Origin: Myxococcaceae bacterium
GTDB taxonomy: Bacteria; Myxococcota; Myxococcia; Myxococcales; Myxococcaceae
Direction of reading: 5' to 3'
DNA: 47,937 nt
NCBI GenBank assembly: GCA_022842905.1
Contig: JALHOS010000007.1
Coordinates: forward strand, 1-47,937
Part shown: positions 1 to 47,937 of the stretch, piece after piece
How positions within the stretch are numbered: position 1 is the first letter of the stretch
Layout: each line of letters opens with the position of its first letter
The notes under the pieces: generated by a model
What the model was told of the DNA's origin: nothing
Seen by the model: only the letters and a program-made list of their open reading frames with translations
The model's database searches: none
Made by a program: the position numbers and the translations under genes

Positions 1-78
1 CCCGCGCGTGCGTGCCGCGCCACCACACCGCGAGTGCGATCGCCGCGCCCACCAGGGCGATGCCACCAACGAAGCGAG

Positions 79-82
<4 letters not shown>
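1..82 (-). CDS. Partial small membrane or exported protein (N-terminus only)
   Basis: Only the first 27 codons lie inside the window; the gene runs off the left edge. The ATG at 82-80 overlaps the TGA of the giant protein (81-79) in an ATGA junction, so translation is probably coupled. The visible peptide begins MTRFVGGIALVGAAIALAVW and continues with WRGTHAR: one charged residue, then a hydrophobic stretch long enough for a membrane anchor or uncleaved signal, then basic residues. Nothing identifies its function. Its position directly after a large surface protein suggests a role linked to that protein, but this is inference. The open frame plus the exact overlap are the reasons to call it. 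Confidence 0.6.
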
Positions 83-10506
<10,424 letters not shown>

Positions 10507-10514
10507 GGAGCGCC

Positions 10515-12371
10515 TCACTTGGTCCGCCTTTCGGGGGCCTTCGGTCCGTCAGCGGCGATCGTCACGAACAGCTCGACGCGCTGGTTTGCTGCCCGGCCGG
10601 CCTTGGTGCCGTTGTCGGCGATCGGCTTCGAGCCGCCGTAGCCGACCGCGACCAGCCGCTTGATCTGCACGCCCTTGCGCACCAGGAAGTCCTTCACCGC
10701 GTCCGCGCGGGCTTGGCTCAAGGTCAGGCTGTCGCGTTCGCCGGCCGACGTGTCGGTGTGCGCGTCGATGCGGACGACGCTGAGCTCCGGGTGTTCGTTG
10801 ATGAGCGCCGCCGTGCGCTCGAGCACCTTGATGCTCTTGGCGTCGATCACCGCGCGCTTGTCCGAGAAGACCACGGGCTCGGCCAACCGAATGCGGTTCC
10901 CGTCGAGCACCGCCAGCGGGCGGTCTTTGCAGCCCTGGTTCGCGGCGCTGCCCACTTCGCTCGCGCACATGTCGAGGCGATCGACGACGCCGTCTCCGTC
11001 GGAGTCCTTCGCCGGGCAGCCGCGGTTCTCGAGAGGACCGGGCGTGTTGGGGCACGCGTCGGTCGCGTCGGGCACGCGGTCGAGATCGTTGTCGGGATCC
11101 GGGCACCCGTCGCTGTCCTGCCAGCCGTCGAAGTCTTCGAGCTCTCGCGGACAGCGGTCGACTCGATCAGCGACGCCGTCGTTGTCGGTGTCGCGCTCGG
11201 GACACCCGTCGTTGTCCGCGCTGCCGGCGCCGTTCGGACAGCGATCGTCGGCGTCGAGCACGCCGTCGTCGTCGTTGTCGGGATCCGGGCAGCCGTCGTC
11301 GTCCTCGAAGCCGTCGAGATCTTCGCGCTTCTTCGGGCAGCGATCGGCTCGGTCGGTCAGCCCGTCGCCGTCAGAGTCCGCCGCGCCAGGATCGGGCGGC
11401 GGGGTGACGGCCTTGACGCGCCCGTCCGGCGTCGACAGGCGCACGCCAGCCACGGCGCGCAGGTCCGGCACACCGAACCCACGCACCACGCCGACGCCGA
11501 ACGCCGCGAACACCTGCACCAGCGGGTGGACGTCGAACGCGCCGTAGGCCTTGAGCTCGAGCGGGGTCTGGTTCGCCCGCGCGAAGGGCCGCTCGAGCGA
11601 GAAGCCCGTGAGCAGCGTGCCTCCGAGCTCCAGGGGGAGCTTGCTGGGGTCGACCTCGTTGAACCGGTACGCGGCGCCCAGCCGCAGCTCGAGCGCGTTG
11701 TCCACCCGCTGACTCAAGATGACGACGGGCTGCGACGTGCGGAAGCTCAGCGCCAGGTTCCCGGCCAGGCGCACGCCACCCAGCGCTTTGGACACGGCCA
11801 CCTCCGGAGCGAGGAGCGTGCCGGTCGTCCCGACGAAGCGCGCCCCTCCGCTGGTGGGGAAGGTGACGTTGAGCTGCGCCGCGAGGTCGACGACGTGCTC
11901 GCTGGCCCGCAAGATCCCAAACTTCGGCGCCAGGCGCAGATCGCCCACGCCGGCACCGGCGATCGACGGCAGGCTCGTGGTCGTCGCTCCTGGAATGTCG
12001 GTCTGTCCGGCGTTGACCCACACCAGCGGCAGCTCCAGCCCGAGCTGGAACCGCGGGCCGTAGCCGATCGCCGCGACGAGCTGAGAGCCCAGTCGGCTCT
12101 GGATCAGCGCGCCCAACCGTTTGCCGGTAGCGGGGTCTGAAACCACGACCGGGTTGTGCGCGTAGCCCAGGCTTACGCCCACGTCCCAGCTGAGCCCTTC
12201 CCGCAGCGCACCCCATTCCACGTCGAGCAGGCTCTGCCTTGAAAAGCCCAACCGCAGCCGCTCGGCCGAGTACCCCGCCTCGTACGGAACTGGGGCCTGG
12301 GCCCAGCCGCTACCGGGCGCCGCGGTCAGGACCACTGCCAGCAGCGCACCCACGTCGCGTGCGAACCTCAT
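10515..12371 (-). CDS. OmpA-family outer-membrane protein with beta-barrel and TSP3 linker (618 aa)
   Basis: It begins with a signal peptide ending SGWAQA (about residue 26). A region of amphipathic strands to about 325 looks like an outer-membrane barrel. Next comes a run of TSP3 repeats with Cys pairs (DSDGDGLTDRADRCPKKRED and similar, about 330-475), then a C-terminal OmpA domain with LSQARADAV, VGYG and NQRVEL, which in this family binds peptidoglycan. The start at 12371 gives the signal peptide; the frame stays open far upstream but without coding sense. Its TGA (10517-10515) abuts or overlaps the start of the giant protein, so the two are probably one transcription unit. It may anchor or export that partner, which is inference. 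The divergent neighbour is the bufferin operon. Confidence 0.88.
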   Translation of the reverse strand: MRFARDVGALLAVVLTAAPGSGWAQAPVPYEAGYSAERLRLGFSRQSLLDVEWGALREGLSWDVGVSLGYAHNPVVVSDPATGKRLGALIQSRLGSQLVAAIGYGPRFQLGLELPLVWVNAGQTDIPGATTTSLPSIAGAGVGDLRLAPKFGILRASEHVVDLAAQLNVTFPTSGGARFVGTTGTLLAPEVAVSKALGGVRLAGNLALSFRTSQPVVILSQRVDNALELRLGAAYRFNEVDPSKLPLELGGTLLTGFSLERPFARANQTPLELKAYGAFDVHPLVQVFAAFGVGVVRGFGVPDLRAVAGVRLSTPDGRVKAVTPPPDPGAADSDGDGLTDRADRCPKKREDLDGFEDDDGCPDPDNDDDGVLDADDRCPNGAGSADNDGCPERDTDNDGVADRVDRCPRELEDFDGWQDSDGCPDPDNDLDRVPDATDACPNTPGPLENRGCPAKDSDGDGVVDRLDMCASEVGSAANQGCKDRPLAVLDGNRIRLAEPVVFSDKRAVIDAKSIKVLERTAALINEHPELSVVRIDAHTDTSAGERDSLTLSQARADAVKDFLVRKGVQIKRLVAVGYGGSKPIADNGTKAGRAANQRVELFVTIAADGPKAPERRTK

Positions 12372-12471
12372 CGAAACGTGGGGTATCCGTCGCGGGCGGG
12401 GCATTCGCAATCGCTTTTTCCCACCTTCCGCGAGCGCTGGCTGCTCCGACCACGCGATCAGTTGAAGCCCT

Positions 12472-12500
12472 TTGCTCCCCGCGACGTCAGTGGCCATACT
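12472..12500 (+). promoter_or_regulatory. Possible sigma70-like promoter of the bufferin operon
   Basis: TTGCTC (12472-12477) and CATACT (12495-12500) are separated by 17 bp, about 37 bp ahead of the precursor ATG. A small hairpin, GCGGC/GCCGC (12503-12517), and the ribosome-binding AAGGA (12526-12530) follow. Both boxes are weak, and bufferin operons elsewhere are often read by ECF sigma factors, so this is only a candidate. Confidence 0.25.
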
Positions 12501-12537
12501 CCGCGGCCTTTCGCCGCTGAAGGAGAAGGACCTACAC

Positions 12538-12843
12538 ATGAAGAGCACGACGAAGCTGATCCTCGCCGCCGCGTTGGCGACCGCGACGACCGCGCTGGCC
12601 GACGGCAAGGGCAAGAAGGCCAAGGCGCCGGCGAAGGACACCATGGGCCAGTGCTTTGGCGTGGTGGGCAAGGAGCAGGGCGACTGCGGCGGGAAGGACC
12701 CCGCGACCGGCGCCAGCTGGGGCTGCGCAGGCCAGAACCCGACGTCGGACCTGGGCTGGAAGCGCATGTCGAAGGCCGAGTGCGACAAGGCCCCCAAGCA
12801 CGCCGAAGCGACGGCCAAGAAGTTCGTGCCTGATCCGGCGTGA
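12538..12843 (+). CDS. bufA: Bufferin-type RiPP precursor (BufA1/DUF2282-like)
   Basis: This 101-residue protein has a Sec signal peptide (cleavage after TTALA, about residue 21), a short Lys-rich spacer, and four cysteines at C39, C50, C63 and C82 in the contexts QCFGV, DCGG, GCAG and ECDK. This matches the CYGV...DC...CAG...C pattern of DUF2282 proteins, now known as bufferins. In characterised bufferins some cysteines are converted to thiooxazoles by the neighbouring enzymes, and the exported product binds copper. AAGGA seven bases before the ATG at 12538 favours this start over an in-frame upstream ATG at 12472. Its stop overlaps the GTG of bufB. Family call is firm; metal specificity is not visible. 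Confidence 0.85.
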   Translation: MKSTTKLILAAALATATTALADGKGKKAKAPAKDTMGQCFGVVGKEQGDCGGKDPATGASWGCAGQNPTSDLGWKRMSKAECDKAPKHAEATAKKFVPDPA

Positions 12844-13646
12844 GCCGTCCGCTCTTCGGCGTCGGCCTGCGGGAAGTGCACCTGAGCGAGCTGTGCGCCC
12901 GCCCCGAGGTGTGCGAGCTGTACGAGATCATCACCGAGAACGTCTGCTTCGCGCGCGGGGCCAAGCGCGAGCGGCTGCGCTGGCTGGCTGAGCGGGCGAA
13001 CATGGGCCTGCATGGCCTGTCGCTCAACGTGTGTGGCCATGCGGAGCTCGACGAGGGGTTCCTGCGTGAGCTGCGCGCGCTGGCGGACGAGCTGGGCGCG
13101 CTCTACGTGTCGGACCACCTGAGCTGGACGCGGCACGGCGCCCGGAGCACCTACGATCTGCTCCCCACGCCGTTCACCGAGGCCGCGCTCGACCACACCG
13201 CTGCGCGCGTGCAGCACGTGCAGGAGCGGCTGGGCCGCCCCCTCGTGCTCGAGAACGTGTCCACGTACGTGCGCTTTGCGTCCGACGAGCTGTCGGAAGC
13301 GCAGTTCACCCGCGCGCTGCTGGAGCGCACCGGCGCGCGGCTGCTGCTCGACGTGAACAACCTGTACGTCAACGCGACGAACCACGGATTCGACGCCGCG
13401 GAGTTCCTGAGGCAGCTGCCCGACGAGTCGGTGGCCGCCGTGCACGTGGCCGGGCACGAGCGCCGCGCGACGTTCTGCTTCGACACCCACGATCGACCCG
13501 TCAGCGAAGAAGTCTGGGCGCTGTACCGCGCCGCCATGCGTCGCTTCTCCGCGGCGTCGACGGTCGTGGAGTGGGACAGCGCGATCCCTCCGCTGAGCAC
13601 GCTGCTCGCCGAGGTGGCGCGAGCCCGGGTCGAGGCGCAGCAATGA
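12840..13646 (+). CDS. bufB: Multinuclear non-haem iron oxidase (DUF692/MNIO), bufferin-modifying enzyme BufB
   Basis: A 268-residue TIM-barrel protein of the DUF692 family, related to MbnB of methanobactin synthesis. Conserved blocks are LHGLSLNV (H58), SDHLSW (D92-H93), ENVSTY (E138), LLDVNNLYVN (D171), VHVAGH (H202, H206), DTH (D215-H217) and EWD (E244); these carry the metal-binding and substrate residues in the family. Length is normal. Translation starts at GTG 12840, overlapping the bufA stop (GTGA), and ends in an ATGA overlap with bufC, so the three genes are translationally coupled. The expected reaction is oxidation of precursor cysteines to oxazolone/thioamide or thiooxazole groups. 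Confidence 0.9.
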   Translation: MSRPLFGVGLREVHLSELCARPEVCELYEIITENVCFARGAKRERLRWLAERANMGLHGLSLNVCGHAELDEGFLRELRALADELGALYVSDHLSWTRHGARSTYDLLPTPFTEAALDHTAARVQHVQERLGRPLVLENVSTYVRFASDELSEAQFTRALLERTGARLLLDVNNLYVNATNHGFDAAEFLRQLPDESVAAVHVAGHERRATFCFDTHDRPVSEEVWALYRAAMRRFSAASTVVEWDSAIPPLSTLLAEVARARVEAQQ

Positions 13647-14332
13647 GCCTGCCCGAGCATGAAGCGCTGTTGGCGTGGATCCTCGAAGGGCGGCCGCCCG
13701 CCGAGCAGCTCCTCACGCCGGTCGACGATCTGGCCGAGCGCCTCGAGACGTACCGCGGCGGCTTCTCGGTGCGCACGTTCTCGGCGCTTGGTTCGGTCTT
13801 CCCTCGGACGGCGCGGGTGCTCGGTGAAGACTGGCAGCTGCTGGGGCGACGTTTCGCGTTCTCGCTGGCGCCGGCGGAGCCGAACCTCAACCTCATCGGC
13901 CGAGCGCTGCCCGCGTTCCTCCGCGACCAGGGGGCGCCATCGTTGGCCCGTGCGCTCGCCGCGCTCGAGTGGACGGCCTTCGAGCTCGTGCACGCCGAGC
14001 GAACGAGCGCGCTGGACGCCGCGGCGCTGGCCACGTTGGACGAAGGGACGCGCCTGGCCCTCGCTCCGGATCAGCGGCGCGTGTCGATCGATGACGCGGT
14101 GCTCGCCGCCTGGCCGGCGCCCCCTCGGGAGGACTCGACGCAGGCGCTGCTCTCGACGCGCTCGGGCGAGGCGACGCTGACGCCGCTCAGCTCAGTGCAG
14201 GCGCGCTTCCTGGCCGTGCTCGACGACGCGGCGAACGTGGGCGGCGTGATCGAGTCGGCCGGCCTTGACGCCGCGCAGCTCGGAGGGGTGCTGGCCTGGG
14301 CCGTCGACGCGGCGATCCTCGTGCGTCGCTGA
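13643..14332 (+). CDS. bufC: DUF2063 protein, bufferin partner BufC (MbnC-like)
   Basis: A 229-residue protein whose N-terminal part carries the DUF2063 signature around ERLETYRGGFSVRTFSALG and VFPRTARVLGED, followed by a divergent C-terminal half. DUF2063 proteins partner DUF692 oxidases and help present the precursor peptide, as MbnC does for MbnB. The ATG at 13643 overlaps the bufB stop. No fourth gene follows: bufferin clusters often add a DoxX-like membrane protein, which is absent between here and the thiolase. Confidence 0.8.
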   Translation: MSLPEHEALLAWILEGRPPAEQLLTPVDDLAERLETYRGGFSVRTFSALGSVFPRTARVLGEDWQLLGRRFAFSLAPAEPNLNLIGRALPAFLRDQGAPSLARALAALEWTAFELVHAERTSALDAAALATLDEGTRLALAPDQRRVSIDDAVLAAWPAPPREDSTQALLSTRSGEATLTPLSSVQARFLAVLDDAANVGGVIESAGLDAAQLGGVLAWAVDAAILVRR

Positions 14333-14412
14333 TTGCTGCGCCGCACGGTGACCGCCTCCATGGTCCTGGAAGATTAGGTGGTTCAGGGTTGTGCAGGCGC
14401 AAAACACACCCC

Positions 14413-14441
14413 TTGACCACGCGTGGCCGCGGGCCTATGGC
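14413..14441 (+). promoter_or_regulatory. Sigma70-like promoter of the thiolase gene
   Basis: TTGACC (14413-14418) and TATGGC (14436-14441) are separated by exactly 17 bp. The start would fall near 14448, leaving a leader of about 30 bases with GGAG (14467-14470) seven bases before the ATG. It sits in the 145-bp gap after bufC and makes the thiolase independent of the bufferin operon. Confidence 0.55.
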
Positions 14442-14477
14442 CAAGGCCGTCGTCCCCCTTAGCGATGGAGAAGGAAC

Positions 14478-15656
14478 ATGGCTCGTGACGTGGTGATTGT
14501 CGGTGCAGCGCGGACCCCCATTGGCGCGTTTCAAGGCGCGCTGTCGTCCATGACGGCGCCTCAGCTGGGCTCGGTGGCGATCAAGGCCGCGCTCGAGCGC
14601 GCCGGTGTGAAGGCCGAGCAGGTCGATCAGGTGATCATGGGCAACGTGCTGCAGGCCGGCGTGGGCCAAGCCCCGGCGCGGCAGGCGCTGCGCGGCGCGG
14701 GTCTGCCCGACACGACGACGGCGGTGACGGTGAACAAGGTCTGCGGATCTGGGCTTCAGGCGGTGGTCCAGGCGTTCCAGGCGATCGCCCTGGGTGACGC
14801 CGAGGTCGTGGTCGCCGGCGGCATGGAGTCGATGTCGAATGCGCCGTACCTGTCGAACACGCTGCGCGGCGGCGCGCGCATGGGCCACGTGGAGTTCAAG
14901 GACAGCATGGTGTCCGACGGGCTGACCGACGCGTACGACAACGTGCACATGGGCCTGTGCGCCGAGCAGTGCGCGGACAGCATGAAGATCAGCCGCGCGG
15001 CGCAGGACGAGTTCGCCACCGAGTCGACGAACCGCGCGATCCGCTCGCAGAAGGAAGGCCTGTTCAAGAACGAGATCGTCGCCGTGTCGGTGCCGCAGAA
15101 GAAGGGCGATCCCGTGGTCGTCAGCGAGGACGAAGGCCCCAAGAACGCGAAGCCGGACAAGATCCCGTCGCTCAAGCCGGTGTTCAAGAAGGACGGCACC
15201 GTGACCGCGGCCAACGCTTCGTCGATCAACGACGGCGCGGCGGCGCTGGTGCTCATGTCGGCCGATCGCGCCAAGGCCGAAGGCCGCACGGTGCTGGCGA
15301 AGATCGTCGGCCACGCCGCGGCGGCGCGGAAGCCGGTCGAGTTCACGATCGCCCCGGCTGACGCGGTTTCGAAGCTGCTGACGAAGACCGGCAAGACCGC
15401 GGCCGACGTGGAGACGTGGGAGATCAACGAAGCGTTCGCGGTCGTGTCGCTGGCGAACAACCAGCTGCTCAAGCTCGATCCGGCGAAGGTGAACGTGCGC
15501 GGTGGCGCGGTGGCGCTGGGTCACCCGATCGGCGCGTCGGGCGCGCGGGTGCTGGTCACGCTGCTCCACACCATGAAGGACCACAACCTCAAGCGCGGCG
15601 TCGCTTCGCTCTGCATCGGCGGCGGCGAGGGCATCGCGCTCATGGTCGAGCGCTGA
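14478..15656 (+). CDS. atoB: Acetyl-CoA C-acetyltransferase (thiolase II)
   Basis: A full-length 392-residue thiolase. It joins two acetyl-CoA to acetoacetyl-CoA or runs the reverse thiolysis. The acyl-accepting cysteine is C89 in NKVCGSGLQ; the C-terminal catalytic pair is H349 in ALGHPIGASGAR and C379 in SLCIGGGEG. NEAF is also present. The biosynthetic/degradative acetoacetyl class is favoured by length and by the downstream acetoacetate CoA-transferase genes. It has its own promoter and a strong terminator just after it, so it is probably not strictly cotranscribed with scoAB. Alternative symbols in use are thlA and phaA; the sequence alone does not fix the physiological direction. Confidence 0.93.
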   Translation: MARDVVIVGAARTPIGAFQGALSSMTAPQLGSVAIKAALERAGVKAEQVDQVIMGNVLQAGVGQAPARQALRGAGLPDTTTAVTVNKVCGSGLQAVVQAFQAIALGDAEVVVAGGMESMSNAPYLSNTLRGGARMGHVEFKDSMVSDGLTDAYDNVHMGLCAEQCADSMKISRAAQDEFATESTNRAIRSQKEGLFKNEIVAVSVPQKKGDPVVVSEDEGPKNAKPDKIPSLKPVFKKDGTVTAANASSINDGAAALVLMSADRAKAEGRTVLAKIVGHAAAARKPVEFTIAPADAVSKLLTKTGKTAADVETWEINEAFAVVSLANNQLLKLDPAKVNVRGGAVALGHPIGASGARVLVTLLHTMKDHNLKRGVASLCIGGGEGIALMVER

Positions 15657-15684
15657 GCTCAGCTTCACGCTCTTGAGTTGTGAT

Positions 15685-15725
15685 GCGGCGCACTTTGTGT
15701 TTCGAGTGCGCCGCTTCGTTTTCTT
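15685..15725 (+). terminator. Rho-independent terminator after the thiolase gene
   Basis: A perfect 10-bp stem, GCGGCGCACT (15685-15694) with AGTGCGCCGC (15705-15714), closes a 10-base loop and is followed by the T-rich TTCGTTTTCTT (15715-15725). It lies between the thiolase stop and scoA, so scoAB must rely on read-through or on a promoter I cannot see in the 30 bp that remain. Confidence 0.85.
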
Positions 15726-15754
15726 GGTACGGCTCTTCTTCGAAGGAGGCACCC

Positions 15755-16453
15755 GTGAAAAAGCTCGTCTCTTCAGCGGCCGAAGCGGTGGCTGACATTC
15801 CCGACGGCGCGACGCTCATGTCCGGCGGCTTCGGGTTGTGCGGCAACCCCGAGAACCTGATCACCGCGCTTCACCAGAAGGGCGTGAAGGGGCTGACGAT
15901 CATCTCCAACAACTGCGGCACCACCGACCTGGGCTTGGGGATCCTCCTGGCCAACAAGCAGGTGAAGAAGATGGTGTCCAGCTACGTGGGCGAGAACAAG
16001 GAGTTCGAGCGGCAGTTCTTGTCGAAGGAGCTCGAGGTCGAGCTGTGCCCCCAAGGCACGCTGGCGGAGCGGATCCGCGCGGGCGGGGCGGGCATTGGCG
16101 GGTTCTACGTGCGCACCGGCGTCGGGACCGAGGTCGCCAAGGGCAAGGAGACGAAGCTGATCGACGGGCACGAGTACGTGCTCGAGAAGCCGCTCAAGGC
16201 CGACTTCGCGATCGTCCGCGCGTGGAAGGCGGACACTTGGGGCAACCTCATCTTCCGGAAGACCGCCCGCAACTTCAGCCCGATGATGTGCATGGCGGCG
16301 AAGGTCACCATCGTCGAGGCCGAGCACATCGTCCCCGTCGGCGAGCTCGACCCGGATCAGATCCAGGTGCCGTCGATCTACGTGAAGCGCGTGATCCAGG
16401 CGAAGGACCTGAAGAAGTGGATCGAGCGGCGCACCGTGCGCAAGGCCGCCTGA
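15755..16453 (+). CDS. scoA: 3-oxoacid CoA-transferase subunit A
   Basis: A 232-residue alpha subunit of class I CoA-transferase. It shows [27 protein letters not shown] and [18 protein letters not shown], typical of succinyl-CoA:acetoacetate transferases. With ScoB it moves CoA between succinyl-CoA and acetoacetate. I start at GTG 15755, because a near-perfect AAGGAGG (15743-15749) lies five bases upstream; the longer open frame to 15680 runs through the terminator hairpin and is not coding. scoB follows after 20 bases. AtoD/AtoA is the alternative name; the sequence does not separate succinyl- from acetyl-CoA preference. Confidence 0.92.
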
Positions 16454-16473
16454 GACTTTCCGGAGACACCGAC

Positions 16474-17130
16474 ATGGCACTGACTCGAGAGCAGATCGCG
16501 CAGCGCGTCGCCCAGGAGCTCAAGGACGGCATGTACGTCAACTTGGGCATCGGCCTGCCGACGCTGGTCGCCAACTACATTCCTCCGGGCATGGACGTGC
16601 TGTTCCAGTCCGAGAACGGGATCCTCGGCATGGGGCCGTACCCCGTCGAAGGCACCGAGGACGCCGATCTGATCAACGCCGGCAAGGAGACCGTCACGGT
16701 GATCCCCGGGGCGGCGTTCTTCGACTCGGCGTTCAGCTTCGGCATGATCCGCGGCGGGCACGTGGACCTGGCCGTGCTGGGCGCCATGGAGGTGTCCGAG
16801 TTCGGTGATCTGGCGAACTGGATGATCCCCGGGAAGATGATCAAGGGCATGGGCGGGGCGATGGACCTCGCCGTGGGCGCCAAGCGGGTGATCGTCGCCA
16901 TGGAGCACGTGGCCAAGGGCGACGCGCCGAAGATCTTGAAGGAGTGCCAGCTGCCGCTGACCGGCAAGCGCTGCATTCACGCGATCTGCACCGACCTGGC
17001 GTGGTTCGACATCACCCCCGAGGGGCTGCTGCTCAAGGAGCTCGCGCCCGGCGTGACGAAGGACGACATCGCCCGGCTGACACAGCCCAGCTTCAAGGTC
17101 GCTCCGGAGCTGAAGACGATCAAGGTCTAA
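16474..17130 (+). CDS. scoB: 3-oxoacid CoA-transferase subunit B
   Basis: A 218-residue beta subunit. The catalytic glutamate that forms the glutamyl-CoA intermediate is E47 in [10 protein letters not shown]. Other family blocks are [24 protein letters not shown] and [13 protein letters not shown]. The length is normal. It begins 20 bases after scoA, with CGGAGA as a ribosome-binding site, and ends 15 bases before a DUF1569 gene. With the thiolase it connects acetoacetate, acetoacetyl-CoA and acetyl-CoA. Confidence 0.93.
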
Positions 17131-17145
17131 GAGTTCGTCGCGGCA

Positions 17146-17559
17146 ATGAACACGCTGGCTGACGTCGAAGCGGCGGTGGCAGGGCTCGGCGAACGGCCGG
17201 GCTTGGGCTGGGCGCTGGCGCACTGCGCCCAGAGCATCGAGTACTCGCTCAGCGGCTTTCCCGCGCACCGCAGCTGGCTGGTGCGGACGCTCATTGGCCC
17301 GAGGGTGCTCCGGCGGTTCATGGCCAAGGGCGCCATGCGGCACGACACGCAGGCGCCGATCCCGGGCGGGGCGGCGATCGACGCGGCGACGAGCGTCGAG
17401 GCCGGGCGGCAGCGGCTGCTGACGGCGATCGCTCGGTTTCGCGCGCACGAGGGTTCACTCGCGCCTCACTTCGCGTACGGCGCGTGGTCGCGGGCGCAGG
17501 CCGAGGCGGCGCACGTGCTCCACGTCGAGGATCATCTGCGGGCGTCCGAGCGGGCCTGA
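17146..17559 (+). CDS. DUF1569 family protein
   Basis: A 137-residue cytosolic protein without signal or membrane segments. It has the DUF1569 layout: WALAHCAQSIEYSLSGFP near the start and an AHFAYG/AQAEAAHVLHVEDHL-like histidine-rich helix near the end. The family has a DinB-like four-helix fold, and spaced histidines there suggest metal binding; no reaction is established. It follows scoB by 15 bases on the same strand and is probably cotranscribed, but nothing in its sequence links it to CoA metabolism. Confidence 0.7.
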   Translation: MNTLADVEAAVAGLGERPGLGWALAHCAQSIEYSLSGFPAHRSWLVRTLIGPRVLRRFMAKGAMRHDTQAPIPGGAAIDAATSVEAGRQRLLTAIARFRAHEGSLAPHFAYGAWSRAQAEAAHVLHVEDHLRASERA

Positions 17560-17964
17560 CACGCCACCAGCCAGACTGAGTGACTTCAGCCGGCGAACAC
17601 CGGCTGGCTGGCCGTGCGTACGGCATGCAGTGGAGTCAGGACCCTCCCGGCAGGAGGAGGGGCTCGTTTCAGCGAGCGCGCTCCCACGTCGTGGAGCATC
17701 TGCGTTCGGCGGACAGTGGCGGGCGTGCCGACAGCGGGGCTCGGAGCGATCAGCGGTCGACACCAGCCGCCGGCCTTTCCTCCTGCGCCTGTGGACGAGG
17801 GCGGGTTCATCACGACGACTGCCTGCGCCCGAGGGCTGCGGAAGAACTCACGTCCAGCCCGCCAGGAGTCGCACACTGGGGCGCAGCGCGGGGCCGACCT
17901 CGGAGGTGCTCGCCGGCGGCCGAAGTCCGGCCTGACGGTCGTTCGACCGCGAGAGCCCGCGCCT
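17560..17964. other. Intergenic region between convergent genes
   Basis: About 405 bp without a credible gene. Open frames here lack ribosome-binding sites and recognisable content. A 7-bp hairpin, CAGCCGG/CCGGCTG with a six-base loop (17587-17606), sits 28 bases after the DUF1569 stop and may aid termination, although no T-run follows. I see no repeat or RNA gene in the rest. Confidence 0.5.
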
Positions 17965-18891
17965 TCAGAGGTCGAACACCAGCTTCGTGCCGTGCTCCTG
18001 CAGCGTGCGGAAGCTCCGGTTCGCCTCGCGGAGCAGATCCTCACTCGAGCGCACCCGTTCGCTGGGGAACACCGCGCCGCCGCAGCGGGTGATCACCTTC
18101 GCCTCGTGCAGCGCGCCCTCGACGGGCACCTTCGCCAGCGTCCCCACGATCCGCTCCGCCGCCACGCGCGCTCCGGCGAAGTCCGTCTCCGGCAGCAGCA
18201 CCACGAACTCGTCGGAGTCGACGCGGAAGAGCCGGTCCGCGCCGCGCAGCGTGACCTTCAGCTCCCCGATCGCCCGCGCCAGGTAGGCGTCCGTCGCGTC
18301 GCGCCCGAGCTGGTAGCGAAGGTGCTGGTAGTCGTCGAAGCCGAACAGCACCGCGCAGCAGGGCCTCCCGTAGCGGCGGCTGCGCGCCAGCTCGGCGTTC
18401 AGGCTCGCCTTGAGCTGCGAGTACGTCCCCGCGCCGGTGACGGGATCGAGCGCGCGAAACTGCGCCAGCTCTTCCTCCGCCGCCACCAAGCGCCGGCGAT
18501 ATTCCCGCACCGTCAGCGCCGAGCTGATGCGCGTCTGCAGCTCGATGAGCTTGAAGGGCTTGGTGACGTAGTCGTCGGCGCCCAGCTCCATGCCTTTGAT
18601 CTTCCCGTCCATCTCCCCCATGGCCGTGAGGATGATGACCGGCAGATCCGACAGCGCCGGCGTCTCGCGCACCGCGCTGAGCACCGAGAACCCGTCGCGG
18701 CGCGGCATCATCAAGTCGAGCAGCACCAGATCCGGCCGGTCCTTCTGAATCGTCTCCCACGCCTCGACGCCGTCTTCGGCGATCGACACCCGATAACCCG
18801 AGGCCTCGCAGAGATCACGAAGCAGCTGCCGCGTGTGCTCGTCGTCGTCGACGCACAGCACGTGGCTGTTCTTGAACTCGAGGGTGCTCAT
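17965..18891 (-). CDS. Response regulator with degenerate GGDEF output domain
   Basis: A 308-residue protein. Residues 1-120 are a receiver domain: acidic pocket D15-D17, phospho-acceptor D59 in LLDLMMP, T89 and K111 in TKPF. Residues about 145-305 follow the GGDEF fold, but the active-site loop reads DSDEF (225-229) in place of GG(D/E)EF, and the usual LTGLxNR start is replaced by VTGAGTYSQ. Loss of the glycines should abolish diguanylate cyclase activity, so the domain may bind GTP or c-di-GMP or a protein partner. It starts 22 bases after dnaB on the same strand. I chose ATG 18891 over an upstream ATG that would overlap dnaB; neither has a strong ribosome-binding site. Confidence 0.88.
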   Translation of the reverse strand: MSTLEFKNSHVLCVDDDEHTRQLLRDLCEASGYRVSIAEDGVEAWETIQKDRPDLVLLDLMMPRRDGFSVLSAVRETPALSDLPVIILTAMGEMDGKIKGMELGADDYVTKPFKLIELQTRISSALTVREYRRRLVAAEEELAQFRALDPVTGAGTYSQLKASLNAELARSRRYGRPCCAVLFGFDDYQHLRYQLGRDATDAYLARAIGELKVTLRGADRLFRVDSDEFVVLLPETDFAGARVAAERIVGTLAKVPVEGALHEAKVITRCGGAVFPSERVRSSEDLLREANRSFRTLQEHGTKLVFDL

Positions 18892-18913
18892 TGAGGAAGC
18901 GAGGCGGTGAAGC

Positions 18914-20290
18914 CTAGTCGCCCTGCCAGTCCCGTGCTCGGCTTTCAAAGCGGGTGAATTCCGACAGGAACACCAAGTCGATGCTGCCGACCGGCCCGTT
19001 GCGCTGCTTGGCGACGATCAGCTCGCAGGGCAGGGCGGTGCGATCTGGCGGGGGCGCGCCGTCTTCGCCGTCGTCTTCCCGGTGGATGAACATGACCACG
19101 TCGGCGTCCTGCTCGATCGCGCCGGACTCGCGCAGGTCCGACAGCATGGGCTTGCCGCCCTTGCGCTCCTCGACCTTACGGTTGAGCTGGCTGAGCGCGA
19201 TGATCGGCACGTCGAGCTCCTTGGCCAGCTGCTTGAGCGCGCGGGAGATCTCCGCGACCTCGAGCTGCCGGCTCTCGACCTTGCCCTTCTGGTGCATGAG
19301 CTGGAGGTAGTCGATGACGACCAGCCCCAAGGACGGCTCCTTCTGCTTGAGCCGCCGGGCCTTGGCGCGCAGGTCGAACGACGACAAGCCACCCGAGTCG
19401 TCGACGAAGAACTTGAAGTTGAACAGCTCCGCCGCGGCGGTCTGGATCCGCTCTTCGTCCGCCGGCGTCAGGCGCCCGCCGCGCAGCTTCTTCATGTCCA
19501 CCCGCGCGTGCGTGGCGAGCATGCGCATGACCAGCTGCGCCGACGGCATTTCCAGGCTGAACACCGCGACGGCCCGGTTCTCCTTGCCCGCGACGTGCAG
19601 GGCGATGTTCATCGCCAGCGACGTCTTGCCGATGCCGGGGCGCGCCGCGAGGACGATGAGCTCGCCGCCGTGCAGGCCGGTGAGCTGGTTGTCGAGGTCG
19701 ACGAAGCCGGTGGCCGTGCCGGTGATCCCCGACGTGTTCTTCTTCATCTGGTCGAGGATCGACAGCGCCTCGTCCATGAGATCGGCCATGGGCTTGAGGT
19801 CGCCCGTCTGGCGCTTCTCGGCGATCGCGAAGACCTTGCGGCCCGCCTCGTCGAGCAGCTCGAGCACCTCCCCCGTCTCCTGCGAGGCGAGGTCCAGGAT
19901 CTCCCGGCCGGCGAACGCCAGCTGCCGCCGCGTCGACTGGTCCTTGATGATCCGCGCGTACTCGACCGCGTTGTGGCTGAAGGGGACCAGCTGGTCGAGC
20001 TGCTGGAGGTACGCCGGGCCGCCCACCGCCGCCAGCTGCCCGCGGATCTTGAGCTCTTCGGACAGCGTGAGCGGGTCGATCCGCTGCTGCTTGCTGTCCA
20101 GCGCCAACATGGCCGCGAAGATCTGCCCGTGCGACGGGTTGGCGAAGTCTTCGGCGATGATGTGCTCGGCCACGTTCGCCAGCACCGAGTTGTCCATGAC
20201 CACCGCGCCCAGCACGGCGCGCTCGGCGGCGAGATCTTCGAACTGGCGAGGGCTGGGGACGTTCATGGGCGCAGCGCTGGCTTTTGCCAC
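18914..20290 (-). CDS. dnaB: Replicative DNA helicase DnaB
   Basis: A 458-residue helicase. The N-terminal domain carries PSPRQFEDLAAERAVLGAVV; the RecA-like core has Walker A ARPGIGKTS, the SLEMP motif, Walker B VVIDYLQLM and the LSQLNRKVEER segment with the arginine-finger region. It unwinds DNA at the fork and binds primase. The frame starts at GTG 20290; ATG 20266 is an equally plausible start, and neither has a clear ribosome-binding site. It follows rplI but is separated from it by a terminator (20322-20364), so it likely has its own promoter. No intein is present. Confidence 0.95.
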   Translation of the reverse strand: MAKASAAPMNVPSPRQFEDLAAERAVLGAVVMDNSVLANVAEHIIAEDFANPSHGQIFAAMLALDSKQQRIDPLTLSEELKIRGQLAAVGGPAYLQQLDQLVPFSHNAVEYARIIKDQSTRRQLAFAGREILDLASQETGEVLELLDEAGRKVFAIAEKRQTGDLKPMADLMDEALSILDQMKKNTSGITGTATGFVDLDNQLTGLHGGELIVLAARPGIGKTSLAMNIALHVAGKENRAVAVFSLEMPSAQLVMRMLATHARVDMKKLRGGRLTPADEERIQTAAAELFNFKFFVDDSGGLSSFDLRAKARRLKQKEPSLGLVVIDYLQLMHQKGKVESRQLEVAEISRALKQLAKELDVPIIALSQLNRKVEERKGGKPMLSDLRESGAIEQDADVVMFIHREDDGEDGAPPPDRTALPCELIVAKQRNGPVGSIDLVFLSEFTRFESRARDWQGD

Positions 20291-20309
20291 AACCGCGCGG
20301 TCCGCACGC

Positions 20310-20325
20310 TTCTGCGCGCGCAGAA
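20310..20325. repeat. 16-bp perfect palindrome upstream of dnaB
   Basis: TTCTGCGCGCGCAGAA reads identically on both strands. It lies 19 bp before the dnaB GTG and touches the tail of the rplI terminator. It could be an operator for dnaB, a transcript hairpin, or a by-product of GC-rich composition. Confidence 0.5.
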
Positions 20326-20364
20326 AAAGAAAGAGGCGAGGCCCGAAAGAACGAGCCCCGCCTC
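20322..20364 (-). terminator. Rho-independent terminator after rplI
   Basis: On the minus strand a 13-bp stem (20364-20352 with 20345-20333, including two G-T wobbles) closes a six-base loop TTCTTT and is followed by TTTCTTTTTCT. It lies 29 bases after the rplI stop and ends the rpsF-rpsR-rplI transcript before dnaB. Confidence 0.85.
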
Positions 20365-20393
20365 GAACACTTCACGTCAACGGCCGCTGCGAC

Positions 20394-20846
20394 TTACGCC
20401 TGCAGCTCGCCGACGACGTCGACCTTGATCTTGCACTGCACTTCCCGGTGCAGCTTGAGCTCGATCTCGTGCACGCCCACCGAGCGGATCGGATCCGGCA
20501 GGTGGATCAGCCGGCGATCGATCTTGTGGCCCGCCGCGGCGAGCCCTTCGGCGATGTCGAGGCTGGTGACCGAGCCGTACAGCTTCGACTGGTCGCCGAC
20601 CTTGCGCTTGATCGTCACGGTGACGTTCTCGAGCTTCTTCGCCTGCTCCTGGGCGGTGCCCTTGAGCTTCTGCTGGCGAACCTCGATCACCTTCTTCTCG
20701 TGCTCGAGCTGCCGCATGTTCGCCGCGCTGGCCAGCATCGCCAGGTTGCGCGGGAGCAGGTAGTTCCGGGCGTAGCCGTCCTTCACGTTGACCAGCTCGC
20801 CGGACTTGCCCAGGTTGTAGACGTCTTCTCGCAGAATGACCTTCAT
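20394..20846 (-). CDS. rplI: Large ribosomal subunit protein bL9
   Basis: A 150-residue bL9 of usual length. It begins MKVILREDVYNLGKSGE with the N-domain motif VKDGYARNYLLPRNLA, then the long Lys/Glu-rich connecting helix and a C-terminal domain with KLYGSVTSLDIAEGL. It binds domain V region helices of 23S rRNA. The ATG at 20846 lies 14 bases after the rpsR stop. The open frame to 21059 overlaps rpsR and is not used. Confidence 0.97.
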   Translation of the reverse strand: MKVILREDVYNLGKSGELVNVKDGYARNYLLPRNLAMLASAANMRQLEHEKKVIEVRQQKLKGTAQEQAKKLENVTVTIKRKVGDQSKLYGSVTSLDIAEGLAAAGHKIDRRLIHLPDPIRSVGVHEIELKLHREVQCKIKVDVVGELQA

Positions 20847-20860
20847 GGCGTTCGTCCTGT

Positions 20861-21160
20861 TCAGCTGCCGATGACGAGGTAGGGGATCAGCGCGATGCCG
20901 CGGGCCTGCTTCACCGCCCGAGCGATCTGCCGCTGGTGCTTGCTGCAGCACCCCGAGATCCGCCGCGGAATGATCTTGCCGCGCTCGGTCACGAAGTACT
21001 TCAGCGTCGCCTGGTCCTTGTAGTCGACCGACAGCTTCTGGTCGGCGCAGAACCGGCACACGCGACGCCGCGCGAAGCCACGCCCGCGCTTCTCGTCGTC
21101 CATGCCTTCGCCGCGCTCGCCGCGATCACCACGGTCGCTCTTCCGTTCGTTGGGAGTCAT
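20861..21160 (-). CDS. rpsR: Small ribosomal subunit protein bS18
   Basis: A 99-residue bS18 with an unusually long charged N-terminal tail of about 25 residues (Asp/Arg/Gly-rich) before the conserved [11 protein letters not shown]. It keeps four cysteines, CRFC and GCC plus context, so it is the zinc-binding (C+) form. IDYKD-like and [20 protein letters not shown] blocks confirm it. It pairs with bS6 on the platform of the 30S subunit. It sits 15 bases after rpsF. Confidence 0.96.
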
Positions 21161-21175
21161 TGTCGGTGTCCTTTC

Positions 21176-21622
21176 TTAGTCGTCGCTGTCGAACGGGCCG
21201 TCGTCGAAGCCACCCATCGCGTCGCGCTCAGCGCCACCCAACGGCTTGTTGTCGTCCACGTCGCCGGCCAGCTTCAGGTCTTCCTGCGGCTGCTTGGTGT
21301 CGGGGTCGATGTCGTCCGACAGCCGCTTGGAGATGAAGCGTGAGACTTCGTCGTAGTTGCGCAGGTTGCGCTCGACCTCGGTCACCATCGCCGAGCCGCC
21401 CAGGTAGTGCGCGTGGATGTAGATCGCCCGAGGCTGCTTCGCGACCGGGTACATCGTCTTCTTCTTGCCCCAGATCGTGAAGCGCAAGAACTTGCCGCCG
21501 TCGCGGTTGATGATCGTCTTGACGCGGTCCTTCACGCTCTCGACGGTCTCGTCCGTGAGATCGGGCCGCACCAACAGCACGGTCTCGTACTCACGCAGGT
21601 GCTTCTTTGCTGCTTCTGCCAT
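21176..21622 (-). CDS. rpsF: Small ribosomal subunit protein bS6
   Basis: A 148-residue bS6. The core fold is covered by YETVLLVRPDLTDE, WGKKKTMYPVAKQPRAIYIHAHY and VERNLRNYDEVSRFISKRL. An acidic C-terminal tail of about 45 residues (ending GGFDDGPFDSDD) extends past the core and is longer than in many bacteria. It is first in the operon, behind a strong promoter and a leader of about 155 bases. CAAGGGGAAAGCAC precedes the ATG and contains a weak ribosome-binding site. Confidence 0.96.
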   Translation of the reverse strand: MAEAAKKHLREYETVLLVRPDLTDETVESVKDRVKTIINRDGGKFLRFTIWGKKKTMYPVAKQPRAIYIHAHYLGGSAMVTEVERNLRNYDEVSRFISKRLSDDIDPDTKQPQEDLKLAGDVDDNKPLGGAERDAMGGFDDGPFDSDD

Positions 21623-21778
21623 GTGCTTTCCCCTTGGGTTGTGCCCGCCGACGAGCGTCGACGAGCGAGGAACGGAGCAGCCGCCGCTTGGCGTCCGACC
21701 CGGGGGTGGGGAACCGCGCGCCCACCTGACCTTCGCGCTCCCAGCCCTTCGGAAAACAGACGCCTTCCTCGAACGGGG
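21623..21778 (-). other. Long rpsF leader, possible S6:S18-binding regulatory RNA
   Basis: From the predicted start near 21778 to the rpsF ATG there are about 155 GC-rich bases with no gene. In many bacteria the S6:S18 dimer represses its own mRNA by binding such a leader. Candidate stem-loops are visible around 21660-21720, but I cannot fold them with confidence or show the CCG-bulge motif of the known RNA family. Confidence 0.35.
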
Positions 21779-21784
21779 ACGGCG

Positions 21785-21813
21785 GCCTTAGGTGCCGGGC
21801 GCCGGCCTGTCAA
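21785..21813 (-). promoter_or_regulatory. Strong sigma70-like promoter of rpsF-rpsR-rplI
   Basis: On the minus strand a perfect TTGACA (21813-21808) is followed after exactly 17 bp by TAAGGC (21790-21785). It begins 21 bp after the stop of the upstream lipoprotein gene. This is the best -35 box in the window and fits a ribosomal-protein operon. Confidence 0.7.
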
Positions 21814-21833
21814 GCAGGGCGACCGCTTGGGGC

Positions 21834-22748
21834 TTAAAGCGAACTGGGCGGCGGCGGTGGGGTGGTCAGTCCGTCGGGGTTCGTCCCCGGTGGGGAGGAA
21901 ACGGGCGGCTGCGGCGGCGGAGGTTGGTAGGCCGGCGGCGGTTGGTACGGCGGCGGCGGCGCCCGGTAGACGGGCGGCTGGGGCGGAGGCGCCAGCGGCG
22001 GAGGGGGCTTGGCGATCAAATCGTCGGCGAAGCGTTGCCGGCCCACCAGGAAGCCGACCTTGAACTGCACCGTCGGCACGAAGAACTGGTTGGCGTTGCC
22101 GGCGCTCCCCATCATCCCCGCCACGTTCACGCCGGTCCCGCCGATGAGCGGCACCGCCAGCCCGATCTCGGGCAAAAGCGTGAAGATGTCCTGGAAGGAG
22201 ATCGCGAAGCCCACGGTCGCACCCGGCGTCAGCACGAAGGCGCCCGCCGAAGCGCTGGACGCGCCCGCGAGGAGAAACTGCGCCATCAACCGCGGGCCCA
22301 GGACCAGCTCGTGGTGCCCGAACTTGAAGCCGATCAACACGGGGAAGTTGATCGTCCCGTAGGCGAACGCGGCGTTCGCCAGCCCGAAGAAGAAGCCGCC
22401 CACCGTCGGGTTGAGCGACACGGCCAGGTTGAGATCGTCGGGCTTGGTGAGCAGGAACTTCGCGTTCACGTCGAGCCCCGTGGTGCCGATGCGGGCGCCC
22501 AAGTCCACGCCGTCGCTCACGCCGTAGCGGGCGCCGAAGTCGATCATCGGGCCGAGCAGGAAGCTGACCGGCCCGAAGATCGTCTGCGTCCCGGCTGGAG
22601 GCAGGGCCAGGTGCACACCGGGCTCGGTGGTGAACTGGTAGTTGCCGCGGCCCATGGTGTCGGCGCGCTGCACGCCGCCGATCGACAGGCAGCTCGAGGC
22701 CACCAGCAGTGACAGCGCGACGCCCCCGCGACGGATCGTGTTCGTCAT
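21834..22748 (-). CDS. Exported lipoprotein-like protein with Pro-rich tail
   Basis: A 304-residue protein of unknown function. It starts with a signal peptide whose end, VASSC (C20), resembles a lipobox, although alanine at -3 is not ideal. Residues about 35-235 alternate hydrophobic and polar residues, with many Gly and Phe (GVDLGARIGTTGLDVNAKF, PTVGGFFFGLANAAFAYG), as in small outer-membrane barrels. The last 60 residues are a tail of PPP and QPP runs, probably an extended periplasmic or surface linker. I chose ATG 22748, because the longer frame to 22967 overlaps the caspase gene. It follows that gene by 73 bp on the same strand and may be the sixth gene of its operon. Confidence 0.7.
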   Translation of the reverse strand: MTNTIRRGGVALSLLVASSCLSIGGVQRADTMGRGNYQFTTEPGVHLALPPAGTQTIFGPVSFLLGPMIDFGARYGVSDGVDLGARIGTTGLDVNAKFLLTKPDDLNLAVSLNPTVGGFFFGLANAAFAYGTINFPVLIGFKFGHHELVLGPRLMAQFLLAGASSASAGAFVLTPGATVGFAISFQDIFTLLPEIGLAVPLIGGTGVNVAGMMGSAGNANQFFVPTVQFKVGFLVGRQRFADDLIAKPPPPLAPPPQPPVYRAPPPPYQPPPAYQPPPPQPPVSSPPGTNPDGLTTPPPPPSSL

Positions 22749-22821
22749 GATCGCCGCGGACTGTATGCGGCGCGGAGCCGCGGCGTCCCGAGCAATGGGC
22801 GCCCGCAGAGGTACAGGAGGC

Positions 22822-24438
22822 TCAAGAGTCCTGCCACGTGAGGCGAACCTCGGCGCCAATGAATGGCGCAACGGACACCAGCCGCTCAAGGCGCAAGCCC
22901 AGCACGCCCGCTCGGATCGCCAGCCCACCGAACCACCCGCGGAAGAGGTGCCGATCCCAAGCTGCACGCACGGCCGCGGCGGGAGCGCCCACGGCTTGCA
23001 CCGACCGGTAGTCGCGCGCCGAGACGTCGCGGATCACGATCGACCACGTTCCCTCGAGGCCGACTCTGATCCCGAGCTGAGGCAGCGGCAGCCATTCGAG
23101 CTGCGCGGAGAGCTCAGCGACGTGGCTTCGGAATGGCAACTGCTCGTCGATACCCCTGAGCTGACCGGTCCCGGTGAGGTACCCAACGCTCGCGCCGACC
23201 GACACGGCGCCAAACCGCCGCACGAGCTGCGCAGCCGGTCCGGCCGCAAAAGGCAGTGCGCTCAGCCGGATCGCATCGTGAAACACGAACAAGGCGCGAC
23301 CGGCGATGCCAAACGACCACCCGGGGGCGGGAGGCAATACGCTGGTCAGATCGAGCCTGTCGCCGGGCGCAAGCAGGACGGTGGTTCGGCCGAGGGTGGC
23401 GCCTGATCGCGGGTCTTCGAGCGTGATCTCGCGGCGCCCCGGACTGAGGCTCACGCCGCCGGGCAGCGTGCCCTTGACGACGCCGTCGACGCTGAGCCGA
23501 AGGCCCTCGGCGACTGGTGAGTAGCTATAGAGCACGGGCGCAGACGTGCGCACGATCTCCCCGCGGAGTACGACCGGGTCGCGACCCACGAGCTCGACCT
23601 CGGCGGTTGGGCGCTGCTCGCCTCGGGTCGTGGCGTAGGTAGCGTCGCGGGCGAAGTCGTGCGCTTCGAGTGCCGTGACGGCGCCGTCGCCATCGCGGTC
23701 CCCTCGGTCAAGAGCCCGGAGGATCCCGGCGGTGTAGATGTCATGGCCCAGCTCCTCGCTCTCCCGGGCCGTCTCTCCAAACGCACACGCCGTCAAGACG
23801 AGCAGACCTTCGGAGACCTCATGGAGGGCCGCAGCCGGCCCCTTCATTGCTCGCAATCTGTCTGCTAGCGGCTCGTCCAGTGCCGACTTCCCTTTGCCCG
23901 AATGGCACAGCGCCAAGATGAGGGCCTTTCGCCTCGCGGGGAGACCCTCGAGCAGCGACTTGAGTCGATCGACTGCGACGGCGGTCTCGGCCAACACGTC
24001 CATGCGGGTGTCGCGCGTCACGATGAAGCGTTCGAGCTTGCCGCCCGGACGACGCCCGAGCGTGCCGTGCGACGACACGTAGACGACGACGGTGTCCTGA
24101 GGATGCGTCGCTGCCGCAGCGACCGCTTCGAGCTCAGAGAGGATCGACGCCTTGAGGGTCGCGTCTGGCGCAGTCAGCACGCGGATCGTGTCGTAGCCTG
24201 TCAGGGCGTGGCCAAGCTCTCGCGCATCGGCCGCCGCGTAGCGCAGCGGTGTGAAGCGCGGATCGAGGAACGTGTCCACCCCGATCAGCAGCGCGTGGCG
24301 CCGCGGCGCGCCGCCGGCCTGGGTGACGCCCAGCGCTGCTCGTTCAATACCCTTCTCTGTCCAGCGTGGCGCGCTGCAGCTGGTGAGAACGCTCAGCGCA
24401 CCGAGCAGGAGCACGGCTGGCGGCGCAGGCTGGGTCAT
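22822..24438 (-). CDS. Caspase-fold (peptidase C14) lipoprotein with EF-hand and barrel-like C-terminus
   Basis: A 538-residue exported protein. The lipobox is LTSC (C21). Residues about 45-285 form a metacaspase-like p20 domain: HALLIGVDTF opening strand, catalytic H124 in YVSSHGTLG, and catalytic C178 in LALCHSGKG. A canonical 12-residue EF-hand loop lies at D247-E258 (DRDGDGAVTALE), inside the caspase domain. Residues about 310-360 resemble a PEGA surface domain, and about 365-538 alternate like an outer-membrane barrel. Caspase-fold proteases cut after Arg/Lys or Asp and often act in regulated proteolysis or cell death. The ATG overlaps the stop of the DUF4384-like gene (ATGA), so it belongs to the sigma-factor operon. 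The substrate is unknown. Confidence 0.82.
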   Translation of the reverse strand: MTQPAPPAVLLLGALSVLTSCSAPRWTEKGIERAALGVTQAGGAPRRHALLIGVDTFLDPRFTPLRYAAADARELGHALTGYDTIRVLTAPDATLKASILSELEAVAAAATHPQDTVVVYVSSHGTLGRRPGGKLERFIVTRDTRMDVLAETAVAVDRLKSLLEGLPARRKALILALCHSGKGKSALDEPLADRLRAMKGPAAALHEVSEGLLVLTACAFGETARESEELGHDIYTAGILRALDRGDRDGDGAVTALEAHDFARDATYATTRGEQRPTAEVELVGRDPVVLRGEIVRTSAPVLYSYSPVAEGLRLSVDGVVKGTLPGGVSLSPGRREITLEDPRSGATLGRTTVLLAPGDRLDLTSVLPPAPGWSFGIAGRALFVFHDAIRLSALPFAAGPAAQLVRRFGAVSVGASVGYLTGTGQLRGIDEQLPFRSHVAELSAQLEWLPLPQLGIRVGLEGTWSIVIRDVSARDYRSVQAVGAPAAAVRAAWDRHLFRGWFGGLAIRAGVLGLRLERLVSVAPFIGAEVRLTWQDS

Positions 24439-25094
24439 GGACCCACCGTCACGGTGGTCGGATCGGAGGTGGCCACCGATCCGTGCTGATCCAGCGGGCG
24501 CGCGCTGCCGACCAGTCGGAGTCGCCAGGTGTTCATGGAACTCGGTCGCAGCACGATTGCTCCTTCACCGTCTGCCAGCTCCTGCTCGCCGGCTTGCACC
24601 GCGTGGCCGCGCGGATCGTCCGGCCACAGTCTTCGCCACGTCCCGTTGACCTCCTCTTCGACGGCCAGCCAGGCCGCGCGCGTCGTGCTGACGCGCGCGG
24701 CGATCCGCGCGCCGACGGGGAGCGCAGTGCCCGACGCGAGGCGATGCGGCGCTGGATCTAATGCAACGAGCACGAGCGCCAGCGTCGGCTCGGCGTCGTC
24801 GCCTTTGACGCCGGTGTACTCGCCCGGGCCGAGGCGAGGCCAGGCGAGCAGCAGTGCCACCGCGCTCGCGGCGGCGACCCCGATGAGCGGCGCGAAGCGG
24901 CGCCACCACGGTGCTCGCGGAAAGGCCTCGGCGAATGCTGCCGGGAATACGTCGGGGCTCGGCGGCGCAACCCAGGCGTCGTTGAGCTGCGGCGCTGCGC
25001 TGTCGGCGTCTGAACGGAGGCGCTCGCGCAGCGCTTCCCGATCCGTCTTGGAAGCGTTGCCCTCCAGTAGCCGAGTGACGACGTCCTTCAACAC
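24435..25094 (-). CDS. Membrane-anchored DUF4384-like protein, candidate anti-sigma factor
   Basis: A 219-residue protein with one membrane segment (about 68-85, FAPLIGVAAASAVALLLAW). The N-terminal 60 residues are cytosolic and helical and lack the HxxxCxxC zinc motif of many anti-sigma factors. The periplasmic part, about 100-195, follows the DUF4384 pattern: ASGTALPVGARIAARV, then AAWLAVEEEV, LWPDDP and QAGEQEL. DUF4384 domains often accompany caspase-fold proteins. The start is GTG 25094, with GGAGG about six bases upstream; it overlaps the sigma-factor stop by 7 bases. Its position right after an ECF sigma gene makes an anti-sigma role likely but unproven. Confidence 0.68.
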   Translation of the reverse strand: MLKDVVTRLLEGNASKTDREALRERLRSDADSAAPQLNDAWVAPPSPDVFPAAFAEAFPRAPWWRRFAPLIGVAAASAVALLLAWPRLGPGEYTGVKGDDAEPTLALVLVALDPAPHRLASGTALPVGARIAARVSTTRAAWLAVEEEVNGTWRRLWPDDPRGHAVQAGEQELADGEGAIVLRPSSMNTWRLRLVGSARPLDQHGSVATSDPTTVTVGP

Positions 25095-25663
25095 CCGACA
25101 CCTCCAAGCTCGTCACCGTGGTTCACGAGATCGAGCAGGAGCGCGGCGCGCAGCTTTGCTCGGAGCCGCTGGAGCGTGACCGTCACGGTTCCGTGCGGCA
25201 CGCCAAGCTCTTCGGCCGCGGCGCGCGTCGTCATCCCTTCCACGTAGACCGCGCGGGCGATCGCCCGGTGCGCCGCTGGTTCGATGGTCGCGAGGCAGTC
25301 GCGGACGAGCTGCTCGCGCCGTTGCCTGTCGGCTTCGCCTTCGAGCGGCGACTCGAGCGACGCTTCCGTCGCGAAGGAAGTCAAGAGCTCGGCGCGGCGG
25401 TGCTCGAGGCGACCACGGCTGCAAGCAAGCGTGGTGCAGGTGCTCAGCGCCCAACTCACGAAGGCCTCGGGCCGTTTGAGTTGTCGGAGTTGTTTGAACA
25501 GGCGAACCCAGACCTCCTGCGCGAGGTCCTTCGCCGCGTCATGGTCACCACGCGAGGCGAGCAAGCACTGACGAAAGACGGGCGCCGCCGCGGCGTCGTA
25601 CAGCGATCGGGCCGCACTGCGATCGCCGCGCAGGCACGCTTCATGGAGTGATCGCCAGTTCAT
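25088..25663 (-). CDS. ECF-type RNA polymerase sigma factor
   Basis: A 191-residue sigma factor. Region 2 contains AKDLAQEVWVRLFKQL and a following promoter-melting segment (FVSWALSTCTTLACSR); region 4 is a helix-turn-helix with TTRAAAEELGVPHGTVTVTLQRLRAKL. There is no region 1.1 or 3, as expected for the extracytoplasmic-function class. I start at ATG 25663; ATG 25684 is possible. Either start lies inside the end of the upstream lipoprotein gene (23 or 44 bases), and the stop overlaps the DUF4384-like gene by 7 bases. It likely drives an envelope regulon, perhaps including its own operon; I could not identify its promoter motif. Confidence 0.88.
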   Translation of the reverse strand: MNWRSLHEACLRGDRSAARSLYDAAAAPVFRQCLLASRGDHDAAKDLAQEVWVRLFKQLRQLKRPEAFVSWALSTCTTLACSRGRLEHRRAELLTSFATEASLESPLEGEADRQRREQLVRDCLATIEPAAHRAIARAVYVEGMTTRAAAEELGVPHGTVTVTLQRLRAKLRAALLLDLVNHGDELGGVGC

Positions 25664-27203
25664 GCGCAATCCGCGAAATGTCATACCTGACCACGTGTGC
25701 CGAGCCTGTTTCGTACGCCGTCGGGTCGGCAGGATCGGCGAAGACCATCAGGCTCGAGCCGGCCAGACACGCCGGGCTGACTGCCGTCCCCAGCGTCGCC
25801 ATGGGGCGTCCCTCGCGCAGCGGCGCGCCTTCTGCGAGCAGCCTCAGCTCTCGCCCGACCCGCAGGATTTCGACGCCCGCTGGACCAGCGGGAAGGAAGT
25901 CGATCCCGGGGAAATGCAACCGGTCAGCCACGTCACGACCCAGTTCGCTCCAAGCCTGGAGCGGCCCGAGCGGAACGTCGAGGGAGCGGGCCCTGAGCGA
26001 CCCACCACGATGCTCGAAGATCGTGACGCGCCAGGTGTCTGGGTCGACCCGCTCGACGCCGATTCTCACCGACGGCGAGCGGTCGGCGCGCGGCTGGAGG
26101 AGCGCTGCAGGCGACAGGCGTGGCAGGTCGACGATCGTCACCTCGTCCAGTTCGGGATCGGCGCGAATCCACTGCATTCGCTCCGACGCGTCGACGACGA
26201 CCAACGTCGGCTGGTCCGCTGCGCCCGGCGACCATTCGGCGGGCCTACGACGCACGCCCGGAATGTGGGCGAGCGAGCGCGCGCCTTCGGGGCCGATCCG
26301 CCAGACGCCGACGCCGGCATCGTCCTCGGTGAAGAGCGTGAGGCGCGTCCCAGCCAGTGTCGGCACCATCGCGAAGGGGCGCGCGTCTAGCGCGTGGACG
26401 GTCTGCCTTGGGCCCTCCTCGGGGGTATGGATGGTCACCACGAACGTCCCACCGTCGGACGCCGCGCTCACGCACCTGCCGTTCGACAGGAGCTGGCACC
26501 GCTCGTTCAGACGCCAAACGCCGTGCGCGCTACCGTACCACTGCCCACCCAGCGCTCCATTGGCAGCTCCGTCAATGGTGAAGCCCGTGAAGGCGGACTC
26601 GGCTGCCTCCAGCGCCCTCCACCCGGTGCCCTCAGGTTGCACGCTGGTGCCCTGAACCTCGAGCGCGAAGCCAAGCCACGGCGCGGAGTGGGGCCGCAGC
26701 GAGAGGATTCCCTCGCCTGCGTCGACCGCGCCGCTGTAGGCGTCGACGCGGAGCGCCTGCTCGGTGGTGATGATCGAGATCGCGCGCTCGTTCAGGCAGC
26801 GCAGTGCGCCGCCGATTGGTGCGGCGACGGCCAGACGTTCTCCCGTCCCGACGCCGCGGAGTTCGGGCACGAGGGGGTTCAGCGCCAGAGGCGAAATCAC
26901 CCGCTCCACCCGAAGCTGTTGACCGGCGTACAGGCGGAGCGGTTCGACGAGCCCCAGGCCGCGGAAATCGTGCGCGACCAGGAGGCTCCGTCCAACGGGC
27001 GCCTCGATCACGACGCAGCCGCGCTCGTCGGTCCGCGACTCGGCGTACGGCCGACGATCGACGACCACGAACGTGGGGAGCCGGATCGCGGGCTCACCAT
27101 TGGGGCGGCGGAGACAGACCTGTGCAGTTGCAGCGCCGTACTCGGCGACAGGCTCGAAGGTCCCGCACGCGGCGAGCAGGAGTGCCGGGAGGAGTCGGAT
27201 CAT
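25641..27203 (-). CDS. Lipoprotein of unknown function upstream of the ECF sigma factor
   Basis: A 520-residue lipoprotein with lipobox LAAC (C13). Residues about 30-110 resemble a transthyretin/carboxypeptidase-regulatory beta-sandwich (RPNGEPAIRLPTFVVV, then DERGCVVIEAPVG). The remainder, about 130-520, is beta-rich with repeated short blades (for example TLVVVDASERMQWIRADPELDEVTIVD), suggesting a beta-propeller or sensor-like surface domain. Four to six cysteines could form disulfides. Its ATG overlaps the stop of the preceding lipoprotein gene (27203-27200). It shares overall layout with that neighbour, although direct similarity is weak by eye. No enzymatic motif is visible. Confidence 0.75.
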   Translation of the reverse strand: MIRLLPALLLAACGTFEPVAEYGAATAQVCLRRPNGEPAIRLPTFVVVDRRPYAESRTDERGCVVIEAPVGRSLLVAHDFRGLGLVEPLRLYAGQQLRVERVISPLALNPLVPELRGVGTGERLAVAAPIGGALRCLNERAISIITTEQALRVDAYSGAVDAGEGILSLRPHSAPWLGFALEVQGTSVQPEGTGWRALEAAESAFTGFTIDGAANGALGGQWYGSAHGVWRLNERCQLLSNGRCVSAASDGGTFVVTIHTPEEGPRQTVHALDARPFAMVPTLAGTRLTLFTEDDAGVGVWRIGPEGARSLAHIPGVRRRPAEWSPGAADQPTLVVVDASERMQWIRADPELDEVTIVDLPRLSPAALLQPRADRSPSVRIGVERVDPDTWRVTIFEHRGGSLRARSLDVPLGPLQAWSELGRDVADRLHFPGIDFLPAGPAGVEILRVGRELRLLAEGAPLREGRPMATLGTAVSPACLAGSSLMVFADPADPTAYETGSAHVVRYDISRIAHELAITP

Positions 27204-28831
27204 CGGCGCACCCGAAAGAACGCGTATGCACCGTCACCGATCGCGCCGTAGGCAATGCGAGTGTTCTCGTCGCCGAACCCCGTCGGTTGGGTCACGAAGG
27301 GACTCCTCGCGACGTCGCGGCGAACGCCGGTAAACGGGTCGACGAGTACGTACCGACCGCCACCGAGCCAGAGGACAGCGACATCCCGGTCTTGTCCGAC
27401 CAGTACTTCATCGGGGTTCAGCGGTGTCGGTCGGAGGGCAGTCAACAGGCTCACTCCGTTGTGTTGGCTCGCTTCAGTCCAGAAGCCGGCAGCGCTCGAG
27501 CAGCCGCGGCTCAAAGAGATCGTCGCGGCGTTCTCACCCAGGACCCCGGTGGCCACGTGCGTGCTCTCGTCTCCGACGTGGAGAGCTCGCAGCGGCCCCC
27601 CGGTGCTGCGGCCCTCAATCAGCGTCGTCGGAAGCTTATGGCCCGGCGTGCACGGGGGCAGGTGCCCGCCGCGCCGAAGCGACGGCGCGACGTTGACGAC
27701 CTCTCGCCGCGACGTCAGGTTCTCGACGTCGAACCGGACGATTTCGAGGTGTGGCTCCAACGAGCCGTCCACGCCCACGACCAGCGAACGGACCCCGCTG
27801 GCGCCCAGCACCAGCGGAGACCCGTCGGTGGGTCGCTGCCAGGCCACGTGTTCGCTGCGACGCACGCCGTCGCGATCGATGCGGGTCGCGGTGACACCCG
27901 ACGGGCTGGACTCCACGAGAAACACGGTTTCGCCGTCCGTGGGGACGACACGCGCCGCGGGGGACACCTCGACTGGAATCTGTCGACGGGAGGCGAGATC
28001 GTACCACCGCGTTCGCTGGCCGGCGCTCGTGACGAGCACGCCGTGGGTTTCGGACCACCGCGCCGTGCTTCCGGTCGGGACCTGTACGTCGAAGTCGATC
28101 GACCCATCGTCGACGTTGAGCCACCGAAGCCTGGTCAGGGGGCTGGTCACCGGGCCTCCTGCTCCGAACCAAGTGTACGCTCCGTCGACCAGGCCGACGC
28201 GCACGCGGCCGTCGCTGCACCGCGTAGCCCAGACGCGCAGGACGGGGGGGGGCGCGGAGCCCGGCGTTGGGCGCAGAGACGCGGGTTCTTGCCAGGGCGC
28301 GTCGACCAGCGTGCGTGTGGAGCCGTCGTCATAGACGCGCGCAACGACCAGGCGATCATGCAGATATTTCACCGTCAGGATCGGTTCGTCTCTGCTGCCC
28401 GCCCAGAGGAGCTGGACGCCGTCTTCCGGGGTGGTCAGTTGCTCGTCGTACCCCACGCCTCGCAACCAGAGCACATCGGGGTACGCCCAGACCTTCTCGA
28501 GCTCGAGCTCACCCAGGTCTGTCGTTCCGGCCGGGCGGAGGCTCAGCCCCGGTCGCCAGACACCTTCGTCCGTGTGTTCGTTCTGCAGCCCGAAGAGCGC
28601 GGCTTCTCCAGCGGGAACCTCGAGGCTGAACCTGCCTTCGACGTCGGTGACGGTCGTGGCGATCGGGCGGCGGTTTCGGACCACCGCGATCTGCGCGCCT
28701 TGTTGGGGGCCGCCGGCTCGATCGACGACACGGCCCGTGAGCGTCGCGATGCCGTCATCGGTCGTCAGAGCGCCACAGCAGCCGAGCACGGCAAGCCAAG
28801 CCAGGAGGAGGGGAGCGGAGTTTCCGGTCAT
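27200..28831 (-). CDS. Lipoprotein with carboxypeptidase-regulatory-like domain, first gene of the caspase operon
   Basis: A 543-residue lipoprotein with lipobox VLGC (C18). Residues about 28-110 match the carboxypeptidase-regulatory-like fold: LTGRVVDRAGGPQQGAQIAVV, then TDVEGRFSLEVPAGEAAL. Residues about 115-540 are beta-rich with aromatic-containing strands, repeated phrases such as RLRWLNVDDGSIDFDV, and several cysteines, as in a propeller-like sensor. The frame is open upstream to 29266 but ATG 28831 gives the lipoprotein signal. The gene starts about 150 bp from the divergent barrel gene, so the operon promoter should lie between 28832 and 28979. Its function is unknown; a surface sensor feeding the sigma factor is one possibility. 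Confidence 0.75.
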   Translation of the reverse strand: MTGNSAPLLLAWLAVLGCCGALTTDDGIATLTGRVVDRAGGPQQGAQIAVVRNRRPIATTVTDVEGRFSLEVPAGEAALFGLQNEHTDEGVWRPGLSLRPAGTTDLGELELEKVWAYPDVLWLRGVGYDEQLTTPEDGVQLLWAGSRDEPILTVKYLHDRLVVARVYDDGSTRTLVDAPWQEPASLRPTPGSAPPPVLRVWATRCSDGRVRVGLVDGAYTWFGAGGPVTSPLTRLRWLNVDDGSIDFDVQVPTGSTARWSETHGVLVTSAGQRTRWYDLASRRQIPVEVSPAARVVPTDGETVFLVESSPSGVTATRIDRDGVRRSEHVAWQRPTDGSPLVLGASGVRSLVVGVDGSLEPHLEIVRFDVENLTSRREVVNVAPSLRRGGHLPPCTPGHKLPTTLIEGRSTGGPLRALHVGDESTHVATGVLGENAATISLSRGCSSAAGFWTEASQHNGVSLLTALRPTPLNPDEVLVGQDRDVAVLWLGGGRYVLVDPFTGVRRDVARSPFVTQPTGFGDENTRIAYGAIGDGAYAFFRVRR

Positions 28832-28979
28832 ACGAAAGGGACGCCACGACGGCGACCGGCGATTACATCGGCGCGAGGTCGGTGTGGAGCAGGGAGCGTG
28901 TAACCGTGGCCGGCGACCCGCTCGGTGTCTCGCGTGAACCGCTAGGCACGGCTGCGCCCCTCTGCTACGCGCGCCAACC

Positions 28980-30674
28980 ATGTTCTCTGAGGGGAAACTG
29001 AAGCCTTGCGCATTGCTGGCTGTGCTGATCGGCGCACCCGTCGCGCTCGCGCAGTCCGTCGACGCCGGGGCCGAAGCGCTGCCCCTGCGCGTCGCCAACC
29101 CAGAGCCCGCGCCGGAGCTGATTCGGCAGGGCCCTTTCGAGGCCGACGCCGGCAGCGAAGCCGCGGCCCCGAGCTCCAGCCACAGCCCTTCGAAGAGCGC
29201 CGCCGCCGCCGAGGCCGCGTTCCAGGGTGAAGCCCCGCCGCCGAAAGAAGAGCCGATCCGCGTCACCGCCGCGCTGGGCGGCTCGCTGCGGTTGACCTAC
29301 TCCGGGGCGACCGACTTTCCCGTCGACTCGTCGTTCCAGGGCGTCACGATCGCGCCGCTGACCACGCGGCTGCGCGTCGCGCCGGAGATCTACGTCGGCC
29401 GCTTCGGCCTCATCATGGAAGCCGACGGCGTCACGGGCTCCATCATCGGCCACCCGGCGCCCCAGCTCGTCGGCGACCGCGTGCCGTTCCCCGTCATTCG
29501 CCCGCTCGAGCTGCGCAAGCTCTACCTCCAGTACAAGTGGGACTCGGGCGCGTTTCGGGTCGGCCAGCAGACTTCGCAGTGGGGCCTGGGGCTGCTCGCC
29601 AACGCCGGCGCCCAAGACGCGCAGCCCGGCGACTTCGGCCAGCAGCACTACGGCAACCTGACGTACCGCGCGTTGCTCGCGGCGCGGCCGTTCTTCTCGC
29701 TGGGCGGGGCGTGGCGCGCGGTCGAGACCGCCTTCGCGGCTGACCTGATCGTCCGCGACAACTTCGGGGAGTACGCGCTGGGTGATCGCGCCTGGCAGGG
29801 CGTCGTCGCGCTGCGCTTCGCCAAGGACCAGGACAACGAGCTGGGCTTCTACGGCGTCTACCGCAGCCAGCGGAACGTCGAGGCCACCAACGGCGCCAAG
29901 GCGACCGACGTGTTCGTCTTCGACTTCGCCGGCAAGGCCGAGTTCTTCAAGGAGCGGCTGCGCCGCCGTCAGGCCTCGCTCTGGGCCGGCTTCGAGGTCG
30001 TCGGCATCACCGGCACGACGACGCAGGGTCGGCACGAGACGGCCCCGCTGCTCCAGGTCCGCCAGCTCGGCGCGGCCGGCAAGCTGAACTTCAAGGTGCG
30101 CAACCTGGGGCTGCTGCTCGACGTGGGCTTCGCTTCGGGTGATCAGAACGCGACCGACGGCAGCATCGACAACTTCCGCTTCGACCGCGACTACAAGGTC
30201 GGCCTGGTGCTGTTCGATCACGTGCTGGGCTACCAGTCGGCCCGCGCGTCGGTGCGCGCGTCGGACCCCAGCTTGACCGGCGTGCCCCCCGAAGGCGCCG
30301 AGCTGCTCGGCACGGCGGGCAGCATCACCGGCGCTTGGTACCTGTTTCCCCGCGTGAAGCTCGCCTTCGCCGACTGGCTCGACGTGTACGGCGGGCCGCT
30401 CTTCGCGTTCAGCACCGCCAAGCTCACCGACGCCTTCACGACGCGCCTGGCCGGCGGCACGCCGCGCAACTCGCTGGGCGCTTCTCCAGGCGGCTACCTG
30501 GGCACGGAGCTCGACCTGGGGCTGCAGGCGCGCTGGACGATCTACAAGTCGCTGGTCTTCCGCGCGACGGCCGAAGGCGGGCTGCTGCTGCCCGGCGACG
30601 CGTTCGCGCTGCCGAGCGGTGGGCTCATGGGCACGGTGCTCATGGGCCGGCTGCGGCTGGCCTTGAGCATTTGA
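28980..30674 (+). CDS. Outer-membrane beta-barrel protein (564 aa)
   Basis: Signal peptide ends at VALA/QSVDAG (about residue 24). A low-complexity Ala/Ser/Pro linker (about 30-90) leads into a long barrel-like region of amphipathic strands (about 95-564): examples are RLRVAPEIYVGRFGLIM, LRKLYLQYKWDSGAFRVGQQ and LGLQARWTIYKSLVFRATAEGG. The sequence ends in LRLALSI, though without a terminal Phe. It looks like a porin or alginate-export-like barrel; the substrate is unknown. The start has no good ribosome-binding site. It precedes the large lipase-like lipoprotein by 27 bp on the same strand. Confidence 0.78.
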   Translation: MFSEGKLKPCALLAVLIGAPVALAQSVDAGAEALPLRVANPEPAPELIRQGPFEADAGSEAAAPSSSHSPSKSAAAAEAAFQGEAPPPKEEPIRVTAALGGSLRLTYSGATDFPVDSSFQGVTIAPLTTRLRVAPEIYVGRFGLIMEADGVTGSIIGHPAPQLVGDRVPFPVIRPLELRKLYLQYKWDSGAFRVGQQTSQWGLGLLANAGAQDAQPGDFGQQHYGNLTYRALLAARPFFSLGGAWRAVETAFAADLIVRDNFGEYALGDRAWQGVVALRFAKDQDNELGFYGVYRSQRNVEATNGAKATDVFVFDFAGKAEFFKERLRRRQASLWAGFEVVGITGTTTQGRHETAPLLQVRQLGAAGKLNFKVRNLGLLLDVGFASGDQNATDGSIDNFRFDRDYKVGLVLFDHVLGYQSARASVRASDPSLTGVPPEGAELLGTAGSITGAWYLFPRVKLAFADWLDVYGGPLFAFSTAKLTDAFTTRLAGGTPRNSLGASPGGYLGTELDLGLQARWTIYKSLVFRATAEGGLLLPGDAFALPSGGLMGTVLMGRLRLALSI

Positions 30675-30701
30675 AGAACCCCACACGAGATCCAGGACCT
30701 C

Positions 30702-33700
30702 ATGACCTTGCCGCGACTGTGGAAGAGCTTGCTGCCGGTGACGTTGCTGACCGCGTCTTGTGCGCCGTCGGAAGGGAAGGGGCTGGCGCTGACGCAGCCC
30801 GGGACCGGCGCGCAGGTGCGCTTCGACATGTACGCCCGGCCGCTGCCGGACATTCCGCTCCCGAACGACTTCGCCACTCGGTACGATCCGTCGGCGCCGA
30901 ACAAGCGCCGCATCAACGCGTCCATGGTTGCGACGACCGAATGGGAACGGTCCACCCGCGCGTCGATCGACGATCTCGACGGCTGGGGCACGTACCAGAG
31001 CATCACCGTCGGGTTCGAGAAGCCGCTCGACGTGCACAACGTGCTCAGGCGGCACCAGGGCGACGACTACGATCCGCGCGACGACGCGGCGTACCTGCTC
31101 GACATCACCCGCGACTCGCCGGACTTCTGCCAGTTCGTCCCGCTCGATCTGGGCGAAGGCAACTTCCCGCTCACGCTCGAGCGGCCGGACTACTTCCCGA
31201 ACGACTCGCACAACGACTCCGACCAGCTCGTGTTCGAAGACCGCGAGGAGGACGTCAACCGCAACGGCAAGCTCGACCTGGGTGAAGACCTGGACATGGA
31301 CGGCGTGCTCGACCACCCGAACACGCTCTTCCCGGGTGACACCAAGCTCAATGTGCTGCCGTTCTACGAACGCGAGACGAACACGCTCATCATGAAGCCG
31401 GTCATGCCGCTGCGGGAGTCGACCACCTACGCGGTGGTGCTGACGCGGCGGCTCCTCGACGAAGACGGCCGGCCGGTGCGCTCACCGTTCGACTACGTGA
31501 ACCACACCCAGCAGACGCAGGCGCTCGAGCCGGTGCTGGACTGCCTGCCCAAGTACGGGCTGGCCCGCGAAGACGTGGCCTTCACCTGGTCCTACACGAC
31601 GCAGAGCATCACCCGGGAGTTCAAGGCGGTGCGTGACGGGTTGTACGGGCACGGCTCGCTGGCGCGGTTGTCGACGGAGTTCCCCGCGCAGATCAAGCAG
31701 CTCTACCGCCTGCAGACCCTGCCCGAAGGCAGCACCGCAAACGCCTATATCGTCACCAGCGAGCGGTTCCGCGACGCGGCGATCGAAGTGCTCAAGGCGC
31801 TCGAAGGGCGCTCGACGCTCACGCCGCAGATGCTCAACGTGATCGACCACCACAAGTTCATCGACTACCACGTGATCTTCTCGTTCACTTCGCCGCAGTT
31901 CTTCCCGCGGGTCGACGCCGAGAAGAAGCCGCTGCCGCTCTACAAGCAGGTGATGAAGATCGACCCGCTGACCGGCGACGCGTTCACGCGGCCTGAGGAC
32001 GTGATCGTGTACGTGACGATCCCCAAGAACCGTCGCGGCCCAGCGCCGGCGGTGATCCTCGGCCACGGCTACACGGGCGGAAAGTACGACCCGCTGATCT
32101 ACGGGGGGTTCTTCGCGCGCGTCGGCCTCGCTTCGATCGGCATGGACAACGTCAGCCACGGCTTGGGCTTGGATCCCGTGCTGCTCGAGGTGGCCCGCGG
32201 GCTGTTGCGCGGGAAGAACCTGGAGCCCATGTACAAGGGCCTGGTGCAGGACGACCGCGCTGCGGATCAGAACGCCGACGGCATCAAGGATCCTGGCGCC
32301 GACTTCTGGACCTCGTACATCACCCACACGCGTGACGTCGTGCGGCAGACGTCGATCGACTACGCGCAGCTCGTGCGGATCCTGCGCGGCTTCAACGGCG
32401 TGCAGACGTGGAACTACGACAACAACCGCGATCAGAAGAACGATCTGGCCGGCGACTTCGACGGCGACGGGGTGCTCGACATCGGCGGGACCGCGCCGAT
32501 CCACATCAGCGGTGGGTCGCTCGGCGGCATCATGAGCGCGCTCATGGCCGGGGCCGAGCCTCAGCTCGACACGTCGGTGCCGATCTCCGGCGGGGCCGGG
32601 CTGCCCGACATTGGCATTCGCAGCACCCAGGGTGGCGTCGGCGAGGCGGTCAACCTGCGCATGATGGGCCCGCTGTTGATCACCCTGAAGAACACCGAAG
32701 GGAAGATGGAGCTGTGGCAGTACCTGCCGGACCTCAACAAGCTCGGGAAGGCCAAGCTCGGCGTCGTCACCGCGACGCTCAAAGAAGGCGACACCGCGGT
32801 CGTGACGAACCTGCGCAGCGGCGAGCACCGCTGCGGTCGAGTCATGGCCAACCAGCTGCTGCGCGTGGCGGTCAGCTCGGACGAGGGCGATCCACTCCGG
32901 CTCGACGTGTTCGACGGCGCGCTGCCTCCAGCGCCGCGCGACGGCTGTGTCGTCCCGAAGGACACCACGCCCTACTGGACCTTCGACAAGCTGGGCGTCG
33001 AGGTGAAGTGGTACGCGGGCAAGGCCGACGCGGGCGTCGTCGCCACCACGCTCGACGCAGGCACCGAGCTGCGCGCCTTGGGCGACGGCTTTGGCCTACG
33101 GCGGCAGACCCCGGAGATGCGGCGCTTCATGGGCCTCGCGCAGCTGGCGATCGAGCGCGGCGATCCGGTCAACTGGGTGCCGTATTCGGATCGGTGGAAC
33201 CTGACGTACGCGACCGGTGAGAAGGTCGAGACCAACCTGCTGATCGTCAACACCGTCGGCGACATGAAGGTGCCGGTCGCGACCGGCGCGGCGGTGGCTC
33301 GCGCGGCGGGCATGATCGAGCTGCGGCAGCGCGATCCCCGCTGGGACAAGACCCCGAACCGCGTGCTGATCGACAACGGGGTGGTCGAGGCCGTGGAGCG
33401 CACCGGACGCTTCAAGAGCAGCCGCGGCGTGCCCACGCTCGTCGACGTCGAGCACTTCTCGTCGGTGACCGGCGCGAACGACGGCTTCGACGTGCCTCGG
33501 CTCAACCCGCCGCTGCGGCTCGTCGGCCCCAACCCGCGCCTGGGCGGCTACAGCGGCGTGGTGTTCCCCATGGTCAAGCCCGAGGGCACCCACGGGTTCG
33601 ATCTGCCCAACCCCGGCGCGACCTGGAACTTGGGCGCCTTCATGGTGAACCTGCTCGGCCGCTTCATGCAGACCAGCGGGCGGGAGCTGAAGTTCGACAC

Positions 33701-33752
33701 CTGCCTGCCCAACAGCAGCTGCACGTGGTTGCCGCCGATCCCGGCGAACTAA
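30702..33752 (+). CDS. Large lipoprotein with alpha/beta-hydrolase (lipase/esterase-like) domain (1016 aa)
   Basis: Signal peptide with lipobox-like TASC (C20). The N-terminal part (about 40-330) resembles the N-domain of bacterial extracellular lipases: YARPLPDIPLPNDFATRYDP and AVVLTRRLLDEDGRPVRSP. It also contains a calcium-loop-like segment, EDVNRNGKLDLGED. The hydrolase core has the oxyanion HGYTGG (H455), a nucleophile elbow SGGSLGG (S606), candidate acid D854 in VGDMKVPV and candidate base H918 in VEHF. The family cleaves carboxylic esters, often lipids. AGGA six bases before the ATG supports the start. It follows the barrel gene and may use it for export or uptake of products. Residue assignments are from motif reading. 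Confidence 0.75.
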   Translation: MTLPRLWKSLLPVTLLTASCAPSEGKGLALTQPGTGAQVRFDMYARPLPDIPLPNDFATRYDPSAPNKRRINASMVATTEWERSTRASIDDLDGWGTYQSITVGFEKPLDVHNVLRRHQGDDYDPRDDAAYLLDITRDSPDFCQFVPLDLGEGNFPLTLERPDYFPNDSHNDSDQLVFEDREEDVNRNGKLDLGEDLDMDGVLDHPNTLFPGDTKLNVLPFYERETNTLIMKPVMPLRESTTYAVVLTRRLLDEDGRPVRSPFDYVNHTQQTQALEPVLDCLPKYGLAREDVAFTWSYTTQSITREFKAVRDGLYGHGSLARLSTEFPAQIKQLYRLQTLPEGSTANAYIVTSERFRDAAIEVLKALEGRSTLTPQMLNVIDHHKFIDYHVIFSFTSPQFFPRVDAEKKPLPLYKQVMKIDPLTGDAFTRPEDVIVYVTIPKNRRGPAPAVILGHGYTGGKYDPLIYGGFFARVGLASIGMDNVSHGLGLDPVLLEVARGLLRGKNLEPMYKGLVQDDRAADQNADGIKDPGADFWTSYITHTRDVVRQTSIDYAQLVRILRGFNGVQTWNYDNNRDQKNDLAGDFDGDGVLDIGGTAPIHISGGSLGGIMSALMAGAEPQLDTSVPISGGAGLPDIGIRSTQGGVGEAVNLRMMGPLLITLKNTEGKMELWQYLPDLNKLGKAKLGVVTATLKEGDTAVVTNLRSGEHRCGRVMANQLLRVAVSSDEGDPLRLDVFDGALPPAPRDGCVVPKDTTPYWTFDKLGVEVKWYAGKADAGVVATTLDAGTELRALGDGFGLRRQTPEMRRFMGLAQLAIERGDPVNWVPYSDRWNLTYATGEKVETNLLIVNTVGDMKVPVATGAAVARAAGMIELRQRDPRWDKTPNRVLIDNGVVEAVERTGRFKSSRGVPTLVDVEHFSSVTGANDGFDVPRLNPPLRLVGPNPRLGGYSGVVFPMVKPEGTHGFDLPNPGATWNLGAFMVNLLGRFMQTSGRELKFDTCLPNSSCTWLPPIPAN

Positions 33753-33791
33753 AGGACCGCGCGGCACCCCAAAGGACGGCGGGCCGGCCCT

Positions 33792-34427
33792 TCAGACCGG
33801 TCCGTCGAGGCGGCGCAGCAGCCCGCGGGTCCGCTCCGCGCTGAACACGCGCCAGACGACGAAGAAGCCCACGAGGATCGCCAGCGTGTGGGCGATCGTG
33901 AACGCGGCCATGAGCCGCTGCGCGACGGAGAACGCTTCGGTCAGTTCCCCGGAGGCCTGCTCCGCCGCGGCCTTCACCATGGCGCCTGCGGAGCGCTGGG
34001 CGATCACCAGCTGCTGCCCGCCGTCCATGGCGCGGGCGATCGCCGCGACGAGGGCACCCCAGCCGACGACGGCCGCCGCGTCTTCTCGTCGGGCCATGCC
34101 CGGCCAGCGCACGCGCAAGCTGAGCGTCGCGGTGAGGAGCGCGGCGAAGGACAACAGCACCAGCACGGCGATGCGAGGCGCGCGCATGGACCGAATCGCG
34201 CTCAGGCGCGCTTCCTGGCCGGCCTTGAACATGGCCTGCATGACCTTCGCGTCGAGCGCGCCGCCGTCGAGGCCGGCGAAGGTCGGCTCCACCAGCTCGA
34301 CGCTGTCGGCGATCGCGGCTTCCACGGTCTCCTGCCACGACTTCCAGGACACCAGCGTGCCCAGCGTCAGCGTGGCGAGAATGAAGTACCGCAGGGGACG
34401 CGGGAGCTGACCTCGCTCGTCCGTCAC
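33792..34427 (-). CDS. Membrane protein with three or four hydrophobic segments (211 aa)
   Basis: A hypothetical membrane protein. Hydrophobic segments lie about at residues 13-28 (RYFILATLTLGTLVSW), 84-103 (IAVLVLLSFAALLTATL), 118-132 (AVVGWGALVAAIARA) and 171-195 (TIAHTLAILVGFFVVWRVF). No catalytic or binding motif is visible. The GTG at 34427 overlaps the stop of the DUF1844 gene (GTGA), making it the third gene of a coupled trio. It ends convergent to the lipase gene with 39 bp between. Confidence 0.7.
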   Translation of the reverse strand: MTDERGQLPRPLRYFILATLTLGTLVSWKSWQETVEAAIADSVELVEPTFAGLDGGALDAKVMQAMFKAGQEARLSAIRSMRAPRIAVLVLLSFAALLTATLSLRVRWPGMARREDAAAVVGWGALVAAIARAMDGGQQLVIAQRSAGAMVKAAAEQASGELTEAFSVAQRLMAAFTIAHTLAILVGFFVVWRVFSAERTRGLLRRLDGPV

Positions 34428-34717
34428 GTCCCGCTCTTCTTCAGGTACCGCAGGCGCAGATCGAGCAGCAGATCCTGCAAGAGGCGCTGCTCTTCCTGGG
34501 TGAGGTTGCCTGCGGTCTTCACCGCCAAGAGTTCGAGCACGTCGATCGTCTGCCGCGCTCCGAGCAGATCGACGGCGCCGGGCGTGGCTTCGGGGTGCGT
34601 CGCGTCACCCAGGTGGATGAGCGCGGTCGACGCCAGGCTCAACACGAACGAGCTGAAGCTCAGCGGGGCGTGCCCGCCCATCACGAAGCCTTCGCCCTGT
34701 CGCTCTGCCACGGTCAC
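34424..34717 (-). CDS. DUF1844 family protein
   Basis: A 97-residue protein. It matches the DUF1844 pattern: FSSFVLSLASTALIHLGD, then GAVDLLGARQTIDVLELLAVKTAGNLTQEEQRLLQDLLLDLRLRYL. The family is found in Deltaproteobacteria and Acidobacteria and has no known role. It starts at GTG 34717 in a GTGA overlap with the small acidic protein and is followed by another GTGA overlap. Confidence 0.8.
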   Translation of the reverse strand: MTVAERQGEGFVMGGHAPLSFSSFVLSLASTALIHLGDATHPEATPGAVDLLGARQTIDVLELLAVKTAGNLTQEEQRLLQDLLLDLRLRYLKKSGT

Positions 34718-34908
34718 TCCTCGTCGCCGACGTCGTCCTCGTCATCGAAGTCGTCGGAGTCCAGCGTGGACTCGACGGGCGCCGCCTTGTCCGAGACGTC
34801 GGGGAGCGACTTGAGGTGCTTCTCCCACGCCTTCTCCTCGAGGATTCCCTGGCGGAGGTACCGCTCGGCGGTTCGCTTGTCTTGGTAGCGCAGATCGATC
34901 TCGGACAT
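34714..34908 (-). CDS. Small acidic-tailed conserved-type protein (64 aa)
   Basis: A 64-residue protein with a basic N-terminal half (DLRYQDKRTAERYLRQG, EEKAWEKHLKSLPD) and an acidic tail (DSDDFDDEDDVGDEE). No domain is recognised. It is called because it opens a three-gene run joined by GTGA overlaps and has a plausible promoter just upstream. It is divergent from thiE with only 26 bp between starts. Confidence 0.65.
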   Translation of the reverse strand: MSEIDLRYQDKRTAERYLRQGILEEKAWEKHLKSLPDVSDKAAPVESTLDSDDFDDEDDVGDEE

Positions 34909-34917
34909 GGGCCGGGC

Positions 34918-34945
34918 CTATAAGGCAGCCGCCCATGGCAGACAA
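34918..34945 (-). promoter_or_regulatory. Compact divergent promoter region between the 64-aa gene and thiE
   Basis: Minus strand: TTGTCT (34945-34940), 16 bp, TTATAG (34923-34918), which would put the start about 3 bases before the ATG at 34908. Plus strand: TATAAG (34919-34924), 10 bases before the thiE ATG, with no good -35. The two -10-like boxes are the same bases read on opposite strands. Confidence 0.35.
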
Positions 34946-35573
34946 GCTCCCGCGCGGCCTCTACGCCCTGGTGGACGACAGCTTGGCCACGCACGTCAGC
35001 ATGGTCGCCAAGGCCCAGGCGGTGCTCGAGGCCGGCGTCGAGATGCTGCAGCTGCGCTTCAAGCTCACCCCGGAGAAGGACGCGCTGCTGGCGCTGCGGC
35101 AGGTCGTCGCGCTCGCCAAGGGCCACCCTCGCGCGGTCGTGATCGTCAACGATCGCCCCGACTGGGCGTTGATCGCCGGCGCGCATGGCGTCCACGTCGG
35201 CCAGGACGACGTGCCGATCGACTGGGCCAGGAAGGTGCTCGGACCGCAGGCGCTGATCGGCGCGACGGTGCGGTCGGCGGCGGACATCGACGCGGCCGCC
35301 CGGGCGGGGGCCGATCACGTCGGCCTGGGCCCCGTCTTCGCCACCACGACCAAGCAGGTCGACGCGCCGCCGCTCGGGGTCGAGGGGTTCGCGGCGATCG
35401 CGCGGAGCAGCCGGCTGCCGGTCGTCGCCATCGCCGGGATCCGGCGCCGGCACCTGCCCGAGCTTCGGAAGGCCGGGGCGCATGCGGCGGCGGTCGCCAG
35501 CGAGTTGTGGGGGGCGCCTGACTTCGCTGCTACCGCCCGCGCGCTGCACCAGGCATTCTTCGCGGCTTCATGA
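34935..35573 (+). CDS. thiE: Thiamine-phosphate synthase
   Basis: A 212-residue ThiE. It couples hydroxymethylpyrimidine diphosphate with the thiazole phosphate. Recognisable blocks are GVEMLQLRFK (usually QLRxK), IVNDRPDWALIAGAHGVHVGQDD, GPVFATTTK and VVAIAGI. There is no other thiamine gene in the window. The stop overlaps the ATG of the next gene (ATGA, 35570-35573). No ribosome-binding site precedes the ATG, so translation may begin near the 5' end of the mRNA. Confidence 0.92.
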   Translation: MADKLPRGLYALVDDSLATHVSMVAKAQAVLEAGVEMLQLRFKLTPEKDALLALRQVVALAKGHPRAVVIVNDRPDWALIAGAHGVHVGQDDVPIDWARKVLGPQALIGATVRSAADIDAAARAGADHVGLGPVFATTTKQVDAPPLGVEGFAAIARSSRLPVVAIAGIRRRHLPELRKAGAHAAAVASELWGAPDFAATARALHQAFFAAS

Positions 35574-36325
35574 AGCCCCACCATGGTCCGCCGCGACGCC
35601 CGACGATCGCGATCACGCCTGACGTCGCCACGCCCGCGGACTCGCCGCTGCCTCGCTACGAGCTGAAGTGCGCGTACGTCGACGCCGTGCTCCGCGCTGG
35701 AGGCCTGCCGTGGATCGTCCCCATGAGCGACGATCGCCAGGTGATCGACGCCGTGCTCGATCGCGTGTCTGGGCTGGTGATCACCGGCGGGGCGTTCGAC
35801 GTGCCCCCAGACCTCTACGGCGAGACGCCGCGCGAAGGGCTGGGGCCGCTCAAGCCCGCGCGTACCGCGTCAGAACTCGCGTACCTCAAGGGCGCGCTCG
35901 CCAAGCACGTGCCCGTCTTGGGCATCTGCGGAGGCATGCAGCTCATCAACGTCGCGTTTCAGGGCACGCTCCACCAGGACCTGAGCCGCGAGCTGCCGAC
36001 GGCCAAGTCCCACGAGCAGTCGCACGATCGCACTCAGCCGCACCACCCGATCGACGTGCGCGACGGGACGATCCTCGCGGACTGCGTCGGCCGCGGGCAG
36101 CTCATGGTGAACTCCACGCACCACCAAGCCGTGAAGACGCTGGGGGCTGGGCTCGTCGCGTCGGCCTTCGCGGGTGACGGGGTGATCGAAGCGCTCGAGG
36201 CGCGCACGCCGACCTGGGTGCTGGGCGTGCAGTGGCACCCCGAGCTGATGATCGAGTCGATACCGGCGAACCTGGGTGTCTATCGCACCCTGGTGACCAA
36301 GGCGCGAGAGCGGCGCCACGGCTGA
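35570..36325 (+). CDS. Class I glutamine-amidotransferase-like hydrolase (peptidase C26, PuuD-like)
   Basis: A 251-residue protein of the gamma-glutamyl-GABA hydrolase family. The catalytic triad is C120 in LGICGGMQL, H223 and E225 in GVQWHPE; STHHQAV and GGAFDVPPDLYG are further family blocks. It hydrolyses a gamma-glutamyl bond, with the substrate set by context; no putrescine-pathway gene is nearby. It is coupled to thiE by an ATGA overlap. A role in amino-nitrogen salvage is plausible but not shown. Confidence 0.85.
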   Translation: MKPHHGPPRRPTIAITPDVATPADSPLPRYELKCAYVDAVLRAGGLPWIVPMSDDRQVIDAVLDRVSGLVITGGAFDVPPDLYGETPREGLGPLKPARTASELAYLKGALAKHVPVLGICGGMQLINVAFQGTLHQDLSRELPTAKSHEQSHDRTQPHHPIDVRDGTILADCVGRGQLMVNSTHHQAVKTLGAGLVASAFAGDGVIEALEARTPTWVLGVQWHPELMIESIPANLGVYRTLVTKARERRHG

Positions 36326-36405
36326 AGTGGGCCCTATACTCCCGCACGGCGTGGTCGCCCGCGGCCGGCGCGGCCGCTGACGAAGATTTTCGACGGAGAC
36401 GAACC

Positions 36406-39400
36406 GTGGACACGACGACGGAACTGAAGCGCGGAGCTGTCCGTGCGCTGCTGTGCGTTGCGCTGGTGGTGCTCGGGTGTGACGGGGGCATCAGCGTCGG
36501 CGGGGGCGGTCGGGACGGAGGCCGCGCCGGCGCAGGCGGCGCACAGTCCGACGGTGGCGGTGGGGCTGCGGGGAGCGCCGGGACGGGCGGAAGCGCTGGC
36601 ACCGGCGGCTCGGCCGGGAGCGGTGGCGCGGGCGCCGATGCGGGCGTAGTCGTCGACCCGACGGATCCAGCCAACCCGACGAAGGACTCCGACTGCGACG
36701 GGCTCAACGACGCGGAGGAGCTCGGCACGACGTACGCCGGCGGCGGGCGCACCAACCCCGCGGTCGCCGACTCGGACGGCGACGGCATCAACGACGGCGT
36801 CGAACTCGGGCGAACGTCGTCGGTGGATTCGCGCTGCACGATCGTCGCGGACCAAGATCCCGCGACGCGGACCAACCCCACGCTGACCGACTCCGACGGC
36901 GACCTCGTGCCCGACGGCGTGGAGGACACGAACAAGAACGGTCGGCGGGACACGACGGAGACGGACCCCGGCAGCGTGGACTCGGACGGCGACGGGCTGA
37001 GCGACGGCGTGGAAGATCACGACAAAGACGGCGTGGTCGACGCGACGGAGACGGATCCTCGGCGGCGGGACACGGACATGGACGGCATCGCCGACGGCGT
37101 CGAGCGCCGCGTCACCATGACCGATCCCACCAAGGCCGACAGCGACAACGACATGTGCAGCGACGGGGCGGAGGACGCCAACCAGAACGGCATGGTGGAC
37201 ATGGGGGAGACGAACCCGAACCTGGCCACCGACTGTGGGCCTGTCGTCAACCCCGACGGCGACATGGACGGGATCCCCAACCGCCTCGAGGACCGGAACG
37301 GCAACGGCATGGTGGACCCCGGCGAGTCCAACCCCATGAGCGTGGACACCGACATGGACGGGCTCAACGACGGCGTCGAGGACGCGAACCGCAACGGGCT
37401 GTTCGACGCCGGCGAGACGAACGCGACGAGGAAGGACACCGACTGTGACGGGCTCCTCGACGGGCCGGCGCAGGGCATGATCATGGGTGAAGACGCCAAC
37501 GCCAACGGCAGCGTCGACGGCAGCGAGACGGATCCTCGCCGGCGCGACACCGACGGTGACGGCCTGTCCGACGGCATCGAGCGCGGGCTGACGACGGCGC
37601 GCCTCGCGGACCCGACGGGCTGCACCGGCGTGGCGGTCGACGCCGATCCGGCCACCACGACCAACCCGACGGCCCGCGACAGCGACGGCGATCAGATCGA
37701 CGACGGGGCCGAAGACGTGAACCAGAACGGGCGGGTCGACATGGGTGAGCTCAACCCGGGTGATCTGGCGGACGGGACGGGTCCTGCTGGCCGGGCCTGT
37801 GCGCTGAACAACCTGCGGCCGGTGGTGTTCCACCCGGTCCCCGAGGCCGATCTCCAGCTCGGCCTGCCCGCGACCTTCACTGAGCTGGCGACGATGCGCG
37901 TCGGCGGCGGGACGAAGGGCGTGATCGGCTTCGACGGCACCACCAACGTGGCGTTCCTGGCGTGGCGGCAGCCGGCTCCTGGGAGCGCGACGACCCCGAC
38001 GGCCGACGAGACGGCCCTGCGCCCGACGATCGCCGGCGCCGGGGCGCTCACGAACGTCACCACGCAGACGTTCACCAGCTGGGATCTGGTGCCGTCGCTG
38101 CGGCTCTTCGCCGATCAGGCCGGCACGACGGATCTGAAGACTCGGGCCAACGCGCTGGCGACGGCGCTGGTCGGAGCCGGGGCGGGGGCGCTGACGGGCA
38201 CTGGTGGAGGCGCTGGGCCGTTCCGCCTGCAACTCCAGGTGCTCCACCGCACCAACAACGCGGTCGTCTTCGTGCTGGCCCTCTCGCCCTTGTCCGCCGT
38301 CGCGGCGACGGGGTCGACGGCGCTCTTCACCATGAGCGACACGGCCGGTGGGTCCGCCGTCGCGCAGTTCGGCGACACCAACGCGGTGCAGTGTGAGACG
38401 TTCGCCACCGGGAACGCCAACGTGGACTTCCTGCTGGTGGTCGACGACTCGTGCTCCATGGCCGACAGCCAAGACGCGCTGGCAGCGGCGGCGACGAACA
38501 TGGCCGCGGCGCTCAACAACTCGTCGCTCAACTGGCGCATCGCGCTGGCGACGTCCGCCTACGCCGACGGGAGCGGGAACGGCGGCAACGAGACGGTGGT
38601 GCGCGGCTTCACCCGCGACATCAACCAGCTGCGCTCCTGGCTGACCGAGAACAGCACCTGCAGCGGAGCGACGTGCACCGGCGTGACGCCCGCGCCCATG
38701 TGCTGGGGGTCGGGCGCGAATAGCGGCTGTTGGATCGGGATCGGCGGCACCGGCACCGAGAAGGTCCTCTCGTCTGGCGCTCGGGCGCTGACGACGCTGA
38801 CGCCCGCCACGGCGGTCGAGCAGGCCGGGAAGATCCGCAGCGGCGCGCTCGTGGCCATGGTCGTCATGGGCGACGCCGACGATCAGTCCGGCTTCACGCC
38901 GGCCCAATTCACGACGTTCTTCACCACGCCCAACGCCACGCTGGGCAGCTACACGAACACCGTCGGGCGCGTGTCGGTGCACGGCATCACCTGCGCCAAC
39001 GGCCAGATCTGCAACGACGAGCGCGCGCACCAAGGCTGGGCCACCTACGTCCACAACGACGTGATCGCGGCGACGGGCGGCGTCCGCGGGGACATTTGTG
39101 AGCCGGGGGCAGGGGGCGTCGCCAACTGCAACAGCTACCCGTCGATCCCCGGCGCGATCCAGAACATCGTCAACAGCGTCATCGCCCAGGCCGGCTACCG
39201 CATGCAGAAGCCGCCGATCGGCGCGTCGGTGAAGGTGGCCATGGCGTCGGTGCTCACCCCGGCCATGTGCAACAAGGACGATCTGCCGCGCAGCCGCGTC
39301 AACGGCTTCGACTTCGACGGCGTCAACCGCACGATCTCGCTCTTCGGCGCGTGCCGCTCGGCGATGCCGGGCGTGCAGGCGGCGGTCAGCTACCGCTATT

Positions 39401-39888
39401 GGCAGGACAACACGCCGAACCTGGGCGGCGGCCCTCCGCCGTGCCAAGGCGACACGTTCTTCGACGCGACGGATCCCGACTTCTGTCGCGGCCGGCTGCA
39501 GTGCAACATCGCCTCGAACGTCTGCATCTGCCCGGCGAACTGCGGCGGCGCCGCTCCTCCCGGCAAGGTGTGCAACACCAACCGGCTGGTCTGCGACTTC
39601 GTCTGCACCGCGGACTGCGGCGGTACCTGCACGTCGTTCCAGACCTGCAACACGACGAGCTGCGGCTGTGAGTGCCAGCAGAACGCGACCTGTCCCGTCG
39701 GCTTCCGTTTCCAGAACGGCAACGGCGTGTGCGGCTGCGTCTGCGACACGACGGCGCTGGCCTGTAGCAGCACGCGGCAGGCGGACCCGAACACCTGCGC
39801 GTGTGTCTGCAAGCCCAACTGCGGTGGCTGTCCGGCCGGTGAGACCTGCAACCCGTCGACCTGCGTCTGCATGGGCGGCATCAACTAG
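36406..39888 (+). CDS. Large TSP3 / VWA-like surface lipoprotein with Cys-rich tail (1160 aa)
   Basis: Lipobox VLGC (C25) followed by Asp. A Gly/Ala/Ser-rich linker (about 30-85) leads to TSP3-type calcium loops (about 90-455; for example DSDGDGINDG, DTNKNGRRD). After a linker domain comes a VWA-like segment beginning VDFLLVVDDSCSM, with metal-site residues D680, S682 and S684 in DDSCS. The last 170 residues hold about 30 cysteines in EGF-like spacing (CICPANCGG, CNTTSCGCEC). I start at GTG 36406, with GGAG seven bases upstream, because it gives the lipoprotein signal. It resembles surface adhesins used in myxobacterial gliding (CglB/CglD type), an inference from layout only. Confidence 0.8.
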   Translation: MDTTTELKRGAVRALLCVALVVLGCDGGISVGGGGRDGGRAGAGGAQSDGGGGAAGSAGTGGSAGTGGSAGSGGAGADAGVVVDPTDPANPTKDSDCDGLNDAEELGTTYAGGGRTNPAVADSDGDGINDGVELGRTSSVDSRCTIVADQDPATRTNPTLTDSDGDLVPDGVEDTNKNGRRDTTETDPGSVDSDGDGLSDGVEDHDKDGVVDATETDPRRRDTDMDGIADGVERRVTMTDPTKADSDNDMCSDGAEDANQNGMVDMGETNPNLATDCGPVVNPDGDMDGIPNRLEDRNGNGMVDPGESNPMSVDTDMDGLNDGVEDANRNGLFDAGETNATRKDTDCDGLLDGPAQGMIMGEDANANGSVDGSETDPRRRDTDGDGLSDGIERGLTTARLADPTGCTGVAVDADPATTTNPTARDSDGDQIDDGAEDVNQNGRVDMGELNPGDLADGTGPAGRACALNNLRPVVFHPVPEADLQLGLPATFTELATMRVGGGTKGVIGFDGTTNVAFLAWRQPAPGSATTPTADETALRPTIAGAGALTNVTTQTFTSWDLVPSLRLFADQAGTTDLKTRANALATALVGAGAGALTGTGGGAGPFRLQLQVLHRTNNAVVFVLALSPLSAVAATGSTALFTMSDTAGGSAVAQFGDTNAVQCETFATGNANVDFLLVVDDSCSMADSQDALAAAATNMAAALNNSSLNWRIALATSAYADGSGNGGNETVVRGFTRDINQLRSWLTENSTCSGATCTGVTPAPMCWGSGANSGCWIGIGGTGTEKVLSSGARALTTLTPATAVEQAGKIRSGALVAMVVMGDADDQSGFTPAQFTTFFTTPNATLGSYTNTVGRVSVHGITCANGQICNDERAHQGWATYVHNDVIAATGGVRGDICEPGAGGVANCNSYPSIPGAIQNIVNSVIAQAGYRMQKPPIGASVKVAMASVLTPAMCNKDDLPRSRVNGFDFDGVNRTISLFGACRSAMPGVQAAVSYRYWQDNTPNLGGGPPPCQGDTFFDATDPDFCRGRLQCNIASNVCICPANCGGAAPPGKVCNTNRLVCDFVCTADCGGTCTSFQTCNTTSCGCECQQNATCPVGFRFQNGNGVCGCVCDTTALACSSTRQADPNTCACVCKPNCGGCPAGETCNPSTCVCMGGIN

Positions 39889-39933
39889 CGCTGGCCTGTA
39901 GAGCGACCTTCAGGTGTAGACTCCGCCGCACTT

Positions 39934-40281
39934 ATGGCCGAGAAGAACCGGAAATCAGTCAGGCTCCAGCATGAGCTCCTGGTCGCCTACCGGACGATCG
40001 CTGGCTTCACCACCGAGTGGGCGGTGAACATCAGCGACGGCGGCCTGTTCGTGAACACCCGCAGCCCGCTGCCGGTCGGCAGCATCGTCAAGCTCAGCGT
40101 GTCCCTGCCCGACGCGACGTTCCCGTGTGATCTCACCGGCAAGGTCATGCGCGTGCACCCGTTCGATCCCGGCGGGCCGCGCGGCCAAAACCCCGGCATG
40201 GGCATTCAGTTCATCGACCTCGACGAAGAGAAGCGCAAGCGGCTGGAGCGCTTCGTCAACAAGCTCAACGCCGAGCTGTGA
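39934..40281 (+). CDS. PilZ-domain protein, probable c-di-GMP binder
   Basis: A 115-residue single-domain PilZ protein of the short myxobacterial type. It has the RxxxR switch (R6-R10 in RKSVR) and the NxSxxG motif (N32, S34, G37 in NISDGG), both needed for c-di-GMP binding in this family. The start lacks a ribosome-binding site, and a TAGACT box lies 11 bases upstream, so the message may be nearly leaderless. Its stop overlaps the GTG of the RNA methyltransferase (GTGA), an odd pairing. Confidence 0.9.
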   Translation: MAEKNRKSVRLQHELLVAYRTIAGFTTEWAVNISDGGLFVNTRSPLPVGSIVKLSVSLPDATFPCDLTGKVMRVHPFDPGGPRGQNPGMGIQFIDLDEEKRKRLERFVNKLNAEL

Positions 40282-41546
40282 CGGACGCTCCGGTCGAGCT
40301 GCGGATCGAGCGCTGGTCCAAGACGGGGGAAGGGATCGCCACCTTCCAAGGTCGAGCGGTGTTCGTCGCCGGCGCGATGCCCGGTGAGCACGTTCGGGCG
40401 CGGATCCAAGGTGACGGCGTGCTGCGCGCCGAGGTGCTCGAGTTCCTCGCCACCGCGCCTGCGAGGAGAGCGCCCGCTTGTCCCCTGGCGGATCGCTGCG
40501 GGGGCTGTGACTGGCTCCACGTGGACGACGCCGAGCAGCGCCGCGCCAAAGAGGCGATCGTCGTGTCCACCTTGGAGCGCCTCGGTGGGATCCCGTCGAC
40601 GGACTACGCGCTCGAGCCCTTCGTCGTCTCGCAGCCCATGGGCACGCGGCGCCGCGCGGTGCTCCACCCTGTCAAAGGGGCGCTGGGCTTCTTCGGCCGG
40701 CGCAGCCACGAGCTGGTGGCCGTGCAGCGCTGCCCAGCGCTGACCCCAAAGCTCGAGGCGCTGCCAGGCCCGTTGGCGGACGTCCTGGCCGGCGTGCTCA
40801 AGGACCTGCGCGAGGTGCGGCTCTTGGAGGCCGGAGGGCTGGTCGCCGCGTCGCTCCACCTCAAAGACCGCGCGCGGCCCAAGCATGAAGCCGCGGCCCA
40901 AGCGGCACGGGATCGAGGGCTGGTCGACGCCGTGGTCCTGGTTGCGGAAACGGGCGGGCCTCCCGTTTCGGTCGGCGACGTGGCGCTGCCCGACGACGGC
41001 CTGCTCTCACGGCCCGACGGCTTCGCGCAGGCGAACCGGCCGGTGAACGCGCAGCTCGTCGACGCCGTCGTCGCGTGGATGGCGCCGGGAGCGAGTGACG
41101 AGGTGCTGGAGCTCTACGCGGGGAATGGGAACTTCACCTTCCCGCTGGCGCGGCAGGCGCGATCGGTCACGGCCGTGGAGTCGACCCCGGTCTCGGTCGC
41201 GCTCGCGCAGGCCGTGGCCCGGCGCGACGCCGTGTCCAACGTTCGCTTCGTGCAGGCCGACGCCGCGGCGGTGGTGAAGGGGTTCGTCGCCGAGCACAAG
41301 CGCTTCGATCAGCTCCTGGTCGATCCGCCGCGTGCGGGGTGTGCGGGCGTCGGGGGCTGGGCCGCGCGGCTGTTGGTTCGCCAGGTCGTCTACGTGGCGT
41401 GTGATCCGGCGAGCCTCGCGCGAGATGCCGCGGAGCTCGCGTCGCACGGCTACCGACCTTCGAAGCTGCGGCTGTTCGATCTGTTCCCGCAGACCCACCA
41501 CGTCGAGGCGGTCATGGCTTTCGCGCGCGACCAAGGGGCGGCCTGA
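40278..41546 (+). CDS. TrmA/RumA-type RNA (uracil-C5) methyltransferase
   Basis: A 422-residue SAM-dependent enzyme. It opens with a TRAM-like segment (about 5-58), then four cysteines for an Fe-S cluster (C68, C74, C77 and C152). The SAM site is ELYAGNGNFTFPLA; the catalytic nucleophile is C375 in YVACDPASLARD, and E410 in HHVEAV is the likely base. LLVDPPRAGC is also conserved. It methylates uridine in rRNA or tRNA; the target cannot be set from sequence. Start is GTG 40278. It is followed by a VWA gene after four bases. Confidence 0.88.
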   Translation: MTDAPVELRIERWSKTGEGIATFQGRAVFVAGAMPGEHVRARIQGDGVLRAEVLEFLATAPARRAPACPLADRCGGCDWLHVDDAEQRRAKEAIVVSTLERLGGIPSTDYALEPFVVSQPMGTRRRAVLHPVKGALGFFGRRSHELVAVQRCPALTPKLEALPGPLADVLAGVLKDLREVRLLEAGGLVAASLHLKDRARPKHEAAAQAARDRGLVDAVVLVAETGGPPVSVGDVALPDDGLLSRPDGFAQANRPVNAQLVDAVVAWMAPGASDEVLELYAGNGNFTFPLARQARSVTAVESTPVSVALAQAVARRDAVSNVRFVQADAAAVVKGFVAEHKRFDQLLVDPPRAGCAGVGGWAARLLVRQVVYVACDPASLARDAAELASHGYRPSKLRLFDLFPQTHHVEAVMAFARDQGAA

Positions 41547-41550
41547 GGCC

Positions 41551-42951
41551 ATGGACGCGCGGCTCGTCGAACTGGTCGAGGTGCTCCGGCAGAACGGCCT
41601 GCGGCTGGCGGTGAGCGAGACGCAGGACGCGATCGCTTCGACTGCCTTGCTGGGTGTCGACGACAAGGAGCTGCTGCGCGCCACGCTCAAGGCGACGCTG
41701 TGCAAGCGCGCGCAGGACGTCGCCACGTTCGATCGTGTCTTCGACTTCTACTTCGGCGGCGCCAGCCGGCTGCTCGCCCAGCTCGAGAAGTCGCTCGTCG
41801 CGCGGATCCGCGAGGAGGGCCTGCTCAAGGGTGACGAGCTGACGATGATCGTCTTTCAGCTCGAGCGACTGGCCGGTCAGCTCAGTCCCTTCACGCAGGC
41901 CGCGCTCCAGGGCGACCGCGCGGCCATGGCGCGGCTGTTTCGTGGCGCGTCACTCCAGATCGACTTCTCGCGGCTCCAAAACGCGCTGCAGGTCGGGTTC
42001 TACAGCCGCCGCCTGCTCTCCGGCGCCGGCGCCGATCGCGCCCGGACGGAGCTCGACGAGATCGCGCAGGAGCTTCGGGCCCGTGGGGTCAGCACCGAGG
42101 GCGTGGAGTTCGTCTCCACCCACCTGCGCAAGGCGCTGGACGTGGTGGAGAGCGCTGCGCGGGCCGAGGTGCAGCGGGAGGTCGACGCCCGCCTCAAGCC
42201 GGCGCGGGGAGGCCTCGAGGATCGCCAGCTGGCGCGGCTGAGTCGGGAAGAAGTGCGCCTGGTCCAGGCGGCGGTGCGGCGGCTCGCCGAGAAGCTCAAG
42301 GCCCGGCTCGTGCGCCGGCAGCGATCGCGTCGGCGCGGCCAGCTGAACCCGCGGCGCACGCTGCGGCGCAACCTCACCGCGGGCGGCGTTCCCGTCGTGC
42401 CGGTGTTCCGCACGCGCAGGCCCCAGCGCCCCGACGTGATCGTGCTCTGTGACGTGTCCGACTCGGTGCGCACCACCTCGAAGCTGATGTTGCTGTTCAT
42501 GTACTCGCTGCAGGCGCTCTTCACCCGCGTGCGCAGCTTCATCTTCGTCTCGGAGCTGGGCGAGGTGACGCAGCACTTCAAAGACGCCAAGCCGGAAGAC
42601 GCCGTCGACGTCGCGACGCAGTCCGACGTGATCTCCCTGGCTTCGAATTCGAACTACGGCCACGCGCTGGCGACCTTCGCCAAGGGCTACCTCGGCGCGG
42701 TCAGCCGCCGCACGACGGTGCTGGTCATCGGCGACGGGCGGAACAACCACAACCCGGCGCAGGTCTGGGCGCTCGAGGAGTTGCGCCGCAAGGCGAAGCG
42801 CGTGGTGTGGCTGTGCACCGAGCCGCGGGTCAACTGGGGCTTCGGCGACTCGGAGATGCTGCGCTACGAGAAGGCGGTCACGAGCGTGTCCGTGGTCCAG
42901 ACGTTGGGCGATCTCGAGCGGCTGGCTGCCACGCTCATTCCGCACGGCTGA
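41551..42951 (+). CDS. CoxE-like VWA-domain protein
   Basis: A 466-residue cytosolic protein. The N-terminal half is helical and charged with Arg-rich stretches. The C-terminal half is a VWA domain of the CoxE type: VIVLCDVSDSVR gives the metal-site DxSxS, and VLVIGDGRNN closes it. Such proteins usually work with a MoxR-type AAA+ ATPase to insert metal or remodel a complex; none is encoded in this window. The frame is open upstream, but ATG 41551 lies just after the methyltransferase stop. Confidence 0.82.
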   Translation: MDARLVELVEVLRQNGLRLAVSETQDAIASTALLGVDDKELLRATLKATLCKRAQDVATFDRVFDFYFGGASRLLAQLEKSLVARIREEGLLKGDELTMIVFQLERLAGQLSPFTQAALQGDRAAMARLFRGASLQIDFSRLQNALQVGFYSRRLLSGAGADRARTELDEIAQELRARGVSTEGVEFVSTHLRKALDVVESAARAEVQREVDARLKPARGGLEDRQLARLSREEVRLVQAAVRRLAEKLKARLVRRQRSRRRGQLNPRRTLRRNLTAGGVPVVPVFRTRRPQRPDVIVLCDVSDSVRTTSKLMLLFMYSLQALFTRVRSFIFVSELGEVTQHFKDAKPEDAVDVATQSDVISLASNSNYGHALATFAKGYLGAVSRRTTVLVIGDGRNNHNPAQVWALEELRRKAKRVVWLCTEPRVNWGFGDSEMLRYEKAVTSVSVVQTLGDLERLAATLIPHG

Positions 42952-43413
42952 GCGCGCGAACGTCGGCTTCAGCGCTGAGGAGCCGGCCTGGTGCATCGGC
43001 GCGCCCCGAGACGCGGGGTCACTCGCGATCGTCGGTGCATGGCGCGAGCTTCCGTCGACCTGCACGCGCGCCGACGCCTGTGGCTCAGCGCGATCGATCG
43101 TCGACACCGCCAGGCAGGAGGCCGAAGCGAGGCGTTCTCGCGCGTGCGCATGTCGCGACGCAGCCCATCGTCCCGCTTACGGTGCCCGCCCAAGCCCAGG
43201 CCGGCTCCCACACCGTTCTCGTCAATCGCGCCCACCGCGAAGGCAGCTCGTGGCTCCAGGGCGCTTTCGCGTGCGTATGTCGCGACGCAGCGTGACCAGT
43301 CCGGCTTCCCGCGGGCGACGCCTGAGCGTTGGTCCTGCTCGGTGGCCAAGAGCTGGGTGAACCGCATGCCGCTCGTGGCGTGAGTCACACCGAGGCGGGT
43401 GACGCGGGGTACT
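42952..43413. other. Intergenic region between convergent genes
   Basis: About 460 bp with no convincing gene. It starts with a GC-rich hairpin (CGGCT/AGCCG, 42964-42985) just after the VWA stop. It contains an imperfect direct repeat (see 43131-43291). Frames on both strands are open by composition but have no signal, domain or ribosome-binding site. Confidence 0.5.
43131..43291. repeat. Imperfect direct repeat of about 33 bp, two copies
   Basis: Copy 1 at 43131-43164 and copy 2 at 43260-43291, 129 bp apart. Both end in ATGTCGCGACGCAGC and share an upstream CGCGTGCG(C/T) core; they differ by a two-base gap and three to four substitutions. The shared part contains the palindrome TCGCGA. I see no third copy in the window. 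Confidence 0.6.
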
Positions 43414-46239
43414 TCAGGGGCGGGGCAGGGCGCGGAGCTCAGCGTCCATGGCCGCCGCGCGGGCGCGATCGGCACCACGGGTCAGGTACGGGCGCAGGGC
43501 CGTGAGGGTCTGGGCCCGCGCCGCTGGCGACTCGTCGAGCGTCGCGGCCCGCTCGAGGAACGCCCGAGCTTTGCCCGCATCCTTGAGCAGCGCGGCGGTG
43601 CTCGCCAGCGCCCGGAGCTCCGGTCCCAGCTCGGGGTGCGTCGAGCCCAGCCGCTTCTCGCGGATCGCCAGCGCGCGTTCCCCCAGCTCGAGCGCGCGAG
43701 GGTAGTGCTGCAGCCGCTGCGCGGCCTCCGCGAGGTTGGACAAGGTGATCGCCACGGTGAGCGTCTGGGGTCCGGCGGTGGCTTCCTTGATGCGGAGCGC
43801 CCGCTCGAGCGCCTCGACCGCGCGCTGCGGCCGGTCGGCGTCCAACAGCACGGCGCCCAGGTTGCTCAACGTCAGCGCGACCTGCTGGCTGTCGGCGCCA
43901 TGCGCGGCTTCCCGAATCTTCAGCGCGCGCTCGAGTGCCGTCTGGGCGTCGGCGAGCTTGCCTTCGGCCTTGGCCAGCGTGCCGATGTTGTTCCACGCCT
44001 CGCCGACGGCCGGGTGCGACTCGTCGAGTGACTGGGTGTCCGCGGCCAGCGCGAGCCGGTACTCGTCCATGGCGTCGGCGTAGCGGCGCTGCGCTTTGTA
44101 GATGAGTCCCAAGTTCTGGTGGGTGCGCGACACGAGCGGGTGGCTGGGCCCGTAGAGCTTGCTCCGGAGCGCCAGCGCCTGCTTCTGGAGCGCGGCGGCG
44201 TCGGCGAGCTGCCCGCGGGTGCGCGCGAGCTGCGCCCGGTTGTTGAGCAGCGCCGCTTCCGCCGCCTCCGAAGGGGCCCGCTGCAGCGCCGCCTGGGCGA
44301 AGCGCACCCACGAGTCGGCTTGGGCGGGGTCGACGCTCGACAGCGCCGCCAACCCGACGCGCTCGATCCACAGGGTGGCCTCGAGCTCGGCCTCGGCGGC
44401 GGCCATGGCCGTGGCGATCGCGACTTCGAACTGCGCGGCCGCCTGGGTGTACTCCCCGGCTCGAGAAGCGGCGATCGCCTGCCAGGTCGCGGCTTCAGCG
44501 GCCAGCCCACGGTCGTCCTGCGCCGACGCTTCGGCCGCCAGGGACTGCAGCGGCTCGGCTACGCCCCGGTACTTCCCGCTGTCGATCAGGGCTTGGAGCT
44601 CGGCGAGCTTGCGCCGCAGCTGATCGTGCTCGGCTCGCTGTGGTGCGGCCGGGGCGGCGAGCTGGCACCCGTCGACGCTCGGCAGGCTGCTGACGGTCCC
44701 GATCGCGCGCTCGACGACCTCGGCGTCGGCGTTGGCGAACAGCCGCGTCACCGCCTCGAAGTGCATCAACCTTCGTCCCAGACAGAGCACCTGGCGCGCG
44801 GCGCGCTCGTCGTCGAGCTTCGCCTCACACACACTCCGGCGCGCACCCCTCCACGCAGCCGCGTACTCGGTCAGCGCGCTCTCCGCCTGTCGCCAGGAGC
44901 CCGCCGCCCAGGCCTTGCCCGTCCCCAGGAAGGCCTGCTGCATGTCCCGGCGCGCCTGCTCGTTCCACGCGGCGTCCAGACGGTCGGTCACCTGGGCGCA
45001 CCGCTGCCGATCGCGGGCGACGAGGCCGACGGCGGCCGCGGTGAACAGCGCGACCAGGCCCACCCCGAGGGCGACGCGCCGCCGCCGCCGGCCCTCATCA
45101 CGGGCGCGGCGCAGCTGGACCGTGACCGGCCCCAGGGAGCTGAAGCGCGCCAACGGGTCGGCCGACAGCCCGCGGCGCAGCACCTCGAAGAAGCGCCCCG
45201 GCACCGTGGTCTCGCGCGGCGGCGGCCGCAGCTGGCCCGACTCGATCTCGGTGAGCAGCTCCGCCGGGGTCGTGCCGGCAAAGGGGCGCTGGCGATAGAG
45301 GCCTTCGTAGAGCGCCACGCAGAAGCTGAAGACGTCGGAACGGAAGTCGGTGGCGCGGCCGTGCAGCGCTTCGGGCGCCATGTACGCGGGCGTGCCGAGG
45401 ATCGCCCCGGGGGCGGTGATCGCCCGCCGCAGCGACGTCGACGATTCGCTGCTCTCGGTCGACGAGGACGCCTTGGGCTTCTTCTTCGGTTCGACGCGGG
45501 CGTGGGCCAGGCCGAAGTCGCCGACCCGCGCGCGCCCGCCCTTCGAGACGATCACGTTCTCGGGCTTGAAGTCTCGGTGGGTGATCCCGGCGTCGTGTGC
45601 GGCCGCCAACCCGTCGCCGGCCTGGAGGAAGATCTCGAGCACCTGCTTCCAGCCCGGGGCCCGCTCCAGCCAGTCCGCCGCGTTGATCCCGTCCACGAAC
45701 TCCATGGCGAGGAACAGCTTGTCGTTGGCGATGCCCGCGTCGTGCACCGTCACCACGTTCGGGTGTGCCAGCTGGGCCATGGCCTGGGCTTCGCGCAGCA
45801 GCCGGTCGCGCAGCTCCACGCCGAGCGCACCCTCTTCGAGCTCGGCGCGCATGAGCTTGAGCGCCACCTTGCGATCGAGCGTGGGATCCCACGCGGCGTA
45901 CACCTCGCCCATGCCCCCTCGGCCGACGCGGTTGAGCAGCACGTAGCGATCGAGCCGACGCGAAGGGTCGTGCGTGAGATCGCTGACGGTGGGCCGCCGG
46001 GGCTCCCCGGAGATCGCGGTGTCGAGCAGCGACGACACTTCGGCCGCGGTGACCTCGTCTGGTGGCGTGGCCCTCCCATTCCCGACGGACCGTTCGGTGG
46101 CGCCGAGCCCGTCGAGCTGCGCGACGAACGTCTGGCAGGCGCCGCACGAGTCGAGGTGGCGCTGGAGCTGTTGGCGTTCGGCCTCGCCCACTGCGCGGAG
46201 GGCCAAGGCTTCGAGTCGTCGCTGCGGTGGGCACCCCAA
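43414..46239 (-). CDS. Ser/Thr protein kinase with zinc-finger-like N-terminus and TPR sensor (941 aa)
   Basis: Residues 1-45 form a zinc-finger-like segment (C3, H28, C32, C35), as at the N-terminus of many anti-sigma factors. The kinase domain (about 99-380) has GRGGMGEV (P-loop), K128 in VALKLM, catalytic D223 in HRDFKPEN, and D241 in DFG. A single membrane helix at about 388-408 is followed by TPR repeats (about 640-930), with NLGLIYKAQRRYADAM and NIGTLAKAEGKLADAQ blocks, so the TPR domain would be periplasmic. I chose TTG 46239, with GAGGG upstream, because it places the Cys motif at the N-terminus; the frame is open further upstream without coding sense. Confidence 0.88.
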   Translation of the reverse strand: MGCPPQRRLEALALRAVGEAERQQLQRHLDSCGACQTFVAQLDGLGATERSVGNGRATPPDEVTAAEVSSLLDTAISGEPRRPTVSDLTHDPSRRLDRYVLLNRVGRGGMGEVYAAWDPTLDRKVALKLMRAELEEGALGVELRDRLLREAQAMAQLAHPNVVTVHDAGIANDKLFLAMEFVDGINAADWLERAPGWKQVLEIFLQAGDGLAAAHDAGITHRDFKPENVIVSKGGRARVGDFGLAHARVEPKKKPKASSSTESSESSTSLRRAITAPGAILGTPAYMAPEALHGRATDFRSDVFSFCVALYEGLYRQRPFAGTTPAELLTEIESGQLRPPPRETTVPGRFFEVLRRGLSADPLARFSSLGPVTVQLRRARDEGRRRRRVALGVGLVALFTAAAVGLVARDRQRCAQVTDRLDAAWNEQARRDMQQAFLGTGKAWAAGSWRQAESALTEYAAAWRGARRSVCEAKLDDERAARQVLCLGRRLMHFEAVTRLFANADAEVVERAIGTVSSLPSVDGCQLAAPAAPQRAEHDQLRRKLAELQALIDSGKYRGVAEPLQSLAAEASAQDDRGLAAEAATWQAIAASRAGEYTQAAAQFEVAIATAMAAAEAELEATLWIERVGLAALSSVDPAQADSWVRFAQAALQRAPSEAAEAALLNNRAQLARTRGQLADAAALQKQALALRSKLYGPSHPLVSRTHQNLGLIYKAQRRYADAMDEYRLALAADTQSLDESHPAVGEAWNNIGTLAKAEGKLADAQTALERALKIREAAHGADSQQVALTLSNLGAVLLDADRPQRAVEALERALRIKEATAGPQTLTVAITLSNLAEAAQRLQHYPRALELGERALAIREKRLGSTHPELGPELRALASTAALLKDAGKARAFLERAATLDESPAARAQTLTALRPYLTRGADRARAAAMDAELRALPRP

Positions 46240-46266
46240 GCGGCCCTCAGTGTATCGTCGCCGGCC

Positions 46267-46734
46267 ATGACCGACGTGAGGACTTTGAAGCTGGCCACTG
46301 CGCCCGTGGCGCTCGAGCAGCTGCGGCAGTTCATCACCTACCAAGAAGCGCTCGTGGCCCAGCTCCAGAAGAGGCAAGGCGCGGACTGGGCGGGCGCCTT
46401 CGCCTTCGCGCACGCGGAGGCGGCCAAGGTGAGCGGGCTGAGCGGTGGGGCGGAGCAGCGCCTGCGGCCACTCGTGGCGGACTTCGCGGGACGACGGGCC
46501 GCCGCCGCCGAAGTCCGCGCCCGCATCGCGAGGGCCGAGCTGTCCGCCGAGCGCCGGCAGCAGGCCGAACGTGAGGCCAGCCGGCGGGACGATCTGACCG
46601 ACTTCATCGAACGCTACGGCGAGGCGACCACCCAGCTGCTCCGCGAGCACGAAGCGACGCTCGTCGCGCTGCACCAGCAGCTGGCCAAGCTCGAGGGGAC
46701 TGGGCACGTTCACCCGCTCGGCTCCGCGAGTTGA
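46267..46734 (+). CDS. Helical, coiled-coil protein of unknown function (155 aa)
   Basis: A 155-residue soluble, mostly helical protein. Charged heptad-like stretches (ARIARAELSAERRQQAEREASRR, about 95-120) suggest coiled coil. No signal peptide or domain is recognised. It is divergent from the kinase with only 27 bp between starts and is followed by miaB after 34 bp. A TATCGT box (46253-46258) lies eight bases before the ATG and no ribosome-binding site is seen. It may be a partner of the kinase, which is speculation. Confidence 0.7.
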   Translation: MTDVRTLKLATAPVALEQLRQFITYQEALVAQLQKRQGADWAGAFAFAHAEAAKVSGLSGGAEQRLRPLVADFAGRRAAAAEVRARIARAELSAERRQQAEREASRRDDLTDFIERYGEATTQLLREHEATLVALHQQLAKLEGTGHVHPLGSAS

Positions 46735-46768
46735 CTTCCACCGAGCGCGCAGCGCAGAAGGCGCCCCC

Positions 46769-47924
46769 ATGAAGCGGTACTTCATTCACACCTTCGGCTG
46801 CCAGATGAACGTCAACGACACGCTGCGCATGGGCGAGGCGCTCGCGCGCGTCGACTACCGGCCCACGCCCGTCGCGGACAACGCCGACCTCATCATTCTG
46901 AACACCTGCGCCATTCGCGAGCGCGCCGAAGAGAAGATGTTGTCGGCCCTGGGGCGCTACCGGCAGCTCAAGCTCCAGCGCGGCGCGCTGATCGGCGTCG
47001 GAGGCTGCGTCGCCCAGCAAGAGAAGGGGAAGATCCTCGAGCGGGTGCCCTACGTGGACTTCGTGTTCGGCCCGGACAACATCCAGAAGCTGCCCGACGT
47101 GCTGCGCCGCATCGAAGAAGACCGCGTGCGCGTCGTGGAGACGGCCTGGGTCGACAGTGAGGCCTACGTCTTCCCGCAAGCAGACCCGGACTCGTCCCGC
47201 GGCAAGACGACGGAGTTCGTCACCGTGATGAAGGGCTGCGACAACGTCTGCTCGTTCTGTGTGGTGCCGCACACGCGCGGCCGCGAGGTCAGCCGCCCGT
47301 TCCCTGAAGTCCTCAAGGAACTCGACGCGCTGGTGCAGGTGGGCGTGCGTGAGGTGACGCTGGTCGGGCAGAACGTGAACAGCTACCGGGGCGGGGTGAG
47401 CTTCGCGCAGCTGCTGCTTCGAGCGGCGCACGTGCCCGGCCTCGAGCGCGTGCGCTTCACCACCAGCCACCCGCACGATCTGTCCGACGAGCTGATCGAC
47501 GCGTTCCGGGTCGAGCCCAAGATCATGCCGCACTTCCACCTGCCGGTTCAGTCCGGCTCCGACGAGGTGCTGCGGCGCATGAAGCGCGACTACACGGTGG
47601 TGCAGTACCTCGAGCGCCTCGACAAGCTGCGCGAAGCAAGGCCCGGCATCGCGGTCACCACCGACATCATCGTGGGCTTTCCGGGGGAGTCCGACGCCGA
47701 CTTCGAGAAGACGCTGGAGCTCGCCGCGCGGGTCCGCTTCGACGGCCAGTTCGCGTTCGTGTTCTCGCCGCGCCCCAAGACGGTCGCGGGCCTCAAGGAA
47801 GACGAATGGGGGCCGGTGCCGCACGACGTCAAGGTCGCGCGCCTCGAGCGGCTCAACCAGCAGCAGAAGCAGATCAGCGCGGAGCTGATGCAGCCGAACG
47901 TGGGGGCCACGGTCGAGGTGCTGG
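46769..47924 (+). CDS. miaB: tRNA-i6A37 methylthiotransferase MiaB, 3' end missing
   Basis: The first 385 residues of MiaB, which attaches the methylthio group to i6A37 in tRNA. The N-terminal cluster cysteines are C11, C47 and C80; the radical-SAM motif is C157, C161 and C164 in GCDNVCSFC. The TRAM-like C-terminal domain is just beginning when the contig ends. The frame continues into the last 13 bases, but there the residues leave the expected VLVEG pattern because the bases are adapter. ATG 46769 is the natural start. Confidence 0.93.
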
Positions 47925-47937
47925 AGATCGGAAGAGC
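47925..47937 (+). other. Illumina adapter sequence at contig end
   Basis: The final 13 bases, AGATCGGAAGAGC, are identical to the universal start of the standard Illumina adapter. The preceding codons give VEVL, where MiaB proteins continue with VEG, but the adapter makes the frame read EIGR. The bases should be trimmed. Confidence 0.9.

Follow-up and report, generated by a model that had tools for sequence, protein, structure and literature searches.

A candidate caspase-driven ECF sigma factor switch across the cell envelope, encoded by an overlapping five-gene operon of a Myxococcaceae bacterium

We present here a five-gene operon that is best explained, with moderate confidence, as a caspase-driven ECF sigma factor switch acting across the cell envelope. 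The operon lies on the minus strand (28831-22822) of the window, a stretch of 47,937 nucleotides that is one whole contig of a 7.85 Mb draft genome, and each of its genes, A to E, overlaps the next (Table 1). Genes A and B share 4 bases (27203-27200), the ATG of C at 25663 precedes the end of B at 25641, C and D share 7 bases (25094-25088) and D and E share 4 (24438-24435). This end-to-end overlap, an ECF sigma factor gene and a caspase lipoprotein had all been claimed in a preliminary description of this DNA, and all three held. In the proposed mechanism, D would hold the sigma factor C at the inner membrane via a cytoplasmic anti-sigma domain, as its architecture and relatives suggest, and E is predicted to sit in the outer membrane, held by lipid and barrel, and to have its caspase domain on the periplasmic side. 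When a signal arrives, perhaps by way of lipoproteins A and B, E would cut D after Lys97, in a flexible linker close to the outer face of the inner membrane; D would then be further degraded, probably by a site-2 protease, and the sigma factor freed. Site-2-type metalloproteases are indeed present in the genome. Pointing towards such a switch are the sigma-D-E adjacency kept across families, the predicted architecture of D and the invariant Lys97; counting against it are a window D without zinc ligands, a half-matched E pocket and a negative promoter search. If the reading is right, a large set of this phylum's bacterial caspases would gain a defined partner and a single cutting site, a caspase-based route would be added to envelope-to-transcription signalling, and caspase-type cleavage would serve bacteria for signalling, not death.

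Table 1. Positions in the window of the five genes and of the features predicted within D and E.
Feature	Coordinates	Strand	Basis
Gene A, lipoprotein, 543 aa	27200..28831	-	CarboxypepD_reg-like domain, residues 30-77
Gene B, lipoprotein, 520 aa, A family	25641..27203	-	Homology to A/B-type lipoproteins
Gene C, ECF sigma factor, 191 aa	25088..25663	-	TIGR02937, Sigma70_r2, r4_2
Gene D, anti-sigma factor by architecture, 219 aa	24435..25094	-	AlphaFold2 model, zinc-motif relatives
D Lys97-Gly98 codons, predicted cutting site	24801..24806	-	Invariant column, disordered linker
Gene E, lipoprotein caspase with C-terminal outer-membrane-type barrel, 538 aa	22822..24438	-	PF00656, model, fold search
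E Lys29-Gly30 codons, linker after lipobox Cys21	24349..24354	-	K in 49/49 E proteins
E caspase domain, residues 44-296, catalytic His124 and Cys178	23551..24309	-	Dyad, MALT1 fold match
E eight-strand barrel, residues 373-536	22831..23322	-	NspA/OmpW fold matches

The sigma factor is the most readily assigned product. C matches TIGR02937 at 9.2e-20 (70.9 bits, cut-off 42.9), and Sigma70_r2 and r4_2 are both above cut-off; with regions 2 and 4, no region 3 and a length of about 190 aa, it has the layout of an ECF sigma factor, and an alternative in-frame start lies at the ATG at 25684. No ECF-like -35/-10 pair was found upstream of the window operon, and the promoter search gave no clear conserved upstream block across eight relatives. 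Lipobox-type signal peptides can be read from the sequences of A, B and E. Residues 30-77 of A match Pfam PF13620 just under the cut-off (3.2e-7), and B has no Pfam match of its own but is homologous to the A/B-type lipoproteins of loci L072, L110 and L116. A profile of the A/B family found a propeller peptidase weakly (best E 0.0075); the remainder of A might possibly be a beta-propeller, and with matches of this strength alone we did not adopt that fold for A and B.

E is a Peptidase_C14 protein (PF00656, 8.7e-13, 48.9 bits, cut-off 21.4). In its AlphaFold2 model (mean pLDDT 82.8), the caspase domain resembles those of MALT1 (Z 18.1, rmsd 3.0, 192 aligned residues) and metacaspase-4 (Z 16.4, rmsd 4.3, 206 aligned), and the His-Cys dyad, His124 and Cys178, is invariant in 24 aligned E proteins. 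The C-terminus of the predicted model forms an eight-strand barrel that matches NspA (Z 17.2, rmsd 2.6, 149 aligned), OmpW (Z 17.2, rmsd 2.6, 160 aligned) and OmpA (Z 16.6, rmsd 2.6, 156 aligned). Since it is a lipoprotein with a predicted OmpA/OmpW-like eight-strand barrel, E is probably an outer-membrane caspase. The preliminary description had called it an exported caspase; the caspase lipoprotein stands, but simple export gives way to a predicted place in the outer membrane. The C-terminal aromatic beta-signal is absent in the window E, which ends TWQDS; most of its relatives end GYRF or similar, the usual terminus of barrel proteins.

D is built like a membrane anti-sigma factor. Its AlphaFold2 model (mean pLDDT 77.8) places four helices, assigned to the cytoplasm (residues 2-10, 16-28, 30-40 and 49-57), before a TM helix (65-83) and a beta-sandwich assigned to the periplasm, which is the DUF4384-like part, and its gene adjoins that of the ECF sigma factor; an N-terminal helical domain followed by one TM helix in such a position suggests an anti-sigma factor by architecture. 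The relatives carry an N-terminal H-x3..5-C-x2-C zinc motif (HxxxxCxxC), one TM helix and a DUF4384-like domain. The zinc motif was found by pattern in 46 of 52 listed D proteins, a list in which the L121 row is the sigma factor gene, and its ligands are present in 48 of 51 homologues when aligned without L121. In the window D the motif is lost, with R25, A30 and A33 at the ligand positions, and the pattern is also missing from D of L119 and L120. Anti-sigma domains without zinc exist. The D profile matched the anti-sigma factor DdvA weakly, at the zinc motif (E 0.035), and some members of the D family match zf-HC2 and DUF4384. The earlier claim that D holds the sigma factor thus gains an architecture, from relatives and model, that would suit sigma binding; its DUF4384-like label stands for 5 of 30 aligned relatives (best 5.3e-8) but not for the window D itself, which has no DUF4384 (PF14326) match of its own. 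A fold search with D returned generic beta-sandwich matches alone (best Z 8.3) and barely probed the helical domain.

A purpose-written codon-based gene finder was used to read the genes around E homologues. Almost all of the loci read have the sigma-D-E order, and neighbouring genes usually overlap or are separated by a few bases. The exact A-B-sigma-D-E order, overlaps included, was seen three more times, in two genomes from one distant family: G077 has two copies (L072 and L116) and G075 one (L119), and all three keep the 4-base A/B overlap. Three further loci (L043, L110 and L111) have A-sigma-D-E, and L120 has A-B-E with sigma-D divergent. Two operon types can be told apart: most loci of the window's own family have a smaller lipoprotein after E, with a TTR-like start (CarboxypepD_reg-like, by eye), and the second type has A/B-like lipoproteins ahead of the sigma factor gene. 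The expectation that the gene order is kept in relatives was therefore borne out, but as a five-gene unit the operon holds in part: C-D-E is constant and the lipoproteins vary in number and position. The E profile matched in 162 of 195 genomes from the phylum; many of these matches are more distant caspases whose neighbours were read in part. The sigma-D-caspase core is in most genomes of the window's family and is also met repeatedly elsewhere in the phylum. In the window genome it occurs in four operons (C7, C140, C65 and C42), the window copy and three others. Plasmids gave partial caspase-domain matches alone, viral contigs gave no relatives by the two patterns used, and a single genome-contig scan returned one locus. 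A more distant sigma-D-caspase class (L069, L070, L071, L074, L075 and L076) has caspases with an ordinary signal peptide, without the Lys-Gly (KG) motif found near the lipid anchor of E and mostly with an aromatic final residue like barrel proteins; its D proteins retain the lysine.

The predicted cutting site in D is marked by its conservation. Lys97 is the sole invariant column among 51 D homologues, of which the first 30 have about 16-27% identity to the window copy, and its conservation exceeds that of the zinc ligands; the next residue is Gly in 49 and Ala in 2. The lysine lies 12 residues beyond the TM helix in the window copy and mostly 10-17 in the others, in a linker that AlphaFold2 leaves disordered (pLDDT under 50). 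A similar motif occurs in E, also in a stretch of very low pLDDT: all 49 rows have a lysine 6-27 residues past the lipidated cysteine, and the residue behind it is Gly in 48 rows and Ser in the other. Among these rows, L042 and L107 are the same locus counted twice, the KG of L121 and L122 comes after a signal sequence that lacks a clear lipobox, and KG in L050, L108 and L117 was read by eye. The E lysine (Lys29) is invariant in alignment A1, and the residue after the D or E lysine is always small. All of 30 further close relatives have KG in both proteins; in the matching stretch of other predicted lipoproteins it occurs in 5 of 114. In the control set, KG is missing from all 17 single-span zinc-finger proteins whose fetched locus lacks a caspase. 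The sole such protein with a caspase in its locus has it, and so do all 13 DUF4384 single-span proteins, 10 of which have a caspase in the fetched locus. As the members share ancestry, these counts speak of constraint and not of independent support or origins.

The suggestion that the caspase may cut the anchor has thereby acquired a concrete predicted site: E would cut D between Lys97 and Gly98, releasing the sigma factor. An unlikely alternative makes the caspase an output, in which sigma and D turn on their own operon by way of another protease and E then processes other envelope proteins. One operon gives co-expression whichever step comes first, and the associated lipoproteins could be targets of E; however, such an output leaves unexplained both the invariant lysine of D and its absence from caspase-less zinc-finger membrane proteins. 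In the switch that we prefer, the linker lysine of E may in turn be a self-cleavage site, whose use would detach E from its lipid or activate it; this is the weaker proposal, because the barrel would still keep E in the outer membrane. We put forward more tentatively, and with some doubt, a widespread relay in which an outer-membrane caspase, reaching over the periplasm, cuts an inner-membrane anti-sigma factor at its invariant lysine and uses a similar motif for its own processing. If true, one protease would both mature and trigger transcription.

Whether E has the specificity for such a cut is less clear. C14B caspase relatives (the group of MALT1 and the metacaspases) are reported to cut after basic residues, with a pocket of two aspartates, Asp95 and Asp211 of TbMC2 (PMC6426788). 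The counterpart of Asp95 in E is the invariant D71, and the Asp211 position is an alanine; the lysine specificity of E is uncertain because just one of the two aspartates has a counterpart. The KG motif could be a docking site, or be cut by another lysine-specific protease from the cell, its prey or a competitor, with D and E as co-substrates or partners. That the motif sits beside the membrane anchor in both proteins would fit this reading, as would the half-matched pocket, but the motif tracks caspase linkage in the control set, and D of the distant class retains it alongside a non-lipidated caspase; we consider the reading quite unlikely. A supposed basic cleavage residue of the Runella gasdermin was dropped as a supporting case, as a review gives Leu247 (PMC9079055).

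The window copy of the operon was likely acquired horizontally, as its codon usage and the E tree suggest. Its GC3 is 0.795 (range 0.77-0.81) compared with 0.916 +/- 0.023 for the other genes of the window (Mann-Whitney p 2.5e-5), in agreement with the relaxed codon use at 22.8-28.8 kb, and the possible transfer, that had been noted by eye. Low GC3 is not a property of this operon class, since the C140 operon of the same genome has 0.90-0.95; the five-gene operons of G077 and G075 have 0.71-0.81. An E tree built with a quick method groups the window copy in a nine-locus clade (SH-aLRT 100) whose members come from scattered families; where the upstream genes are readable, all are of A/B type, and the clade stands apart from the family's own, which holds C140. 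No empty insertion site was found in relatives, where different contigs carry the two flanking genes. The likely transfer, together with a weak PADLOC 'caspase' match (1.2e-5), would suit a module for defence or cell death, with a caspase that kills or arrests the cell and the sigma factor as a side branch. We regard this as very improbable: the core is in most genomes of the family, E resembles an outer-membrane protein, none of the five genes has another defence match, and the viral contigs held no relatives by the patterns used. E also scores 93 bits against the EACC1-associated caspase NF047832, below its cut-off of 140.

The openly licensed literature searched gave no description of this gene set, and earlier notice of the neighbourhood is possible. 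In the sigma E system of E. coli, the inner-membrane RseA is cut first in the periplasm, by the inner-membrane serine protease DegS, and then within the membrane; in FecA/FecR/FecI, a TonB-dependent outer-membrane transporter signals by contact to an inner-membrane anti-sigma factor. The proposed switch resembles RseA/DegS/RseP in having an inner-membrane anti-sigma factor with a periplasmic cut before an intramembrane one, but its first cutter would be an operon-encoded outer-membrane caspase and not DegS. Like FecA/FecR/FecI, it would let an outer-membrane barrel protein signal to an inner-membrane anti-sigma factor, but with a small eight-strand barrel joined to a protease in place of the TonB-dependent transporter.

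Three other systems link sigma factors to caspase-like or caspase-clan proteases. In the CASP system of type III-E CRISPR, formed by Csx29 (TPR-CHAT), Csx30 and CASP-sigma and triggered by RNA through Cas7-11, a caspase-like protease cuts a sigma inhibitor and so switches transcription, much as is inferred here (PMC10028731). However, the window protease is a Peptidase_C14 with a lipid anchor and barrel and without TPR, its inhibitor is a one-span membrane protein, and there are no CRISPR/Cas proteins, neither TPR-CHAT nor Cas7-11, among the five genes. ECF54 sigma factor genes also stand beside caspase-clan protease genes, adjoining CHAT, subtilase and carboxypeptidase genes, and are proposed to work without an anti-sigma factor (PMC8999054), whereas here the anti-sigma factor is always present and Peptidase_C14 replaces CHAT. 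Lastly, EACC2-caspase loci share a neighbourhood of caspase and ECF sigma genes, with DUF1822 genes, and signal-induced caspase activation has been proposed for them; the EACC2 proteins have other domains, and the portion of the source drawn on here mentions neither an anti-sigma factor nor a barrel (PMC8195603).

Directly downstream of the operon sits a lipoprotein-like gene (21834-22748, minus strand) whose closest paralogue (54% identity) lies directly downstream of the C42 sigma-D-caspase operon of the same genome (C42:9434-10240), which might reflect coincidence or a shared regulon. Elsewhere in the window, a minus-strand frame at 43414-46785 encodes a protein of 1123 aa that has Ser/Thr kinase and TPR domains and, around residue 200, a weak zf-HC2 match; the frame may be non-coding in its upstream part. 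A further minus-strand gene, at 79-10518, has a product of 3479 aa, predicted to be secreted and carrying TSP3 repeats, and sits in a region of strong AT skew.
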